From positions 124,001-188,000 of the forward strand of contig NZ_PDNU01000010.1 in the NCBI RefSeq assembly GCF_002631185.1: a stretch of DNA of 64,000 nucleotides, read 5' to 3'. The notes under the pieces were generated by a model. That model searched no databases, was not told where the DNA came from, and worked only from the letters and a program-made list of their open reading frames with translations. The stretch is from Teichococcus rhizosphaerae (GTDB lineage: Bacteria; Pseudomonadota; Alphaproteobacteria; Acetobacterales; Acetobacteraceae). A program made the position numbers and the translations under genes. This document shows, one piece after another, positions 1-64,000 of this stretch. Numbering within the stretch: position 1 is the stretch's first letter; each line of letters opens with the position of its first letter.

Positions 1-1
1 C

Positions 2-610
2 TCGCTCCAGGGCGAGCTGGAGGCGGACTACACCGTCGTCGAGGGCCGGCACCTGCTGGCCCTCGTGCGGGTGCAGGACATCGCCTATGATCGCTCCGAG
101 CAGCGCGGCCGCGACTCCTTCACCTGGGAGGCGCAGGCCGGCTTCCAGTACGACCTGACCGGCCTGTGGCAGGCCCGCCTCACCGCCGGCTACCGCGAGC
201 GCGACTACGACGACCCGACGCTGAAGAACCTGTCCGGCCTCGCCTTCGAGGGCCAGCTGATCATGGTGCCCTCGCAGCTGACCACCGTGACCCTCGCGGT
301 GCAGCGCACGATCGAGGAATCGATCCGCGCCAGCAATGTCAGCTACACCCGCACCCTGGGCCGCGTCACCGTCGATCACGAGCTGCTGCGCAACGTGATC
401 CTGACCGGCGAGCTGCGCGCCGAGCACCGCGACTACCCGGAGCGCGGCAAGGTCACCGACGGCATCGCGCTGGTCGGCGCCCAGTACCTGATCAACCGCA
501 ACATGGCGGTGCTGGCCAGCTACCAGCACACCGAGCGGCTGGAGGCGCCGGACGGGGTGCGGGAATACGGCATCAACCAGTTCCAGGTGCGCCTGCGCTT
601 CTCCCTGTAA
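2..610 (+). CDS. Outer-membrane beta-barrel protein, 3' part
   Basis: The reading frame is open from base 2 and ends at 610, so the N-terminus lies outside the window. The visible 202 residues alternate polar and hydrophobic positions in amphipathic strands (for example around FQYDLTGLWQARLTAGYRER) and end in RFSL, close to the aromatic C-terminal signature of outer-membrane barrels. Proteins of this kind lie next to Wza-like export genes in alphaproteobacterial exopolysaccharide loci, and a Wza-like gene follows here. I infer a barrel involved in polysaccharide secretion or cell-surface function. The exact substrate cannot be told. It could be a generic OMP beta-barrel with no export role. 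Confidence 0.7.
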   Translation, partial: SLQGELEADYTVVEGRHLLALVRVQDIAYDRSEQRGRDSFTWEAQAGFQYDLTGLWQARLTAGYRERDYDDPTLKNLSGLAFEGQLIMVPSQLTTVTLAVQRTIEESIRASNVSYTRTLGRVTVDHELLRNVILTGELRAEHRDYPERGKVTDGIALVGAQYLINRNMAVLASYQHTERLEAPDGVREYGINQFQVRLRFSL

Positions 611-721
611 TGAGTCGGGAAATCATCAACTATTGATCGAGAGACGGCGCCTTTCTGCTTCGTCCACGCTGCGTCGATATGTAGATATTTGTCTCATATT
701 TCCAGATTCCGGGAGTGAGAG

Positions 722-1318
722 ATGCCTCGTTCTGCTTTTTCGATGAAGGGTGTGCGCGCAGGTCTGCGTGGACTGGCCATGGGCGCCGCGCTCCTGCTGG
801 CCGCCTGCGCGAATCCGGGCGCCGACCTCCCTCCCCTGCCGCAGACCGTAGCCGGCCCCTACAAGCTCGGCCCCGGCGACCAGCTCCGCGTCACCGTGTT
901 CAACGACCCGCGGCTGACCGGCGAGTTCCGCGTCACCGACAGCGGCACCATCGCCCTGCCGCTGGTGGGCGCCATCCCGGTTTCCGGCCGCACCACCGCC
1001 GAGGCCGAGACGGCCATCGTGCGCAGCCTGCGCAGCCGCAACCTGTTCAACGACCCCTCCGTGGCGGTCGAGATCCAGGAATACCGGCCCGTCTTCGTGC
1101 TCGGCATGGTCGAGCGCGGCGGCCAGACCCCCTACCAGCCGGGCATGACGGCGCTCGCCGCCGTGGCCGTCTCGGGCGGCTTCAACTACCGCGCCGTGAC
1201 CGAGTATGTGGGCCTCACCCGCATCGGCGAGGACGGCCAGCCCCGCGAATACCGCACGGAGCGCCAGACCCTGCTGCAGCCCGGCGATGTCGTGACGGTG
1301 TTCGAGCGCCGCTTCTGA
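722..1318 (+). CDS. Wza/GumB-like polysaccharide export lipoprotein
   Basis: A 198-residue protein with a lipoprotein signal peptide (hydrophobic run, then LLAAC at about residues 25-29), followed by a Poly_export domain: YKLGPGDQLRVTVFNDPRLTGEF is the usual start of this family, and a short SLBB-like segment follows. It is shorter than E. coli Wza (about 380 aa) and matches the one- or two-domain GumB/KpsD-type proteins that form the outer-membrane exit channel for exopolysaccharide. The ATG is preceded by GGGAGTGAG. It lies 111 bases after the barrel gene on the same strand, so the pair probably closes a polysaccharide operon. A strong hairpin follows. Confidence 0.88.
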   Translation: MPRSAFSMKGVRAGLRGLAMGAALLLAACANPGADLPPLPQTVAGPYKLGPGDQLRVTVFNDPRLTGEFRVTDSGTIALPLVGAIPVSGRTTAEAETAIVRSLRSRNLFNDPSVAVEIQEYRPVFVLGMVERGGQTPYQPGMTALAAVAVSGGFNYRAVTEYVGLTRIGEDGQPREYRTERQTLLQPGDVVTVFERRF

Positions 1319-1398
1319 GGCCCGGCGCCACCTGGGCCTGATCCCGGCCAGGCGGAACCGCCTGACCGGACCTGCTCCCGGGGGGCTCCTGAAACGGG

Positions 1399-1431
1399 AA
1401 CGGCCCGCCGCGCATCGCGCGGCGGGCCGTT
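1399..1431. terminator. Bidirectional hairpin terminator
   Basis: A perfect 15-bp stem (arms 1399-1413 and 1417-1431, loop ATC) lies between two convergent genes, the Wza-like export gene and the cytochrome c gene. It has no long T-run, but it is the strongest hairpin in the gap and is placed to stop transcription from both sides. Confidence 0.75.
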
Positions 1432-1481
1432 CCGCATTCCAGGGCCCGGCCTTTCCGGCCGCGCCCCGGGGCACGAACCCC

Positions 1482-1868
1482 TCAGGGCGCGGCCAGGAAG
1501 GCGATGATGTCCTTGCGGTCCTGCGCGGCGGCCACGCGTTGCACCATGCGGGTGCCGCGCGCGACGCCGGTCGGGTTGGCCAGGAAGGCGTCCAGGGTGT
1601 CTGGCGTCCAGCTCTGGTCCAGCCCCTTCAGCGCCGGCGAATAGTTGTAGCCCTGCACGCCGGCGGCGGCGCGGCCCATCACGCCCTGCAGCGTGGGGCC
1701 GACGCCGTTGCGCGGCTGCGCCACCTGGTGGCAGAACTGGCATTGGCGCTGGAACAGGGTACGGCCCCGTGCGGCATCCCCCTCCGCTTCCTGCGCCCGC
1801 GCCGGCAGGGAAGCCAGCGCGGCGAGCAGCAGGGTGGAGGACAGCTTCAGGGCGAAGGCACGGTGCAT
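1482..1868 (-). CDS. Class I c-type cytochrome, partner of the Mo hydroxylase
   Basis: A 128-residue secreted cytochrome c: signal peptide ending near ARAQ (residues 23-26), haem-binding CQFCH at residues 43-47, and a downstream GTRM that can supply the distal methionine. It resembles small mitochondrial-type cytochromes c. Its ATG overlaps the stop of the large-subunit gene (ATGA), so translation is coupled. In periplasmic IorAB-type molybdenum hydroxylases such a cytochrome takes electrons from the enzyme and passes them to the respiratory chain. That role is inferred here from gene order. Confidence 0.9.
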   Translation of the reverse strand: MHRAFALKLSSTLLLAALASLPARAQEAEGDAARGRTLFQRQCQFCHQVAQPRNGVGPTLQGVMGRAAAGVQGYNYSPALKGLDQSWTPDTLDAFLANPTGVARGTRMVQRVAAAQDRKDIIAFLAAP

Positions 1869-4126
1869 CAGGCGGCTCCCAGGCGGGTCTTGGAAAGGGG
1901 CAGGCTGCGGATGCGCTGCCCGGTCAGCGCGGCCACCGCGTTCACCACGGCCGGCGGCACGCCGGGCAGGCCGGGCTCGCCGATGCCGCCCATGGGCGCG
2001 CCGCTTTCCACGATGCGCACATGCACGCGCGGCATACGGTCCGGCGGCAGGATCGGATAGCCGTCGAAGTTGCGGGCCTGCGGCGCGCCATCGGCATAGA
2101 CCACCTCCTCCAGCAGCGCCGAGGACAGGCCGAGCGCCACGGCGGAGTTCACCTGCGCCTCGATGATCGCCGGGTTGACGATGCGGCCCGGGTCGATCGC
2201 CACCCAGACATCGTGCACCACCACCTCGCCCTCCTTCAGCGACACCTCGGCGATGGTCGCCACCTCGCTGCCGAAGGGCGAGGCCATGGCGACGCCGCGG
2301 GCGCGCCGGGTGCCGTCCGCGGCCTCGTAGGGTCCGCGCTTCCAGCCGCCGGAAAGCGCGCCCACCGCCTCCAGCAGCGCCTTGTGGCGCGGCTTCTCCG
2401 CCAGCAACCGCAGGCGCAGCGCATAGGGGTCCTGGCCGGCGGCATCGGCCATCTCGTCGAAGAAGGCCTCGTAGAAGAAGTCGTTCATCGAATGGCCGAC
2501 GGAGCGCCAGAAGCCGATGACGGCCGGGTTCCTCAGCGGCACATGCGCCACCTGCCGGTTGGGGATGGCGTAGGGCTTGCCCGAGATGCCCTCCACCGCC
2601 GAGGGGTCGGCGGCGCCCGGTTTGGTGCCGAACCAGCGGCCGATCGGCCCCTCGCCCACCGCCTCGGCCTCCAGCGCCACGGGCAGCCCGTCGGCGCCGA
2701 TGCCGGCACGGAAGCGCGCCAGCCCCATCGGCCGCAGCGCGTCGCGCAGGAACTCCTCCTCGCGGCTCCAGATCAGCTTCACCGGCCGGCCCACCGCCTT
2801 GGCGAGCTGGATGGCCTGCGGGAAGGGGCTGGCCGCGTCGTAGAGGAAGTGGCGGCCGAAGAAGCCGCCCAGCATGGGCGAGTGGATGTTCACCTTCTCG
2901 GGCGCGATGCCGGCCACCTGGGCCGCGACGCGCTGGAACATCTCCGGCGCCTGGTTGGGCAGCCAGAGGTCGAGCGTGCCATCGGCGTTCCAGCGGGCGA
3001 TGGCCGAGGGCGGCTCGAGCTGGCCATGCGCCAGGTAGGGCGCGTCATAGCTGGCCTCGACCGTGCGCGCGGCGCCCTTCAGCGCCGTGGCGGCGTCGCC
3101 CACGGTCTCGGCCGTGTTGCCCGGGCCGGAAGCGGCGGCGAGCGCGGCGCGCATCCCGTCCGAGGAGAAATCCGCCGGCATCACGTTGCGCGCATCCGCC
3201 GCCGGCTCGCTCCAGGCGACCTCCAGCGTCTCGGCCGCGCGGCGGGCGCGCCACCAGCGGTCCGCCACCACGGCCACGGCGCCGGGCAGGCGGTGGATGG
3301 AATGCACCCCCGGCATCGCCTTCACCGCCGCCTCGTTGGCGATGGCGCCGGGCTCGCAGCCCAGGCGCGGCGCGTGCTGCACGGCAGCCTGCAGCATGCC
3401 CTCCACCGCGAGGTCGATGGCATAGACCGCCTTGCCGGTGGATTTCTCGCGCGCGTCGAGCCGCGCCACGGGCTTGCCGATGTAGCGGAAATCCGCCTCG
3501 GCGCGCAGGGGCGCGCCGTCCGGCACCGGCAGCGCGGCGGCCTCGGCGGCGAGGGCGCCGTAGTCGAGCGTCCGGCCGGAGCCGGCATGGACCACGCGGC
3601 CCGGCTCGGTGGAAAGGCTGTCCAGCGGCACGCCGAGGCGCGTGGCGGCGGCCTGGAGCAGCATCCGCCGGGCGCTGGCGCCGAGCTGGCGCATGGTGGC
3701 GTAGCTGCTGCGGACGGAGAAGCTGCCGCCGGTCAGGCGCCGGCCGTTCACCACCATGTAGTCCGCGCCGGGCGGCGCGCATTCCACGACGAAGCGGGCG
3801 GGGTCGGCGTCCAGCTCCTCGCCGACGATCTGCGCCATGGCGGTGGAAACGCCCTGGCCGCCCTCGACGAAGGGGCTGCGGAGCAGGATGGCGCCGTCGG
3901 GGCGGATCTCCAGGAAGGCGGGCACGCGGGTGCCGGGCTTCGCGGCTCCGCCAGCGGCGGCCGCCTGGGCGCGGGCCGGCGCGCCGCGCAGCGCGACGCC
4001 CAGCACCAGCGCGCCGAGCGAGGCGCCGAGCAGGCCGCGGCGGGACAGGTTGAGCGGCCGGTCCGCGGGCAACGCGTCGCGCAGCGCGAGGGCCTCGACC
4101 AGGGCGGGAGGGGTGATGGCGTCCAT
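1868..4126 (-). CDS. Molybdopterin-dependent hydroxylase, large (Mo) subunit, IorB-like
   Basis: A 752-residue xanthine-oxidase-family large subunit of the isoquinoline 1-oxidoreductase beta / membrane aldehyde dehydrogenase type. The chosen ATG follows GGGAGGAACGCGCC; the frame is open further upstream but would run into the small-subunit gene. The N-terminus has a twin-arginine signal (SRRGLL at residues 28-33 and a hydrophobic run to ARAQA), which indicates export of the folded enzyme. Recognisable family segments include PFVEGGQGVSTAMAQIVGEE, ASYDAPYLAHGQLEPPSA and GAPMGGIGEPGLPGVPPAV near the C-terminus, where the conserved glutamate lies. It is co-transcribed with the 2Fe-2S subunit upstream and the cytochrome downstream. 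The substrate is unknown; an N-heterocycle or an aldehyde are the usual options. Confidence 0.9.
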   Translation of the reverse strand: MDAITPPALVEALALRDALPADRPLNLSRRGLLGASLGALVLGVALRGAPARAQAAAAGGAAKPGTRVPAFLEIRPDGAILLRSPFVEGGQGVSTAMAQIVGEELDADPARFVVECAPPGADYMVVNGRRLTGGSFSVRSSYATMRQLGASARRMLLQAAATRLGVPLDSLSTEPGRVVHAGSGRTLDYGALAAEAAALPVPDGAPLRAEADFRYIGKPVARLDAREKSTGKAVYAIDLAVEGMLQAAVQHAPRLGCEPGAIANEAAVKAMPGVHSIHRLPGAVAVVADRWWRARRAAETLEVAWSEPAADARNVMPADFSSDGMRAALAAASGPGNTAETVGDAATALKGAARTVEASYDAPYLAHGQLEPPSAIARWNADGTLDLWLPNQAPEMFQRVAAQVAGIAPEKVNIHSPMLGGFFGRHFLYDAASPFPQAIQLAKAVGRPVKLIWSREEEFLRDALRPMGLARFRAGIGADGLPVALEAEAVGEGPIGRWFGTKPGAADPSAVEGISGKPYAIPNRQVAHVPLRNPAVIGFWRSVGHSMNDFFYEAFFDEMADAAGQDPYALRLRLLAEKPRHKALLEAVGALSGGWKRGPYEAADGTRRARGVAMASPFGSEVATIAEVSLKEGEVVVHDVWVAIDPGRIVNPAIIEAQVNSAVALGLSSALLEEVVYADGAPQARNFDGYPILPPDRMPRVHVRIVESGAPMGGIGEPGLPGVPPAVVNAVAALTGQRIRSLPLSKTRLGAA

Positions 4127-4140
4127 GGCGCGTTCCTCCC

Positions 4141-4587
4141 TCAGCCCTGCGCGGCCTGCCGCGTGGCGGCGGCGATGGCGTTGTAGGTGCCGCAGCGGCA
4201 CAGATTGGTCATGGCTGCGGCGATGTCCTCCTCGGTGGGCCGCGGCGTTTGCTTCAGCAGGGCGGTTGCCGCCATCACCTGGCCGGACTGGCAATAGCCG
4301 CATTGCGGCACCTGGGCGGCGACCCACGCCTCCACCACGCGGCGGCCCACCGGATCCTCGCCGATCGCCTCGATGGTGGTGACGGGCAGGCCCGCCACGC
4401 TTTCCACGGGCGTCACGCAGGAGCGCGTCGGCTGGCCGTCCACCAGCACGGTGCAGGCCCCGCATTGCGCGGCGCCGCAGCCATACTTGGTGCCGGTCAG
4501 GCCGAGCTCGTCGCGGATCACCCAGAGCAGGGGGGTGTCGGCCTCAGAGTTGACGCGGCGGGGCGTGCCGTTGATGATCAGTTCCAT
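4141..4587 (-). CDS. Molybdenum hydroxylase small (2x[2Fe-2S]) subunit, IorA-like
   Basis: A 148-residue protein with the two-cluster fold of this family. The plant-ferredoxin cluster uses Cys37, 42, 45 and 57 (CGAAQCGACTV then C). The second cluster uses Cys96, Cys99, Cys130 and Cys132 (CGYCQSGQ and CRCGTY). The length is normal for the family. It carries electrons from the Mo cofactor of the large subunit to the cytochrome. Its stop lies 14 bases before the large-subunit ATG. It has no signal peptide of its own, so it is expected to be exported bound to the Tat-signal subunit. It is the first gene of the operon, divergent from a TetR gene. Confidence 0.93.
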   Translation of the reverse strand: MELIINGTPRRVNSEADTPLLWVIRDELGLTGTKYGCGAAQCGACTVLVDGQPTRSCVTPVESVAGLPVTTIEAIGEDPVGRRVVEAWVAAQVPQCGYCQSGQVMAATALLKQTPRPTEEDIAAAMTNLCRCGTYNAIAAATRQAAQG

Positions 4588-4742
4588 GAGGGCCGTCCTT
4601 CAGGGGAGAGGGTTCGGTCGGTGGCTGGCGCCGCCGGCCGGCAGGGCCCGGCGGGACCAGGGAAAAGGCGGCTCCGGCCCTGTCGCGCCCGGCGGGAAGG
4701 CCCTACACAGGAGGAGGCCGGAAGGGTGGACCGGAAGGGCGG

Positions 4743-4800
4743 AACCGGATGGTTCGGATTTAGCCAAATCCCGCCCGGCCTGTCAAACCGAATGGTTCGG
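4743..4800. promoter_or_regulatory. Paired operator-like palindromes between iorAB-type operon and tetR
   Basis: Two 15-base copies of AACCGRATGGTTCGG lie at 4743-4757 and 4786-4800, 43 bases apart. Each contains the inverted repeat CCGAA-TGG-TTCGG (one mismatch in the first copy). They sit in a local dip in GC content in the divergent promoter region. The arrangement fits a TetR dimer site used twice, controlling both the dehydrogenase operon and the regulator. The binding is inferred. Confidence 0.6.
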
Positions 4801-4844
4801 GCGGGCCGGCCCAGGTGAGCCACCAGCAGGGGCGGGTCAGGACG

Positions 4845-5426
4845 ATGTCACCGGCGGACGAGACGACGCGAACACGAATCCTGGAGGCGGCGCTGGCGGA
4901 GTTCGCCCGCCACGGCATCGCGGGCGCGCGCATCAACCGCATCGCCGCGGCGGCGCGCACCAGCAAGGAGCGGCTCTACGCCTATTTCCGCGACAAGGAG
5001 GAGCTGCTGGAAACCATCAAGGCGCAGCAGATGGCCGAGATCGCCCGCGCCGTGCCGATGGATCCCGACGACCTGCCCGGCTATGTCGGCCGCCTGTTCG
5101 ACCATTTCCGCCGCCACCCGGAGCATCACCGCATCGCCGCCTGGTGCGCGCTCGAGGATGCCGGGCAGGCCCTGCCGGAGGACCATCCCCGGCTCGCCGC
5201 CTACCGCGCCAAGCTGGAGAAGCTGCGGGCCGCGCAGCGGGCCGGGCTGATCGACCCGGGCTGGGACCCGGTGGCGCTGCTCGGCCTGCTCATCGCCCTC
5301 GCCCGCAGCTGGTGCCACATGCCGCAGGAGGTGTGCCAGCTCGCCGGCGCCGCGGAGCCGACGCTGGCGCGGCACCGCGCGGCGGTGGTGGAGGCGGCCC
5401 GCCGCCTGCTCCGCCCCCCGGGCTAG
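4845..5426 (+). CDS. TetR-family transcriptional regulator
   Basis: A 193-residue TetR-type repressor. The N-terminal helix-turn-helix is clear (RTRILEAALAEFARHGIAGARINRIAAAA, then LYAYFRDKEELLETI); the C-terminal ligand domain is of the TetR_C type with no specific hint of ligand. The ATG at 4845 gives the usual short leader before the first helix; a GTG at 4815 would add ten residues. It is divergent from the molybdenum hydroxylase operon with two palindromes between them, so it most likely controls that operon and itself. Confidence 0.9.
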   Translation: MSPADETTRTRILEAALAEFARHGIAGARINRIAAAARTSKERLYAYFRDKEELLETIKAQQMAEIARAVPMDPDDLPGYVGRLFDHFRRHPEHHRIAAWCALEDAGQALPEDHPRLAAYRAKLEKLRAAQRAGLIDPGWDPVALLGLLIALARSWCHMPQEVCQLAGAAEPTLARHRAAVVEAARRLLRPPG

Positions 5427-5471
5427 GCCCAGGGGGCACTCAGGGCGGCGGCCCGGGCCGGGCGGGCCGGG

Positions 5472-6962
5472 TCAGTCCGCCACCCGGGCGCGGTTGCGCA
5501 GCAGCACGGCGGCCAGCAGCGTCAGCACGGCGGCGGCGATGAAGCCGAGCGCGATCGGCCGGTGCAGCAGCTCCGTCAGGTCGCCATCCGAGATCAGCAG
5601 CCCCTGGCGCAGCGAGCGCTCGAAGGTCGGGCCCAGCACATAGGCCAGCACCAGCGGCCCGAGGTCGAACCCGCCGCGCCGCAGCACGAAGCCGAGCAGT
5701 CCGAAGCCCACCGCCAGCAGCACGTCGAAGCTGGCGAGGTTGGTGCTGTAGACGCCGATGACGCAGATGGAGAGGATGGCCGCCGCCATGAAGCGGCGCG
5801 GGATCTCCAGCGCGCGCACGAACAGCCCGACCAGCGGCAGGTTCAGCACCAGCAGCAGGACGTTGCCGAGATACATGGAGGCGATCACGCCCCAGTAGAT
5901 CTCCGGCTGCCGCTCCAGGATCATCGGCCCCGGCTGCACGCCATGGATCAGCAGCGCGCCGAGCAGCAGCGCCGTCACCGCGTTGGCCGGGATGCCCAGG
6001 GTGAGCAGCGGGATGAAGGCGCCCGCCGTGCCGGCGTTGTTGGCGGCCTCCGGCCCCGCCACGCCCTCCACCGCGCCGCGGCCGAACTCCTGCGGGCGCC
6101 GCGCCAGCCGCTTCTCCACCGCATAGGACAGGAAGGAGGCCAGCACCGCGCCGCCCCCCGGCAGCAGCCCCACCAGGAAGCCGAGGCCGGTGCCGCGCAG
6201 CACCGGCGCCACGGAGCGGCGCGCCTCCTCCCGGCTCGGCAGGAAGCCCAGCAGCGAGGCGGGCGGGCGCAGGATCTCGGATTTGGCGGCCGGCACCAGC
6301 GCCAGGAACAGCAGCTCCGACAGGCCGAACAGCCCGAGCGCCAGCGGCGTGATGTTGATCCCGTCCACCAGCTCCGGGATGCCGAAGGTGAAGCGCGGCG
6401 TGCCGGCGATGGGGTCGATGCCCACCGAGCCCAGCAGCAGGCCGAGCAGCGCCATCAGCGCCGCCTTGGCCAGCCCCGAGGCGGCGAAGAAGGCGATCAG
6501 CGACAGCCCCGCCAGCATCAGCGCCGCGTATTCCCACGGCCCGAAGGCGATCACCAGCTCGGCCAGCGGCGGCGAGAGCAGCATGACGCCGAGGATGCCC
6601 ACCGTGCCCGCGAAGAAGGAGCCGAGGGCCGCGATGCCGAGCGCCGCCCCCGCCCGCCCCTTGCGCGCCATCTCGTAGCCGTCGAGGCAGGTGACGACGG
6701 AGGAGGCCTCGCCGGGGATGCGCATCAGCACCGAGGTCAGCGTGCCGCCATAGGCCACGCCGTAATAGATGCCGGCGAGCAGGATGATGGCGCCCGTCGG
6801 GTCGAGCTTCAGCGTGATCGGCAGCAGCAGCGCGATGGTGGTGGCGGGGCCGAGCCCCGGCAGCACCCCCACCACCGTGCCGAGCACCGCGCCCAGCAGG
6901 CAGAGGCTCAGGTTCTGCCAGGTGGACAGCACGGCGAAGCCGTGCAGCAGCCCGTCCATCAT
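5472..6962 (-). CDS. tctA: Tripartite tricarboxylate transporter large permease TctA
   Basis: About 496 residues and very hydrophobic, with the TctA family signature near the N-terminus ([21 protein letters not shown]) and its second copy later ([24 protein letters not shown]). It is the large membrane subunit (about 12 segments) of a secondary, binding-protein-dependent carboxylate importer. The start at 6962 follows GGGGAGG and comes 4 bases after the tctB stop. It is the last gene of the operon with tctC and tctB. The substrate is not evident; TctC proteins take many carboxylates. Confidence 0.93.
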
Positions 6963-6966
6963 GGCC

Positions 6967-7449
6967 TCAGCCTCCCCGCAGCAGGCCAAGGCCGGAGAGC
7001 GCGTGCTCCACCGGCCCGGGCGGGAAGGGCACGCCGAGCAGCGTGCCGAACAGCAGCACCGTGCCCGCCGTCAGCCCCGCGGCGTAGAGGCCGGCGGTGG
7101 ACCAGCGGGCGCCCTCGCCCAGCCGCAGCATCAGCAGCACCGCCACCAGCATCGGCAGGATGAAGCCCGCATGGGGCAGCACCAGCGCCACGCCCAGCAT
7201 GGCGCCCGCATAGGCCAGGAAGGTGCGGTTGCGGTGCGGCGCGGCGCCGCCCTCCGGCTCGGCCGCGGCATCGCCCGGCCAGGCCAGCACCGCCAGCGCC
7301 GCCAGGCCGATCAGCACCAGCAGCACCTGCGGCACCAGCCCGGGGCCGGGGCCGTCCCAGCCCCAGCGCTCCAGCCGCGCTGCCTCCTGCCAGCCGAGCA
7401 GGGCGAAGGCGAGGCCGCCGAGCGCGACCCAGCGGGCGGTGCGCGTCAT
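6967..7449 (-). CDS. tctB: Tripartite tricarboxylate transporter small permease TctB
   Basis: About 160 residues with four hydrophobic segments, of TctB length and placed between tctC and tctA as usual. The start is uncertain: the ATG at 7449 (MTRTARWVALGG) is used here, but a TTG at 7461 that overlaps the tctC stop has a better ribosome-binding site (GGAAG). It is the small membrane partner of TctA; sequence conservation in this family is weak, so gene order carries much of the call. Confidence 0.85.
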   Translation of the reverse strand: MTRTARWVALGGLAFALLGWQEAARLERWGWDGPGPGLVPQVLLVLIGLAALAVLAWPGDAAAEPEGGAAPHRNRTFLAYAGAMLGVALVLPHAGFILPMLVAVLLMLRLGEGARWSTAGLYAAGLTAGTVLLFGTLLGVPFPPGPVEHALSGLGLLRGG

Positions 7450-7457
7450 GGCGGCGC

Positions 7458-8408
7458 TCAACGCTTCCGCGCCAGGCCGGCCTCGCGCAGCTCGGGCCCG
7501 AAGCGGTCATGCGCCGCGCGCACCGTGCGCTCGAACTCGTCGGCCGGCATCAGCGTCGGCACCATGCCGAAGCGGCCGAGGATCTCCGCCAGCGCCGGCT
7601 TCCGCGCGGCTTCCAGGAAGGCGCGGTTCAGCACCGCGCGGCGCTCCTCCGGCACCCCCTTGGGAGCGATGAAGCCGATCATGGAATCGACCACCACGTC
7701 GTGGCCCCGCTCGCGCAGCGTCGGCACGTCGGGGTATTCCTTCCAGCGGCCCGCGCTGGCCGAGGCGAGCAGGCGCAGCCGCCCCGATTGCAGCGCCGGC
7801 AGCATCTCGGGCGGGTTCTGGATCACCGCCTCCACATGCCCGCCCAGCGCCGCCGTCACCGCCTCGGCGCCGGAGCCGAAGGGCACGAACTGGAAGCGCG
7901 CCCCCACCTTCCGCCCCAGCTCGAACATGCCGATGTTGTTGGGCGCGCCGGTGGCGCCGAAGGTGGTGCGCTTCTCCCTCGCCGCGGCGATCAGCTCCTC
8001 GATGGTCTTGTGCGGCGATTCCGCGCGCACCGCGATGCCGTAGAGGTAGCGCGCGAAGGCGGGCAGGAAGGTGAAGCTGTCGGACGTGTAGGGCACGTCC
8101 AGCATGTGCGGGGCGATGGCGAGGCCGGCCAGGCCCGTGGTGCCCAGCGTGTAGCCATCCGGCCGCGCCGCCGCCACCTGCTGCGGCCCCACCGTGCCCT
8201 GGCCGCCGGGGCGGTTCACCACCTGCACCGGCACGCCCAGGATCTTCTCCGCCTCGGCGGCGATGGCGCGGGTGGAGACGTCGGTCGAGCCGCCCGGCCC
8301 GTACTGGACGATGACGGTGATCTCGCGCTCCGGCCAGGTGGCGGCGCGGGCGAGGCGCGGGGTGAGCAGCGCGGCGGGCGCGGCCGCCAGCAGGGTGCGT
8401 CGTTGCAT
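7458..8408 (-). CDS. tctC: TctC/Bug-family solute-binding protein
   Basis: A 316-residue periplasmic binding protein with a signal peptide (MQRRTLLAAAPAALLTPRLARA). The body has Bug-family hallmarks: ITVIVQYGPGGSTDVSTRAIA, NRPGGQGTVG and the DSMIGFIAPKGVPEE segment. It binds the carboxylate and delivers it to TctAB. AGGAGAG lies upstream of the ATG. It starts 64 bases after the SDR gene on the same strand, so transport and catabolism are probably in one operon. Confidence 0.93.
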   Translation of the reverse strand: MQRRTLLAAAPAALLTPRLARAATWPEREITVIVQYGPGGSTDVSTRAIAAEAEKILGVPVQVVNRPGGQGTVGPQQVAAARPDGYTLGTTGLAGLAIAPHMLDVPYTSDSFTFLPAFARYLYGIAVRAESPHKTIEELIAAAREKRTTFGATGAPNNIGMFELGRKVGARFQFVPFGSGAEAVTAALGGHVEAVIQNPPEMLPALQSGRLRLLASASAGRWKEYPDVPTLRERGHDVVVDSMIGFIAPKGVPEERRAVLNRAFLEAARKPALAEILGRFGMVPTLMPADEFERTVRAAHDRFGPELREAGLARKR

Positions 8409-8472
8409 GGTGTTCTCTCCTCCCGGGATGGAAGGCCCGGCGCTTTCCCGCGCCTGGGCCAGGGCCGGCGCG

Positions 8473-9246
8473 TCAGGGCATGTAGCTGCCGCCGCCGACG
8501 TCGATGGTGGTGCCGGTCAGGTAGCCGGCGTCGTCCGAGGCCAGGAAGCGGACCACCGCCCCCACCTCGGCCGGCTCGCCCAGGCGGGCGAGCGGGATGC
8601 GGGCGATGAAGGCCTCGTTCATCCCCGGCGCGGCGCCGGCCACCATGTCGGTCGCGATGCGGCCCGGCGCCACGCTGTTGACGGTGATGCCGAATGGCCC
8701 GAGCTCGGCCGCCAGGTTGCGCGCGAAGCCCATCAGCCCGGCCTTGGAGGCGCCGTAATAGGCGCCGGTGATGCTGCTCGGCACATGCGCGGCCTGGCTG
8801 GTCATCATCACGATGCGGCCCCAGCGCCGCCGCTTCAGCACGGGGATGGCGGCGCGCGAGAGCAGGAAGGGGCCGGTGAGGTTGACGTCCATCACGCGGC
8901 GCCACTCGGCGGTCGGGATCTCCTCGACCAGGCGCTTGCGGCCCTCGACCTTGGGCGAGATGCCGGCATTGTTCACCAGCACGCCGAGCGCCTCCCACCA
9001 GGGGCCCAGCACCTCCGGCAGGGCGGCGATGGCGGCCTCGTCGGCGACGTCGAGACGCAGGGCGCGGGCGCGGTGGCCGGCGGCGTTCAGCTCCGCCGCG
9101 ACCGCCTCCGCCCCGTCCAGCACGTCGGCCAGGATGACGGGGTGGCCGGCGGCGGCGAGGGCGCGGGCGATGGCGGCGCCGAGGCCCCGCGCCGCGCCGG
9201 TGACGAGGGCGACGCGGTCATCGGGCTGGATGGCGGGAAGGCTCAT
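8473..9246 (-). CDS. SDR-family oxidoreductase
   Basis: A 257-residue classical short-chain dehydrogenase/reductase: nucleotide motif TGAARGLG near residue 15, NNAG at about residues 91-94, catalytic YGASK (YxxxK) and the C-terminal YLTGTTIDVGGG. It uses NAD(P)H to oxidise or reduce a hydroxyl or carbonyl group; the substrate is unknown. The start at 9246 overlaps the stop of the upstream zinc dehydrogenase gene. It works in the ThDP-enzyme/dehydrogenase/TctCBA operon, perhaps on a hydroxy- or oxo-acid intermediate. Confidence 0.92.
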   Translation of the reverse strand: MSLPAIQPDDRVALVTGAARGLGAAIARALAAAGHPVILADVLDGAEAVAAELNAAGHRARALRLDVADEAAIAALPEVLGPWWEALGVLVNNAGISPKVEGRKRLVEEIPTAEWRRVMDVNLTGPFLLSRAAIPVLKRRRWGRIVMMTSQAAHVPSSITGAYYGASKAGLMGFARNLAAELGPFGITVNSVAPGRIATDMVAGAAPGMNEAFIARIPLARLGEPAEVGAVVRFLASDDAGYLTGTTIDVGGGSYMP

Positions 9247-10274
9247 GGCGTCAGGATCACCTTGCTGGCGGCGCGCTGGCGGGAAAGCTCGAACCCTTCC
9301 AGGCCGCGTTCGAGCGGCAGGCGGTGCGTGATCATCGGGCGGAAGCCCTCCGGGTCGCGCGCCAGCAGCGCCAGCACCCGGTCCCAGGTGCCGCGCGCCG
9401 AGCCGTGCGAGGCGCGGAGCTGGTGGCGGTTGCGGACGAAGTCGGTGAGCGGCAGGGCGAGCGGCGCGGCGTGGATGCCGGCCACCACCAGCACGCCGTC
9501 GCGCCGCAGCACGCCCAGCGCCTCTGCGACGGAGGGCGGGTGGCCGGTGGCCTCCAGCACCACGTCCACGGGGCGGCCGCCGGTCAGCGCCAGCACCTGC
9601 CCGGCGAGCGGCCCTTCCGCCACGTCCGCCACATCGGCGAAGCCCAGGCGCTCCAGCACCGCGAAGCGCGGCGCGTCCGCGCGGCCGGCGACGATCACCC
9701 GCCCCGCGCCGGCGGCGCGCGCCATCAGCGCCAGCCCCTGGCCGATGGTGCCCGGCCCCAGCACCAGCACCGTGTGGCCGAGCGAGACCTCGCCCACCCG
9801 CACCGCCTCGGCGGCGACGGAGAGCGGCTCGACCAGCGCGCCCAGCTCGGCATCCACCGCCTCGGGCAGCGGCAGCACATTGGCGGCGGGCAGGCGCAGC
9901 AGGGAAGCGAAGCCGCCGTCGCAGGTCAGGCCCAGCGTGCGGCGGCGCTCGCAGCCGCGCGGCTCGCCGCGCCGGCAGGCCGGGCACGCGCCGCAGACGA
10001 GACCGGGATGCGCCGCCACGCGCGTCCCCTCGGCGATGCCGGCGCCGGGGCCGGCGGCGAGCACGCGGCCCGCCATCTCGTGCCCCATGGTCAGCGGCAG
10101 GTGCGGCGCCATGTGGCCATACCCCTCGGTCCACTCATAGGCGTGCACGTCGCTGCCGCAGATGCCGACCGCCTCGATCCGCAGCAGCACCTCGCCGGGG
10201 CCGGGCGGGCCGGGCTCGGGCGCGTCCAGCGCCTCCAGCCCGGGCGCCGCGCGCGTCTTGCGGAGCGCCAGCAT
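9243..10274 (-). CDS. Zinc-dependent medium-chain alcohol/sugar dehydrogenase
   Basis: A 343-residue MDR-family dehydrogenase. The catalytic zinc site appears as CGSDVH and GHE. The structural zinc site is CGACPACRRGEPRGC, with four cysteines in the usual spacing. The Rossmann loop is LGPGTIGQG. It resembles threonine/sorbitol-type dehydrogenases. Both ends overlap neighbours by ATGA-type junctions: its start overlaps the ThDP-enzyme stop, and its stop overlaps the SDR start. This tight coupling suggests consecutive steps of one pathway. The substrate cannot be assigned. Confidence 0.92.
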   Translation of the reverse strand: MLALRKTRAAPGLEALDAPEPGPPGPGEVLLRIEAVGICGSDVHAYEWTEGYGHMAPHLPLTMGHEMAGRVLAAGPGAGIAEGTRVAAHPGLVCGACPACRRGEPRGCERRRTLGLTCDGGFASLLRLPAANVLPLPEAVDAELGALVEPLSVAAEAVRVGEVSLGHTVLVLGPGTIGQGLALMARAAGAGRVIVAGRADAPRFAVLERLGFADVADVAEGPLAGQVLALTGGRPVDVVLEATGHPPSVAEALGVLRRDGVLVVAGIHAAPLALPLTDFVRNRHQLRASHGSARGTWDRVLALLARDPEGFRPMITHRLPLERGLEGFELSRQRAASKVILTP

Positions 10275-12001
10275 CAGAACGGCTCGGGGAAGTGGCCGTG
10301 ATACATGGTCAGCGGCGGCTTGGCGTCGGGGTCGGTCAGCACCTCGATCAGCGCCGGCGCGCCGGAGGCGAAGGCCGCGTCCAGCGCCGCGCCCAGCTCC
10401 TCGCCCCTCGCCACGCGGTGCCCGGCGATGCCGCAGGCCCGCGCGATGGCGGCATGGTCCACCGCGCCGAAGTCGCAGGCGATGGTGTGCTCGCCATACT
10501 TCGTGTCCTCGGCGTGCTTCTGGAAGCCGAGGATGCCGTTGTTCAGCACCACGACGGTGACGGGCAGCGCGAGGCGCTGCAGCGTTTCCAGCTCCGCCCA
10601 GGAATGGCCGAAGCCGCCATCGCCGCACAGGCAGACCACGCGCCGCTCCGGCGCCGCCACCTGCGCGCCGATCGCCAGCGGCACGCCCCAGCCGAGGCCC
10701 GCCAGGCCGCGCGGCGTCAGGAAGCGCTGCCCGGCCCGCCGGGCCGTCATGTAGATGTTGATCCAGTTGGAGGAATAGGAGGCGTCGGCCACCATGATGC
10801 CGTCCTCCGGCAGGCGGCGGTCGATCTCGGCGGCGACGCGCTCGGGGCGTACCGGCCCGCCGTCGCGCGCGCAGACGCCGGCGACCAGGCCGCGCCATTC
10901 CTCCACCGCGGCGCCGATGCGCCGCTCCAGCGCCGGGCGCGCGGCGGCGCGGGCGGCGAGGTCCTGCCCCGCCATCGCGGTCCGCAGCGCCGCCAGCGTG
11001 GCGCGCGCGTCGCCCGTCAGGCGCAGCGCCTCGTAGTTGCGGCCGATCTCCAGCGGGTCGGGGTCGATGTGGATGAAGCGGGCATCGGCCGGGTAGAGCG
11101 TCCAGCTGTCCGTGCCGTTCTGGTTGGTGCGGTTGCCCACCAGCAGCACCACATCGGCCTCCGCCACCAGCGGCCGCAGCGCGCGCGCGCGGGCGCCGAG
11201 CCCCATGGTGTTGCCGACCACGCCGATGGAGAGCGGATGCGTCTCCGCCACGCTCCCCTTGCCCATGAAGGTGGTGGCGACGGGCAGGTGCGCCTCCTCC
11301 TGCAGCGCCGCCAGCTCCTCCGCGGCACCCGAGAGGTGAACGCCGCCGCCGGCGATGACGACGGGGCGCGCGGCCCGCGCCAGCAGCGCCGCCGCCTCCT
11401 CGATGCGCGCGGCCTCGGGCCGCACCCGGTCCAGCGGGTAGCTGCCGAGATTGGCGCGGCGCCGCGCCACGGGGGCGGCGCGCTCCAGCAGCAGGTCGGC
11501 CGGCAGCAGCAGCACGGCGGGGCCCGGCCGGCCGGAGGTGGCGGCGGCGAAGGCCATGTCCACATAGTCCTCCAGCCGGTCCGCGCGGTCGATGCGGCGG
11601 ACGAACTTGGCCACCGGGTCGAACATCTTCAGGTGGTCGAATTCCTGGAAGGCGTTGCGGTCCGTGCTGTCGCGCGTGACCTCCTGCACCAGCGCGATGA
11701 CCGGCACGCTGGCCTTCAGCGCCTCGGCCAGCGGCGGCACCAGCAGGGTGGCCGCCGGCCCGTTCTGCGCCGTGACGACGCCGACCTTGCCCGAGATGCG
11801 GGCATAGCCGTCGGCCATGGTGCCGCCCATGTTCTCCTGCCGGTACACCTTCTGCTCGATGCCGGCATGCGGCGCGGCGAGGTGGAAGGCCGAGGGCAGG
11901 CTCTGCCCGAAAGTCAGGGTGACGCCATGGCGGGCCAGGGCCTCGGCCAGGCGCAGGGCGACGGTCGCGTTCGCCGCGAGGGAGGGGGCGCTGTCAGGCA
12001 T
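10274..12001 (-). CDS. Thiamine-diphosphate-dependent enzyme (acetolactate synthase-like)
   Basis: A 575-residue member of the AHAS/POX superfamily. The N-terminal Pyr domain has the cofactor-activating glutamate in RQENMGGTMADGYARISGK, the central domain has AGGGVHLSGA, and the C-terminal PP domain carries the GDG...NN motif (GDGGFGHSWAELETLQRL, then VVLNNGILGFQ). The start at 12001 follows GAGGAAACG. No small regulatory subunit is near and the genes around it are catabolic, so branched-chain amino-acid synthesis is unlikely. A decarboxylase or C-C lyase on a 2-oxo acid fits better. It is the first gene of a six-gene operon that faces a GntR gene. Confidence 0.88.
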   Translation of the reverse strand: MPDSAPSLAANATVALRLAEALARHGVTLTFGQSLPSAFHLAAPHAGIEQKVYRQENMGGTMADGYARISGKVGVVTAQNGPAATLLVPPLAEALKASVPVIALVQEVTRDSTDRNAFQEFDHLKMFDPVAKFVRRIDRADRLEDYVDMAFAAATSGRPGPAVLLLPADLLLERAAPVARRRANLGSYPLDRVRPEAARIEEAAALLARAARPVVIAGGGVHLSGAAEELAALQEEAHLPVATTFMGKGSVAETHPLSIGVVGNTMGLGARARALRPLVAEADVVLLVGNRTNQNGTDSWTLYPADARFIHIDPDPLEIGRNYEALRLTGDARATLAALRTAMAGQDLAARAAARPALERRIGAAVEEWRGLVAGVCARDGGPVRPERVAAEIDRRLPEDGIMVADASYSSNWINIYMTARRAGQRFLTPRGLAGLGWGVPLAIGAQVAAPERRVVCLCGDGGFGHSWAELETLQRLALPVTVVVLNNGILGFQKHAEDTKYGEHTIACDFGAVDHAAIARACGIAGHRVARGEELGAALDAAFASGAPALIEVLTDPDAKPPLTMYHGHFPEPF

Positions 12002-12030
12002 CCGGGCGTTTCCTCGAAGTGTCTTGATGT

Positions 12031-12066
12031 TTGCTATAGCAAATTGCGATTCGCTTGACACGTCAA
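12031..12066. promoter_or_regulatory. GntR operator candidates in divergent promoter
   Basis: A perfect 12-base palindrome TTGCTATAGCAA lies at 12031-12042, and a second inverted repeat, TTGAC-AC-GTCAA, at 12055-12066. Both are in the 91-base gap between the ThDP-enzyme operon and the GntR gene. FCD-type GntR regulators usually bind short AT-rich palindromes of this shape, so these are the likely operators. Confidence 0.6.
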
Positions 12067-12092
12067 GGCCGCCCGACGATGACTGCGCCGCC

Positions 12093-12806
12093 ATGGATGC
12101 CCTCCCCCCGCTTGCGCCCGTCGATCGCGAGGAAAGCCTCGCGGGCAAGGTCTATCGCCGCCTGCGCGCGGCCCTGATGTCCGGCCGGCTCTCGCCGGGC
12201 CAGAAGCTGGTGCACCGGCTGCTGGCCCAGGAGATGCAGGTCAGCCCGACGCCGGTGCGCGAGGCGCTGCTGCGGCTGGTCTCGGAAGGCGGGCTCGATC
12301 TCGATGCGCGCGGCATCGCCTGGGTGCCGCGGCTGGCGCCGGAGCGCTACCACGAGATCATGGAGCTGCGGGTGGAGCTGGAAGGCCGCGCCGCCGCCCG
12401 CACCGCCGAGCTGGCCACGCCCGAGGACATCGCCGTGCTGCGCGCCATCCATGCCCGCGTGGCCGAGGGGCGGCTGCGCCACGATGCGCGCATGGTGCTG
12501 ACCGAGAACGAGCTGTTCCACTTCCACACCATCGGCCTGGCGCGGATGCCGGTGCTGCGGCGCATGGTGGAAAGCCTGTGGGTGCAGGCCGGCCCCACCA
12601 TCAACCTGCTGTTCACCGTGCCCCGCCCCGTGGCGCCGCAGGACCACCCGCATGTGGCGCTGCTCGCGGCGCTGGAGGCGCGCGACCCGGCCGCCGCCCG
12701 CGCCGCCGTGACGCGCGACCTGCGCGAGCACGGCGCCGTGCTGGCCGACATGCTGGCCGAGATGCGGGCGGACACGCGAACCCGGCCCGGGGCGCCGGCA
12801 GGCTGA
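12093..12806 (+). CDS. GntR-family (FCD) transcriptional regulator
   Basis: A 237-residue FadR-subfamily regulator: winged-helix N-terminus (ESLAGKVYRRLRAALMSG, then SPTPVREALLRL) and an all-helical FCD ligand domain containing ELRVELEGRAAARTAEL and the histidine-rich FHFHTIGL typical of the metal/ligand site. These regulators respond to organic acids. It is divergent from the ThDP/dehydrogenase/TctCBA operon with palindromes between, so it most likely represses that operon. The ATG is the first methionine compatible with the domain. Confidence 0.92.
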   Translation: MDALPPLAPVDREESLAGKVYRRLRAALMSGRLSPGQKLVHRLLAQEMQVSPTPVREALLRLVSEGGLDLDARGIAWVPRLAPERYHEIMELRVELEGRAAARTAELATPEDIAVLRAIHARVAEGRLRHDARMVLTENELFHFHTIGLARMPVLRRMVESLWVQAGPTINLLFTVPRPVAPQDHPHVALLAALEARDPAAARAAVTRDLREHGAVLADMLAEMRADTRTRPGAPAG

Positions 12807-12881
12807 GCCACAGGCCGCGCCCGGGCGGGCGGGCCGGCGGAAAGGAAGGGGCCGCCCAGCCCGGTTCGTGCCAGGGCAGCC

Positions 12882-12918
12882 TGGGGGCGGCCTGTCTGTC
12901 TGGGGGCGGCCTGTCTGT
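12882..12918. repeat. Short direct tandem repeat (2 x 19 bp)
   Basis: A 19-base unit starting TGGGGGCGGCCTGTCTGT is repeated head to tail between the convergent GntR and alcohol dehydrogenase genes; the second copy lacks the last base. It has no coding role. Confidence 0.8.
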
Positions 12919-12934
12919 GCCAGGCGGGATCTCG

Positions 12935-12967
12935 GCCCTGGCCGCACGGTGCCCGCGCGGCCAGGGC
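12935..12967. terminator. Hairpin between convergent genes
   Basis: Perfect 11-bp arms (12935-12945 and 12957-12967) with an 11-base loop lie between convergent genes and just before the stop of the alcohol dehydrogenase. It is a probable bidirectional terminator, without a clear T-run. Confidence 0.55.
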
Positions 12968-12979
12968 GGCACCCCCGCC

Positions 12980-14041
12980 CTACGCGGCGGTCAGGATCAC
13001 GCGCCCCACCACATGGCCGTCGCGCAGGCGGTTGAGGACGTTGTTGACCTCGGACATCGGCTCCGTGCTGACGGGGATGGGCGGCAGGCTGCCGTTGCGC
13101 GCGAGCTCGACGACCTCGCGCAACTCCTTGAGGTTGCCGACATAGGTTCCCTGGACCGTCAGGGCGCGGATGGGCATCAGGGGGAGCGGCACCTGCATCT
13201 CCCCCCCGAACAGGCCGACCTGCACCAGCCGGCCGCCCTTGCGCAGCGCGCCGAGCGCGAAGCGGGCCGTCTGGGTGCCGTTGACGAGATCGACGATGCC
13301 GATCACCGGCCCGCCGCAGGCCGCGACGATGGCTTCCGCCGTGCCGTCGCTCCCGGCCAGCACGGTTTCCGTGGCGCCCTGCCTGCGCGCCGCCTCCAGC
13401 TTCTCGGCGCTGATGTCCACCACGCAGATGCGCCGGTGCCCGAGCGCGCGGAGGATGGCGATGGCGTTCATGCCGAGCCCGCCCGCGCCGACGATCACGA
13501 TGGGCTCGTCCGGCGGCTGCGGCAGGATCTTGCGGAGCGCGGAATAGACGGTGACGCCCGAGCAGGCATAGGTCGCGGCGAGCGCGGGGTCGAGGCCGTC
13601 GATCTCGATCAGGTGGCGCCAGCTCATGGCCAGCACATGGCTCGAATAGCCGCCATGCTGCGCGACGCCGAGCGAGCGCGGCGTCGCGCACATGTTGCCC
13701 TCCTCGGCCTGGCAGAAGGCGCAATGCCCGCAGCCCACCCAAGGGTAGACCAGGCGGATGTCGCCGACGGCCACGCCCTTGCCCTCCGCCTCCGGCCCCA
13801 GCTTCGCGACGCGTCCGACGATCTCGTGGCCCATCACCAGCGGCAGGACGAGGCCCCGGTCGGCCATGCGCAGCTTGCCATGGCTGCCCATGTCGTACTC
13901 GCCCTCCCAGATGTGCAGGTCGGAATGGCAGACGCCGGCATGCGTCACCTCCAGCAGCACCTGCTCGCCCTGGGGCTCGGGCGTGGGCAGCTCCATCCTT
14001 TGCAGCGGCTTGCCATTCTCGACGACGGCATAGGCATCCAT
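12980..14041 (-). CDS. NAD-dependent zinc alcohol dehydrogenase
   Basis: A 353-residue MDR alcohol dehydrogenase. Catalytic zinc ligands lie in GVCHSDLH and GHE, structural zinc in CGHCAFCQAEEGNMC, and the NAD loop is VGAGGLG with an acidic residue after the next strand (VVDIS), which favours NAD over NADP. The family oxidises primary or aryl alcohols; the substrate here is not evident. It lies 35 bases downstream of the ABC binding-protein gene on the same strand, so they may be co-transcribed. Confidence 0.9.
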   Translation of the reverse strand: MDAYAVVENGKPLQRMELPTPEPQGEQVLLEVTHAGVCHSDLHIWEGEYDMGSHGKLRMADRGLVLPLVMGHEIVGRVAKLGPEAEGKGVAVGDIRLVYPWVGCGHCAFCQAEEGNMCATPRSLGVAQHGGYSSHVLAMSWRHLIEIDGLDPALAATYACSGVTVYSALRKILPQPPDEPIVIVGAGGLGMNAIAILRALGHRRICVVDISAEKLEAARRQGATETVLAGSDGTAEAIVAACGGPVIGIVDLVNGTQTARFALGALRKGGRLVQVGLFGGEMQVPLPLMPIRALTVQGTYVGNLKELREVVELARNGSLPPIPVSTEPMSEVNNVLNRLRDGHVVGRVILTAA

Positions 14042-14076
14042 GGCGTTTCCTCCCGGGTTTCGCTTGTCGGTTCCGC

Positions 14077-15354
14077 TCAGCGCTGGATGAAGGGGCAGCC
14101 ACCCTCGGCCACGGGGCGGAACGCCTCCTCGGCGGGAATGGTCGAGATCAGCTTGTAGTAGTCCCAGGCGCCCTTGCTCTCCGACGGCTTCTTGACCGAG
14201 AAGAGGTGGGTCGCGTTGATCTTGCGGCCGTCCTCGCGCAGGCGCCCGGCGCCGAAGCAGTCGTCATCCGTGGGCAGGCGCTTCATCGCGGCGATGGTGT
14301 CCTGGCCCGAGGCCTTGGCCTTCGCGGGCCCGATCTCGGCCACGGCCTTCAGGTAGTGCAGCACGCCGGAATAGGTCGCCGCGTGCTCCTGGTTCGGGTA
14401 GTTGCGCGGCGTCTTGGGCAGGACGCGCCGGGTGAAGGCGCGGGTGCGGTCGTTCAGGTCCCAGTAGAAGCTCTCGGTCAGCACCAGGTCCTGCGTGATC
14501 TCGAGCCCGACCGAGTGGATGTCGGTGATGAAGGTGACGAGGCTGGTGATCCGGATGCCGCGCTGGTGCAGGCCGAACTCATGCGCCTGCTTGAGCGAGT
14601 TCTGCAGGTCTCCCGCGCCGTTGGCGAAGCCCAGCACCTTGGCGCCGCTGCGGACCGCCTGCAGCAGGTAGGAGGAATAGTCCGTCGTGCTGGGGAAGGG
14701 ATAGAAGGTGCGGCCCAGCACCTTGCCGCCCGCCTGCTCCACCATCCGCGCCGTGTCGCGCTGCAGGGAATGGCCGAAGGCGTAGTCGGGCGCGATGAAG
14801 TACCAGTCCTTGCCACCGTCGCGGACGAGATGGGGCGCGATGGCGTTGGCGCACATCCAGCTGTCCGAGGTCCAGTGCAGCAGGCTCGGGTTGCAGTGGC
14901 GCCCCGTCAGGTCGGAGGAAACGGCGCCGGTGTTGAGGTGGATCTTGTTCTTGTCGTGGGCGACGTTGCCGACGGCCAGCGCCACGGCGCTGTTGTTCAC
15001 CTCCACGATCACGTCCACGTCGTCGAGGTCGTACCAGCGGCGCGCCAGCGCCGCCCCGACATCGGCCTTCTGCTGGTGGTCGGCCGCCAGGATCTCGACA
15101 TTGATGCCGCGCTCGGCGGGGCGGAAATCCTCCACCGCCTGCTGCGCGCAGGCGAGCGAGGTGGGGCCGCCCGTGTCCCGATAGGCGCCGGACATGTCGG
15201 CCAGGACGCCGATCCGGATGGTGGGCGCCCCTTGGGCGTTGCCGTAGCGGGCGATGACGCCCGTGAGGGGGGTGGCGATGGCGGCCGCGAGCAGGGCGCG
15301 GCGGGACAGGGCCGGTCCGGCGGGCGTGGCCGCGCCGCTCAACTTCTCTTCCAT
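14077..15354 (-). CDS. Leu/Ile/Val-type ABC transporter substrate-binding protein
   Basis: A 425-residue periplasmic binding protein of the Peripla_BP_6 family (TIRIGVLADMSGAYRDTGGP). The N-terminus carries LSRRALLAAAIATPL, a signal with paired arginines that could be Sec or Tat. Despite the amino-acid-type fold, these proteins bind amides, aromatics and other solutes. No livHMGF permease or ATPase genes lie nearby, so it is an orphan component here. AGAGGGAAG precedes the ATG. It is divergent from an acyl-CoA dehydrogenase and followed by an alcohol dehydrogenase, which suggests a catabolic setting. Confidence 0.9.
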   Translation of the reverse strand: MEEKLSGAATPAGPALSRRALLAAAIATPLTGVIARYGNAQGAPTIRIGVLADMSGAYRDTGGPTSLACAQQAVEDFRPAERGINVEILAADHQQKADVGAALARRWYDLDDVDVIVEVNNSAVALAVGNVAHDKNKIHLNTGAVSSDLTGRHCNPSLLHWTSDSWMCANAIAPHLVRDGGKDWYFIAPDYAFGHSLQRDTARMVEQAGGKVLGRTFYPFPSTTDYSSYLLQAVRSGAKVLGFANGAGDLQNSLKQAHEFGLHQRGIRITSLVTFITDIHSVGLEITQDLVLTESFYWDLNDRTRAFTRRVLPKTPRNYPNQEHAATYSGVLHYLKAVAEIGPAKAKASGQDTIAAMKRLPTDDDCFGAGRLREDGRKINATHLFSVKKPSESKGAWDYYKLISTIPAEEAFRPVAEGGCPFIQR

Positions 15355-15717
15355 GGTTCTTCCCTCTGAATGTTCTTCTTGTGCTGGACGGTTCTTGCCG
15401 CCCCCCCCGGCGGAGGCGCGGTGCGATCCCGGGTCTGGAATGAACGACCTGGAGCGCGGAGATTCCGGCCTTCCGCGTGGGAGAGGCGAGGAAAACCAGC
15501 GCCCTGGCTCCGCCTGCGCCCACGGGGGAGGCAGGCGCCCGCCGGCATGGCGGGGAACATACATTTCCGATACGGAATAGCAATTCCCGTTCCGAATGGA
15601 GGCGGCGCAGCCCGTGGCGGCCCGCGCGTCGCCGCGACCCGGCTCATTTTGCCCCTTCGGCCGGCGCGCTTTTCTGCCATCCTGCCGGCAAGAAAAGCCT
15701 CAGGGGGGACATGGCCG
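15355..15717. promoter_or_regulatory. Divergent promoter region, binding protein / acyl-CoA dehydrogenase
   Basis: A 363-base gap with no gene I can support. Its right part (15555-15600) has lower GC and an inverted repeat TTCCG-ATA-CGGAA at 15565-15577, with a partly similar TTCCCGTTCCGAA at 15584-15596. These could be operators. No regulator gene lies next to it. Confidence 0.4.
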
Positions 15718-16941
15718 ATGCCGATCAAGCTCACGCCGGAGCAGGCGCGCCTGCGGGGACTGGCCCGGGAGGTCGCGGAAGGCTCCATCCGCGCCCGCGC
15801 CGCCGAGACCGACCGCACCGAAGCCTACCCTTGGGAGAACCTGCGCGAGATGACGCGGGCGGGGCTGATCGGCCACACCATCCCGAAGGCCTATGGCGGC
15901 GCCGGCGGCAGCTTCCTCGACGCGGTGCTCATCGTCGAGGAGATGGCGCGCGTCTGCGGCGTCAGCGGCCGCATCGCGGTCGAGGCCAACATGGGCGCGA
16001 TCTCCGCGGTGATGCAGTACGGCACGGAGGAGCAGAAGCAGCTCGCCGCCCGCATCGTGCTGGCCGGCGACAAGCCCGCCATCTGCATCACCGAGCCCGG
16101 CGCCGGCTCCGCCGCGACCGAGATGACGACCTCCGCCGTCCGCCACGGCAACACCTATGTGCTGAACGGGCGGAAGCACTGGATCACCGGCGCGGGTGTC
16201 TCGAAGCTCCACCTCGTCTTCGCGCGCGTCTTCGACGAGGCGGGGCAGGAGCAGGGCATCGGCGGCTTCATCATCGCCCGCGACGTGCCAGGGGTGCCGG
16301 AAACCCCGGGCTTCCGCATCGGCCGCCGCGAGCCGACCATGGGGCTGCGCGGCATCCCGGAGAGCGAGGTGATCCTGGAGGATGCCGAGGTGCCGGCCTC
16401 GATGGCGCTGCGGCCGCCGGGCGGCTGGCGCCGCGGCTTCGCCGAGCTGATGGACGCCTATAACAGCCAGCGCGTGGGCGCGGGCACCGTGGCCCTCGGC
16501 ATCGCGCAGGGCGCCTATGAGCTGGCGCTGGACCATGCAGGCGCGCGCGAGCAGTTCGGCCGCCCCATCGCGGAGTTCCAGGGCCTGCAATGGATGCTGG
16601 CCGACATGTCCATCCAGCTCAATGCCGCCCGGCTCTCGCTCCACGACGCGGCGGCCAGCGCCGATCCCTTCCCCGATCCGCTGCTCGCCGCCCAGGCCAA
16701 GGTCCTGGCCTCCGAAATGGCCATCAGGGTGACGAACGACGCCCTGCAGGTCTTCGGCGCGCGCGGCTATTCCCGCGACCTGCCGCTGGAGCGGATGGTG
16801 CGGGACGCGCGGATGTTCACGATCGGCGGCGGCACGGCGCAGATCTTGCGGACGCAGATCGCCAGCCGCATCCTCGGCCGCAAGTTCCCGCAGGGCCGCG
16901 ACGGCTACCGGGGCGAGGCGCTGCGGCCGGCGGCGGAATAG
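15718..16941 (+). CDS. Acyl-CoA dehydrogenase family protein
   Basis: A 407-residue FAD-dependent acyl-CoA dehydrogenase. Family segments are clear: CITEPGAGSAATEM (flavin/substrate region), WITGAGVSKLHLVFARV, REQFGRPIAEFQGLQWMLADM and the C-terminal VFGARGYSRDLPLERMVRDARMFTIGGGTAQILR. It oxidises an acyl-CoA to the enoyl-CoA and passes electrons to ETF. The start at 15718 follows a GGGGGGA ribosome-binding site. No acyl-CoA ligase or hydratase lies nearby, so the acyl chain is unknown. The downstream TTC38-like gene is on the same strand, about 95 bases away. Confidence 0.92.
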   Translation: MPIKLTPEQARLRGLAREVAEGSIRARAAETDRTEAYPWENLREMTRAGLIGHTIPKAYGGAGGSFLDAVLIVEEMARVCGVSGRIAVEANMGAISAVMQYGTEEQKQLAARIVLAGDKPAICITEPGAGSAATEMTTSAVRHGNTYVLNGRKHWITGAGVSKLHLVFARVFDEAGQEQGIGGFIIARDVPGVPETPGFRIGRREPTMGLRGIPESEVILEDAEVPASMALRPPGGWRRGFAELMDAYNSQRVGAGTVALGIAQGAYELALDHAGAREQFGRPIAEFQGLQWMLADMSIQLNAARLSLHDAAASADPFPDPLLAAQAKVLASEMAIRVTNDALQVFGARGYSRDLPLERMVRDARMFTIGGGTAQILRTQIASRILGRKFPQGRDGYRGEALRPAAE

Positions 16942-17036
16942 GGGACGGGCCGCCGGATGACGCCTCCGGCCGCGCCATGGCCTCCGGGCCGGTGAAGCCG
17001 CCGCCGGGCGCGGCGAGACATCGAGGGAGGATCGCC

Positions 17037-18371
17037 ATGCGCGATGCCCAGGGCCACCGCCTCACCACCGCCAGCGAGGAGGCGGCGCGGCGCTACAATG
17101 CCGCGCAGCAGAACCTCCTCGAGTACCGCCTGAACACGATGCAGTCCATCAAGGACACCATCGAGGCGGATCCGTGCTTCGCCATGGCGCATTGCCTGCG
17201 CGGCTACCAGTTCATGATGTATGGCTCCTTTTCCGTGCTGGGCAGCGCGCGGGCGGCGCTGCGCGAGGCCAGCGCGCAGGCCGAGGGCGCCACCCCGCGC
17301 GAGCGGATGCATGTCGGGGCGCTGCGCGCCTGGACGGAGGGGCGCACGGGCCAGGCCATCCTGGTCTGGGAGCAGATCCTGAGCGACCACCCGCTCGACA
17401 TCGTCGCGCTGCGCCTGCACCACTTCAACTGCTTCTGGACGGGGCGCCAGCGATCGCTGCGCGGCGGCGCCGCCTCGGTGCTCGGCAGCTGGTCGAGCGC
17501 CGTGCCGGGCTATGGCAACGTCCTCGGCATGCTCGCCTTCGGCCACGAGGAATGCGGCCAGTACCGCGAGGCGGAGCGCCTCGGGCGGGAAGCGGTGCGC
17601 CACAACCCGGACGACCTCTGGGCCATCCACGCCGTCGCGCATGTGCTGGAGATGGAGGACCGGCAGGAGGAAGGCATCGCCTGGCTGACGCGGCCGCAGG
17701 ACCACTGGTCCGACCGCAACCCCTTCAAGGGCCATCTCTGGTGGCACCTGGCGCTGTTCCACCTGGAAAGCGGGAACCATGGCGAGGTGCTGTCGCTCTA
17801 TGACCGCTCCGTGCGGAACGACGGATCGACCTTCTACCTCGACATCCAGAACGCGGCCTCCCTGCTGGCGCGGCTCGAGCTGCTGGGCGTCGATGTCGGC
17901 GAGCGCTGGGCGGGGCTCGCGGACTTCGCGGAGAAGTCCATCGGCGACCACGGGCTCATCTTCACCGACCTGCACTACATGATGGCCCTCGCCCGCGAGC
18001 GCCGCTTCGGGGCCACCGCGCGACTCCTGGCTTCCATGGAGGAGTTCGCCGCCCAGGAGGGGCCGGACAGCGCCGAGGTGGTCCGCAAGCTCGGCCTGCC
18101 GCTGTGCCGCGCCATCCTGCTGTTCGAGCAGGGCGACCACGCGGGCGCCGCCGCGCTGCTCGAGCCGCTCCACAACAACGACGCGGCCATCGGCGCGAGC
18201 CACGCGCAGCGCGACATCATCGACCAGTACCTGATCGAGGCCAATCTGCGCGCCCGGCGCCTGTCCCGCGCGCGGATGCTGCTGGCCGAGCGCACCAGGC
18301 TGCGGCCGGGCAACAGGGCGGCGGCGGAGCGCCATCTCGACGTCGCGCGGCGGATCCACGCCATGGGCTGA
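17037..18371 (+). CDS. TTC38-like tetratricopeptide repeat protein
   Basis: A 444-residue helical-repeat protein without signal peptide or membrane segment. The segment WAIHAVAHVLEMEDRQEEGIAWL and the general order (an N-terminal region about a filled 'trough', then repeats such as WWHLALFHLESGNHGEVLSLYDRSV) match the TTC38 family, which is shared by bacteria and animals and has no firm biochemical role. GAGGGAGG precedes the ATG. It follows the acyl-CoA dehydrogenase. The function is unknown; protein-protein scaffolding is a guess. Confidence 0.8.
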   Translation: MRDAQGHRLTTASEEAARRYNAAQQNLLEYRLNTMQSIKDTIEADPCFAMAHCLRGYQFMMYGSFSVLGSARAALREASAQAEGATPRERMHVGALRAWTEGRTGQAILVWEQILSDHPLDIVALRLHHFNCFWTGRQRSLRGGAASVLGSWSSAVPGYGNVLGMLAFGHEECGQYREAERLGREAVRHNPDDLWAIHAVAHVLEMEDRQEEGIAWLTRPQDHWSDRNPFKGHLWWHLALFHLESGNHGEVLSLYDRSVRNDGSTFYLDIQNAASLLARLELLGVDVGERWAGLADFAEKSIGDHGLIFTDLHYMMALARERRFGATARLLASMEEFAAQEGPDSAEVVRKLGLPLCRAILLFEQGDHAGAAALLEPLHNNDAAIGASHAQRDIIDQYLIEANLRARRLSRARMLLAERTRLRPGNRAAAERHLDVARRIHAMG

Positions 18372-18413
18372 GACCGGGCGAGGCGGTGCAAGGCACGGCG
18401 GGACGCCGGCGGG

Positions 18414-20231
18414 TCAGGAGGCGGAGTCCTCCGCCGGCCCCGCGCCGAGCATGAGGGCGCGCCAGATCTGCGCCGGCAGCCCGCCGCCCGAGACGCCCAG
18501 CATCGGCCGGTTGTCGCTGTTGCCGAGCCATACCCCGGCCACATACTGCTCGGTGAAGCCGATGAACCAGGCATCGCGGTTGGCGCTGGTGGTGCCGGTC
18601 TTGCCGGCGGCCCAGAAGCCGGGGTCGGCCGCCCGCCCGGTGCCGCGCCGGACGACGCCGGCCAGCATCTGCCGCATGGCGGCGGCGTGCTGCGGCGCCA
18701 TGACCTGCCGGATCTCCGAGCTTTCCGGAAAGACGCGCGTCAGCGTCTCGGTGCCGGCCGAATCCTGCACCTTCCGCACGGCATAGGGCACCACCATCCG
18801 GCCCTGGTTGGCCACGCTGGCGAAGGCGGCCGTCAGGTCCACGAGCCTCGCCTCGTAGGTGCCGAGCGCCAGGTCGCCCGCCTCGCCCTCCGGCGCCTCC
18901 GCGATGTTGAGCGTCCGGATCAGGCGCCGCACCGCCGGGGCGTGCTCCATGGCCAGCCGCACCGCCGCCGTGTTGGACGACTTCTCCAGCGCCGCCGAGA
19001 GCGGGATCTCGCCCAGATAGCTGTCGTCGAAGTTCCGCACGGCGCGGCCGCCCAGCGTCAGCGCGGCGTCGCTCACCATGCTGTCCGGCCCATCGCCCTG
19101 CTGGAGCGCCGCCAGGTACACGAACAGCTTGGCGATGGAGCCCGGCTGCCGCCTGGCCTGGGTGGCGTGGTCCCATTCCTTTTCCCGGTAGTCGCGGCCG
19201 CCGACCAGCGCCACCACCGCGCCGTCGTGCCGCATGACGACGATGGCGCCCTCCTCGATCCGCCGCGCCTCGGCGTGCTGGCGCAGCGCCTGCCGCAGGA
19301 TCCGCTCCGCCGCCTCCTGCATCCGCAGGTCCAGCGTCGTGGAGATGGTCCTCGTCCCGCTGCGGGCCGCGGGCGCGGCGTTGGCGTTGGCCTCGCTTTC
19401 CGCCCAGCGCGCGAACCAGCCGATCTGCGTGCCGCGCGGATACACCCCGCCCCAGGCGGAGCGGGACGGCGCGATGGCGACCTCCTGCCGCTTCGCGCGG
19501 TCCGCCGCGCGGCGCGAAAGAGAGCCCGCATCCACCATCTGCTCGATGACGCGCAAGCCGCGGTCGCGCGAGAGGGCGAAGTTGCGGTGCGGGTTGTAGC
19601 GGTTGGGCGCGGGCAGCAGCCCGACCATCATGGCGGATTCGAGGATGCCCAGGCTGCGCGCGTATTTGCCGAAATAGACGCGCGCGGCGGCCTCGATGCC
19701 ATAGGCGTTGCCGCCGAAGAAGACCCGGTTGAGGTAGACGAACAGGATGTCGTCCTTGCTCAGGTTCATCTCCAGGATCGGCGCGAGCACCGGCTCCTCC
19801 AGCAGCTTGCGCACGATGGGGCTGTGTTCCTTGAGGTAGATCTCCTTGATGGTCTGCTGGGTCAGCGTGCTGCCGCCCTGGGTGCGGCCGGTGAGCGTCG
19901 ACCACACGGCCCGCGCCATGGCCCGCGGGTCCAGCCCCCAATGCTCGTAGAAGCGGCGGTCCTCGCTGGCCACCAGCGCGTCGATGAGATGGCGGGGCAG
20001 TTGCGCGAAGGGCACGGGCGGCCCGTAATAGGCGCCGCGCGCGCCGACGAACTCGCCCCGCGCGCCGAGGATCCGCACGCCGTCCTCGCGGTTCTCGGCG
20101 ATCAGCCGGTGGGCATCGGCGAGCTCCAGCGCCGTGGCATCGCGCGGCATGGCGGCCGCGCCGCCGAGCAATGCGAGGAAATGCCGCCGCTGCAAAGGTG
20201 TCGCCAGCGGGGATCGGGAGGGCCGGTGCAT
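18414..20231 (-). CDS. Bifunctional penicillin-binding protein (PBP1-type)
   Basis: A 605-residue class A PBP. The GT51 glycosyltransferase has the catalytic EDRRFYEHWG (Glu90) and GGSTLTQQ (residues 119-126). The transpeptidase has SIAK (Ser365, Lys368), SSN (418-420) and KTGTT (544-548). It polymerises and cross-links peptidoglycan in the periplasm. It is shorter than PBP1a (about 850 aa). The N-terminus QRRHFLALLGGAAAM has paired arginines and only a short hydrophobic stretch, so it looks more like a Tat or lipoprotein-type leader than the usual membrane anchor. It is downstream of the cupredoxin gene on the same strand. Confidence 0.9.
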   Translation of the reverse strand: MHRPSRSPLATPLQRRHFLALLGGAAAMPRDATALELADAHRLIAENREDGVRILGARGEFVGARGAYYGPPVPFAQLPRHLIDALVASEDRRFYEHWGLDPRAMARAVWSTLTGRTQGGSTLTQQTIKEIYLKEHSPIVRKLLEEPVLAPILEMNLSKDDILFVYLNRVFFGGNAYGIEAAARVYFGKYARSLGILESAMMVGLLPAPNRYNPHRNFALSRDRGLRVIEQMVDAGSLSRRAADRAKRQEVAIAPSRSAWGGVYPRGTQIGWFARWAESEANANAAPAARSGTRTISTTLDLRMQEAAERILRQALRQHAEARRIEEGAIVVMRHDGAVVALVGGRDYREKEWDHATQARRQPGSIAKLFVYLAALQQGDGPDSMVSDAALTLGGRAVRNFDDSYLGEIPLSAALEKSSNTAAVRLAMEHAPAVRRLIRTLNIAEAPEGEAGDLALGTYEARLVDLTAAFASVANQGRMVVPYAVRKVQDSAGTETLTRVFPESSEIRQVMAPQHAAAMRQMLAGVVRRGTGRAADPGFWAAGKTGTTSANRDAWFIGFTEQYVAGVWLGNSDNRPMLGVSGGGLPAQIWRALMLGAGPAEDSAS

Positions 20232-20300
20232 GCCCCCTGCTACACCGCCGGGCGCCCCGCGGCAGCTAACAACATGCGGCGCCGCGCGGCCGGCCGCGGA

Positions 20301-20729
20301 TCATTCCGCGCGGCGCAGGATCTCGCCGAGGCGCTGCCTCACCCGCTCGGGCAGCGCCTGCGGGATCTGCGCGGGCGTCACCGGCGCGTCGCCCACCTGC
20401 ACCAGCATCACCATGCCCATGGCGTAGTGCGGGATGCACTTGATGCCGTAGAGGCCCTCCTGCGTGAAGGTGACCTCGATCTCCTCGTTGATGCCGCCCT
20501 TGAAGGGTGCCGCGCCCTCCGGCAGCATCTCCGGCATCGAGGCCGCGTTGTGCGTGGCGTGGGTGGCCAGGAAGCGCACCCGGTCGCCGGGGCGGAGCCG
20601 CAGGAAGTCCGGCTCATAGACCATCCCGCCCGTGGCGTTGCGGTTGAGCATCCTCCCCTCGTGCAGCTCCGCCCGCGCGGCGGGGGCGAGAAGCAGCAGG
20701 GGCAGCAGCAGGCCGAGCATCGGGCGCAT
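20301..20729 (-). CDS. Pseudoazurin-like cupredoxin
   Basis: A 142-residue secreted blue copper protein. A signal peptide of about 20 residues ends in AARA. Copper ligands are visible as His60, Cys98, His101 and Met106 (THN; CIPHYAMGM), with exactly the spacing of pseudoazurin (H40, C78, H81, M86). It carries single electrons in the periplasm, in other bacteria to nitrite or nitrous-oxide reductases. A C-terminal tail of about 25 residues is extra. GAGGA precedes the ATG, and the start is only about 10 bases after the importer ATPase stop, so it is probably in the cobalamin-riboswitch operon. Confidence 0.9.
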   Translation of the reverse strand: MRPMLGLLLPLLLLAPAARAELHEGRMLNRNATGGMVYEPDFLRLRPGDRVRFLATHATHNAASMPEMLPEGAAPFKGGINEEIEVTFTQEGLYGIKCIPHYAMGMVMLVQVGDAPVTPAQIPQALPERVRQRLGEILRRAE

Positions 20730-20739
20730 CGGGCGGTCC

Positions 20740-21524
<785 letters not shown>

Positions 21525-21528
<4 letters not shown>

Positions 21529-22562
21529 CGCGCTGTCCTGCCATGCGCCAGGATCAGCGCGAAGGCGGGCGCGCCCACCAGCGCGGTGACCACGCCGATC
21601 GGCAGCACCTGCCCCGGCACCAGGATGCGCGAGAGCACGTCGGCGGCGATCAGGAACATCGCGCCCATCAGCGCCGCCGCCGGCACCAGCCGCGTGTGCC
21701 GCACGCCGACCATGAGGCGCGCCGCGTGCGGCACCACGAGCCCGACGAAGCCGATGGCGCCGACGATGCTCACCATCACCGCCGTCGCCAGCGAGGCGGC
21801 CAGGATCAGCAGCACCTGCACGCGCCGCACCGGCACGCCGAGCGAGGCGGCCGAATCCGCGCCGAAGGTGAAGGCGTCGAGCGCCCGCACATGCCACAGG
21901 CAGACGAGCGTCACGCCGAGCGCCACGGGCAGCGCGGTCGCCACATTGTCCCAGCGCGCGCCGCTGAGGTTGCCGAGCAGCCAGAACATGATGCCGCGCG
22001 CCTGCTCGGCGCTGGCCGAGCGGGTGATGATGAAGGCGGTGAGCGCGTTGAAGAGCTGCGAGCCGGCGATGCCCGCCAGCACGATCTGCCCCGCCCCGCG
22101 CGCGCCCTGCCCGCCCCCCGCCGCGCGGGCCAGCAGCGCCACCAGCAGGAAGGCGGTGACCGCGCCGGCGAAGGCGCCGAGCGAGAGCGAGACCGCCCCC
22201 GCCCCCACCCCGGCCACCGTGACCAGCACCGCCCCCGTGGAGGCGCCGGCCGAGATGCCGAGCAGGTAGGGGTCGGCCAGGGCGTTGCGCAGCAGCGCCT
22301 GCAGGATGATGCCGGCCACCGCCAGCCCCGCCCAGCAGCAGGCGGCGACGATGGCGCGCGTCAGGCGGTAGTTCCAGACGATGCCCTCGTCGATCCGGTC
22401 CAGCGGGTAGCCGGCGCCGTAGAGCTTGTTGGCCAGCGTCTGCGCCACCACCGGCAGCGGGATGGCGGTCTCGCCGATGCTGGTGCCGGCCAGCACCGCC
22501 AGCACCAGCAGCACCGCCACCAGCGCCGCCCGGCCCAGCCAGCGCGCCGCCAGCCGCGTCAT
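21525..22562 (-). CDS. btuC: Cobalamin-type (BtuC/FecCD) ABC transporter permease
   Basis: A 345-residue FecCD-family permease with about ten hydrophobic segments. The segments ADPYLLGISAGASTGAVLV and GAIGFVGLVVPHAARLMVG (the cytoplasmic coupling region) are characteristic. It forms the inner-membrane channel of a corrinoid or iron-chelate importer. The end overlaps the ATPase start by four bases, and it lies 38 bases after the binding-protein stop. The substrate assignment to B12 rests on the riboswitch. Confidence 0.87.
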
Positions 22563-22571
22563 GCCGCGCGC

Positions 22572-22608
22572 CTCACGGGCTCTCCCTCACGGGCTCTCCC
22601 TCACGGGC
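22572..22608. repeat. Short tandem repeat (2.6 x 14 bp) at btuF-btuC junction
   Basis: The unit CTCACGGGCTCTCC is repeated at 22572-22585 and 22586-22599, and nine more bases follow. The last partial copy contains the btuF stop codon. The repeat fills the gap between the two genes. Confidence 0.8.
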
Positions 22609-23614
22609 GCAGCTTGGCCATGGCGTCGGTCAGCGCCTCCAGCCCGCCGACAAGGCGGATGGTGGCCTGCATGGCATGGGCGTCGAGGATGACGATGCGG
22701 TTGTTCCGCACCGCCTCCATCTGGCTCGTCACGGGGTCGGCGCGCAGGAAGGCGAGCTTCTTCTCCACCTCGTCGGCGGGGAAGCGGCGGCGGTCCATGC
22801 GGGCCACGACGATGACGGAAGGGTTGGCGCGGGCGATCCGCTCCCAGCCCACGGTCGGCCATTCCTCGTCCGACTGCACCACGTTGCGCAGGCCCAGCAT
22901 CCGCATCATGTAGCCGGGGATGCCCTTCTGCCCCGCCACATAGGGGTCGAGGTCCATGTCGGCGCTGGAGAACCAGAACACGGCGGAGGCGTCCGCCAGG
23001 TTCAGCCCCCTGGCGCGGGCGATGGCCGCCGCCTCGCGGGCGCGGAGATCGGCCACCAGCGCCGCGCCGCGCTCCTGCCGGTCGAAGATGGCGGCGAGCT
23101 GCGTGATGCCCTTGTAGAGCGATTCGGTCGAGAAGGGCGCGGTGCGGGTGCCGTCGGCGCCGACCAGGTTGTTCTTGCCCTGGCAATCGGCGGGCATGAC
23201 ATAGGTGGGCGCGCCGAGCTGGTGGAACTGCTCGCGCGTGCCGACGACGCCCTGCGGCCCGATCATCCACTCGAACTGCGTCGCCACCAGGCCGGGGCGC
23301 TTGTTGATAACGGATTCGAAGCTCGGCGCGTTGTTGTCGAGCCGCGGCACGCGCGCATTCGCCTCCGCGTATTCGGGCAGCACCGCGTTGAACCAGAGCG
23401 CCGTGCCGGCCATGCGGTCGCCGGCCCCGAGCGCGTAGAGGATCTCGGTCGCGGACTGGCCGATGGTGACGGCGTTGCGGGGCGCCGCCTCGAAGCGCAG
23501 CGTGTGGCCGCAATTCCCGATCTCGAGCGGGTAGCGGGTGGGCTCGGCGCGCAGGGCGGGCGCGGCGAGGCCGAGGCCCGCCGCCATGGCCAGCAGAAGC
23601 ACGGATGATCGCAT
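22601..23614 (-). CDS. btuF: Cobalamin-type (BtuF/FecB-like) periplasmic binding protein
   Basis: A 337-residue type III solute-binding protein with a Sec signal peptide (MRSSVLLLAMAAGLGLAAPALRA). The start of the mature protein, AAPRNAVTIGQSATEILYALGAGDRMAGTAL, is the standard binding-fold entry of BtuF/FhuD/FepB proteins; VSGWERI-like and AVRNNRIVILDAHAM segments follow. It presents a metal chelate to the membrane complex. It is the first large gene after the cobalamin riboswitch. No TonB receptor is in the window. Confidence 0.85.
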   Translation of the reverse strand: MRSSVLLLAMAAGLGLAAPALRAEPTRYPLEIGNCGHTLRFEAAPRNAVTIGQSATEILYALGAGDRMAGTALWFNAVLPEYAEANARVPRLDNNAPSFESVINKRPGLVATQFEWMIGPQGVVGTREQFHQLGAPTYVMPADCQGKNNLVGADGTRTAPFSTESLYKGITQLAAIFDRQERGAALVADLRAREAAAIARARGLNLADASAVFWFSSADMDLDPYVAGQKGIPGYMMRMLGLRNVVQSDEEWPTVGWERIARANPSVIVVARMDRRRFPADEVEKKLAFLRADPVTSQMEAVRNNRIVILDAHAMQATIRLVGGLEALTDAMAKLRP

Positions 23615-23629
23615 GATGGGCTCCTTCGC

Positions 23630-23740
23630 TCAGGGCGGTGCCGGAGCGGGAGCGGCCTCACATGGCAAGGGCGCGACGGCGCCAGCCGCCAGTGCCCGGC
23701 GCCGCAGGGCGCGGCGCGGCTTCGGTCTCGTCATCCACAT
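23630..23740 (-). CDS. Possible 36-residue leader ORF between riboswitch and btuF
   Basis: An ATG at 23740 (or in frame at 23734), preceded by GGGGAAGG, opens a frame of 36 codons, rich in Arg, Ala and Pro, that ends 15 bases before the btuF ATG. It has a plausible ribosome-binding site and no recognisable family. It could be a leader peptide that couples translation to btuF, or chance in GC-rich DNA. Confidence 0.25.
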   Translation of the reverse strand: MWMTRPKPRRALRRRALAAGAVAPLPCEAAPAPAPP

Positions 23741-23780
23741 CCTTCCCCGGACACCCCGCCGGCTGGTTCACGAACGCGCG

Positions 23781-23940
23781 CCGGCAGGTCTCCTGACTGG
23801 CGGGTCGCCGCCCGCGCCGGCCTTCCCGGGATCGCTCCCAGTGGCATCATCGGACGCGGTCTCGCCGCCTACAGTTGCGGGGGCAGTTCCGGTTCACGCC
23901 CCTCGCGGGACGTGGCGGATTCCCTGTTAGTTCCTCTCGG
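23781..23940 (-). ncRNA. Cobalamin riboswitch
   Basis: On the minus strand the conserved elements appear in order: AACAGGGAATC near the 5' end (about 23930), GGCGTGAACCGGAACTGCC, CTGCCCCCGCAACTGTA (23886-23870), GCCACTGGGA (about 23844-23835), GGGAAGG, and the B12 box GTCAGGAGACCTGCC (23797-23783). This is the canonical AdoCbl-class aptamer. It lies 167 bases upstream of btuF and should lower expression of the importer operon when corrinoid is abundant. Confidence 0.95.
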
Positions 23941-24135
23941 AAACCGGCCCCCGCTGGTTAGACGAGACCCCAGGCGGGAGCAAGCGCCAAACGCCCGCGG
24001 GCCGCGCCCCCTCTCTTTCCATCCCGGCCATGCCCCGGTGAAGCGGCCGGGCGCCGCGCCGTTGGCGGCTGGCCGGAAAAGCCCGCCGCGCCTCTGGCGG
24101 CACGCCCCGAAACATTGCCATTTCATGAAAACGAA

Positions 24136-24149
24136 TTGAGATATATCAA
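24136..24149. promoter_or_regulatory. FNR/FixK-type box
   Basis: TTGAGATATATCAA matches the anaerobox consensus TTGAT-N4-ATCAA at nine of ten fixed positions. It stands in a distinctly AT-rich patch about 90 bases before the ATG of the CBS-BON gene. A CRP/FNR-family activator at this site would place the gene under low-oxygen control, as is common for CBS proteins in alphaproteobacteria. Confidence 0.55.
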
Positions 24150-24238
24150 CATCCGTGGTCAATCATCGCCCTACTCTACGCGCGATGGCCGGCCCGCCCA
24201 GCGGCGCGGCCCGGCGGATGCTGAAAGCGAGGAAGGAA

Positions 24239-24943
24239 ATGCCTGGAATGAAAGTGCGCAACATCATGTCCGCCGCCGTGGCCACCCTGCCCCCGGACGC
24301 GCCCGTCCATGCCATCGCCAGCCTCTTCGCCGAGCGCGGCATCTCGGGCGCCCCGGTGGTGGACACCGACGGCAAGCTCCTCGGCATGGTGACCGAGGGC
24401 GACCTGGTGCGCCGCCTGGCCGCGACCGAGGACCGCCCGCGCTCCTGGCTCTGGAGCCTGTTCGACGCGGCGCCGCGCCAGGCGGAGCACTATGCGCGCA
24501 CCCAGGGGCGCCGGGCGCGCGACCTGATGACGCAGGACGTGGTCACCGCGCAGGAGGACGACGACATCGGCAAGGTCGCCGCCCTGCTCGAGAAGAAGGG
24601 CATCCGCCGCGTGCCGGTGGTGCGCGACGGGCGGCTCGTCGGCGTCGTCTCGCGCGCCGACATGATGCTGGCGCTGCAATCGCCGCCCCAGCAGCTCACC
24701 GGCGAGGCGCCCCCGGATGCGCGCATCCGCCGCGAGGTGCTGGCGCAGATGCGCGCCCAGCCCTGGGTGGACGCCTACTACCTCTTCGCCGACGTGAAGG
24801 ACGGCGTCGTGACCTTTCGCGGCTTCTGCCGCTCCGAGGAGGTGATGCGGGCGCTGCGCGTGCTGGCCGAGGGGGTGGCCGGCGTGAAGGAGGTGCGGCT
24901 CGACCTCGCGCCCACGCCGCCCTTCCTGCTCGGCACGCCCTGA
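24239..24943 (+). CDS. CBS-pair and BON domain protein
   Basis: A 234-residue cytoplasmic protein. Two CBS motifs occupy roughly residues 4-65 (VRNIMSAAVATLPPDAPVHAIASLFAE, then GAPVVDTDGKLLGMVTEGDL) and 97-150 (ARDLMTQDVVTAQEDDDIG, then RRVPVVRDGRLVGVVSRADM). A C-terminal BON-like domain covers about residues 165-225 (IRREVLAQMRAQPWVDAYY, then VTFRGFCRSEEVMRALRVLA). CBS pairs sense adenylates; BON domains often bind membranes or phospholipids. GAGGAAGG precedes the start; an ATG at 24248 is an alternative. An FNR/FixK-like box upstream suggests induction at low oxygen. Confidence 0.88.
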   Translation: MPGMKVRNIMSAAVATLPPDAPVHAIASLFAERGISGAPVVDTDGKLLGMVTEGDLVRRLAATEDRPRSWLWSLFDAAPRQAEHYARTQGRRARDLMTQDVVTAQEDDDIGKVAALLEKKGIRRVPVVRDGRLVGVVSRADMMLALQSPPQQLTGEAPPDARIRREVLAQMRAQPWVDAYYLFADVKDGVVTFRGFCRSEEVMRALRVLAEGVAGVKEVRLDLAPTPPFLLGTP

Positions 24944-25020
24944 CGGCGGGCCGGGCTGTCCCCCCCCGGGCGGCCCGGCGCCGGGAGAACCCGGGGAGGG
25001 GCGGCTCCCCCTCCCCCGCC

Positions 25021-27753
25021 TCACCCGCCCGCGCCGCGCCGCGCCCCGAGGCGCCGGCGCAGCGCCTTCTCCCCTTCCAGCACCAGGATCAGCACCAGGC
25101 CCGCGGCCAGGATGGGCAGCCAGTCGGCCACCGGCTCGAGGGGGCGGGTGGCGAACAGCGCCTGCAAGGGCGGCGCGTAGGTGAAGGCGAGCTGGAGCAC
25201 CACCACCGCGCCCACGCCGCCCAGCAGGGCGGGGGTGGCCAGCCTGCCGCGCCCGGTGAAGAAGGCGCCGCCCCGGCTGCGCACGCTCAGCAGATAGGCG
25301 ATCTCCAGCACCACGATGGCGTTGACCACCGCCGTGCGCGCCGTCTCCACCGGCAGCCCCCGCCACTCGGACCAGGCGAAGATGCCGAAGGCGGCCAGCA
25401 TGACCAGCAGCGACACCAGCACCACGCGCCAGACCAGCAGGCCGGACAGCAGGGGCTCTGAGGGCGGGCGGGGGGGGCGGCGCATGATGTCGGCCTCCGC
25501 CGGCTCGAAGGCGAGGACGAGGCCCAGCGTCACGGTGGTGACCATGTTGATCCAGAGGATCTGCACCGCCGTCAGCGGCAGGGTCAGGCCGAGCAGGATG
25601 GCGGCGATCACGGTCAGCGCCTCGCCGCCATTGGTCGGCAGCGTCCAGGCGATGACCTTCTGCACGTTGTCGTAGACGGTGCGGCCCTCATGCACGGCGG
25701 CGGCGATGGTGGCGAAGTTGTCGTCCGCCAGCACCATCTCCGCCGCCTCCTTGGCCGCCTCCGTGCCCTTCACCCCCATGGCCACGCCGACATTGGCGCG
25801 CTTGAGCGCCGGCGCGTCGTTCACGCCGTCGCCGGTCATGGCGATCACCGCCCCGTCCGCCTGCAGCGCCTCGACCAGCCGCAGCTTGTGCTCGGGGCTG
25901 GTGCGGGCGAAGACGTCGCTTTCCCGCACGCGGCGGCGCAGCGCCGCGTCGTCCAGCGTGTCGAGCTCGTGCCCGGTGACGACGGCGCCCGCCCCGCGCA
26001 GCCCGACCTGGCGCGCGATGGAGCCGGCGGTCGCGGCATGGTCGCCGGTGATCATCTTCACGCGGATGCCGGCGCGCTGGCACTCCGCCACGGCGGCCAC
26101 CGCCTCCTCGCGCGGCGGGTCGATCAGGCCGAGCAGGCCGAGCAGCACCAGCTCCCGCTCCGTCTCGGCCGGGGAAAGCCGCCCCGTGCCGCGCGGCACC
26201 TGCCGCATGGCCACCGCGATCACCCGCATGCCGCCGGCCGCGAGCGCCTCCACCCGCGCATGCCACGCCGCCGCGTCCAGCGCCGCCTCGCCATCCGCGC
26301 CGCGCTGGCGGGTGCACATCTCGATGAGCCGCTCCGGCGCGCCCTTGACGCAGACCAGGCCATGGTCCGGCCGCATGTGCAGCGTGGCCATGTAGCGGTG
26401 ACGCGAATCGAAGGGGATCTCGTCGCCGCGCGGAAAGCCCGCGCGCAGCGCCTCGTGCGGCTCGCCCGCGCGGGCGGCGAAGGCGAGCAGCGCGCCCTCC
26501 ATCGGGTCGCCCTCCGTCCGCCAGGCGCCGCCCTCCTGGCACAGCCCGGCATCGTTGCACAGCGCGGCGACGCGCGCGATCTCCACGAGCAGCCGGGCCG
26601 CGTCGTCGCTTCGCCGCCCGTCCGGCCACAGCACGCCGCCTTCCGGCGCGTAGCCCTGGCCCTGCACCCCGAAGCGGCCGAGCGCCGTCTCCACCACGGC
26701 CACCGTCATCTCGTTGCGCGTCAGCGTGCCGGTCTTGTCGGTGCAGATGACGGAAACCGCGCCCAGCGTCTCCACCGCCGGCAGCCGGCGGATGATGGCG
26801 CGCCGCGCCGCCATGCGCCGCACGCCGATGGCCAGGGTGATGGTCAGCACCGCCGGGAGCCCCTCCGGAATGGCCGCGACGACGATGCCGACCACCACCA
26901 GGAAGACCTCCTCCGCCGGCTGCCCGTGGCCGAGCCAGGCGATGGCGAAGACGAGGGCGGCGACGCCGAGGATCACCACGGTCAGCCGCCGCGCGAAGAT
27001 GTCCATCTGGCGCAGGAGGGGGGTGGTGAGCTGCCGCACCTCGCCGAGCATGGCGCTGATCCGGCCCAGCTCGGTTGCCGCCCCCGTGGCGGCCACCACC
27101 CCCACGCCCTGCCCCATGGTGACCAGCGTGCCGGAAAAGGCCATGGAGGCGCGGTCGCCCAGCGCCGCCGCGGCGGCCACCGGCTCCGCCGCCTTCTCGG
27201 CCGGCACGGACTCGCCGGTGAGCGCCGCCTCCTCGATGCGCAGGCCGCGGGCGTGGACCAGCCGCAGGTCGGCCGGCACCCTGTCCCCCGGCTCGAGCAG
27301 CACGATGTCGCCCGGCACCAGCTCCGCCGCGTCCACCGTCGCGCGCCGGCCGCCGCGCAGCACGGAGGCGCGCGGCGTCAGCATGTTGCGGATGGCGTGG
27401 AGCGCCTCCTCGGCGCGGCCCTCCTGGATGAAGCCCACCACCGCGTTGATGACCACCACGCCGATGATGACGGCGGTGTCCACCGGATGGCCGAGCAGCG
27501 CCGTCACCGCCGCGGAGGCGATCAGGACATAGATCAGCAGGTTCTGGAACTGCGCCAGGAAGCGGCGCAGCGCCGAGCGCGGCCTCGTCTCGGGCAGGCG
27601 GTTGGGGCCGTGCTCCGCCAGGCGGCGCGCCGCCTCGGCGGCGGCGAGGCCCCCCTCGGCGGAGCCCAGCCGCCGGATCGCCTCCTCCGCCGGCAGGGCG
27701 TGCCAGGCCGGGCTGGCCTGGCTGGCGGCGTCGGGCGGCGGGGTGGCGGACAT
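25021..27753 (-). CDS. Cation-transporting P-type ATPase (type II)
   Basis: A 910-residue P-type ATPase. The actuator loop has LTGESVPAEK, the phosphorylation site is DKTGTLT (Asp near residue 339), and the nucleotide/hinge region has KGAPERLIEMC and MTGDGVNDAPALKRANVGVAMG. Membrane helix 4 has IPEGLPAV, as in Ca2+ pumps. Helix 6, however, reads INMVTTVTLGL where SERCA-like pumps have NLVTD, so the key aspartate is missing and Ca2+ should not be assumed. It is about 83 bases downstream of the SLC13 gene on the same strand. GGGAGAAACGCC precedes the ATG. Confidence 0.92.
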   Translation of the reverse strand: MSATPPPDAASQASPAWHALPAEEAIRRLGSAEGGLAAAEAARRLAEHGPNRLPETRPRSALRRFLAQFQNLLIYVLIASAAVTALLGHPVDTAVIIGVVVINAVVGFIQEGRAEEALHAIRNMLTPRASVLRGGRRATVDAAELVPGDIVLLEPGDRVPADLRLVHARGLRIEEAALTGESVPAEKAAEPVAAAAALGDRASMAFSGTLVTMGQGVGVVAATGAATELGRISAMLGEVRQLTTPLLRQMDIFARRLTVVILGVAALVFAIAWLGHGQPAEEVFLVVVGIVVAAIPEGLPAVLTITLAIGVRRMAARRAIIRRLPAVETLGAVSVICTDKTGTLTRNEMTVAVVETALGRFGVQGQGYAPEGGVLWPDGRRSDDAARLLVEIARVAALCNDAGLCQEGGAWRTEGDPMEGALLAFAARAGEPHEALRAGFPRGDEIPFDSRHRYMATLHMRPDHGLVCVKGAPERLIEMCTRQRGADGEAALDAAAWHARVEALAAGGMRVIAVAMRQVPRGTGRLSPAETERELVLLGLLGLIDPPREEAVAAVAECQRAGIRVKMITGDHAATAGSIARQVGLRGAGAVVTGHELDTLDDAALRRRVRESDVFARTSPEHKLRLVEALQADGAVIAMTGDGVNDAPALKRANVGVAMGVKGTEAAKEAAEMVLADDNFATIAAAVHEGRTVYDNVQKVIAWTLPTNGGEALTVIAAILLGLTLPLTAVQILWINMVTTVTLGLVLAFEPAEADIMRRPPRPPSEPLLSGLLVWRVVLVSLLVMLAAFGIFAWSEWRGLPVETARTAVVNAIVVLEIAYLLSVRSRGGAFFTGRGRLATPALLGGVGAVVVLQLAFTYAPPLQALFATRPLEPVADWLPILAAGLVLILVLEGEKALRRRLGARRGAGG

Positions 27754-27836
27754 GGCGTTTCTCCCGGATGGGTCCAGAGATGGGGCGCGCGGGGCGGGTT
27801 GGCATGGTTCCGGCCCCGCCGGAAGGGTGGTGACCT

Positions 27837-29669
27837 TCAGCGCAGGGGCAGCAGCAGGGGCACCAGCGCCACGCTCAGCGCCATGACCAGCACGGCGAAG
27901 GGCACGCCGACCCGCACGAAGTCGCCGAAGCGGTAGCGGCCCGGCCCCAGCACCAGCATGTTCACCGGCGAGGAGACCGGCGTCATGAAGGCGGCCGAGG
28001 CGGCGAGCGCCACGATCATGGCGAAGGGATAGGGCGAGAGGCCCATCTCCTCCGCGACGGCCAGGGCCACGGGCGCCATCAGCACGGCGGTCGCGGTGTT
28101 GGAGATGAACAGGCCGGTCACGGCGGTCGCGGCGAACAGGCTGGCCAGCAGGGCATGGGGCCCGGCCGCGCCCATCAACCCGACCAGCCCCTCCGCCGCC
28201 AGGGCGGTGCCGCCCGTCTTCTGCAGCGCCAGCGAGAAGGGCAGCATGCCGCCGATGAGGACGACCGTGGGCCAGTGGATGGCGCGGTAGGCGCCGTCCA
28301 GGTCGATGCAGCGGAAGCCCAGCATCATCAGCCCGCCGATCAGCGCCGCCTGGGCGTGCGGCACCACGCCGCTGACCATCAGCGCGACGACCACGCCGAG
28401 GCTGAGCAGGGCGTGCGGCGCCCGGTCGGCGGCGGGGGAAAGCTCCTCCAGGTCGTCCGGCTGGTTGAGCAGCAGGAAGGGCCGCTTGCCCCGCTGCGAG
28501 CGGCGCAGCTCCTTCCACGGGCCGGTGAGCAGCAGCGTGTCGCCCGGCTGCAGCTTCTCCTCCAGGAAGCCCTCCCCCCAGGCCGCCCGGCCGCGCCGCA
28601 GGCCGATCGCCGTGAGCCCGTAGGCGGAGCGGAACTCGGCCTCCAGCACCGACTTGCCGCAAAGGGAGGAATCGGGCGGGATCATCACCTCGGCCAGCCC
28701 CAGCGGGCGCGGCTCGCGGACGGGGTCGAAATCGTCGAAGGAGAGGGCGTGCAGGCCGAGCCGGCCGGACAGCGCGCGCAGCTCCTCCTCCGCGCCGGTG
28801 AAGTGGACGATCAGCACGTCGCCCACATGCGGCACCGCCTCGCCGGCGGCGTGCAGCACGCGGGTGGCGAAGCGCTGCGGCCGCTCGATGGCCATGACGT
28901 TCAGCCCGTGGCTGGCGCGCAGCCGCAGCGCCGCGAGGCTCCGCCCCGCGAGCGGCGAGGTCTGGCCGACGCGCAGGCGCCAGGAATTCTCCGCCAGGCC
29001 ATAGTCCCGGATGAGCTGCGCCAGGGTCAGCCCGCCGCCCCGCGCGGCCTCGGGCGGCGCCTCGTCGCTCAGCCAGCGATGCGCCACGGCCATGTAGGCG
29101 ATGGCCAGCAGCAGGACCGGCACGCCGAAGGGCGTGAAGCTGAAGAAGCCGAAGCCGGCATGGCCGTGCCGCAGCAGCTCGCTGTTCACCACCAGGTTGG
29201 GCGGCGTGCCCACCAGCGTCAACATGCCGCTGATGAGGGCGGCGAAGCCCAGCGGCATCATCAGCCGCCCCGGCGCGATCCGCAGCCGTGCCGCGATGCG
29301 CAGCACCACGGGAATGAAGATGGCGACGACCCCGGTGGAACTCATCATCGAGCCCAGCGCCGCCACGGCCAGCATCAGCATCGCCATCAGCCGGACGCCG
29401 CTGCCGCCGGTGCGCGCCGCCAGCCAGTCCCCCAGCCGCCCGGCGATGCCGGTGCGGACCAGCCCCTCGCCGATGACGAACAGGATGGCGACCAGCACCA
29501 CGCTGGAATCGCTGAAGCCCGACAGGGCCTCCTGCACCGTCAGCACCCCGGTCATGGGCAGGGCCGCGAGCATGATCAGCGCGACGGCGTCCGTGCGCGG
29601 CCAGCCCCGCGCGAACATCACGACCGCCACCCCCAGCAGAGCGAGCACGAGGGCCAGTTCAAGGGACAC
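27837..29669 (-). CDS. SLC13/DASS-family permease with TrkA-C domains
   Basis: A 610-residue transporter of the divalent anion/sodium symporter family. Membrane halves flank two central cytosolic RCK_C/TrkA-C-like domains (about residues 210-380). The hairpin motifs are SSTG...FIP in the first half with GTPPNLVVN, and SNTATAVLMAPVALAVAEEMG in the second. Such proteins move sulfate, dicarboxylates or related anions. The GTG start at 29669 has a weak GGCGGA site upstream. It is divergent from the flavoprotein/NuoF-like operon, so a dicarboxylate is an attractive but unproven substrate. Confidence 0.88.
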   Translation of the reverse strand: MSLELALVLALLGVAVVMFARGWPRTDAVALIMLAALPMTGVLTVQEALSGFSDSSVVLVAILFVIGEGLVRTGIAGRLGDWLAARTGGSGVRLMAMLMLAVAALGSMMSSTGVVAIFIPVVLRIAARLRIAPGRLMMPLGFAALISGMLTLVGTPPNLVVNSELLRHGHAGFGFFSFTPFGVPVLLLAIAYMAVAHRWLSDEAPPEAARGGGLTLAQLIRDYGLAENSWRLRVGQTSPLAGRSLAALRLRASHGLNVMAIERPQRFATRVLHAAGEAVPHVGDVLIVHFTGAEEELRALSGRLGLHALSFDDFDPVREPRPLGLAEVMIPPDSSLCGKSVLEAEFRSAYGLTAIGLRRGRAAWGEGFLEEKLQPGDTLLLTGPWKELRRSQRGKRPFLLLNQPDDLEELSPAADRAPHALLSLGVVVALMVSGVVPHAQAALIGGLMMLGFRCIDLDGAYRAIHWPTVVLIGGMLPFSLALQKTGGTALAAEGLVGLMGAAGPHALLASLFAATAVTGLFISNTATAVLMAPVALAVAEEMGLSPYPFAMIVALAASAAFMTPVSSPVNMLVLGPGRYRFGDFVRVGVPFAVLVMALSVALVPLLLPLR

Positions 29670-29848
29670 GATGCTTTTCCGCCCGCGCTGTTGCCCCGCC
29701 TAGTTTCCGCAGGGCGGCCGTTTCGTCCAGCCCAGGCCGGGAAAGGGCCCGCCCCTCCTTCCTCCACGGCCTTTGCCTTTGGCGCCCGGCTTGTTCAAAC
29801 TGCCGCCCGGATCACGCCGCCCCCGCGGGGGCGGGGCTTGGGCGGCCA

Positions 29849-29893
29849 GCAAGACGCGGGCCGGCAAGACACGGGCCGGCAAGACGCGGGCCG
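29849..29893. repeat. Tandem repeat (3 x 15 bp)
   Basis: Three head-to-tail copies of GCAAGACGCGGGCCG (the middle copy has one change) end at the ribosome-binding site GGAGGAGG of the iron-sulfur gene. The repeat is in the leader of the operon. Confidence 0.9.
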
Positions 29894-29905
29894 GAGGAGG
29901 CGCTT

Positions 29906-30580
29906 GTGCGGGAGGATGGGCTGGAGGGTGGCGCCGGCGTGCGCCTCATGTTCGACGGCCACGCGATCGAGGCGGAGGCGGGCGCGTCGCTGCTCCAGGC
30001 CTGGACCGCCGCCGGCCTGCCGCTGACCGAGAATGTGGGCTGCATGGGCCAGGGCGTCTGCGGCGCCTGCCGCGTGCTGGTGCGGCGCGAGGGCGAGCGC
30101 CTGGCCGACACCGCGCTGGCCTGCGAGACGCCGGCGGAGGAGGGGATGCAGGTCTCCTTCCTGGACCATTTCCCCGCCCGCCGCCCGCATGCCTACGACC
30201 TCCGCGCGCTGACCGACAGCTGGACGGCGCTGGACCAGATCGACGCCGTCTTTCCCGAGGCCAAGAACTGCCGCCATTGCAGCGGCTGCGACCGCGCCTG
30301 CCCCAAGGGCATCGAGGTGCAGCGCATGGTGAACCTCGCGGCCGGGGGCGAGGCCTTCGCCGCCGCCGCGCTGTTCGACCATTGCGTGATGTGCAACCTC
30401 TGCGTCGCCGCCTGCCCGGAGCATATCGACCCGGCCCATCTTGGCCAGTTCGTGCGCCGCATGAGCGCCGCGCTGACGCTGCGCCCCGGCGACTTGATCG
30501 CGCGGCTGCGCGAGATCGAGCGCGGCGGGCAGCCGATCGACCCCGAGGCGCCCGGCGCCAATCCCCCGCCCGGCCCATGA
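29906..30580 (+). CDS. Iron-sulfur subunit with [2Fe-2S] and two [4Fe-4S] clusters (SdhB/FrdB-like)
   Basis: A 224-residue soluble protein. The N-terminal ferredoxin domain (about 12-90) has Cys46, 52, 55 and 73; the first spacing is C-x5-C, not the plant-type C-x4-C. The C-terminal part has two complete 4Fe-4S motifs: Cys122/125/128/132 (CRHCSGCDRACP) and Cys160/163/166/170 (CVMCNLCVAACP). In SdhB/FrdB the clusters are 2Fe-2S, 4Fe-4S and 3Fe-4S, so the set here differs. GTG start after GGAGGAGG. The stop overlaps the flavoprotein ATG. Its likely role is to wire the flavoprotein to the NuoF-like subunit. Confidence 0.88.
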   Translation: MREDGLEGGAGVRLMFDGHAIEAEAGASLLQAWTAAGLPLTENVGCMGQGVCGACRVLVRREGERLADTALACETPAEEGMQVSFLDHFPARRPHAYDLRALTDSWTALDQIDAVFPEAKNCRHCSGCDRACPKGIEVQRMVNLAAGGEAFAAAALFDHCVMCNLCVAACPEHIDPAHLGQFVRRMSAALTLRPGDLIARLREIERGGQPIDPEAPGANPPPGP

Positions 30581-32211
30581 GCGCCCCCGCGGCGGCCCAC
30601 GGCATCCCCCACGCCGCGGCGCTGGCGGCCTGGCGCGGCCGGGCGCCCGCGCCGCCGCGCGCCCTGGCGCTCCCCGCGCCGGAGCTGCTGGAGCGCTTCC
30701 ACCCCGACCGGCGGCCCGGCGCCATGGTGCCGCTCCGCGTCGGCGCCAGCGCCGGCCTGCCCTGCCGGGCGGAGCTCGCCGCCCTGCTGCAATCCGACGC
30801 GCTAGTGGAGGACGAGGACATCGCCGGCGCGCCGCTGCTCGATGCGGACGTGCTGGTGATCGGCGGCGGCGGCGCGGGCTGCGTCGCGGCGCTGACGGCG
30901 GCGCGGGCGGGGGCGCGGGTGCTGCTCGCCACCAAGCTGCGCCTGGGCGACAGCAACACGGTGATGGCCGAGGGCGGCATCCAGGCCGCCATGGGGCCCG
31001 AGGACAGCCTGCAGCGGCACTTCGAGGACACGCTGCGCGCCGGCCACTTCGCCGCCGACAAGGCGCTGGTGGCGGCGCTGGTTTCCGACGGGCCGGGCGT
31101 GATCCGCTGGCTGATCCAGGAGGGCATGGGCTTCGACCTCGCCGAGGGCAGCGACCGCATGGGCGGCAACCTGCTGCGCAGGAAGCCCGGCGGCGCCACG
31201 GCGGCGCGGCTGCTCTCCTACCGCGACTTCACCGGGCTCGAGATGATGCGGGCGCTGCGCGAGGCGGTGCTGCTCGCCCCCGGCATCACCCTGCTGGAGC
31301 GCCACCCGGCGCTGGAGCTGCTGACCGACGACCGCGGCCGCTGCGCCGGCGCCGTGCTGCACGAGCTGGCGCGCGGCCGCCCCGTGCTGGCCCGCGCCGG
31401 GGCCACGGTGCTGGCCACGGGCGGGGCGGGGCGGCTGCACGTCGCGGGCTTTCCCACCTCCAACCACTACGGCGCCACGGCGGACGGGCTGGTGCTGGCC
31501 TACCGGCTCGGCGCCGCGCTGCGCGAGGTGGACAGCTTCCAGTACCACCCCACCGGCATCGCCTGGCCGCCGCGCATGGCGGGGCAGCTGGTGAGCGAGG
31601 CGGCCCGCGCCTCCGGCGCCGCCCTGGTCAACGGGCTGGGCGAGCGCTTCGTGGACGAGCTGGACACGCGCGACGTGGTCGCCGCCGCCATCCTGCGCGA
31701 GATCGCCGAGGGGCGCGGCGTGGCGCGGGACGGCCAGGCGGGGGTGTTCCTCGACACGCCGGGGCTGGAGCGGGCGAAGCCCGGCATCCTCGGCCGCAGC
31801 CTGGTCACCCTCACCCATCTCGCGCATCGCGCCGGCCTCGACGCGGCGGCCGAGCCCTTCCTGGTCCGCCCCACGCTGCACTACCAGAACGGCGGCATCG
31901 CCATCGGCCCCGACGGGTGGAGCGGCGTGCCCGGCCTGCTCTGCGCCGGCGAGGTGACGGGCGGGCTGCATGGCCGCAACCGCATGATGGGCAATGCCCT
32001 GCTGGAGCTGGTGGCGTTCGGCCGCCGCGCCGGGGCCGCCGCCGCCGCCGACGCCCGGGCCGAGCGGCCGCGCAACATCGGGCTGACGCACCTGGCCGAC
32101 TGGCGCCGCGCCCTGATCGCGCAAGGGCTGCCGCTCGCCCGCAAGGCGCCGCTGGTCTTTCCGCCCTACGGCAACTTCGACATGGCCAAGGACCGGGGGC
32201 GGGCGGCATGA
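30577..32211 (+). CDS. SdhA/FrdA/NadB-family flavoprotein
   Basis: A 544-residue FAD protein of the succinate dehydrogenase/fumarate reductase/L-aspartate oxidase family. About 85 residues without a known domain precede the FAD loop VLVIGGGGAGCVAAL. Substrate-site features are kept: HPTG, a Glu in SEAAR, TRDVVAAA (catalytic Arg), LHYQNGGI (His) and GRNRMMGNALLE (Arg). The His that binds FAD covalently in SdhA is replaced by Asn127 (SNTVMAEGG), so FAD is probably non-covalent as in NadB. ATGA overlaps with both neighbours indicate one complex. Fumarate, succinate, aspartate or a related acid are possible substrates; no membrane anchor gene is present. Confidence 0.88.
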   Translation: MSAPAAAHGIPHAAALAAWRGRAPAPPRALALPAPELLERFHPDRRPGAMVPLRVGASAGLPCRAELAALLQSDALVEDEDIAGAPLLDADVLVIGGGGAGCVAALTAARAGARVLLATKLRLGDSNTVMAEGGIQAAMGPEDSLQRHFEDTLRAGHFAADKALVAALVSDGPGVIRWLIQEGMGFDLAEGSDRMGGNLLRRKPGGATAARLLSYRDFTGLEMMRALREAVLLAPGITLLERHPALELLTDDRGRCAGAVLHELARGRPVLARAGATVLATGGAGRLHVAGFPTSNHYGATADGLVLAYRLGAALREVDSFQYHPTGIAWPPRMAGQLVSEAARASGAALVNGLGERFVDELDTRDVVAAAILREIAEGRGVARDGQAGVFLDTPGLERAKPGILGRSLVTLTHLAHRAGLDAAAEPFLVRPTLHYQNGGIAIGPDGWSGVPGLLCAGEVTGGLHGRNRMMGNALLELVAFGRRAGAAAAADARAERPRNIGLTHLADWRRALIAQGLPLARKAPLVFPPYGNFDMAKDRGRAA

Positions 32212-33527
32212 GGGTGCTCACCGATGAGCGCCGCTGCGTCGGCGCCGATCTCGGCGCCTGGATGGCGGCGGGCGGCGGCGCCGGGCTGGAACGCGCCCTG
32301 GCCGACCGCGGCGGCATCATCCCCGCCATCGAGGCCGCGGGCCTGCGCGGCCTGGGCGGCGCGGGCTTTGCCACCCACCGCAAATGGGCGGCCGTGGCGG
32401 CCCAGCCCGGCCCCGGCAAATGGGTGATCTGCAACGGCAACGAGGACGAGCCGGGCACCTTCAAGGACCGCTTCCTGCTGTCGCGCACGCCGCACCAGGT
32501 GATCGAGGGGGCGCTGGTCGCGGCCCTGGCGGTGGGGGCGGCCGACATCGTCCTCTACATCAACCCGCGCGAGGCGGCGGCCGTGGCCGTGGCGCGGGAG
32601 GCCGTGGCGCAATGGGAGGCGCACCCGCTTCTCGCCCGCCTCGCCGGGGCGCTGGGCGAGGCGCCGCGCCTGCGCGTGGTCACCGGCTCGGGCCTCTACA
32701 TCGGCGGGGAGGAGACGGCGGCGGTGGCCAGCGTCATGGGCGGCTTCCCCTTTCCCCGCCTGAAGCCCCCCTTTCCGGCGGAAAGCGGGGTGGGCGACGC
32801 GCCGACGCTGGTGAACAACGTGGAAACCCTGGCCCATGCCGGGCACATCCTGGCGCAGGGGCCGGAATGGTATCGCGGCCTCGGCCTCGGCGGCGCGCCG
32901 GGCACCAAGCTGTTCTCGCTCTCGGGCGACGTGCTGCGCCCCGGGCTGCACGAGCTGCCCATGGGCACCACGCTTCGCAGCCTGGTCTTCGGCCATGGCG
33001 GCGGCGTGCTGGCCGGCAGGGCCTTCAAGGCGGTGTTCACCGGCGGCCCCTCCAACACCCTGCTGACGGCCGCCGACCTCGACGTGCCGCTCGACTTCGA
33101 CAGCCTCCGCGCGCGCGGCTCGCGCCTCGGCACGGGGGCGATGATCGTGGTGGGGGAGGGCACCAGCATCCTGCGCAAGACGGCGGAATACGTCGCCTTC
33201 TTCGCGGCCAATTCCTGCGGCCAGTGCCCGCCCTGCAAGATCGGCACGCACCAGGTCTCGCGCATCCTGGAGCGGGTCGAGGCGGGGGCGGGCCGCCCCG
33301 GCGACCTGCGGGCGCTGGAGAACCTGGCCGGGCTGCTGCCCGGCAGCGGCCGCTGCGGGCTGGTGGACGGGGCGGCCACGGTGCTGGCCTCCTCGCTCCG
33401 CACCTTCAGGGGCGAGTATGAGCGGGCGCTCGGGCCCTCCGGCCAGGAGGACGGCCAGGAGGATGGCCAGGGTGACGGCCAGGGTGATCGCCTGCGGGGT
33501 GGCGGGTTGCGGGGCGGCGCGCCCTGA
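32208..33527 (+). CDS. NuoF-like NADH-binding FMN/4Fe-4S subunit
   Basis: A 439-residue protein of the complex I 51-kDa family. The FMN/NADH regions are seen as GLGGAGFATHRKW, CNGNEDEPGTFKDR and GSGLYIGGEETAAVASVMGG. The N3-type 4Fe-4S cluster ligands are Cys337, Cys340 and Cys343 (SCGQCPPC) and Cys383 (RCGLV). No other nuo genes are near, so this is not respiratory complex I; it probably supplies or accepts NAD(H) electrons for the linked flavoprotein. The ATG overlaps the flavoprotein stop. The last 30 residues are a low-complexity tail (GQEDGQEDGQGDGQGD) made by a 12-bp repeat. Confidence 0.88.
   Translation: MRVLTDERRCVGADLGAWMAAGGGAGLERALADRGGIIPAIEAAGLRGLGGAGFATHRKWAAVAAQPGPGKWVICNGNEDEPGTFKDRFLLSRTPHQVIEGALVAALAVGAADIVLYINPREAAAVAVAREAVAQWEAHPLLARLAGALGEAPRLRVVTGSGLYIGGEETAAVASVMGGFPFPRLKPPFPAESGVGDAPTLVNNVETLAHAGHILAQGPEWYRGLGLGGAPGTKLFSLSGDVLRPGLHELPMGTTLRSLVFGHGGGVLAGRAFKAVFTGGPSNTLLTAADLDVPLDFDSLRARGSRLGTGAMIVVGEGTSILRKTAEYVAFFAANSCGQCPPCKIGTHQVSRILERVEAGAGRPGDLRALENLAGLLPGSGRCGLVDGAATVLASSLRTFRGEYERALGPSGQEDGQEDGQGDGQGDRLRGGGLRGGAP
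33441..33488. repeat. In-frame 12-bp repeat (4 copies)
   Basis: Four copies of GGCCAGGAGGAC or its variant GGCCAGGGTGAY encode GQED/GQGD at the C-terminus of the NuoF-like protein. It lies after the last conserved residue, so it is probably a tolerated, slippage-prone tail. Confidence 0.85.
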
Positions 33528-33563
33528 GGCGGGCCGGGCGGCGCCGCCCGGCCGCGCCGCGCC

Positions 33564-34205
33564 TCAGTCCCAGCGCTGCCGGTAGGAGAACACCGGCAGC
33601 CGCCACGCCCCCCGGATGGCCAGCAGGCGCAGCGCCAGCCCGGCCGCGAAGCTGATCGCGGTGTTCAGGTTCGTGCCGAGGCCGAGATGGTGCAGGCCAA
33701 GGAAGAGGGCGCAGGTGGCGAGGGAGACGCTCGCATAGAGCTCGCGCCGGAACACCACCGGCACCTGGTTGCACAGCACGTCGCGCAGGATGCCGCCGCA
33801 GATGCCGGTGATCATGCCCGACATGATGACGACGACCGTGGGGTAGCCCATGCCGAGCGCCACGCCGCAGCCGATCAGCGAGAACGCCACCAGCCCCATC
33901 GCGTCGAGCAGCAGGAAAAGGCGCTTGAGGTTGTGCATCAGGAAGGCGATGGCCGTGGTCAGCAGCCCGGCGCCGATCACCAGGTAGACATATTCCGGGT
34001 GCTGGGTCCAGCCGATGGGGAAGCGCCCCAGCATGACGTCGCGGATGGTGCCGCCGCCCAGCGCCGTGACGAAGGCGATGACGGCGACGCCGAAGATGTC
34101 CATGTTGCGCCGCCCCGCCGCGAGGGCGCCGGACATGGCCTCGGCGGTGATGGCGACCAGGTAGATCCCGGTCATGACGGATTCGGGGTGAAGGAAGGCG
34201 TGCAC
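33564..34205 (-). CDS. TRIC-type cation channel family protein (YicG/UPF0126)
   Basis: About 213 residues with seven hydrophobic segments in two repeats of the UPF0126 domain. The sequence closely follows E. coli YicG (YLVAITAEAMSGALAAGRR; ALGGGTIRDVMLGRFPIGW; GGILRDVLCNQVPVVFR). Prokaryotic TRIC proteins are homotrimeric monovalent cation channels. Start: a GTG at 34205 has GGAG upstream; an ATG at 34175 would give a 203-residue protein closer to YicG in length. The gene is under a tandem glycine riboswitch, a recurrent link in proteobacteria, which suggests a role in glycine or osmotic balance, perhaps glycine efflux or charge compensation. Confidence 0.87.
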   Translation of the reverse strand: MHAFLHPESVMTGIYLVAITAEAMSGALAAGRRNMDIFGVAVIAFVTALGGGTIRDVMLGRFPIGWTQHPEYVYLVIGAGLLTTAIAFLMHNLKRLFLLLDAMGLVAFSLIGCGVALGMGYPTVVVIMSGMITGICGGILRDVLCNQVPVVFRRELYASVSLATCALFLGLHHLGLGTNLNTAISFAAGLALRLLAIRGAWRLPVFSYRQRWD

Positions 34206-34211
34206 GGGAAG

Positions 34212-34227
34212 GGCTCCGGACGGAGCC
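34212..34227 (-). promoter_or_regulatory. Hairpin over the ribosome-binding site of the TRIC gene
   Basis: GGCTCCGTCCGGAGCC folds into a 6-bp stem with a GTCC loop and includes the GGAG that would serve the GTG start at 34205. It could be the expression platform that hides the site unless the glycine riboswitch rearranges. This is inference from position. Confidence 0.4.
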
Positions 34228-34255
34228 AGGCGCCACCCCCTCGGGCGGTCCTGGC

Positions 34256-34450
34256 GTGCCTCTCCCCCTGTCCTTTTACCTGAGAGTTTCGGCGCGCGCG
34301 GCGCCTGCCCCTTCGGTGGGCCGGGGCGCGCGGAACACGCGGCACCGGCCTCTCTCCAGACGACACATGACGCTCCCGCGGTTCGACCTGCCTGAGCGAT
34401 TATGGGAGCTTGCGCCTTCGGCGGAGGCGGTGGCCTCTCTCTCCCGCGGG
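34256..34450 (-). ncRNA. Tandem glycine riboswitch
   Basis: Two gcvT-type aptamers lie in series on the minus strand. Aptamer 1 (about 34450-34372) runs CGGGAGAGAGAGGCCACCG, then CGCCGAAGGCGCAAGCTCCC, then CTCAGGCAGG. Aptamer 2 (about 34360-34256) runs TCTGGAGAGAGGCC, CCACCGAAGGGGCAGGC and AAACTCTCAGGTAAAAGG, then ACAGGGGGAGAGG. The CCGAAGG and CTCAGG cores are present in both. It precedes the TRIC/YicG-like gene and should respond to glycine. Confidence 0.95.
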
Positions 34451-34648
34451 ATTGGGACCGAGTATCGTTTGGCCCCCATCCTTCTGTCAACCGCTCCGCT
34501 CCGGCTGCGCGCGGCCCTGCCGCCCTGGCGCGCATCCTCGCGCGGCCAGGCGATTCCACCGGGGCGGGATCTGCCCTAGTCTCGGCCGCCCCGGCCCGCG
34601 CCGCGCGCGCACCGGGGAGAGGTGGATCGAGCGGCGGGAGCATGGGCC

Positions 34649-34978
34649 ATGGGTGACATGCCGGCGGGACCTCCAGCGCAACCGGCAACGGGCCCCGTGC
34701 CCCGGCTGGAGGCGGCCAGCCGGCCGCGCCTGGCGCGCGGGGCGCGGCTGCGGCAGGACACGGCGCGGGGCCGCTGGGTGATCCTGGCGCCCGAGCGCAT
34801 GTTCGTCCCCGACGCGACGGCGCTCGAGGTGCTGCGCCTGCTCGATGGCGAGCGCAGCGTGGCGCAGGTCGCGGAGGAGCTGGCCCGGCGCTACGCCGCG
34901 CCGCCCGGCGTGATCGAGGCCGACATCCTGCCGCTGCTGCAGGAGCTGGCCGACAAGGGTGTCGTCGCGCCGGGCTGA
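34649..34978 (+). CDS. pqqD: PQQ biosynthesis protein PqqD
   Basis: A 109-residue PqqD: RPRLARGARLRQDTARGRWVILAPERMFV, then TALEVLRLLDGERSVAQVAEELARRY and LLQELADKGVV are the normal family line-up. PqqD binds the PqqA precursor peptide and presents it to the radical SAM enzyme PqqE. GGGAG precedes the ATG; the first 25 residues are less conserved. It is convergent with pqqE and the two genes overlap by 88 bases at their 3' ends, an unusual arrangement because pqqD normally lies just before pqqE in the same direction. Confidence 0.92.
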   Translation: MGDMPAGPPAQPATGPVPRLEAASRPRLARGARLRQDTARGRWVILAPERMFVPDATALEVLRLLDGERSVAQVAEELARRYAAPPGVIEADILPLLQELADKGVVAPG

Positions 34979-36144
34979 CGGCGCATCTCGCGGTAGTGGA
35001 AGGCGCCGTCGCTCGCCGCCGCTTCCGCCAGCGCCGCCTCCAGCAGCCCGTGATGCGGGGACAGGGCGCAGGCCGGGTCGGTCGCCGCCGCGTCGCCGGT
35101 CAGGGCGAAGGCCTGGCAGCGGCAGCCGCCCCAGTCCCGCTCGCGCCTGTCGCAGCCCCGGCAGGGCTCCGGCATCCAGCCGGTGCCGCGGAAGCGGTTG
35201 AAGGCGTCGGAGCCTTCCCAGATGTCGCGCAGCGTGGCGTCGCGCACATTGGGGAAGGTGAAGCCGGGCAGCTCGGCGGCGGCGTGGCAGGGCAGCGCCG
35301 CGCCCGAGGGGCTGACCACCATGACGGCCCGTCCCCAGCCGCCCATGCAGGCCTTGGGGCGTCGCGCATGGTAGTCGGGCGCCACCTCGTCGATCGCCAG
35401 CCGGCCGCGCAGCGCCGCGCGGGCCGCCGCGATGGCGGCGTTGGCGGCCTCCAGCCGGCCGCGCTCCGGCAGCAGCGCCGCGCGGTTCCGGTAGGCCCAG
35501 CCATGGTACTGCACATGCGCCAGCTCCAGCCGCCCCGCGCCCAGTTCCAGGGCGAGTGCGATCATCTCCGGCACCGCGTCGAGGTTCTGCCGGTGCAGCA
35601 CGGCATTGACGGTGAGCGGCAGGCCCGCCTCGCGCACCATCCGGGCGAAGGCGAGCTTGCGCGCATGGCCGCCGGGCATGCCGCCGATGCGGTCGCTCGT
35701 GGCGGCGTCCGGCGCCTGGATGGAGAGCTGCACATGGTCGAGCCCGGCCGCCGCCAGGGCGGCCAGGCGGGCGGCGTCGATCGACACGCCGGCGGTGATC
35801 AGGTTGGTGTAGAGGCCGGCGCGGCTGGCATGGGCGACGATGGCCTCGAGGTCGCGCCGCGCCGCGGGCTCCCCGCCCGACAGGTGCAGCTGCAGCACGC
35901 CGAGCGCCGCGGCCTCCTCGAAGACCCGCCCCCATTCGGCGGCGGAAAGCTCCCGCGCGGCCTGCTCCAGCTCCAGCGGGTTGGAGCAATAGGGGCAGCG
36001 CAGCGGGCAGCGATGCGTCAGCTCCGCCAGCAGGCCCAGCGGTGGCTCAAGGGGCGGAAGTGCTGCGGGCGGGGGCTGGGCCAGGGGTTGGGCCAGGGGT
36101 TGGGCCAGGGGTTGGGCAGGGGGCGGATCGGCGGCCGGCATCAT
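34891..36144 (-). CDS. pqqE: PQQ biosynthesis radical SAM protein PqqE
   Basis: A 417-residue radical SAM/SPASM enzyme. The SAM cluster is CPLRCPYC, followed by LSGGEPAARRDLEAIV. Auxiliary cluster cysteines are in ACMGGWG, PCHAAAE and CRGCDRRERDWGGCRCQAFALTGD. PqqE forms the Glu-Tyr carbon bond in PqqA with help from PqqD. Two oddities are visible: an N-terminal tail with QPLAQPLAQPLAQP from a 12-bp repeat, and about 26 extra C-terminal residues encoded antisense to the end of pqqD. GGGGAGGGGGA precedes the start. It lies 49 bases after pqqA. No pqqB or pqqC is in the window. Confidence 0.93.
   Translation of the reverse strand: MMPAADPPPAQPLAQPLAQPLAQPPPAALPPLEPPLGLLAELTHRCPLRCPYCSNPLELEQAARELSAAEWGRVFEEAAALGVLQLHLSGGEPAARRDLEAIVAHASRAGLYTNLITAGVSIDAARLAALAAAGLDHVQLSIQAPDAATSDRIGGMPGGHARKLAFARMVREAGLPLTVNAVLHRQNLDAVPEMIALALELGAGRLELAHVQYHGWAYRNRAALLPERGRLEAANAAIAAARAALRGRLAIDEVAPDYHARRPKACMGGWGRAVMVVSPSGAALPCHAAAELPGFTFPNVRDATLRDIWEGSDAFNRFRGTGWMPEPCRGCDRRERDWGGCRCQAFALTGDAAATDPACALSPHHGLLEAALAEAAASDGAFHYREMRRQPGATTPLSASSCSSGRMSASITPGGAA
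36078..36113. repeat. In-frame 12-bp repeat in pqqE
   Basis: Three copies of GGGCCAGGGGTT (plus strand) encode a QPLA repeat in the N-terminal tail of PqqE, before the radical SAM domain. Confidence 0.85.
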
Positions 36145-36193
36145 TCCCCCTCCCCTTCGCGGCACCCCCGCGCGGCCCGCGCCGCGCGCGGCC

Positions 36194-36271
36194 TCAGAGC
36201 TCGGCGCCCTCGTAGCAGTTGATCTCCATCCCGAGGCAGACTTCGACGATCCGCGGCTTGGTCCAGGCCAT
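36194..36271 (-). CDS. pqqA: PQQ precursor peptide PqqA
   Basis: A 25-residue peptide, MAWTKPRIVEVCLGMEIN followed by CYEGAEL, too short for most gene finders. It has the conserved E-x3-Y pair (Glu16 and Tyr20) whose side chains become the PQQ skeleton, and the usual MxWxKP..E start. GGAGGG lies upstream of the ATG. The next gene on the strand is pqqE, with pqqB, C and D absent between, unlike the common pqqABCDE order. Confidence 0.95.
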   Translation of the reverse strand: MAWTKPRIVEVCLGMEINCYEGAEL

Positions 36272-36465
36272 TCTCGCACCCTCCATCATCGCCCGGCCCG
36301 ATCCTCCGACAGGACGGGTCCCGGCTTCCTGGAACTTGGTTCCGGCGGGGGGGATGTCAACGCGGCGGCCCGCGCGTTCCGGCCCGATCCCCGGGTCCGC
36401 GCCCGGAAGCGCCCCGCTCGCGCCGGCCCCGCCGCCCGCTTTCCCGGCCCCCGGCCACCCGTCCT
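36272..36465. other. Upstream region of pqqA
   Basis: This is the first part of a 389-base gap without a supported gene. It should hold the promoter of pqqA on the minus strand. I see no clear -35/-10 pair or operator in it. Confidence 0.3.
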
Positions 36466-36555
36466 GGCGCAGAACCCCTGGGCGCAGAACCCCTGGGCGC
36501 AGAACCCCTGGGCGCGGAACCCCTGGGCGCAGAACCCCTGGGCGCGGAACCGCTG
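36466..36555. repeat. Tandem repeat (6 x 15 bp)
   Basis: Six head-to-tail copies of GGCGCAGAACCCCTG with one or two changes in copies four and six. It lies in the gap between pqqA and the hybrid histidine kinase. It is the longest of several 12-19 bp repeats in the window and a good candidate for a length-variable locus. Confidence 0.95.
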
Positions 36556-36609
36556 GCCCGCGGGAAACCCTTTCCCCGCGAATCTGTTCTCAAATCGCAA
36601 TAGGTTGGC

Positions 36610-36628
36610 TAACGGAAATGCTCCGTTA
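36610..36628. promoter_or_regulatory. Inverted repeat before the hybrid histidine kinase
   Basis: TAACGGA-AATGC-TCCGTTA, perfect 7-bp arms, in an AT-richer patch 33 bases before the GTG start of the kinase gene. It could be an operator or overlap the promoter; the binding protein is unknown. Confidence 0.45.
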
Positions 36629-36660
36629 AGGAATTCGCACTGTCAGCCCCATCGCCAAAG

Positions 36661-39105
36661 GTGTCCGGCTTGAAACATGACGCGCGGCAGGCCGCCGCCG
36701 GGGAAGGCGGCGCCAGTGCCGAGGTGACGACCCGCCTGCTGCGGGCCCAGGAGGCGGGCGACGTCCACCTGTTCGAGCTCGGCTCCGACCGGGTCGCCCG
36801 CTGCGACGACGGCCTGCGCGGCCTGTTCGGCATCCCGCCGGGCGACAAGCTGGACCATGCGCGGTGGCTCGCCTCCGTCCATCCGGAGGATCGCGCGCGC
36901 CTGCGGGAGGACTTCGAGCGCCTGCTGCGCGAGGGCGGCTCCACCGACATCGAATACCGCGTCCTGCTGCCGGACGGCGCGGTGCGCTGGCTGTGCAGCC
37001 GCGCGCGCATGGCGGCGGATCCGGGCCGCCCCGGCTCGATCTACGGCGCAACCTTCGACGTCACCGAGCGCCGGTTGATCCTGGAGCGCCTGCAGGAAAG
37101 CCAGCGCGCGCTGGAGGAGAGCAGCGAGCGGCTGCGCCTGACGCTCGAGGCGGGGCGGATGGGGGCCTGGGACTGGGACCTGGTCGCCCGGCGGTGGAGA
37201 TGGGACAGGAAGCGGTTCGAGCTGTTCGGCCTGGGCGCCGACACGGAGGAGCCGGGCCTCGACGCCTTTCTCGCCATGGTGCACCCGGAGGACCGGCCGC
37301 GGCTGGAGGCGGCGGTCCGCGGCGCCGTGGAGGCGGGCGACGGCACCTATGAGTGCGAATACCGCGTGCAGCTGCCGGGCGGCGTCACGCGCTGGCTCAC
37401 CGACTATGGCAGGGCGCTTCCCGGGCCGGATGGGCGGGCGGTGCGCCTGCTCGGCCTGACCTTCGACGTGACCGAGCGCCGCGCCGCGGAGGCGGACCGC
37501 GACAGCGCCATGGCGCTGCTGCGCAGCTTCATCGAGGCGGTGCCGGGCATCGTCTACGCCAAGGACCTCGAGGGGCGCATGCTCTTCGCCAATGAGGGGC
37601 TGACGGCCCTGATCGGCAAGCCGTCCGGGGCCTTCATCGGCCGCACCGCCGGCGAGTTCATCGACGACGGCCAGCAGGCGGCGGCGCTGATGGAGAGCGA
37701 CCGCGCGGTGATGGAGACGGGCAATGCCAAGCAGTTCGAGGAGGAGCTGGGCTTCCGCGACGGGCAGCCCATCACCTGGCTTTCCACCAAGGCGCCGCTG
37801 CGCGACGAGGCGGGGCGGACCATCGGCCTCGTCGGCACCTCGCTCGACATCACCGAGCGCAAGAAGGCCGAGGCGATCATCGCCCGCGGCAAGGCGGAGC
37901 TCGAGCGGCTGGTCGAGGAGCGCACGCGGGACCTGCGCGAGACCCAGGCCCAGCTCGCCCACGCCCAGCGCATCGAGGCGCTCGGCCAGCTCGCGGGCGG
38001 CATCGCGCACGACTTCAACAACGTCCTGCAGGCCATCGAGGACGGGGCGCGGCTGATCGAGCGGCGGGCCGGCAAGCCCGAGGCGGTGCGCCACCTGGCC
38101 GGCATGGTCATCGACGCCGCCCGGCGCGGCGCCTCGATCACCCGGCGCCTGCTCTCCTTCTCGCGGCGCGACGAGCTGCGGGGCGAGCCGCTGGAGCCGG
38201 CCGACCTGTTCGCCGACCTGCGGGAGATCCTGCCCCTCAGCCTCGGCGCCGGCGTCGCGGTGCGGGTGGAGGCCGAGGCCGGGCTGCCGCCGCTGCTGGC
38301 CGACAAGGGGCAGCTCGAGACCGTGCTGGTCAACCTGGCCACCAATGCCCGCGACGCCATGGGCGGCTCCGGCACCCTCGCCCTGCTCGCCGCGGCCGAG
38401 ACCTATCCGGGCCGCGGCGGCCCGAGCTACCCGGTGGCGCTGAAGCCCGGCCGCTATGTGCGGCTGTCCGTCTCCGACACCGGCCATGGCATGGATGCCG
38501 GAACCCTGGCGCGCGCCACGGAACCGTTCTTCACCACCAAGGAGCCGGGCAAGGGCACGGGGCTCGGCCTCGCCATGGCCCGCGGCTTCGCCGAGCAGAG
38601 CGGGGGGGGCCTGCACATCGCCAGCGCACCCGGCCAGGGCACCACGGTGACGCTCTGGCTGCCCGTGGCCGATGCGGGCGCGGCGCCGGCGGAGCGGGCG
38701 GAGGGTGCCGCCCCCCCGGCCGCGGAGCGGCGCCGCATCCTGCTCGTGGACGACTACGACCTGATGCGGGAGATGCTGGCCGAGAACCTGTCCGATGCCG
38801 GCTACGAGGTGGTCCAGGCCGAGGACGGCGTGGCCGCGCTGGCGCTGGTCGAGGCGGGGGAGACGATCGACCTGCTTGTCTCCGACCTGTCCATGCCGGG
38901 CATGAACGGCGTCGCCCTGATCCGCGAGGCGCAGCGCCGGAGGCCCGGCCTGCCCGCCATCCTGCTCACCGGCTTCGCGGGCGATGCGGCCGAGCTGCGG
39001 GGCGGCGAGGCCGAGGGCGCGAGCTTCAGCCTGCTGCGCAAGCCGGTGATCGGCCCGGAGCTCGCCCGCTGCGTCGCCTCGCTGCTGAAGGCCGCGCCCG
39101 GCTAG
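36661..39105 (+). CDS. PAS-containing hybrid sensor histidine kinase
   Basis: An 814-residue soluble kinase with no membrane segment. Order: three PAS domains with PAC ends (about 25-140, 150-275 and 280-405; each closes with DVTERR or DITERK), a short coiled coil, HisKA with [13 protein letters not shown] (His near residue 450), HATPase_c with [15 protein letters not shown] and [18 protein letters not shown], and a C-terminal receiver (LLVDDYD; phospho-acceptor Asp near 742 in [12 protein letters not shown]; Lys in RKPV). It probably senses a cytoplasmic cue such as redox or a small ligand. No partner regulator is adjacent. The GTG start has a weak ribosome-binding site. Confidence 0.92.
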
Positions 39106-39386
39106 AGCAGATGCCGAGCCGGCCCCGTCAGCGGATGGCGCGATCTGCTTGCCCGGAGAAAGGGCGGGACGGGTTGCCGGGAGCCAGGGCGAAGGGCAAC
39201 CGCTCCGGGGCGCGGCGTCCGGCGGGCGGGCGGGCGCACAAAAGCGGGAACGGCGCCCGGCCGGGCCGAACACAGGTGCAAGACGGCCCGCAAAGGCGCA
39301 CAGAATGCGCCGCACGGCAGCCGCGGAGCCTGCCTTCCCACCCATCCATCGCCCCGCCGGTCTGCATTCGTGCAGGAGGGCTTGTC

Positions 39387-39698
39387 ATGACATATGGCAC
39401 CGCCGGAACTCGGCTCCTGCCGGTGATCGGCCTGGTGGCCGTGACCGGGCCGGGCTGGGCCCAGGCTCCCGGCGCCGTGGACGTGCGAACGCCCCCGGCC
39501 ATGAGCGCGCCCGAGACGCGGGCGCCGGACGACAGGCGCGAGACCGAAATCGACCTGGGCGCGCGGGATGGCGGCCCGGCAAGCTGCCAGCCGCGCTATT
39601 CCGCCGAGGCCCGGCCGATCGGCACCGCCACGGGGGACCCGGAAAAGGACGATTACGGCTTCATCCTGGTGGGGATGGACTGCCCCGCCCAGCCCTGA
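39387..39698 (+). CDS. Small secreted hypothetical protein
   Basis: A 103-residue protein with a strong ribosome-binding site (AGGAGGG) and a signal peptide (LLPVIGLVAVTGPGWAQA). The mature part is polar, with two cysteines (SCQPRY and MDCPAQP) that could form a disulfide. I do not recognise the family. It stands alone between the hybrid kinase and the GGDEF-EAL gene. Confidence 0.7.
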   Translation: MTYGTAGTRLLPVIGLVAVTGPGWAQAPGAVDVRTPPAMSAPETRAPDDRRETEIDLGARDGGPASCQPRYSAEARPIGTATGDPEKDDYGFILVGMDCPAQP

Positions 39699-39746
39699 AG
39701 CGGATGGGCGCCCGGCCGGCCGCTTCCGTCCGGCCGGGCGCCGCCG

Positions 39747-39803
39747 AACATCAGCCACCCAACATCAGCCGCCAGACATCAACCGCCAGACATCAACCGC
39801 CGG
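39747..39803. repeat. Tandem repeat (4 x 14-15 bp)
   Basis: Four imperfect copies of ACATCARCCGCCAG, the last containing the stop codon of the GGDEF-EAL gene (complement). A single diverged copy (GACATTAACCGCCAAG) lies at 42507-42522, upstream of the same gene. Confidence 0.8.
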
Positions 39804-42297
39804 GGCACACCAGGCATTCCCACCGCTCGAGCAGGGCCGGGATGGCCTGCGCCGGGCAGGGCGGGCTGAACAGGTAGCCCTGCCCCTCCGTGCAGCCCTG
39901 GCCCGCCACCTGCCGCCTCTGCGCGGGCGTCTCGATCCCCTCCACCGTGGTGACGATCCCGAGCGTCCGGCACAGCCCCGCGATGGCGCTGATGATGGCG
40001 GCGCCCTCCGGCCTCTCATCCATGGCGAGGACGAAGCTGCGGTCGATCTTGACCTTGTCGATGGGGAACTTGATCAGGTAGCTCAGCGAGGAATAGCCCG
40101 TCCCGAAATCGTCCATCGAGATGGCGGCGCCGGAGGCGCGCAGCCGGCGCAGCAGGGCGATGGTGTCCTCCGTGTCCCGCAGCAGCAGGGATTCGGTGAT
40201 CTCCAGCTCCAGCCGGCGCGGCGGCAGCCCGGCCGCCGCCAGGGCCGCGGCCACCGTCTCCTCCAGCGCCGGGTCGGCGAGCTGCGCGGCGGAAAGGTTC
40301 ACCGCCACCCTCAGCGGCTGGGGCCACGAGGCGGCATCGGCGCAGGCGCGCGCGAGGGTCCAGCGCCCGAGCGGCACGATGAGGCCCATCGCCTCGGCCA
40401 CGGGAATGAACTCGTCGGGGCAGACCAGCCCGCGTTGCGGGTGGCGCCAGCGCAGGAGCGCCTCGAAGCCGCCGACCGAGCCCTCCGCCAGGTTGACCAG
40501 CGGCTGGTAGTGCAGCTCGAACTCGCCCTTCTCCAGCGCGCGGCGCAGGTCCTCCTCGAGCTGGCGCCGGGCCTGGACGCGGAGCTGCATGCCCGGCTCG
40601 AAGAAGCGGAAGCGCCCGCCGCCCTCGCGCTTGGCGCCATACAGCGCGAGATCGGCGTGCCGCATCACCTGGGCCGCGTCGGCGCCGTCCTCCGGCAGCA
40701 CGGCCACGCCGATGCTCGCGCCCACCGAGACCTGCCGGCCATCGACCGCGTGCGGCCGGCTGAGCGCGGCGATCACCCCGGCGGCAAGCCGCGCCGCGCC
40801 CTCGGGCTGCTCCTGGCCGTGGCGGAGGATGACGAACTCGTCCCCCCCGAGCCGGGCCACCACGTCCCCCCGGCACACGCAGGCCAGCAGCCGGGCCGCG
40901 ACGGAGCGCAGCAGCTCGTCCCCCGCCGCGTGGCCGAAGGCGTCGTTGACCTCCTTGAAGCGGTCGAGATCGAGGTGCAGCACAGCGCAGCGCACGCCCC
41001 GCCGGCTGCGGCCGATCGCCTCGACGAGCCGCTCGCGCAGCGCGGCCCGGTTGAGCAGGCCGGTCAGCGCGTCGTGGTGGGCCATGTAGGCCACCCGCTC
41101 CTCGGCCTCGCGCTTCTCGGTGATGTCCTGGGTCACGCCGCTGAGGCGGAAGGGCGTGCCATCGCCGTCCCGCTCCGCCCGCCCCGTCACCCGCAGCCAC
41201 CGCACGGGGCCGCGGGCGGGGGTAGTGCGGAACTCCTGGGTGAAGGCGTCGTCATCCGCGCCCGCGATGCACCGCGCCATCGCCGCCTGGACGCGGGGCA
41301 GGTCCTCAGGGTGGATCGCGGCGTGGATATCCGTGCGGCTGCGGATGGAGCCGGGCGGCATTCCGTAGAGCGCCTCCAGGCCGTTGGAGGCGTGGAACGC
41401 GTCCGTGGCCGCGTACCATTCCCAGACGCCCATCCGCGCCGCCGCGATGGCGCGGGCGAGCCGCTCCTCGCTTTCGCGCAGCGCCTTTTCCGTGCGCCGG
41501 CTCTCGGTGATGTCCTCGGTGACGCCCACGATGTGCAGGGGCGTCCCGTCCTCGTGGCGCAGCGGGACCTTCTTCGTCCGCATCAGCCGCGTGCCGCGGT
41601 CGGGCGTGTCCAGCGGCTCCTCCTCGATCACCACCGTCTCGCCCGTCTCGGCGGCGCGGCGGTCGCATTCACGGAAGAAGCGCACCTGGTCGGCGGGGAA
41701 GAGCTCGGCATCGGTCCGCCCGATCCAGCCGCCGCGCCCGAGGCCGAAGATGCGCTCGGCGGTGCGGTTGACCCGCTCATAGATGCCCGAGGGCACGCTC
41801 TTGACGAAGACGCCGACCGGGACGTGCTCGAGGATCTGGTCGAGGAAGTCCTGCGTCACGCGCAGCTTCTCCTCGGCCGCGCGCCGCTCGCTGACATCGC
41901 GCGAGATGCAGACGATGCAGGCGACGGCGCCGCTCTCGTCCGCGATCGGCGCCAGCGCGTTGTCCCACTGCTTCGGCGTGCCGCGCAGGGTGGGGCAGGC
42001 GCCGTCGAAGCGCAGCGCCCGCCCGCGGGCGGCGGCGCGGACGGCCGCGCGCGCGGTGCCGCGGAGCGGCTCCGGCCAGAACGCCACCCAGTCGGCGCCG
42101 ATCACCTCGGCCGCGCCCCCCGCCTCGAACAGGCGGAGGCCCGGGCCGTTGATGAACCGCACGCGCCCTTCCGTGTCGAGCACCTTGATGCAGTCGGTGC
42201 TGCCTTCCAGGATGGAAAGGAGGAAGTCCTCGCCAGCGGGCATGGGGTGGGGGGGCATCTGAGGGATGGGCATCTGGTGCGTGTGCCGGCCTGACAT
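39793..42297 (-). CDS. PAS-GGDEF-EAL cyclic-di-GMP protein
   Basis: An 834-residue signalling protein without membrane segments. Three PAS/PAC units cover about residues 20-425. A GGDEF domain (about 430-590) has the intact LGGDEF signature near residue 485, so cyclase activity is possible. An EAL domain (about 600-834) keeps FEALLRW, NLSAAQL, LELEITESLLL, DDFGTGYSSLSYL and VEGIET, so it should be an active phosphodiesterase. The balance between the two cannot be read from sequence. GGGAGCTGCC precedes the ATG at 42297. It faces the DUF5648 gene across a 421-base gap. Confidence 0.93.
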   Translation of the reverse strand: MSGRHTHQMPIPQMPPHPMPAGEDFLLSILEGSTDCIKVLDTEGRVRFINGPGLRLFEAGGAAEVIGADWVAFWPEPLRGTARAAVRAAARGRALRFDGACPTLRGTPKQWDNALAPIADESGAVACIVCISRDVSERRAAEEKLRVTQDFLDQILEHVPVGVFVKSVPSGIYERVNRTAERIFGLGRGGWIGRTDAELFPADQVRFFRECDRRAAETGETVVIEEEPLDTPDRGTRLMRTKKVPLRHEDGTPLHIVGVTEDITESRRTEKALRESEERLARAIAAARMGVWEWYAATDAFHASNGLEALYGMPPGSIRSRTDIHAAIHPEDLPRVQAAMARCIAGADDDAFTQEFRTTPARGPVRWLRVTGRAERDGDGTPFRLSGVTQDITEKREAEERVAYMAHHDALTGLLNRAALRERLVEAIGRSRRGVRCAVLHLDLDRFKEVNDAFGHAAGDELLRSVAARLLACVCRGDVVARLGGDEFVILRHGQEQPEGAARLAAGVIAALSRPHAVDGRQVSVGASIGVAVLPEDGADAAQVMRHADLALYGAKREGGGRFRFFEPGMQLRVQARRQLEEDLRRALEKGEFELHYQPLVNLAEGSVGGFEALLRWRHPQRGLVCPDEFIPVAEAMGLIVPLGRWTLARACADAASWPQPLRVAVNLSAAQLADPALEETVAAALAAAGLPPRRLELEITESLLLRDTEDTIALLRRLRASGAAISMDDFGTGYSSLSYLIKFPIDKVKIDRSFVLAMDERPEGAAIISAIAGLCRTLGIVTTVEGIETPAQRRQVAGQGCTEGQGYLFSPPCPAQAIPALLERWECLVCPGG

Positions 42298-42718
42298 GGC
42301 AGCTCCCGGGGGGCCTTCCTGACCAGCTTGCCGGCGCCGGAGCCCGGAACTCGCGAGAAAGTTACAACGGTTCCTTCCGTAGAGCGGATGCCCGTCTCCT
42401 GCAACGGATTTCCACGGGCCCCGGCGCCGGGCGGGCATGAGCCGGGCGCCTGGGGTTAGAGGCGCCCGCCCTGCCCCCTCGCCGCCTCCCGCGCGGCAGG
42501 GCACGGACATTAACCGCCAAGCTCAGGCCCGCCCCGGGGCGGAGGGCGGCGGGAAGGCCGCGGAACGGCGCGGTGGGGAGCCGTTCCGAACCAAATGCGG
42601 GGAACTCGGGAGCCCGCCACCACTCCCAAAAACGTCAGGAGGCCCCGGCCGGAAGGAGCCAGTATTTTGTTCTTCTCGCGCCATTTCGACGCGGCAATAT
42701 CTTCCAGCCAAGGCACGC
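42298..42718. other. Divergent intergenic region, GGDEF-EAL gene / DUF5648 gene
   Basis: A 421-base gap. I see no gene or RNA in it. The last 70 bases are AT-richer (AGTATTTTGTTCTTCTCG) and are the likely promoter region of the DUF5648 gene. A single diverged copy of the 39747 repeat unit is at 42507-42522. Confidence 0.35.
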
Positions 42719-44410
42719 ATGTCGAAAATTTTCCTGACCTCGCCGTCAAGCCCCAGCTATGGGGTGCTCAATGGCACGGAGGGCGACAAGTTCGTCATCT
42801 CGGTATTCCGGGACGACTTCTCGGCGGATCAGGAATTCGAGATCAGGTGGCGCCAGATCCATGACTGGGCCACGCCCGACGCGATCACCAACTACGACTT
42901 CCGCGCGCCGCTGAAGGTGCGCTTCGCCGCGGGCGACAACCAGCCCCAGATCATCGAATTGCAGGCCTTGGACGACCGCGTCGCGAAGTCCTATGGCGAG
43001 ATCCTCAACTTCGACATCGTCCCCGGCGCCGGCACTTCCCGCGACAGCTTCGACGTCTTCGGCTACCCGACCGACCCGAACTATCCCGCCTACTTCCAGA
43101 TCAGCATCGCGGAGAACGATTCCCCCAATGTGCGGGCGACGCTGCTGAGCGGGCAGCCGGGCGATTCGGCTGTGTACGCCAACGAGGGCGGCCAGATCCG
43201 CTGGCAGTTCGACCGGACGGAAGCCTGGGAGCGCATGGAGGTGTTCTTCCAGCCCGGCGCGGAGCATGAGGGGTTCGCGCGGGAGTATCTCGGCTACGAC
43301 CCGGCCAACCCCTTCAAGGTGGTGTGGGAAGCCGGCGACGCCTCCTCCAAGTTCCTCACCATCGACGTGCCGGACGACGACATCGCGGGCCCGGGGCCGG
43401 ACTACATCGCCTGGTACCTGCGGCCGGGCCAGAATGTCACCGGCATCACGGGGCCGGAGCTCACCTACACCTCGGCCGACGGGAATGGCGGCACGCTTTT
43501 CCCCGTGGCCTACCACGACAACGAGAACCTGCCCACGCTGAGCCTCGGCGCGCGGGAATGGACCGTCGAGGAGGGCGCGGACCAGAAGATCTCCTTCGAG
43601 GTCTTCCGCTCCAACACGCAGGCGCCGGGCGTCGAGAGCACCAAGGTGTGGATCAAGCTCGACACCGCCGACACGGCCCGCAACCCGCTCAGCCGCTACG
43701 GCGCCTCCGACGACCTCATCGAGCTGAGCTTCGGCTATGGCGAGAAGTCGAGGCCGATCGAGCTGGCGCTCCCCGACGACGCGACCCATCAGGGCACGCA
43801 GACGCTGACCGCCACCATCGTGAAGGCCACGACCTTCTGGTACAATGGCGAGGTGGCCGACGCGGCGCCGCCCGGCGTCGGCTCCTCGGCCGCGCTCACC
43901 GTGCAGGACAACGACCCGGCGCCGCCCGAGCCGGAGGGACCTGTCGCCTACCCCACCGTGGCCGCCCACCGCTTCTGGAACACCGAGAACGGCACGCATT
44001 TCTACACGCCGAGCGTGGCGGAGCGGGACAACGTCATCGCCACCCTCCCCGCCTACCGCTACGAGGGCGTGGGCTTCCAGACGCTGACGGCCAGCACCCC
44101 GGGTGCCGAGCAGATGTGGCGCTTCTACAATTCCTCGGTCGGCTATCACTTCTTCACCATCTCCGAGGACGAGCGGGACAGCATCATCGCCCGGCTACCC
44201 GAATACCGCTTCGAGGGCGTGGGCTTCCACGCCGCGGCAACGGGCGGCGAGGGGATGACGGCGGTCCACCGCTTCTTCAACACCCAGACCGGATCGCATT
44301 TCTTCACCGCCAGCGCGGAGGAGAAGGACGCCGTGATCCAGACCCTGCCCGGCTTCCAGTACGAGGGCGTCGCCTTCCACACGCCCGTGGGCGACAGCGT
44401 CTGGGCGTGA
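42719..44410 (+). CDS. Calx-beta-like protein with three DUF5648 repeats
   Basis: A 563-residue protein without a classical signal peptide. The N-terminal 390 residues form several Calx-beta-like segments, each ending in an ENDxP- or DNDP-type turn (IAENDSPNV, HDNENLPTLSL, VQDNDPAPPEP). The C-terminal part has three DUF5648 repeats of about 45 residues, with the core HRFWNTENGTHFYTPSVAER followed by YEGVGF. Proteins of this style are usually secreted, often by type I systems, and may be adhesins or cell-surface carbohydrate binders. AAGG precedes the ATG. The role is unknown. Confidence 0.8.
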   Translation: MSKIFLTSPSSPSYGVLNGTEGDKFVISVFRDDFSADQEFEIRWRQIHDWATPDAITNYDFRAPLKVRFAAGDNQPQIIELQALDDRVAKSYGEILNFDIVPGAGTSRDSFDVFGYPTDPNYPAYFQISIAENDSPNVRATLLSGQPGDSAVYANEGGQIRWQFDRTEAWERMEVFFQPGAEHEGFAREYLGYDPANPFKVVWEAGDASSKFLTIDVPDDDIAGPGPDYIAWYLRPGQNVTGITGPELTYTSADGNGGTLFPVAYHDNENLPTLSLGAREWTVEEGADQKISFEVFRSNTQAPGVESTKVWIKLDTADTARNPLSRYGASDDLIELSFGYGEKSRPIELALPDDATHQGTQTLTATIVKATTFWYNGEVADAAPPGVGSSAALTVQDNDPAPPEPEGPVAYPTVAAHRFWNTENGTHFYTPSVAERDNVIATLPAYRYEGVGFQTLTASTPGAEQMWRFYNSSVGYHFFTISEDERDSIIARLPEYRFEGVGFHAAATGGEGMTAVHRFFNTQTGSHFFTASAEEKDAVIQTLPGFQYEGVAFHTPVGDSVWA

Positions 44411-44548
44411 GGCCATGAGCGCCGTGCCGGCCCTCGCACGAGGGGGCCGGGGCGGCGGCCTTTCCGGCGGCGGCGCGGTTGCGTCCCGCCGCCGCGGCGG
44501 TAACCTGCCGGCGGAAAGGCACCACAAGCAACAGCCGGAGGAAAAGCC

Positions 44549-46135
44549 ATGCGTCGCCGCTCGCTCTTGCAGGCAGCCGGAACGGCCGCACTGTCCATCG
44601 CCATGCCGCGTGTCTCGCGCGGCGCCGATGCCCGCACGCTGCGCCACGTGCCGCATGTCGACCTCGCCTTTCTCGACCCGCACTGGACCACGGCCAACAT
44701 CACCCGCAACCATGGCTTCATGGTCTTCGACACGCTCTACGGGCAGGACGAGAACTTCGCCGCCGCGCCGCAGATGGTCGAGGGCCACACCGTCGAGAAC
44801 GACGGCAGGCTGTGGACGCTGCGCCTGCGCGAGGGGTTGCTCTGGCACGATGGCGAGAAGGTGCTGGCCCGCGACTGCGTCGCCAGCATCCGCCGCTGGG
44901 CGCAGCGGGATGCCTTCGGCGGCGCGCTGATGCGCGCGACCGACGAACTCTCGGCGCCCGACGACCGCACCATCCGCTTCCGCCTGAAGAAGCCCTTCCC
45001 CCTGCTGCCCGACGCGCTGGGCAAGTCGCCCGTCTACATGCCGGCGATGATGCCCGAGCGCCTGGCCAGGACCGACGCCACGCAGCAGGTCAAGGAGATC
45101 GTCGGCAGCGGCCCGTTCCGCTACAAGGCGGATGAGCGGCTGCAGGGCTCGCGCAACGTCTATGAGCGCTTCGCCGGCTACAGGCCGCGCGAGGGCGGCA
45201 CGCCGAGCGGCACGGCCGGCCCCAAGGTCGCCTATTTCGACCGCGTGGAATGGACCACCATCCCCGACGCCTCCACCGCCGCCGCCGCCCTGCAATCGGG
45301 TGAGCAGGACTGGTGGGAGCATGCCAACCACGACCTGCTGCCGGTGCTGCGGCGCAGCCGCAACATCAAGGTCGAGGTGGTGGACCCGGCCGGCATCCTG
45401 TCCATGATGCGGCCCAACCACCTGCAGCCGCCCTTCGACAACCCGGAGATCCGCCGCGTCGTCATGCGCGCGATCGACCAGGCCTCCTACATGCAGGCGA
45501 TCGTGGGCGACGATCCTTCCATGTACCACACGCCGATCGGCGTGTTCTGCCCCGGCACGCCGATGGCGAGCGACGCCGGGCTGGAGCCGCTGCGCGGCCC
45601 GCGCGACTACGAGAAGGTCAAGGCCGACCTCAGGGCCGCCGGCTACAAGGGCGAGAAGGTCGTGCTGCTGGTGCCGAGCGACTACGCCGTCATCAAGCCG
45701 CTCGGCGACGTGGCGGCCGACATGTTCGGCAAGATCGGCATGAACGTCGAATACGTCTCCACCGACTGGGGCACGCTGCTGCAGCGGCGCACCAACAAGG
45801 GCACGCCGGAGCAGGGCGGCTGGAACGCCTTCGTGACCAACTGGAACGGCACGGACTGGATGACGCCCGCCACCCACATCGCCATGCGCGGCACCGGCGA
45901 GGCGGGCTACCCCGGCTGGTCCACCAGCCCCCGCACGGAGGCGCTGTACGAATCCTGGTTCGAGGCGCCCGACGAGGCCGCGCGTGCCCGCATCTGCCAG
46001 GACATCCAGCGCCAGTGCATGACCGACGTGCCCTTCTACCCGCTCGGCCAGATGCGCCAGCCGAGCGCGTGGCGCGGCAACATCACCGGCGTGCTCGGCG
46101 GCTTCGCCAAGTTCTGGAACGTGCGCCCGGCCTGA
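44549..46135 (+). CDS. Family 5 extracellular solute-binding protein (peptide/nickel type)
   Basis: A 528-residue SBP_bac_5 protein with a signal peptide (MRRRSLLQAAGTAALSIAMP). Typical features are LAFLDPHWTTANITRNHGFMVFDTLY, LWTLRLREGLLWHDGEKV and GSGPFRYK. No dpp-type permease genes are near, so its membrane partner lies elsewhere. It is clearly paralogous to the minus-strand protein at 61184-62752 (shared LDPH-x-TTA-x-ITR and FDTL-x-x-QD patterns). GGAGGAAAAGCC precedes the ATG. It is followed by an amidase on the same strand. Confidence 0.92.
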   Translation: MRRRSLLQAAGTAALSIAMPRVSRGADARTLRHVPHVDLAFLDPHWTTANITRNHGFMVFDTLYGQDENFAAAPQMVEGHTVENDGRLWTLRLREGLLWHDGEKVLARDCVASIRRWAQRDAFGGALMRATDELSAPDDRTIRFRLKKPFPLLPDALGKSPVYMPAMMPERLARTDATQQVKEIVGSGPFRYKADERLQGSRNVYERFAGYRPREGGTPSGTAGPKVAYFDRVEWTTIPDASTAAAALQSGEQDWWEHANHDLLPVLRRSRNIKVEVVDPAGILSMMRPNHLQPPFDNPEIRRVVMRAIDQASYMQAIVGDDPSMYHTPIGVFCPGTPMASDAGLEPLRGPRDYEKVKADLRAAGYKGEKVVLLVPSDYAVIKPLGDVAADMFGKIGMNVEYVSTDWGTLLQRRTNKGTPEQGGWNAFVTNWNGTDWMTPATHIAMRGTGEAGYPGWSTSPRTEALYESWFEAPDEAARARICQDIQRQCMTDVPFYPLGQMRQPSAWRGNITGVLGGFAKFWNVRPA

Positions 46136-46137
46136 GC

Positions 46138-46167
46138 GGGCGCCGCGGAACAGGGCGCCACGGAACA
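46138..46167. repeat. Tandem repeat (2 x 15 bp)
   Basis: Two copies of GGGCGCCGCGGAACA (one change) lie between the binding-protein stop and the amidase gene. Confidence 0.75.
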
Positions 46168-46208
46168 GGGCGGCCCGGCTTGGGGCGGGGATGCGGCAAG
46201 GGGCGGGG

Positions 46209-47669
46209 ATGATGGCGGAACCGGACGAGATCTGCTTCCTTTCGGCGGCGGCGCTGGGCCAGCGCTATGCGGCGGGCGCGTTGTCGCCGCCGGAGGTGGC
46301 GGAGCGCCACCTGGCGCGGATCGGGGCGCTGGAGCCGGCGCTGAACGCCTTCCAGCTGGTGGACCGGGAGGGCGCGCTGCGGGCGGCGGGCGAGGCGGCC
46401 GCGCGCTGGCGGCGGGGCGCGCCGCTCGGCCCGCTGGACGGCGTGCCCGTCACCATCAAGGACAATGTGGACATGCGGGGGCTGCCGACCCGCAACGGGT
46501 CGGTCACCGCCCCCGCCACGCCCGCCGCCGCAGATGCCCCCCTGGTCGCGCGGCTGCGCGAGGCGGGGGCGGTCATCCTCGGCAAGACCACCACGCCGGA
46601 ATTCGCCTGGAAGGGCATCACGGACAGCCCGCTCAAGGGCGTCACCCGCAACCCGTGGAACACCGGCCGCTCCTCCGGCGGCTCCTCGGGCGGGGCGGCG
46701 GCGGCGCTGGCCGCCGGCATCGGCACCATCGCCCATGGCAACGACGCGGGCGGCTCCATCCGCATCCCGGCGAGCTTCTGCGGCGTGTTCGGCATCAAGC
46801 CCAGCTTCGGGCGGGTGCCGCACCACCCGATGGCGGGCCTTTTCGCCACGGTGAACGCGAACGGCGCGCTTGCCCGCAACGTGGCCGACGCGGCGCTCGC
46901 CCTGCGCGCCATGGCGCGGCCCGACCGGCGCGACTGGTATGCCCTGCCGCCGGCGCCGGAGAACTGGCTGGCCGGGCTGCGCCCGCGCCTGCGGGGCCTG
47001 CGCCTGGCCTATTCCGCCGCCCTGGGCGAGGTGGAGCCGGATGCGGAGGTGCGCGCCTGCGTGGAACGGGCCATCGCCCGGCTGCGCGAGGCGGGCGCCA
47101 TCGTCGAGGAGGTGGGGCCGGTGATCCCGCCGCTGCGGCCGGCCTTCGAGGATTTCTGGATGGCGGGCTTCGCGCATCTGCTGCGCGGCGTGCCGCGCGA
47201 GCGCCGGGACGCGCTCGACCCCGGCTTCCGCCGCATCGCCGAGCAGGGCCTCGGCATCGGCGCCGAGCGGCTGCTGGCGGGCGAGGCGGCGCGCGCGGGG
47301 CTGCATGCGCGCTTCGCGGCGCTGCACGAGCGCCACGACCTGCTGCTCGCCCCCACCGCGCCGCATGTGGCGCCGCCGGCCGAAACGGTCTACCACGCCC
47401 CCGGTTATGACCGCTGGCGCGACGCGGTGCCCTACACCCTGCCCTTCAACCTGACCGGCCAGCCCGCCGCCTCCATCCCCTGCGGCCTGTCCGCGGCGGG
47501 CCTGCCCATCGGCCTCCAGCTCGCCGGGCCGAAGCATGGCGAGCGGCTGGTCCTGGAGGCCTGCCTGGCGATCGAGGCGGCGCTCGGCCCCCTGCCGCCC
47601 CCGCCGCTGCGGGCGGAGGCCGGAGAGCCCGCCCCCGCCGCCACGCCTGCCCCGGCGCCCACGGGCTGA
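46209..47669 (+). CDS. Amidase signature family hydrolase
   Basis: A 486-residue amidase. The Ser-cisSer-Lys triad region is present: VTIKDNVD (Lys), then GRSSGGSSGGAAAALAAGI and GGSIRIPASFCGVFGIKP, which carries the catalytic serine. The enzyme hydrolyses amides to acid and ammonia or amine in the cytoplasm. The start at 46209 has a purine-rich leader (GGGGCGGGG); an in-frame ATG at 46191 is possible. The last 35 residues are Pro/Ala-rich. It follows the orphan family-5 binding protein, and the penicillin-acylase-type gene converges from the right. Confidence 0.92.
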   Translation: MMAEPDEICFLSAAALGQRYAAGALSPPEVAERHLARIGALEPALNAFQLVDREGALRAAGEAAARWRRGAPLGPLDGVPVTIKDNVDMRGLPTRNGSVTAPATPAAADAPLVARLREAGAVILGKTTTPEFAWKGITDSPLKGVTRNPWNTGRSSGGSSGGAAAALAAGIGTIAHGNDAGGSIRIPASFCGVFGIKPSFGRVPHHPMAGLFATVNANGALARNVADAALALRAMARPDRRDWYALPPAPENWLAGLRPRLRGLRLAYSAALGEVEPDAEVRACVERAIARLREAGAIVEEVGPVIPPLRPAFEDFWMAGFAHLLRGVPRERRDALDPGFRRIAEQGLGIGAERLLAGEAARAGLHARFAALHERHDLLLAPTAPHVAPPAETVYHAPGYDRWRDAVPYTLPFNLTGQPAASIPCGLSAAGLPIGLQLAGPKHGERLVLEACLAIEAALGPLPPPPLRAEAGEPAPAATPAPAPTG

Positions 47670-47696
47670 GGCAACGGCGCGCGGGGGCGCGGCCCC

Positions 47697-50000
47697 TCAG
47701 GGGCGCAGCTCCTGGCGGGAGCGCGCCGCCTGCCGTACGGCATCCCAGCCGTAGAGCATCGGCACCATGCGCGCGGCGGCCCATTCCGCGTGCTGGTCCG
47801 TGTAGTGCGGGCTGCCCGGCTGGCCCGAGACGCCGTGGAACACCGCCCAGCGGCTGTTGTCCCAGTCGCCGACATCGAAGACGTAGCGCGCCAGCGCCCC
47901 ATACGCGGCGGCGGGGCCGGCGGCGGCCAGCAGGCCGTTGGCCAGCACCGTGTCGTTGTCGCCGCCGATCGGCAGGGCGGGCGGGTCCAGCAACGGCGCC
48001 GCCTCGGGGAAGAGCGCGGAAAGCGGGTGCGCGAAGCGCGGGCGGTGCGCCTCGCCCCAGGGCGTCTCGGCCTCGCCCGCCACCTCGTGCAGCGCGGCGC
48101 CGATCGCCTCTTCCCAGCTCCATCCGCCGAGCAGCGAGGCATCGTCCCGCCGCAGCAGGTTGGGCAGGGTCCACCAGAGCTGGTTCACCGGCGCGACGCC
48201 GGGCGCCACGGCCAGCCAGGGGTGGCTGCCGGCGCCGGCCAGGCCGCTGCGCCCGGCCAGGATGCGGGTCAGCGCGCGGCGCAGCGCGACATAGGCGGTG
48301 GGCTCCGTCGCCCCCGCCTCCATCCGCCCGTCCCAGGCCAGCAGCCGCGCCCGCAGCGCCCCGGCCGCACCTTCCGGCGGCGCCATGGCCGCGAGGCGCT
48401 CGCGCAGCAGCAGGGCGTTGGGGGAGAGCGTGTCGCCATGGATCAGGCCGGCATCCTCCGGCCGGAAGTCCGGCCGCGCGCGCAGCGCCTCCAGGATGCG
48501 CGCCGCGCGGTAGGGCGGGTGGCAGTCCGTGCAGAGATAGTCCGGGTGGTCGTCCGCCACCACGCGGTTGTTGGCGGTGACGATCATGCCCTCCGCCGGG
48601 TCGATCGCCCGCGGCATCTCGTCATGCGCGATCCAGCCGCGCCAGGAATGCTCCCCCGTCCAGCCCGGCATCGGCAGCCAGCCGCTTTCCCGCCCCCGGC
48701 GCGGCACGCGCGCGCGCACCAGGTGGCCGATATGCCCGGCCGTGTCGGCGGCGACGAGGTTGTGGTCGATCAGCCCCCAGCCGCGCGTCGCCTCGAACAG
48801 GTCCTCGACGCCGGTGGCCTGCGTCATGCGCGGCAGGCAGTCGAAGGAAAGGTCGGTTTCCGCGAACTGGACGGAGCGGAGCGAGAGCGCCGTGCCCGCC
48901 CGCGCATCCCCCGCGATCACCGGGCCGTTCGGCGTTTCCAGCACCTCGAAGCGGCGCGGCGCCGCGCCGCGCACCGCGACCGTCTCCTCCCGCCGGCGGA
49001 CGGGCAGCCATTCCCCGTCATGCATCACCCGCGCGCCATCCGCCTCGAAGCGCTCGAGGAAGACGTCGTGGATGTCCATGAAGGCGTGCGTCACGCAATA
49101 GGCCACGCGCCCGTTCTGCGCGAAGTGCGGGAAGCCCGGCACGCCCGGCACGGTGAGCCCGATCATGTCGAAGGCGTCGCAGGCCACGTGGTGCTGCGCG
49201 TACATGTTGGGGATCTCGAACACCCGGTGCGGGTCGCCGGCCAGCACGGGGCGGCCGGTGCCGCTGCGGGAGGGACCCACCGCCCAGTTGTTGCTGCCGC
49301 CCCCCGTCTCGTCGCCCTGTACGCCGAGCGAATGGAGCAGCGCGCGGATGGCCGGCGCAAGCGCCGCGAGATCCGCCTCGAACCGCGCCGCCTCCACGCC
49401 GGGCGGGATGCAGAGCAGGTCGCGCCCGCCATCGTCGTAGCGCAGCGACCCTACCTGCGCCGCACCCACCACCGGCAGCGCCGCCGCGCGCCACAGCTTG
49501 AACCACACCGAGCCCATCAGCAGGCCCAGGCGCCGCATCACCGCGATGCTGTGCCAGCCTTCCCACGGCTCCGGCCGCGCCTCCAGCAGCGCGTATTCCA
49601 CCGGCAGCGGCGCGCCCGAGGCGATGAAGGCGTTCACCCCGGCGGCGTAGGAACCGAGCATCGCCCGCGCCGCCTCCCCGAGCGCCGCGTGGTCGCGCCG
49701 GCAGGCGGCCTCCATCCCCAGCCGGCGGACGAGGATGTCCGCCTCCGCCGCACCCTCGCCCAGCCATTCCGCCGCGCGGCCCAGCGCGCGCCGCCGCGTC
49801 AGCTCCATCTGGAACAGCCGGTCCTGCGCGTGCACGAAGCCCAGGGCGAACCACGCATCGCCCGTGCTCGCCGCGCGGAGATGGGGAATGCCGTGCGCAT
49901 CGCGCAGGATCTCCACCGGCCCCGCCAGCCCGGGCACCGTCAGCACCCCGTCCAGCGGCGGCAGCGCCTCCGCGAGCATCCGCGCATCCAGGTCCATCAT
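47697..50000 (-). CDS. Penicillin acylase family (Ntn) amidohydrolase
   Basis: A 767-residue S45-family precursor. The residues around GGGSNNWAVGPSRSG mark the self-cleavage site, so Ser236 would become the catalytic N-terminus of the beta chain (alpha about 235, beta about 530 residues). The N-terminus MMDLDARMLAEALPPL has no signal peptide, although many family members are periplasmic. The frame stays open upstream, but GGGGAGGGGC directly before 50000 supports this start. It should hydrolyse an N-acyl amine, N-acyl homoserine lactone or related amide. It is divergent from the polyamine-type ABC operon. Confidence 0.9.
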   Translation of the reverse strand: MMDLDARMLAEALPPLDGVLTVPGLAGPVEILRDAHGIPHLRAASTGDAWFALGFVHAQDRLFQMELTRRRALGRAAEWLGEGAAEADILVRRLGMEAACRRDHAALGEAARAMLGSYAAGVNAFIASGAPLPVEYALLEARPEPWEGWHSIAVMRRLGLLMGSVWFKLWRAAALPVVGAAQVGSLRYDDGGRDLLCIPPGVEAARFEADLAALAPAIRALLHSLGVQGDETGGGSNNWAVGPSRSGTGRPVLAGDPHRVFEIPNMYAQHHVACDAFDMIGLTVPGVPGFPHFAQNGRVAYCVTHAFMDIHDVFLERFEADGARVMHDGEWLPVRRREETVAVRGAAPRRFEVLETPNGPVIAGDARAGTALSLRSVQFAETDLSFDCLPRMTQATGVEDLFEATRGWGLIDHNLVAADTAGHIGHLVRARVPRRGRESGWLPMPGWTGEHSWRGWIAHDEMPRAIDPAEGMIVTANNRVVADDHPDYLCTDCHPPYRAARILEALRARPDFRPEDAGLIHGDTLSPNALLLRERLAAMAPPEGAAGALRARLLAWDGRMEAGATEPTAYVALRRALTRILAGRSGLAGAGSHPWLAVAPGVAPVNQLWWTLPNLLRRDDASLLGGWSWEEAIGAALHEVAGEAETPWGEAHRPRFAHPLSALFPEAAPLLDPPALPIGGDNDTVLANGLLAAAGPAAAYGALARYVFDVGDWDNSRWAVFHGVSGQPGSPHYTDQHAEWAAARMVPMLYGWDAVRQAARSRQELRP

Positions 50001-50049
50001 GCCCCTCCCCCTGATGGCGCGGAGTGTGGAACCGGCTTGCGGCGCTTGT

Positions 50050-50059
50050 CGATATATCA
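50050..50059. promoter_or_regulatory. TGATATATCA-like operator (copy 1)
   Basis: CGATATATCA, one change from the perfect palindrome, in the AT-rich part of the 96-base gap between the acylase gene and the ABC operon. See also copies at 59763 and 62843. The GntR regulator encoded in this operon is the natural candidate to bind it. Confidence 0.5.
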
Positions 50060-50096
50060 AATACTCAATTTCGGGATCGCCGCCGAGGGAGCCTCC

Positions 50097-51184
<1,088 letters not shown>

Positions 51185-51188
<4 letters not shown>

Positions 51189-52054
51189 GCCGCCGCCCTT
51201 CCCGCTTCCTGCTGGGCGGGCGCCGCTACAGCCCGGCGGCCAGCCTGCTGCTCGCCGCGCCCTTCCTGCTCCTGGTCGCCGTCATCTTCATCCTGCCGCT
51301 GGCGACGCTGCTGCATGAGAGCCTGTTCGTGCCCGCGCCCACCACCGCGCACTATGCCCGCGCCTTCGCCGAGCCGGTCTATCTCCGCGTCATGCTGCGC
51401 ACGCTGCGGATCGCGGCGCTGGTCACGGCGCTGGCGCTGCTGCTCGCCTGGCCGGTGGCCTGGGCGATGTCGCGCAGCCGGGGCCTGGGCCTCGCCCTGC
51501 TGGGCGCCGCCGTGCTGCTGCCGCTCTGGACCTCCGTGCTGGTGCGCACCTATGCCTGGATGGTGCTGCTCCAGCGCAACGGCGTGGTGAACCAGCTCCT
51601 GCTTCAGGCCGGCCTCGCCGACGCGCCGGTCCGGCTGCTCTACACGGAGGGCGCGGTGGTGCTGGCCATGGCGCATGTGCTGCTGCCCTTCATGGTGCTG
51701 CCCATCTATTCCGCGCTGAAGGGCATCCCGGAGGAATATTCCCGCGCGGCCCGGATGCTCGGCGCCTCCGCCTGGTCCACCTTCCGCGAGGTGACCTGGC
51801 CCCTCGCCCTGCCCGGCGTCACCTCGGGCTGCCTCATGGTGTTCCTGCTGGCGCTGGGCTTCTTCGTCACCCCCGCCCTCATCGGCGGGCCGCAGCAGAT
51901 GATGATCGCCACCCTGGTCTCGCAGCAGGTGCGGGAGATGCTGGACTGGCCCTTCGCCGGCGCGCTGGTGGGCATCCTCCTCGTCTTCGTGCTGGCCGTC
52001 ACCATAGCCTTCAAGCGCGCCGTGCGGCTGGACCGCTTCGTGGGGTCCGCGTGA
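51185..52054 (+). CDS. ABC transporter permease, PotB-like
   Basis: A 289-residue inner-membrane permease with about six segments and the EAA loop (EEYSRAARMLGASAWSTFREVTWPLALPG). Its GTG start overlaps the ATPase stop, and its stop overlaps the next permease, which shows translational coupling. It forms the channel with the PotC-like subunit. Confidence 0.92.
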
Positions 52055-52890
52055 GCCGCCCGCGCGCCCATGGCCGCGCCGGACGGATGGCGCTGAACGC
52101 GGCGGCCTATGCCGTCACCGTGTTCCTGCTGCTGCCGACGCTGATCATCGCGCCGATGTCGGTGGGGCCGGAACGCCTGCTGAGCTTCCCGCCCAAGGGC
52201 TTCTCGCTGCGCTGGTACGCCGCCTATTTCGAGGACCGCGACTGGCTGCGCGCCACCCTCTTCAGCGCCGAGGCCGGGCTCATCTCGGCGGTCTGCGCCA
52301 CGGTGATCGGCACCATGCTGGCGCTCGCGCTGGTGCGCGGCCGGCTGCCGGGCAAGGGCCTGATCGAGCTGCTGGTGATCGGCCCCGTCATCGTGCCGCA
52401 CATCGCGCTCGCCGTGGCCATGTTCCTGGTGTTCGAGCAGCTCCGGCTCACCGGCACGCTGCTCGGCTTCGCCATGGCGCACACCGTGCTGGCCCTGCCC
52501 TTCGTGGTGTTCACCTTGCTCGCCGCCCTCTACCGCTTCGACGTGGAGCTGGAGCGCGCGGCGCTTTCCTGCGGCGCCGGGCCGCTGCGCGCCTTCCGCC
52601 ACGTCACCCTGCCGCTGATCGCGCCGGGCCTCGTCTCCGCCGCCCTCTTCGCCTTCATCATCTCCTTCGACGAGGCGGTGGTCTCCTTCTTCATCTCCGA
52701 TCTCGACCGCAAGACTTTGCCTCGCAAGATGTTCGAGGATATCGACTTCAACATCTCGCCCACACTCGCCGCCGTGGCGACCATGCTCACCGCCCTCACC
52801 ATCCTCGCGCTGCTGCTCGGCTTCGGGCTGAAGCGTGGCCTGGAACGCCGGGCGCGGGCGGCCGGCACGGCCGCGGAAGCAGGACCATGA
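52051..52890 (+). CDS. ABC transporter permease, PotC-like
   Basis: A 279-residue permease with about six membrane segments and the EAA loop (ERAALSCGAGPLRAFRHVTLPLIAPG). The segment SFDEAVVSFFIS is typical of PotC proteins. GTG start, overlapping the PotB-like stop; its end overlaps the GntR gene by four bases. Confidence 0.92.
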   Translation: MSRPRAHGRAGRMALNAAAYAVTVFLLLPTLIIAPMSVGPERLLSFPPKGFSLRWYAAYFEDRDWLRATLFSAEAGLISAVCATVIGTMLALALVRGRLPGKGLIELLVIGPVIVPHIALAVAMFLVFEQLRLTGTLLGFAMAHTVLALPFVVFTLLAALYRFDVELERAALSCGAGPLRAFRHVTLPLIAPGLVSAALFAFIISFDEAVVSFFISDLDRKTLPRKMFEDIDFNISPTLAAVATMLTALTILALLLGFGLKRGLERRARAAGTAAEAGP

Positions 52891-53609
52891 AGACCATGCC
52901 CGAAGCGGCAAACGTGCTCGATTTCGTCGCTCCCGTCGGCCGGGAGAACCTCGCCGGCCGCGTCTATGAGGAACTGCGCGCCGCCCTGTTCGAGGGCCGC
53001 ATGCGCCCCGGCCAGCGCCTCAAGATCCGCGACCTCGCCGCCGCCATGCAGGTGTCCGAGACCCCGGTGCGGGAGGCGGTGGTGCAGCTCGCCCGCGAGC
53101 GCGCGCTGCGGCTGGAGGCGGCGCGCTCCATCACCGTTGCCGGCCTCACCCTGGCGCAGTATCTCGAGCTGCGCACCATCCGCCTGGAGCTGGAGGGCCT
53201 GGCCGCCGAGGCCGCCGCGCTGCGCATCGCGCCCGGCGACCTCGACGCGCTGGAGCGCGCCAACGCCGCCCTGGCCGAGGCCGAGGAGGCCGGCGACGCC
53301 ATGGCCGCTAACCGCGCCAACTGGGCCTTCCACCACACCCTCTACGCCGCCGCCGCCATGCCGGAGCTGCTCGCCATCGTCGAGAGCATCTGGCTGCGCA
53401 ACGGGCCGATGCACGCCTTCCTCTACCCCGATGCGCGGCCGAGCTACCCCGGCCGGCACCGGCATCTCGACATCATCGACGGCCTGCGCGCGCGCGACCC
53501 GAACGCCACGCGCGCCGCCCTCCGCGCGGACCTGATGGAGGGCGGCGCCAACCTCGTCGCCCTTCTCGGCCGCATGGAACGCGATTCGGCCTGGACCACC
53601 CCTGCCTGA
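52887..53609 (+). CDS. GntR-family (FCD) regulator inside the ABC operon
   Basis: A 240-residue FadR-subfamily regulator: winged helix (NLAGRVYEELRAALFEGRM, then SETPVREAVVQLARERAL) and FCD domain (LELRTIRLELEGLAAEAAAL; WAFHHTLYAAAAM; GRHRHLDIIDGLRA), whose histidines suggest a metal-assisted carboxylate or small-ligand site. It is coupled to the permease gene (ATGA) and precedes the binding-protein gene, so it likely responds to the imported compound. The TGATATATCA-type palindromes at 50050, 59763 and 62843 are the proposed targets. Confidence 0.92.
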   Translation: MKTMPEAANVLDFVAPVGRENLAGRVYEELRAALFEGRMRPGQRLKIRDLAAAMQVSETPVREAVVQLARERALRLEAARSITVAGLTLAQYLELRTIRLELEGLAAEAAALRIAPGDLDALERANAALAEAEEAGDAMAANRANWAFHHTLYAAAAMPELLAIVESIWLRNGPMHAFLYPDARPSYPGRHRHLDIIDGLRARDPNATRAALRADLMEGGANLVALLGRMERDSAWTTPA

Positions 53610-53660
53610 CCCCGGGGGGGCACCGGCCGTTCCTCAACCCGCAAGGACAGGAGACAGGGC

Positions 53661-54737
53661 ATGGGCGTGAATCGGAGAACTCTTCTCGCGGCCTCCGCGC
53701 TGGGAGCGGCGGGCCTGGCGCGGCCTTCCCTGGCCCAGTCCACCGCCCCGGCCGCCGGGCGCGGCTCGGGCGAGGTGGTGGTCTGCGCCACGGGCGGGCT
53801 GATGGAGCGCAGCCTCCAGGAGCATTTCTACCGCCGCTTCGAGCAGGAGCAGGGCATCCGCGTCCGCTCCATCCCCATCGAGCTGCCGGACCAGTGGGCC
53901 CGCGCCCGCGCCGGCCAGCGCAGCGGCAACATCCCCTTCGACGTCGTCACCGCCACCCCGCCCGACCTCATCCAGCACGCCGACATCCTGGCGCCCGTGG
54001 ACTGCGCCACGCCCGCCATGACCCAGCACGCCCTGCCCGGCGGCTGCTTCCCCACCGGCATCATCCGCACCGCCGGCGGCATGGCCATCACCTGGAGCAG
54101 AAAGGCCTTCCCCCATGGCGGCCCCGCCAACTGGGCGGATTTCTTCGACACCGCGAAGTTCCCCGGCCCCCGCTCGCTGCCGGACACGGGCGACCGCGAA
54201 TGGTGGCTGCCGCTGGCGGCGCTGATGGCCGATGGCGTGCCGCGCGACAAGCTCTTCCCGATGCACCTCGACCGCGCCTACCGCAAGCTGGACGCGATCA
54301 AGCCGCATGTCGCCGCCTGGTGGAAGAGCGGCGACAACTCCATGCAGATCCTGCGCGGCGGCGACGCGGTGATGAGCGTGCTCTATTCCTCCCGCGCCGT
54401 GCCGCTGGCCAAGAGCGGGGAGTTCGACTTCACCTGGAACGGCGCCATCCGCGACGTCGGCAACTGGGCCGTGCTGAAGGGCGGGCCGAACACCGCCAAC
54501 GCCATGCGCTTCCTCGAATTCTTCGTGCAGAACCCGCGCGAGCATTTGCCTTTCAGCGAGAAGGTCTCCTTCGACAGCAACAACCGCGAGACCGCGGCGC
54601 TGGTGCCGGAGGCGGAGCGCCGCTACCGCGCCTCCTGGCCCGAGAACTGGGACCGGCTGGTCATCGCCGACTACGAATGGGTCGCCGCGAACCGCAACGC
54701 CATGCGCGAGCGCTGGGTGAACTGGCTCACCCGCTGA
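53661..54737 (+). CDS. ABC transporter substrate-binding protein, PotD-like
   Basis: A 358-residue periplasmic binding protein with a signal peptide (NRRTLLAASALGAAGLARPSLA; the paired arginines leave Tat possible). The fold segments VVVCATGGLMERSLQEHF, RKAFPHGGPANWADFFD and FPGPRSLPDTGD are those of the spermidine/putrescine-type proteins. It lies 51 bases after the GntR gene and completes the transporter. Confidence 0.9.
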   Translation: MGVNRRTLLAASALGAAGLARPSLAQSTAPAAGRGSGEVVVCATGGLMERSLQEHFYRRFEQEQGIRVRSIPIELPDQWARARAGQRSGNIPFDVVTATPPDLIQHADILAPVDCATPAMTQHALPGGCFPTGIIRTAGGMAITWSRKAFPHGGPANWADFFDTAKFPGPRSLPDTGDREWWLPLAALMADGVPRDKLFPMHLDRAYRKLDAIKPHVAAWWKSGDNSMQILRGGDAVMSVLYSSRAVPLAKSGEFDFTWNGAIRDVGNWAVLKGGPNTANAMRFLEFFVQNPREHLPFSEKVSFDSNNRETAALVPEAERRYRASWPENWDRLVIADYEWVAANRNAMRERWVNWLTR

Positions 54738-54816
54738 ACGCGGCCACCGGGCGGACCGCGCGGCCCGCCCGCATCCCACCCTCTCTCGGAAACCCGCCCT
54801 TGATGCTGGTGCCTTC

Positions 54817-55164
54817 ATGCTGGTGAACGACCCCGAGGCGGCGCACTGGCCGGTGGACCCGGCCCGGCTCGACCTTGTCGAGGAATTCCGCCGCAAGCCG
54901 CGCGGCCCGCACAGCGACGAATTGCAGAAGCTGCTGCACCGCATGCGGTGGTCCGGCGTGGGCCGCCGCCACGTGCTCGTCACGCTGGAGCCGAACCGCC
55001 GCTGGATGCTCGGCCGCATGCCCGGCCGGCGCGGCGCGCCGGTGGAGACCTATCCCAACCGCGTCTTCACCAGCCTGGCCGAGGCCGAATGGGCCGTCTT
55101 CGTCCTGCGCTGGGAAGCATTGACGGGCCGGAAGCTCGAAATCGCCGGGAACACGCCCGAATGA
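54817..55164 (+). CDS. dmfA1: N,N-dimethylformamidase small (alpha) subunit-like protein
   Basis: A 115-residue basic protein (LVEEFRRKPRGPHSDELQKL; NRVFTSLAEAEWAVFVLRWE). By itself it would be called hypothetical, but its size, its composition and its stop/start overlap with the large-subunit gene match the small subunit of dimethylformamidase (about 132 aa in Paracoccus). In that enzyme the small subunit wraps the catalytic one. No clear ribosome-binding site is seen before the ATG. Confidence 0.75.
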   Translation: MLVNDPEAAHWPVDPARLDLVEEFRRKPRGPHSDELQKLLHRMRWSGVGRRHVLVTLEPNRRWMLGRMPGRRGAPVETYPNRVFTSLAEAEWAVFVLRWEALTGRKLEIAGNTPE

Positions 55165-57446
55165 CCGACACCACCGCCGTCCTGGGCTATGCCTGGCCGC
55201 TCGTCGTCTCTCCCGGCGAGGAGGTGGCCTTCCACCTGTCCAGCGCCACGCTGGACGGCGCGGAGGCCACGTTGCTGCGCGTCCGCTGCGCCGATCCCGA
55301 CCCGGACGGGCCGGGCCTGCGCTTCCACCAGCCCGGCTCGCCGGTCGATGGCCCCGTCGCGCTGCGCCACCAGCCGCTGCGCCCCGGCTCCTGCGCCATC
55401 ATCCCCGATGCGCCGGCGCTGCGCCGCCCAGGCGCCCTGTCGCTGGCCGCCTTCGTCTTTCCCACCGCCCCCGGCGGCACGGCGCAGACCCTCCTCGCCC
55501 GCTGGCGCGACGACACGGCCCAGGGCTGGCGTCTCGCGCTCGACAGCGAGGCGCGGCTCGAATTCACCATCGGCGCGGGGGGCCGCCTTTGGCGCGTCAC
55601 GGCCCCGCGCGCGGTGATGGAGCGGGAATGGATCTTCGTCACCGCCAGCTACGATCCCGCCTCTGGGCGGATCACCGTTTCCCAGGCCAGCCTCGACCCC
55701 CAGGCCGGGCGCGACACGGGCGGCAGCGCCAGCGCCGAGGCGCCAGCGGCCATCGCCTGGCCCGCCGACACCGCCCTCGTCATCGCCGCCCATGCGCTGG
55801 GGAGCGGCGCCGCCCCCCGCACCGGCGGGCATTTCGACGGCAAGATCGACCGCCCCCGCCTCCTTTCCGCCGCCCGGGACGAGGCCGCTTTGCGCGCCCT
55901 GGCCGAGAGCTTGGCGCCGCCGCCCGCCGAGCCGGACCTGGTCGCCGCCTGGGATTTCTCGCGCGACATGGCGACCGACATCGTCCGGGACCTCTCGGCC
56001 AACCGGCTGGATGGCCGGCTGCGCCAGATGCCCATGCGCGCCGCGACCGGCGCCAACTGGGATGGCCGCACCACGCAATCGACCGAGGCGCCCGAACTCT
56101 ACGGCGCCATCCATTTCCACAGCGACGACATGCACGACGCCGGCTGGTCGCCGGATCTGCGCCTCGCCATCCCCGAAGGCTGGCGCAGCGGCTTCTACGC
56201 GCTGCGCCTCCGCGCGCGGCAGGGAAGCGACGATCCGGTGGAAAGCTTCGTCGCCTTCTTCGTCCGCGCGCCGCTCGGCAAGCCGCGCTCGCAGCTCGCC
56301 TTCGTCGCCAGCACCGCGACCTTCCTGGCCTATGCCAACAGCGCGCTGCGGCTGGATCAGGTGCACGCGGAGGCCATGCTGGAAGGGCTCATCACCCTCT
56401 CGCGCGACGACGTCTACCTGCAGGAGCACCGCGAGCTCGGCCTCTCCACCTACGACACGCATAGCGACGGCAGCGGCTGGTGCTACTCCACCGCGAAGCG
56501 CCCGATCCTCAACATGCGGCCGCGCGGCGCCACCTTCAACTACGGCAACGACACGCACATCCTCGACTGGCTGGAGCAGATCGGCCAGGACCACGATATC
56601 GTCACCGATGACGACATCCACCGCCACGGTGCGCAGGCGCTGGCACCCTATCGCTGCGTCATCACCGGCTCGCATCCCGAGTATTTCAGCCGCTCGATGA
56701 TCGAGGCCTTCGATGCCTACCAGCGCGGCGGCGGGCGGCACATCTATCTCGGCGGCAACGGCTTCTACTGGCGCATCGGCTGGCACCCGACCGAGCCGCA
56801 CAGCATGGAGATCCGGCGCGGCATGATCGGGCTGCGCACCTGGGAAGGCGAGCCGGGCGAGAACGCCCTCTCCTTCACCGGCGAGCCTTCCGGCCTTTGG
56901 CGCGCCAGTGGCCGCCCGCCGCAACGGCTTGTCGGCGTGGGCTTCGACGCGCAGGTCTTCACCCGCTCCTACCCCTATGCGTGGCGCGAGCCGGCGCGCG
57001 ACCCGCGCATCGCCTGGGCGGTGGAGGGCATCGACCTCGACGCGCCGCTCGGCGATTTCGGGCTGCGTGGCGGCGGTGCGGCGGGGCTGGAGGTGGACCG
57101 CGTGGAGCCCACCCTCGGCTCCCCGCCCCACCTCCTCTGGCTCGCCACGGCGGACCGGCTGGACTATGGCGGCGTGCCCACGCTGGAGGAGCTGCGAACC
57201 CTGCACCGCGGCACCATGGGCGACCAGAACGCGCGGGTGCGGGCCGACATCGCCTTCTTCCCCACCGCGCGGGGCGGCGCCGTCTTCTCCACCGGCTCCA
57301 TCGCCTGGGCCTGCGCCCTGTCCCACAACGGCTACGACAATTCCGTCAGCCGCCTGACGGGCAATGTCCTCCGCCGCTTCCTCGATCCCAGCCCCTTCGA
57401 GGGCTTCGACAGCCAGAGCAGATCCCGATCAGATGGAAGCATCTGA
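55161..57446 (+). CDS. dmfA2: N,N-dimethylformamidase large (catalytic) subunit-like protein
   Basis: A 761-residue protein, the same length as the Paracoccus enzyme (about 762). It begins with a beta-rich part that includes a LamG/concanavalin-like domain (about 90-250), then the catalytic part. The metal region is recognisable as GSHPEYFS (His505, Glu507). Tyr391 (FLAYANS) and Tyr431 (STYDTHSDGSG) have nearly the spacing of the two iron-binding tyrosines that I recall from the DMFase structure. It hydrolyses formamides to formate and an amine; other N-acyl substrates are possible. ATGA overlap with the small subunit. The last residues (SQSRSRSDGSI) are encoded by a hairpin repeat. Confidence 0.85.
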   Translation: MTDTTAVLGYAWPLVVSPGEEVAFHLSSATLDGAEATLLRVRCADPDPDGPGLRFHQPGSPVDGPVALRHQPLRPGSCAIIPDAPALRRPGALSLAAFVFPTAPGGTAQTLLARWRDDTAQGWRLALDSEARLEFTIGAGGRLWRVTAPRAVMEREWIFVTASYDPASGRITVSQASLDPQAGRDTGGSASAEAPAAIAWPADTALVIAAHALGSGAAPRTGGHFDGKIDRPRLLSAARDEAALRALAESLAPPPAEPDLVAAWDFSRDMATDIVRDLSANRLDGRLRQMPMRAATGANWDGRTTQSTEAPELYGAIHFHSDDMHDAGWSPDLRLAIPEGWRSGFYALRLRARQGSDDPVESFVAFFVRAPLGKPRSQLAFVASTATFLAYANSALRLDQVHAEAMLEGLITLSRDDVYLQEHRELGLSTYDTHSDGSGWCYSTAKRPILNMRPRGATFNYGNDTHILDWLEQIGQDHDIVTDDDIHRHGAQALAPYRCVITGSHPEYFSRSMIEAFDAYQRGGGRHIYLGGNGFYWRIGWHPTEPHSMEIRRGMIGLRTWEGEPGENALSFTGEPSGLWRASGRPPQRLVGVGFDAQVFTRSYPYAWREPARDPRIAWAVEGIDLDAPLGDFGLRGGGAAGLEVDRVEPTLGSPPHLLWLATADRLDYGGVPTLEELRTLHRGTMGDQNARVRADIAFFPTARGGAVFSTGSIAWACALSHNGYDNSVSRLTGNVLRRFLDPSPFEGFDSQSRSRSDGSI

Positions 57447-57451
57447 TCGGG
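57424..57451. repeat. 12-bp perfect hairpin over the dmfA2 stop codon (REP-like)
   Basis: CCCGATCAGATG-GAAG-CATCTGATCGGG is a perfect stem-loop at 57424-57451; the TGA stop of the large subunit lies in its 3' arm (57444-57446). No T-run follows. Elements of this sequence type recur between genes in alphaproteobacteria, so it may be a dispersed palindromic repeat that has replaced the original gene end. Confidence 0.7.
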
Positions 57452-57566
57452 TGAAGATGCTCGCAAGAACATAAGGCTGAAGCAGTGGACGTGAGCCAAG
57501 GCGAACGGAAACTGCTCCAGGCACCAGGCACCACGCACACGGTGCCGCACAGGGAAACGTCCGATC

Positions 57567-59735
57567 ATGCAGCGCACCCCCATCTCCACCGACACCCCCT
57601 GGTTCCGGCTGGAGGTGGATGACGCGGACTGGGCGGCGGAAGACCCCGCCCAACTCGCCCGCTGGATGGAGCAGCTCCTGCTCATCCGCCGCTTCGAGGA
57701 GAAGATCCTGGAGCTGCACGGCCAGGGGCTGGTGCATGGCCCGGCGCACGCCTCCATCGGCCAGGAAGCCGGGGCGGTCGGCGCCATGTCGGTGCTGGGC
57801 ACGCAGGACAAGCTGAACGGCACGCACCGCGCGCACCACCAGATCCTGGCCAAGCTGCTGAACAGCGCCCTGCCCGAAGCCTACGACCCGCGCCGCGACG
57901 CGCCCGTGGACGCGGCGGGCGGTCTCGTCCGCCGCGCCATGGCGGAGATCATGGGCCTTTCGGAAGGGTTCTGCGGCGGGCGCGGCGGGTCGATGCACAT
58001 GCGCTGGGCGCCGGCCGGCATTGCCGGCACCAGCGCCATCATCGGCGGCAACCTGCCCCACGCGGTGGGCTACGGCCTGGCCGACAAGGTGCTGGGCCGC
58101 GACCATGTCTCGGTCGCCTTCTTCGGCGACGGCACGCTGATGGCCGGCCAGTCGCTGGAGGCCATCAACCTCGCCGCCCTCTACAACCTCCCCGTCATCT
58201 TCTTCCTGGAGAACAATTTCTACGCCGTCTCCACCCATGTCCGGGAGCAGACGCGCGAGACGCGGCTGACCACGCGTGGCGCCATGTTCGGCGTGCCCTC
58301 GGTGGAATGCGACGGCATGGACCTCGTCGCCGTGCGCCGCGCGATGCGATGGGCGGTGGAGACCATCCGCGAGCGCGGCGGCCCGGTTTTCGTCGAGGCC
58401 ATCCTCTACCGCTTCCTGCACCAGAGCGGGCCGCTGCTGGGCAGCCAGCTCGGCTACCGCGGCAAGGAGGAGGAGGCGCAATGGCAGGCGCGCGACCCGC
58501 TGGCCACCATGCCTGTGCGCTTGAAGGCCATGGGGGTGCTGGACGATGCGGGCCTCGCCGCGCTCGACGCCCGCGCCCGCCGCGTGGTGGAGGACGCCGC
58601 CGCCGCGCTCACCGAGATCCCGCGCGGTTCCAACGCGCCGCGGATCCGCGCCGGCGCCTTCCCGGACGTGGCGGAGATCGGCCGCGGCATCCGCGGCGAC
58701 CTTTCCGAGCTGTCCGGGGAACGCATCCTGGAAGCCGCCTCCGTCCCCGCCCAGGCGCGGGTGGAGATGAAGTATATCGACGCCGTCGCCGCCACGCTGG
58801 TCCGCAACATGGAGCGCGACCCGCGCATCGTCGTCATCGGCGAGGACGTGCACCGGCTGCGCGGCGGCGTCTCGGGCTCCACGCGCGGCGTGATGGAGCG
58901 CTTCCCCGAGCGGGTGTTCCCCACCCCCATCTGCGAGAACGGCTTCACCGGCATGGCGCTCGGCGCCGCCGTCTGCGGGCTGCGGCCCGTCGTGGACATC
59001 ATGTTCGGCGATTTCTGCATCGTCGCGGCCGACCAGATGTTCAACGGCATCGCCAAGTTCTCGCACATGTTCGGCGGCGGCTTCGGGGTGCCGCTGGTGG
59101 TGCGCGCCCGCGTCTCGCCCCAGGCGGGCTACGGCTCCCAGCACTCGATGGACCCCTCCGGGCTGTTCGCGCTCTACCCGGCCTGGCGGATCGTCTCCCC
59201 CGCGACGCCGCACGACTATGTCGGCCTGATGAACGCGGCGCTGCGCTGCGACGACCCGGTGCTGGTGATCGAGCACCAGGAGCTGTTCCAGACCACGGGG
59301 CCGGTGCCGAAGGATGACCTCGACTACATCGTCCCGCTCGGCCGCGCCCGCACCGCGCGGCCCGGCCGGGCCTGCACCGTCCTCACCTATTCCACCATGG
59401 TGGAGGCCAGCCTGCGGGCGGCGGAGGCGGCCGGGGTCGATGCCGAGGTCATCGACCTGCGCAGCCTCGATCCGGAGGGGCTGGACTGGCCCGCCATAGA
59501 AGCCAGCGTGCGCCGCACCAACCGTGTCCTCATCGCCGAGCAGACCGCGCGCGGCACCGGCCATGGCGCGCGCATCGCGCAGGAGATCCAGGAGCGCTGC
59601 TTCGACTGGCTGGACGCCGAGATCCTCCGCGTCGCCGGCGGCGCGGCGGCGCCCGTGGTGTCGCGCCCCCTCAACCTCGCGGCGCTGGCGGATGCGGGGG
59701 CGGTGGAAGCGGCCCTGCGCCGGCTGGCCCGATGA
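57567..59735 (+). CDS. Fused 2-oxoacid dehydrogenase E1 (alpha + beta)
   Basis: A 722-residue ThDP enzyme with both E1 subunits in one chain. The alpha half (to about residue 350) carries the cofactor motif GDGTLMAGQSLEAINLAAL followed by ENNFYAVST, and GGRGGSMHM. The beta half (from about 395) has IGEDVHRLRGGVSGST, ENGFTGMALGAAV and QAGYGSQHSMDP. It decarboxylates a 2-oxoacid as part of a complex, but no E2 or E3 gene is in the window. AGGGAAACG precedes the ATG. It is in line with the dmfA-like genes and followed at once by an aminotransferase. Confidence 0.9.
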   Translation: MQRTPISTDTPWFRLEVDDADWAAEDPAQLARWMEQLLLIRRFEEKILELHGQGLVHGPAHASIGQEAGAVGAMSVLGTQDKLNGTHRAHHQILAKLLNSALPEAYDPRRDAPVDAAGGLVRRAMAEIMGLSEGFCGGRGGSMHMRWAPAGIAGTSAIIGGNLPHAVGYGLADKVLGRDHVSVAFFGDGTLMAGQSLEAINLAALYNLPVIFFLENNFYAVSTHVREQTRETRLTTRGAMFGVPSVECDGMDLVAVRRAMRWAVETIRERGGPVFVEAILYRFLHQSGPLLGSQLGYRGKEEEAQWQARDPLATMPVRLKAMGVLDDAGLAALDARARRVVEDAAAALTEIPRGSNAPRIRAGAFPDVAEIGRGIRGDLSELSGERILEAASVPAQARVEMKYIDAVAATLVRNMERDPRIVVIGEDVHRLRGGVSGSTRGVMERFPERVFPTPICENGFTGMALGAAVCGLRPVVDIMFGDFCIVAADQMFNGIAKFSHMFGGGFGVPLVVRARVSPQAGYGSQHSMDPSGLFALYPAWRIVSPATPHDYVGLMNAALRCDDPVLVIEHQELFQTTGPVPKDDLDYIVPLGRARTARPGRACTVLTYSTMVEASLRAAEAAGVDAEVIDLRSLDPEGLDWPAIEASVRRTNRVLIAEQTARGTGHGARIAQEIQERCFDWLDAEILRVAGGAAAPVVSRPLNLAALADAGAVEAALRRLAR

Positions 59736-59762
59736 AAGCTGTTCTCGCCCGGCTTCAAAATA

Positions 59763-59772
59763 TGATATATCA
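59763..59772. promoter_or_regulatory. TGATATATCA operator (copy 2, perfect)
   Basis: A perfect 10-base palindrome in an AT-rich patch 25 bases before the aminotransferase ATG and just after the E1 stop. It suggests the aminotransferase has its own regulated promoter. Confidence 0.55.
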
Positions 59773-59797
59773 GAATCCGGCAATCGAGGATCGGTCC

Positions 59798-61093
59798 ATG
59801 TCGCAGGCCCTACGCCCCGAGGCGCCCAAGGGGGTGCCCCAAGGGACATCCGGTGGGAGCCTTGGCGGGAGCCCTGGCGGAACACCGTCGGACGCCGCGC
59901 TGCGCGCCCGCGCCCAGGCCGTCATTCCCGGCGGGCTCTGGGGCCACCTGAACGCGGCCCGGCTGCCGGAGGGCTACCCGCAATACTTCACCGCCGCCGA
60001 GGGCTGCCGGCTGCGCGACGCCGACGGGCGCGAATACATCGACTTCATGTGCTCCTGGGGGCCCATGGTCGTCGGCCACCGCCACCCCGCCGTCGAGGCC
60101 GCCGCCCGCCGCCAGGCCGAGCAGGGCGACTGCATGAACGGCCCCGCGCCCGTGCTGGTGGTGCTGGCCGAGCTGCTGGTGGACACCGTCGCCCATGCCG
60201 ACTGGGCGCTGTTCGCCAAGAACGGCACGGACGCGACCACGGCCTGCGTCACCATCGCCCGCGCCGGGACGGGCCGGCGCAAGGTGCTGGTCGCGCGCGG
60301 CTCCTACCATGGCGCCGTCCCCTGGTGCTCGCCCTCCCTGGCCGGCGTCACGGCCGAGGACCGGGCGCATCTCGTGGCCTTCGACTACAACGACACGAAC
60401 AGCCTCGATGCCGCCGCGGAGGCCGCGAAGGGCGACCTGGCGGCGGTGATCGTCACCGCCTTCCGCCACGATTTCGGCCGCCACCAGGAGATGCCCACGC
60501 CGGAATTCGCGCGCCACCTGCGCGCCCTGTGCGACGCCACGGGCGCCGCCCTGATCCTGGACGACGTGCGCGCGGGCTTCCGCATCGACCTCGCCGGCTC
60601 CTGGGAGCCGCTCGGGGTGCGGCCGGACCTGTCCGCCTTCAGCAAGGCCATCGCCAACGGCCACCCGCTTGCCGCCGTCACGGGGCGGGAGCGCTTCCGC
60701 CAGGCCGCGACGGAGGTCTACACCACCGGCTCCTTCTGGTGCGGCGCCGTGCCCATGGCCGCGGCCGTCGCCACCATCGGCGAGCTTCTCCGCATCGACG
60801 GGCCCGCGCATATGCGCGCCATGGGCGAGCGCCTCCGCGCGGGGCTCGACGCCCTGTCCCGCCGGTACCGCCTGCCCGTCCGCCAGACCGGCCCGGTGCA
60901 GATGCCGCTGATGATCTTCGACGACGACCCCGAATGGGCCAAGGGCGACCTGTTCTGCGCCACGGCGCTGCGGCACGGCGCCTATTTCCACCCCCGCCAC
61001 AACATGTTCCTCTCCTGCGCGCACGGGGAGGCGGAGATCGACCGCGCCCTGGAGGCGGCGGAGGCGGGCTTCCGCGCGGTGGCCGGACGGTAG
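59798..61093 (+). CDS. Class III (GSAM-like) aminotransferase
   Basis: A 431-residue PLP enzyme of the glutamate-1-semialdehyde aminomutase/omega-transaminase type: VIPGGLWGHLNAARL start, DADGREYIDFMCSWGPMVVGH, KNGTDATTACVTIAR, the PLP-binding Asp in LILDDVRAGFR and the Schiff-base lysine Lys283 in FSKAIANGHPLAAV. It moves an amino group or a 2-amino position. The start at 59798 (GAGGA upstream) excludes 22 residues of an open frame that cover the palindrome. About 25 residues at the N-terminus are Gly/Pro-rich. Its place after the E1 gene suggests handling of an amine product. Confidence 0.88.
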   Translation: MSQALRPEAPKGVPQGTSGGSLGGSPGGTPSDAALRARAQAVIPGGLWGHLNAARLPEGYPQYFTAAEGCRLRDADGREYIDFMCSWGPMVVGHRHPAVEAAARRQAEQGDCMNGPAPVLVVLAELLVDTVAHADWALFAKNGTDATTACVTIARAGTGRRKVLVARGSYHGAVPWCSPSLAGVTAEDRAHLVAFDYNDTNSLDAAAEAAKGDLAAVIVTAFRHDFGRHQEMPTPEFARHLRALCDATGAALILDDVRAGFRIDLAGSWEPLGVRPDLSAFSKAIANGHPLAAVTGRERFRQAATEVYTTGSFWCGAVPMAAAVATIGELLRIDGPAHMRAMGERLRAGLDALSRRYRLPVRQTGPVQMPLMIFDDDPEWAKGDLFCATALRHGAYFHPRHNMFLSCAHGEAEIDRALEAAEAGFRAVAGR

Positions 61094-61183
61094 GGGCGGG
61101 CGGCGGCGCCGGTCCCGCGCCGCCCGCGCGCGGCCCCCGGCAGGCGGAGCGCGCCCCCGGAGCGCGCCCCCAGGGGCAGGCGC

Positions 61184-62752
61184 TCAGACCTCCACCTGCC
61201 AGAACAGCGGAAAGCTCGACTGGATCATGTTCCGCAGCCGCGCGCGGTAGCCGGCGGGGCGGGAGAACTGACCCCACATCACGCTCGGCACCAGCTCATA
61301 GGCGGCGCGCTGGATGCGCTCGGCCACGTCGCGGCGCGTGGCCAGGTCGGGCGCGCGCGCGAAGTCCCGCAGCAGGGTGGTGATGCGCGGGTCGCAGCTC
61401 CGGCCGGGATAGTCCGAGCAGTTGTTGGCCACGTAGAAGTGGTTCAGCGGCGAGACCATGTCCACGCCGTTGGCATAGACCGGGAACAGGCTCCACCCGT
61501 CGGGCTTCGCGCGGCGCGCCAGCACCGTGCCCCAGTCCATCACCTGCTCGTCCACGGTGAAGCCGGCCTTCTTCATGTTCTCGGCCAGCACGTGCCCGGC
61601 GGTCTGCGAGATGGAGCCGGACACCTCCAGCATCACCACCGGCTCGCCCCTGTAGCCGGTGCGCGCCAGCTCCGCCTTCGCCGCCGCGAGGTCGAAGCGC
61701 GCCACCTCCGACCCGGCCGCCGTTTCCAGCGGCGCGTCGCACATCCAGAAGGAGGGGCAGCTCTCCACCCGGAAGCGCTGGGGGATGCCGATGGCGCCCA
61801 GGATCTCCTTCTGGTCCACGAGCTTCCACATCACCTTCCGCACGGCCGGGTCGGCGAAGGGGCCGCTCGCGTGGTTGAGGCGGAAATTGCCCTGGAACAT
61901 GTCGATGCCCTTCAGCTCCATCAGCCGCACGTCGCGGTTGCGGCCGAGGATCTCCAGGAAGTCGAAGGGCAGGTACTGCATGTAGTCGATCTCGCCCACG
62001 GTCAGGGCGTTCACCCCGGTGGTGTCGTCGGGCATGGTCTTGAGCACCAGCTCGTCGATCTTCACCACCTTGCCGCCGGCCAGGAAGTCCGCGGGCTCGG
62101 CGCGCGGGACGTAGCGCGCGTTGCGCCGCAGCACCATGCGGTCGCCCGTGCGCCACTGCTCGCGCACGAAGGTGAAGGGGCCGGAGCCGGTGATCTCGGT
62201 GATGCGCGCATCGCCCTCGGGCAGGATGCGGGCCGGCATGATGAAGGGCACGGGCGCGTTGGGCTTGCCCAGCACCTCCAGCATCAGGGGAAAGGGCTCC
62301 CTGAGCGCGATGGAGAAGCTGCGGGCGTCCTCGGCCCGCATCTCCCGCGCCGCCGCGAGCAGCATGCGCCCGAGGCTGTCGCGCACCGCCCAGCGCTTCA
62401 GCGAGGCGACGCAGTCGGCCGCCGTCACCGGCGCGCCGTCATGGAAGGCCAGGCCCTCGCGCAGGGTGAAGCGCCAGTCCAGCCCGTCGGCCGAGACGGT
62501 GTGGCCCTCCGCCATCTGCGGCCGCACCGTGCCGCGCGAATCCTGGGAGAACAGCGTGTCGAACACATGGTAGCCGAAGCTGCGGGTGATGGCCGCCGTG
62601 GTGGCGTGGGGGTCGAGGACCACCACCTCGGATTCCAGCATCACCGTGAGCGACCCCGCCGCCCGGGCGGGGCGCGGCGCCGACAGCAGCGCCGGCAGGG
62701 CGAGGGCGCCCGTCGCGAGAAGGCGGCGGCGCGTGGGGCTCGGATAGGGCAT
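61184..62752 (-). CDS. Family 5 extracellular solute-binding protein, second copy
   Basis: A 522-residue SBP_bac_5 protein with a signal peptide (TRRRLLATGALALPALLSA). It shares VVVLDPHATTAAITRSFGYHVFDTLFSQD, REGLAFHDGAPV and GSGPFTFV with the protein at 44549-46135, so the two are paralogues at both ends of the catabolic region. AGGAGG precedes the ATG. A TGATATATC site lies 91 bases upstream. No permease genes are adjacent. Confidence 0.92.
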   Translation of the reverse strand: MPYPSPTRRRLLATGALALPALLSAPRPARAAGSLTVMLESEVVVLDPHATTAAITRSFGYHVFDTLFSQDSRGTVRPQMAEGHTVSADGLDWRFTLREGLAFHDGAPVTAADCVASLKRWAVRDSLGRMLLAAAREMRAEDARSFSIALREPFPLMLEVLGKPNAPVPFIMPARILPEGDARITEITGSGPFTFVREQWRTGDRMVLRRNARYVPRAEPADFLAGGKVVKIDELVLKTMPDDTTGVNALTVGEIDYMQYLPFDFLEILGRNRDVRLMELKGIDMFQGNFRLNHASGPFADPAVRKVMWKLVDQKEILGAIGIPQRFRVESCPSFWMCDAPLETAAGSEVARFDLAAAKAELARTGYRGEPVVMLEVSGSISQTAGHVLAENMKKAGFTVDEQVMDWGTVLARRAKPDGWSLFPVYANGVDMVSPLNHFYVANNCSDYPGRSCDPRITTLLRDFARAPDLATRRDVAERIQRAAYELVPSVMWGQFSRPAGYRARLRNMIQSSFPLFWQVEV

Positions 62753-62842
62753 GGACGCCTCCTGTGTGCCGGGGGCGGTTTTCTCCGCCGTTCTGGCCGG
62801 TTCCCGCGCCATCCTACGGGATCGATGCGCCCGCGCAAGATA

Positions 62843-62852
62843 TGATATATCC
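62843..62852. promoter_or_regulatory. TGATATATCA-like operator (copy 3)
   Basis: TGATATATCC within AAGATATGATATATCC; one change from the perfect palindrome. It lies about 91 bases upstream of the family-5 binding-protein gene (minus strand), between it and the TetR gene. Confidence 0.5.
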
Positions 62853-62918
62853 TGCCGGCGGTGAGCTGCCCCCGGCCATGCCACGCTCCGCCCCGCCCTG
62901 CCCCGCGCGGGGCGCGCC

Positions 62919-63566
62919 TCAGGCGGCGGCCGCCTCCCGCCGCGTCCCGCGCAGGTAGATCCGCACCGCCCGGGCGATGCGCCGCCGCACCGCCTCCGCC
63001 GGGGGGGCGGGGATGACGCCCAGCAGCAGCCGGTGGTGGAAGGCGCCGAGCGCCATGCCCATGAGCATCTGCGCCGCCTCCCGCGCATCGCCGATCTCAT
63101 GGCCGCCGCCGCGCTCCAGCTCCGCCAGATAGGCCTCCAGCGCCAGCCGCGCCGTGCCCGTGCCCCGCCGCTCCGCCGCCGCCAGCAGCGCCGGGCTGTG
63201 GGTGTATTCGGCCATGATCATCCGCCGCTGGGAAACGGCGCCGGGGCTCAGGATCACGCGGCTGCTTTCCTCGAGGAACTCGGCCAGCGCCGCCTCGGGC
63301 TCCTTGGCGCGGTCGATCCGGATGCGGTGCACCGCCTCCTTGGAACGGTCGAGCAGGCCGAGGAAAAGATCCTCCTTGGAGCCGAACAGCTTGTAGATGG
63401 TCTTCTTGGAGCAGCCGGCGCGGCGGGCGATGCCGTCCATGGTGGCGACATGGAAGCCCTCCGCCGAGAAGGCGGCCTCCGCCGCCGCGAAGATGCGCGC
63501 GCGCATCGCCTCCGCATCGGCCGGCGGGGCGCAGGAGGGCCGGCGGCCTGTCACGGAATGTCGCAT
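62919..63566 (-). CDS. TetR-family repressor, probable RND efflux regulator
   Basis: About 215 residues with a clear TetR helix-turn-helix (ARIFAAAEAAFSAEGFHVATMD, then GCSKKTIYKLFGSKEDLFLGLL) and a TetR_C_7/AefR-like C-terminus. The start is uncertain: the ATG at 63566 lies inside a palindrome, and a TTG at 63584 with AAGGTGA upstream would add six residues. It is divergent from an RND adaptor gene, the usual AcrR/TtgR-type layout. Confidence 0.9.
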   Translation of the reverse strand: MRHSVTGRRPSCAPPADAEAMRARIFAAAEAAFSAEGFHVATMDGIARRAGCSKKTIYKLFGSKEDLFLGLLDRSKEAVHRIRIDRAKEPEAALAEFLEESSRVILSPGAVSQRRMIMAEYTHSPALLAAAERRGTGTARLALEAYLAELERGGGHEIGDAREAAQMLMGMALGAFHHRLLLGVIPAPPAEAVRRRIARAVRIYLRGTRREAAAA

Positions 63567-63654
63567 TCCGTCATTTTGCTGCAACGCGGTATCACCTTGA
63601 CGCCCATGCGGAAACTACCGAGTTTCCAGGTTAGCCGGAAATCCGCGGATTTCC
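63554..63654. promoter_or_regulatory. Operator array between tetR and the RND adaptor gene
   Basis: Three palindromes: CGGAATG-TCG-CATTCCG at 63554-63570 over the tetR start; GGAAACT-ACCG-AGTTTCC at 63610-63627; and the perfect GGAAATCCGCGGATTTCC at 63637-63654. The last two have the same 18-base size, share the GGAAA...TTTCC ends and lie 27 bases apart. They are likely TetR binding sites that silence the efflux operon. Confidence 0.6.
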
Positions 63655-63682
63655 AGACCGCCCCTGCCGCAGGACAGCCGAG

Positions 63683-64000
63683 ATGCCCCAGCCGAAGCCT
63701 CCTTCTGCCCGCCCGCGTCCGTGGCCGGCCCTGCCGCTGCCGCTGCTCCTGCTGCTTCCCCTTCTCGCCGCCTGCAAGGACGAGGTGCAGGCCGCGCGCC
63801 CCGCCGCGCCGCCGCCCGTCTCGGTCATCCGCCTCCAGCCGGAAAGCGTGCCGATCCGCACCACCCTGCCCGGCCGCACCGCCGCCTACCAGGTGGCCGA
63901 GATCCGCCCGCAGGTGAGCGGGTTGCTGCAGGAGAAGCTGTTCCGCGAGGGCATGGCGGTGGAGGCCGGGCAGCCCCTCTACCAGATCGATCCCGCCCCC
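63683..64000 (+). CDS. RND efflux periplasmic adaptor lipoprotein, 5' part
   Basis: The frame starts at ATG 63683 and is open to the window end (106 residues seen). It has a lipoprotein signal (LLLLLPLLAAC, Cys31), then the adaptor start: VSVIRLQPESVPIRTTLPGR, AEIRPQVSGLLQEKLFREGMAVEAGQPLYQIDP, the biotinyl-lipoyl-like hairpin edge of the AcrA/MexA family. It links an inner-membrane RND pump to an outer-membrane channel. The rest of the pump operon should follow beyond the window. Confidence 0.92.
   Translation, partial: MPQPKPPSARPRPWPALPLPLLLLLPLLAACKDEVQAARPAAPPPVSVIRLQPESVPIRTTLPGRTAAYQVAEIRPQVSGLLQEKLFREGMAVEAGQPLYQIDPAP

Follow-up and report, generated by a model that had tools for sequence, protein, structure and literature searches.

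A soluble NADH-dependent fumarate reductase of the reductive TCA cycle was reportedly described from Hydrogenobacter thermophilus by Miura and co-workers in 2008 (J Bacteriol 190:7170). This enzyme, FrdABCDE, has five subunits encoded by scattered genes. The cytoplasmic NADH:fumarate reductase of Klebsiella is representative of another type, the FMN_bind/ApbE type. In literature excerpts, FrdABCDE is named an NADH-dependent fumarate reductase (PMC11508158), and a putative thiol:fumarate reductase, termed 'TfrAB', is encoded in gammaproteobacterial reductive TCA (rTCA) clusters, where its genes are interspersed with flx-hdr genes (PMC6315080, PMC11636981). The excerpts of the latter two papers mention no NuoF-like subunit for tfrAB, in which respect it differs from the locus described here.

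The window is a 64,000-nucleotide stretch of the Teichococcus rhizosphaerae genome. It contains a trio of genes, ordered Fe-S subunit, flavoprotein and NuoF-like subunit along the plus strand, that probably encodes a soluble, membrane-free NADH:fumarate oxidoreductase reducing fumarate to succinate (probability about 0.78, judged from sequence). The predicted activity of the trio resembles the soluble NADH-dependent fumarate reduction of Hydrogenobacter FrdABCDE, but three genes in one operon replace five scattered ones, a comparison made by description only. A sequence-only reading had placed three genes joined by ATGA overlaps at 29906-33527, and both the positions and the overlaps are exact on re-check of the sequence. 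It also recognised no well-characterised enzyme composed of these three subunits. This holds insofar as a literature search of incomplete coverage found no published account of the three-gene form, but close relatives are already known. Features of the locus are as follows.

27837..29669, minus strand: anion transporter of the CitMHS type, divergent from the trio and carrying TrkA_C domains (PF03600 340.1 bits, TrkA_C 64 bits)
29906..30580, plus strand: Fe-S subunit gene, 224 aa, GTG start
30041..30124, plus strand: [2Fe-2S] motif C46-x5-C52-x2-C55-x17-C73, invariant in 24 rows
30269..30301, plus strand: first [4Fe-4S] motif C122-C125-C128-C132-P, invariant in 24 rows
30383..30415, plus strand: second [4Fe-4S] motif C160-C163-C166-C170-P, invariant in 24 rows
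30577..32211, plus strand: flavoprotein gene (catalytic subunit), 544 aa, FAD predicted non-covalent
30577..30846, plus strand: N-terminal extension, ~90 aa before the FAD-binding core, from the alignment
30955..30957, plus strand: Asn127, in the column of the FAD-linking His44 of E. coli FrdA; Asn in 37/37 trio and 29/29 dyad rows
30970..30972, plus strand: Glu132 (FrdA Glu49); Glu in 37/37 trio and 29/29 dyad rows
31546..31548, plus strand: His324 (FrdA His232, substrate), invariant
31597..31599, plus strand: Glu341 (FrdA Glu245), invariant
31669..31671, plus strand: Arg365 (FrdA Arg287, proton donor), invariant
31879..31881, plus strand: His435 (FrdA His355, substrate), invariant
31981..31983, plus strand: Arg469 (FrdA Arg390, substrate), invariant
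32208..33527, plus strand: NuoF-like gene, 439 aa

The Fe-S gene also has an in-frame ATG at 29948. Trio loci were counted in the best 80 of 436 relatives; the NuoF-like gene is kept at all 80 of these loci and the Fe-S gene at 77, and this conservation is far above chance. The trio is not confined to close relatives and extends across classes. Carriers include Roseomonas, Cupriavidus, Paraburkholderia, Pseudomonas and Neisseria species, which are mostly regarded as aerobes. Comparison of the neighbourhoods of relatives' loci gives a conserved run of the three genes only. In the window, the trio is flanked by a divergent transporter on one side and a convergent Gly_transporter-family protein on the other. 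No membrane anchor subunits are found next to the trio, either among the flanking genes or in the relatives' conserved run.

At the protein level, the flavoprotein matches FAD_binding_2 with 224.5 bits, above the Pfam cut-off, and its fold model (pLDDT 84.1) has flavocytochrome c3 and FrdA as the nearest structures. Residues were compared in 37 trio rows and 29 rows of sister proteins from the dyads discussed below, aligned with SdhA, FrdA and NadB types. The alignment agrees with the earlier description of an SdhA/NadB-type flavoprotein that keeps its substrate residues and has Asn127 instead of the covalent-FAD histidine; the fold and the catalytic residues are shared with Complex II (SdhABCD, FrdABCD). 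His324, Glu341, Arg365, His435 and Arg469 are invariant throughout the trio and dyad rows. Two of the five NadB rows taken from other genomes, L161 and L163, also have Asn at the Asn127 column. The Glu132 column is Gln in all nine SdhA/NadB-type rows (the genome's own SdhA, E. coli SdhA, E. coli NadB and L161-L166). Replacement of FrdA Thr244 by Ser340 (36 of 37 trio rows) and of Ser395 by Ala474 (37 of 37) signifies a pocket not identical to that of FrdA. According to an excerpt of a complex II study, FrdA Arg287 is the proton donor, and variants without covalent FAD retain fumarate reduction and lose succinate oxidation (PMC5773532).

The N-terminal extension is shared with the Ilyobacter and dyad flavoproteins; two dyad rows in which it was measured, both with trimmed ends, have at least 67-68 residues before the core. 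E. coli FrdA, SdhA and NadB do not have it. The SdhA/FrdA C-terminal domain is absent from the six Pfam families listed for the flavoprotein, and 60 residues follow A485, where E. coli FrdA has 196 and NadB 139. Phylogenetically, the trio, dyad and Ilyobacter proteins form one branch (support 100/100) and SdhA/FrdA another (100/99), in a tree with long branches flagged. The trio flavoprotein is outside the SdhA/FrdA branch of Complex II and outside NadB, and groups with neither the quinone-linked nor the oxygen-linked enzymes. Its nadB NCBIfam score is 260.5 bits (cut-off 452.75), and its best NCBIfam match is TfrA at 314.4 bits, far below the cut-off of 718.

The Fe-S subunit exceeds the Pfam cut-offs for Fer2_4, Fer2 and Fer4_17 and, by less than 1 bit, those for Fer4_9 and Fer4_8. 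Twelve Cys residues (46, 52, 55, 73; 122, 125, 128, 132; 160, 163, 166, 170) are invariant in 24 aligned members, and together with the Pfam families they bear out the assignment of one [2Fe-2S] and two [4Fe-4S] clusters. The fold model is modest (pTM 0.54). SdhB and FrdB have a [3Fe-4S] site where this subunit has its second four-Cys motif. Relative to Complex II, the trio differs in this motif as well as in having no anchors beside it, no FAD-linking His and no C-terminal domain. Of the methanogen TfrAB pair, TfrA is the best NCBIfam match of the flavoprotein and TfrB also matches the Fe-S subunit, but at 27.3 bits this is far below the cut-off of 385, as is the case for TfrA. TfrB carries a CCG thiol site, whereas the CCG (HdrB-like) domain is absent from the seven Pfam families listed for the 224-aa trio subunit.

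The third protein is a NuoF-like NADH/FMN/[4Fe-4S] subunit as first proposed, with Complex1_51K (131.5 bits) and NADH_4Fe-4S (82.3 bits) above the Pfam cut-offs. The [4Fe-4S] residues C337, C340, C343 and C383 and the Gly-rich/Glu NADH/FMN motifs are invariant in 80 rows, the window included. The NADH/FMN/[4Fe-4S] domain is shared with NuoF and the HydB/HoxF/FdsB modules. Unlike NuoF, the gene is outside a complex I operon, and there is no NuoE-like protein among the three. Its score on TIGR01959, the complex I NuoF equivalog, is 360 bits, below the cut-off of 558.65, and it is 39% identical to E. coli NuoF and 38% identical to the one other NuoF-type match in the genome. Pfam lists no FMN_bind domain for any of the three proteins, which sets the trio apart from the Klebsiella-type enzyme.

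The sisters in the flavoprotein tree are Fe-S/flavoprotein pairs, or dyads, without an adjacent NuoF. Succinyl-CoA synthetase (beta) adjoins 27 of 29 dyad loci, in reductive-TCA-type clusters; a KorAB-type 2-oxoacid:ferredoxin oxidoreductase then follows in all five loci that were extended, and in L158, which is among these five, genes for fumarase and malate dehydrogenase precede the dyad as well. The Ilyobacter dyad adjoins aspartase and Hdr-type genes, an arrangement similar to that of gammaproteobacterial tfrAB beside flx-hdr in the published excerpts. There, tfrAB lies with a four-subunit KorABCD; the dyads of L156-L160 are at most candidate counterparts of it.

Among the best 80 of 436 relatives, fumarase-family genes are near just four trio loci, an AspA/FumC-type gene is near one, and succinyl-CoA synthetase or Kor genes are near none. 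Thus, with fumarase-type neighbours rare, the substrate assignment for most trios rests on residues, relatives and transporters. Fumarase-family genes are beside all four Neisseriaceae trio loci. The Neisseria protein passes broad fumarase/tartrate-dehydratase domain models only, falls just short of the cut-offs of the fumarate hydratase equivalogs (264.8 bits against 276, and 194.4 against 238), and scores far higher on fumarase than on tartrate dehydratase models. DASS/CitMHS-type transporters are at 45 of these best 80 loci and at 40 of the 63 trio loci longer than 13 kb, an enrichment gauged by rough estimate without a matched control. Four of eight trio-carrying genomes (among 20 relatives) encode a PF00939-family transporter no more than 10 kb away from the trio. 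The closest neighbour transporters share 54% identity with E. coli TtdT or CitT.

In the proposed mechanism, the three proteins would form a complex in which NADH passes hydride to the FMN of the NuoF-like subunit. Single electrons would then move from its [4Fe-4S] cluster through the [2Fe-2S] and two [4Fe-4S] clusters of the Fe-S subunit to the non-covalent FAD, where fumarate would be reduced to succinate. Together, flavoprotein and Fe-S subunit would constitute a fumarate-reductase dyad, found elsewhere in reductive-TCA-type or fermentative clusters with other electron sources, and the trio version would carry its own complex-I-type NADH module. The likely role is NADH disposal or succinate formation at low oxygen, and succinate and other dicarboxylates may be exchanged through the transporters often encoded nearby. 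Of the options first offered for a membrane-free NAD(H)-linked enzyme, fumarate reductase is the best supported, with NADH-FMN-FeS-FAD-fumarate as the probable chain; the aspartate and succinate-oxidation options are disfavoured.

An enzyme of the same architecture might instead reduce another unsaturated acid with NADH, e.g. mesaconate, maleate, aconitate or another enoate. The pocket differences at Ser340 and Ala474, the lack of succinyl-CoA synthetase or Kor neighbours in the 80 best relatives, the tartrate and citrate carriers (TtdT, CitT) in the transporter family and the sub-cut-off Neisseria hydro-lyase would fit such a substrate. However, the main FrdA dicarboxylate residues are invariant, sister dyads are housed in reductive-TCA-type clusters, the Neisseria hydro-lyase favours the fumarase models and aspartase adjoins the Ilyobacter dyad, so that another acid is considered unlikely. 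Electron bifurcation, with NADH oxidation coupled to two acceptors at once, fumarate and either ferredoxin or a different low-potential carrier, is suggested by the best solved-chain match of the NuoF-like subunit, HydB of an electron-bifurcating hydrogenase (E 2.1e-90), and by the Hdr-type genes at the Ilyobacter dyad; published rTCA clusters, as excerpted, also join tfrAB with flxABCD-hdrABC (PMC6315080). The alignment, however, spans the HydB core only (residues 167-558 of 630) without the extra stretches, and the trio has no HydC/NuoE-like [2Fe-2S] subunit, which makes bifurcation quite improbable.

Could the trio take the place of L-aspartate oxidase in making NAD, oxidising aspartate to iminoaspartate and passing the electrons to NAD+? 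NadB is among the families near the flavoprotein, and the genome, whose other NadB-model match is SdhA only, has no NadB outside the trio. But NadA (PF02445) has no match in this genome, scored 100% complete, although the model matched in 12 of 14 control genomes; consequently there is no quinolinate route via NadA. A NadX-type Asp_DH_C domain is present, and the trio is outside NadB in the tree. The aspartate role is disfavoured because NadA and a NadB outside the trio are both missing and Glu132 stands where NadB rows have Gln, and its likelihood is very small. Smaller still is that of an NAD+-reducing succinate dehydrogenase, the reverse direction, for which the substrate residues, the same as in SdhA, would be suitable. 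The potential of fumarate/succinate is +30 mV in excerpted sources (PMC5773532 among them). With -320 mV for NADH, the reaction would be uphill by ~350 mV. Succinate oxidation is disfavoured because of Glu132 and the missing FAD-linking His, and a normal SdhA is already encoded in the genome.

If the NADH:fumarate reductase reading is correct, the trio would be a compact, anchor-free enzyme useful in explaining or engineering succinate formation. It would also illustrate modular evolution, one flavoprotein/Fe-S pair being found with a NuoF module, with Hdr-type genes (Ilyobacter) or with succinyl-CoA synthetase (reductive-TCA-type clusters). This raises the question of why the carriers in Roseomonas, Cupriavidus, Paraburkholderia, Pseudomonas and Neisseria, held for the most part to be aerobes, retain such an enzyme. 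Tentatively, the trio may serve as an NADH valve in otherwise aerobic bacteria, with fumarate reduced in the cytoplasm and succinate exported for dicarboxylates or re-oxidised by SDH. Perhaps the valve arose when a NuoF-type module was joined at the operon level to a reductive-TCA-type fumarate reductase dyad. With succinate re-oxidised, the trio and SDH together would shuttle electrons from NADH to quinone without pumping, by a route around complex I. Counting against the fumarate reductase reading are the pocket differences, the modest Fe-S model, the scarcity of fumarase-family neighbours, the Neisseria equivalog scores and the differing transporter type in the window. Carriers are also often aerobes, in which an always-on enzyme would waste NADH.

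The window's own transporter at 27837..29669 differs in type from the DASS transporters common at other trio loci (137.2 bits, below the DASS cut-off of 198.6). It is a possible dicarboxylate partner of the trio.

The sequence-only reading had described three genes joined by ATGA overlaps that encode an Fe-S protein, a flavoprotein and a NuoF-like protein, and this arrangement is confirmed by the coordinates and by Pfam and NCBIfam matches. The trio and the window's own transporter neighbour are located as follows:

27837-29669, minus strand: CitMHS/TrkA_C protein, the transporter neighbour
29906-30580, plus strand: Fe-S gene, [2Fe-2S] and two [4Fe-4S] by Pfam/NCBIfam, with an ATGA overlap with the flavoprotein gene
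30577-32211, plus strand: flavoprotein gene, FAD_binding_2 by Pfam/NCBIfam, with an ATGA overlap with the NuoF-like gene
32208-33527, plus strand: NuoF-like gene, the third of the trio, NuoF-like by Pfam/NCBIfam

Among the matches listed for the trio proteins, which for the flavoprotein are the top 25 of 51, none reaches a curated NCBIfam cut-off, and the top NCBIfam scores among them are those of TfrA (314/718 bits) and NuoF (360/558.65 bits). A scan of 29500-33750 returned no promoters and no terminators. The genome is 4.65 Mb in size, and GC along the window is 0.69-0.77.

The trio is found from Roseomonas to Neisseria, Pseudomonas and Xanthobacter among the best 80 of 436 relatives confirmed in a GTDB contig scan. 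These 80 loci, on which the trio counts are based, are biased to close relatives because only the best of the 436 were kept. The carriers are Roseomonas and allies, Cupriavidus, Paraburkholderia, Caballeronia, Variovorax, Comamonas, Pseudomonas, Halotalea, Neisseria, Alysiella, Azorhizobium, Xanthobacter, MAGs labelled Myxococcales, Propionibacterium and others. The NuoF-like gene is on the same strand in all 80 loci (a contig end cuts the copy at locus L046). The Fe-S gene is found in 77, and the three loci that lack it (L033, L077 and L093) all start less than 500 bases from a contig end. Gene order among trio loci is Fe-S, flavoprotein, NuoF-like. In the genome search the flavoprotein is present in 21 of 299 genomes of the order and in 6 of 65 genera, with Pseudoroseomonas and Roseomonas as the nearest named relatives by this protein; no second trio, apart from that of the genome itself, was seen in 398 phylum genomes. 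The plasmid pL11-C of Pseudoroseomonas cervicalis (194.6 kb, predicted non-mobilizable; locus L113) carries a trio that adjoins PTS and 2-oxoacid dehydrogenase genes.

The flavoprotein tree consists of 77 rows: 37 from trio loci, 29 from sister dyads (Fe-S/flavoprotein pairs with no NuoF beside them, all loci L127-L155) and 11 others. The 37 trio rows are a selection that includes genome-search loci and one plasmid locus, and two of the rows are identical. Trio, dyads and the dyad-type flavoprotein of Ilyobacter form one branch with support of 100/100, apart from SdhA/FrdA (100/99) and NadB (100/99), which places the flavoprotein outside the known quinone- and oxygen-linked families. A 100/99 branch sets the dyads off on one side, and support for the trio clade is only 84/98. 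Long-branch warnings apply to Ilyobacter (L114) and FrdA.

Five FrdA residues, His232, Glu245, Arg287, His355 and Arg390, correspond to His324, Glu341, Arg365, His435 and Arg469 of the flavoprotein and are invariant in all 37 trio and all 29 dyad rows. The position of FrdA Glu49 is Glu in 66/66 trio and dyad rows, and Gln in the genome's own SdhA, in E. coli SdhA and NadB, and in the comparison rows L161-L166, typed by NCBIfam as NadB (L161, L163-L166) and SdhA/FrdA-type (L162). According to Maklashina et al. in 2006, this Glu/Gln position reportedly biases the direction of the reaction. The column of the FAD-linking His is Asn in 66/66 trio and dyad rows; this is not diagnostic alone, because two of the five NadB rows also have Asn. 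Succinate oxidation by complex II depends on covalent attachment of FAD, which raises the potential of the flavin, and variants without covalent FAD retain fumarate reduction (PMC5773532, PMC10238741). Two replacements separate the flavoprotein from FrdA: Ser stands in place of Thr244 in 36 of the 37 trio rows, and Ala in place of Ser395 in every one of the 66 trio and dyad rows. In addition, the flavoprotein has an N-terminal extension of ~90 residues, and the C-terminal part of FrdA is absent. The structural model (pLDDT 84.1, pTM 0.87) resembles flavocytochrome c3 and FrdA, which are about equal as VIA-align matches (1d4c_C, Z 35.7, rmsd 3.0, 391 aligned; 1kf6_A, Z 34.4, rmsd 3.0, 419 aligned).

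The Fe-S protein has 12 Cys residues that are invariant across 24 aligned members. Foldseek hits for its model are only partial (TM by query 0.23-0.29), and most are chains of complex I (75-kDa/NuoG-type), hydrogenases and formate dehydrogenases; with a pTM of 0.54, no fold conclusion is drawn. Across 80 rows, that of the window among them, the NuoF-like protein retains the four [4Fe-4S] Cys residues and its Gly-rich and Glu motifs; identity is 39% to E. coli NuoF and 38% to the sole other NuoF-type match in the genome.

The simplest account of the trio is that it encodes a soluble NADH:fumarate reductase, as judged from these sequences. Electrons would pass from NADH to FMN, then via a [4Fe-4S] cluster, the [2Fe-2S] cluster and the two [4Fe-4S] clusters to FAD and fumarate. 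The potential of NADH is -320 mV. That of fumarate/succinate is +30 mV, a value taken from sections of PMC3578206 and PMC5773532. The reaction would therefore be strongly downhill and effectively one-way. As a normal SdhA is also present in the genome, the succinate formed would be either exported or re-oxidised by SDH. Export may take place by exchange with other dicarboxylates; alternatively, with re-oxidation by SDH, trio and SDH together may shuttle NADH electrons to quinone.

A role in NAD synthesis, with the trio as a substitute for NadB, would require a partner NadA. Neither NadA nor a NadB outside the trio was found in the genome, which is scored 100% complete, and NAD synthesis is therefore unlikely as the role of the trio here. 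Given the absent NadA and the separation from NadB in the tree, the substitute is rejected. A NadX-type domain is present in the genome, and this organism must obtain its NAD by salvage or in some other way. A complex II that has lost its membrane anchors is likewise rejected, given the tree, the Fe-S motif and the missing C-terminal domain.

Soluble NADH-dependent fumarate reductase is already a known kind of enzyme, reportedly from work by Miura in 2008. FrdABCDE is named as an NADH-dependent fumarate reductase in a portion of PMC11508158. A parallel in Nitrospina was considered and rejected: PMC3578206 assigns its NuoF2 and its succinate:quinone reductases to other types. The three-gene Fe-S/flavoprotein/NuoF form appears to be new within this known kind, because no account of it was found in the literature surveyed, a body of work that most subscription papers fall outside.

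Neighbours were counted by direct tblastn and GC3-filtered clustering, since spurious open reading frames of GC-rich genomes spoil plain clustering. Succinyl-CoA synthetase and Kor genes are in none of the 80 trio loci (best 80 of 436). Fumarase-family genes are found in four, all Neisseriaceae (L101, L108-L110); the L108 protein scores above broad fumarase/tartrate-dehydratase domain models, just below fumarate hydratase equivalogs and far below tartrate dehydratase equivalogs. Other C4-related neighbours are few: DctA in 4 of the 80 loci, malate-dehydrogenase-like in 2 and AspA/FumC-type in 1. A transporter related to the DASS protein of L065, to TtdT, to CitT or to the window's own is found in 45 of 80 trio loci; among the 63 that exceed 13 kb, the count is 40. 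The closest of these are 54% identical to E. coli TtdT or CitT. The DASS model is passed by the L065 and L039 transporters and not by the window's own, the relatives of which among the 80 loci are close in L047 only (71%) and weaker in L061 and L067. Matches to PF00939 listed number 1-7 per genome in 12 genus genomes, this one included, and a member lies within 10 kb of the trio in 4 of the 8 trio-carrying genus genomes (G000, the genome under study, G266, G012 and G259); by a rough estimate, ~1% of 13.6-kb stretches would be expected to hold one.

Matches were obtained in 34 phylum genomes: this genome, 30 with a dyad-type flavoprotein (30/398) and three through NadB only (~1e-81). One dyad-type genome, G382, gave no locus, and the neighbourhood counts rest on the other 29. 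The Fe-S gene is at 27 of these 29 loci; L133 and L153, both with shorter stretches than the rest, are without it. No NuoF was found in the stretches of the 29 loci or in five extended loci. Succinyl-CoA synthetase beta is at 27 of 29 and not in the stretch at the other two, and all five extended loci carry genes for succinyl-CoA synthetase and for a KorAB-type 2-oxoacid:ferredoxin oxidoreductase. At the extended locus L158 the order is malate dehydrogenase, fumarase alpha and beta, Fe-S, flavoprotein, SucC, SucD, KorA and KorB, and the substrate of the Kor-type enzyme would be 2-oxoglutarate. The genes thereby follow the reaction sequence of the reductive TCA cycle, and the dyad would sit exactly at the step from fumarate to succinate. 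Neither fumarase nor malate dehydrogenase was found in the stretches of the other four extended loci. In published gammaproteobacterial rTCA clusters, tfrAB is found together with flxABCD-hdrABC, as described in parts of PMC6315080 and PMC11636981. Both tfrAB and the dyads are in rTCA-type clusters, and the two may possibly be identical.

A 264-amino-acid protein is encoded upstream of the reductive-TCA-type dyad at L156 (5384-6178, plus strand); it matches no Pfam family and, at E 1e-40, no NCBIfam model. The protein has relatives at 10 of the 29 dyad loci and at 3 of the 5 extended ones, and might act there as a partner for electron input or assembly.

On the Ilyobacter polytropus plasmid pILYOP01 (L114), HdrB-, HdrC- and HdrA-type genes and a hydrogenase iron-sulfur subunit gene are followed by the Fe-S and flavoprotein genes, with aspartase upstream. 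Genes for sulfhydrogenase/sulfite reductase electron-transfer-like proteins also lie in this row ahead of the dyad, and the Hdr and sulfhydrogenase matches are below equivalog cut-offs. The locus is a candidate for a plasmid-borne, bifurcating aspartate/fumarate fermentation module.

Short tandem repeats of 12- or 15-base units are found at gene ends in the window. One is just upstream of the trio (29844-29894), one is within the NuoF-like gene, where it encodes the C-terminal tail (33440-33483), one is near the PqqE N-terminus (36072-36122) and one is between PqqE and the next gene (36466-36556). The PqqD gene (34622-34978, plus strand) and the PqqE gene (34891-36279, minus strand), both above NCBIfam cut-offs, lie tail to tail with an antisense overlap of 88 bases, unlike the usual pqq operon, which is co-directional.
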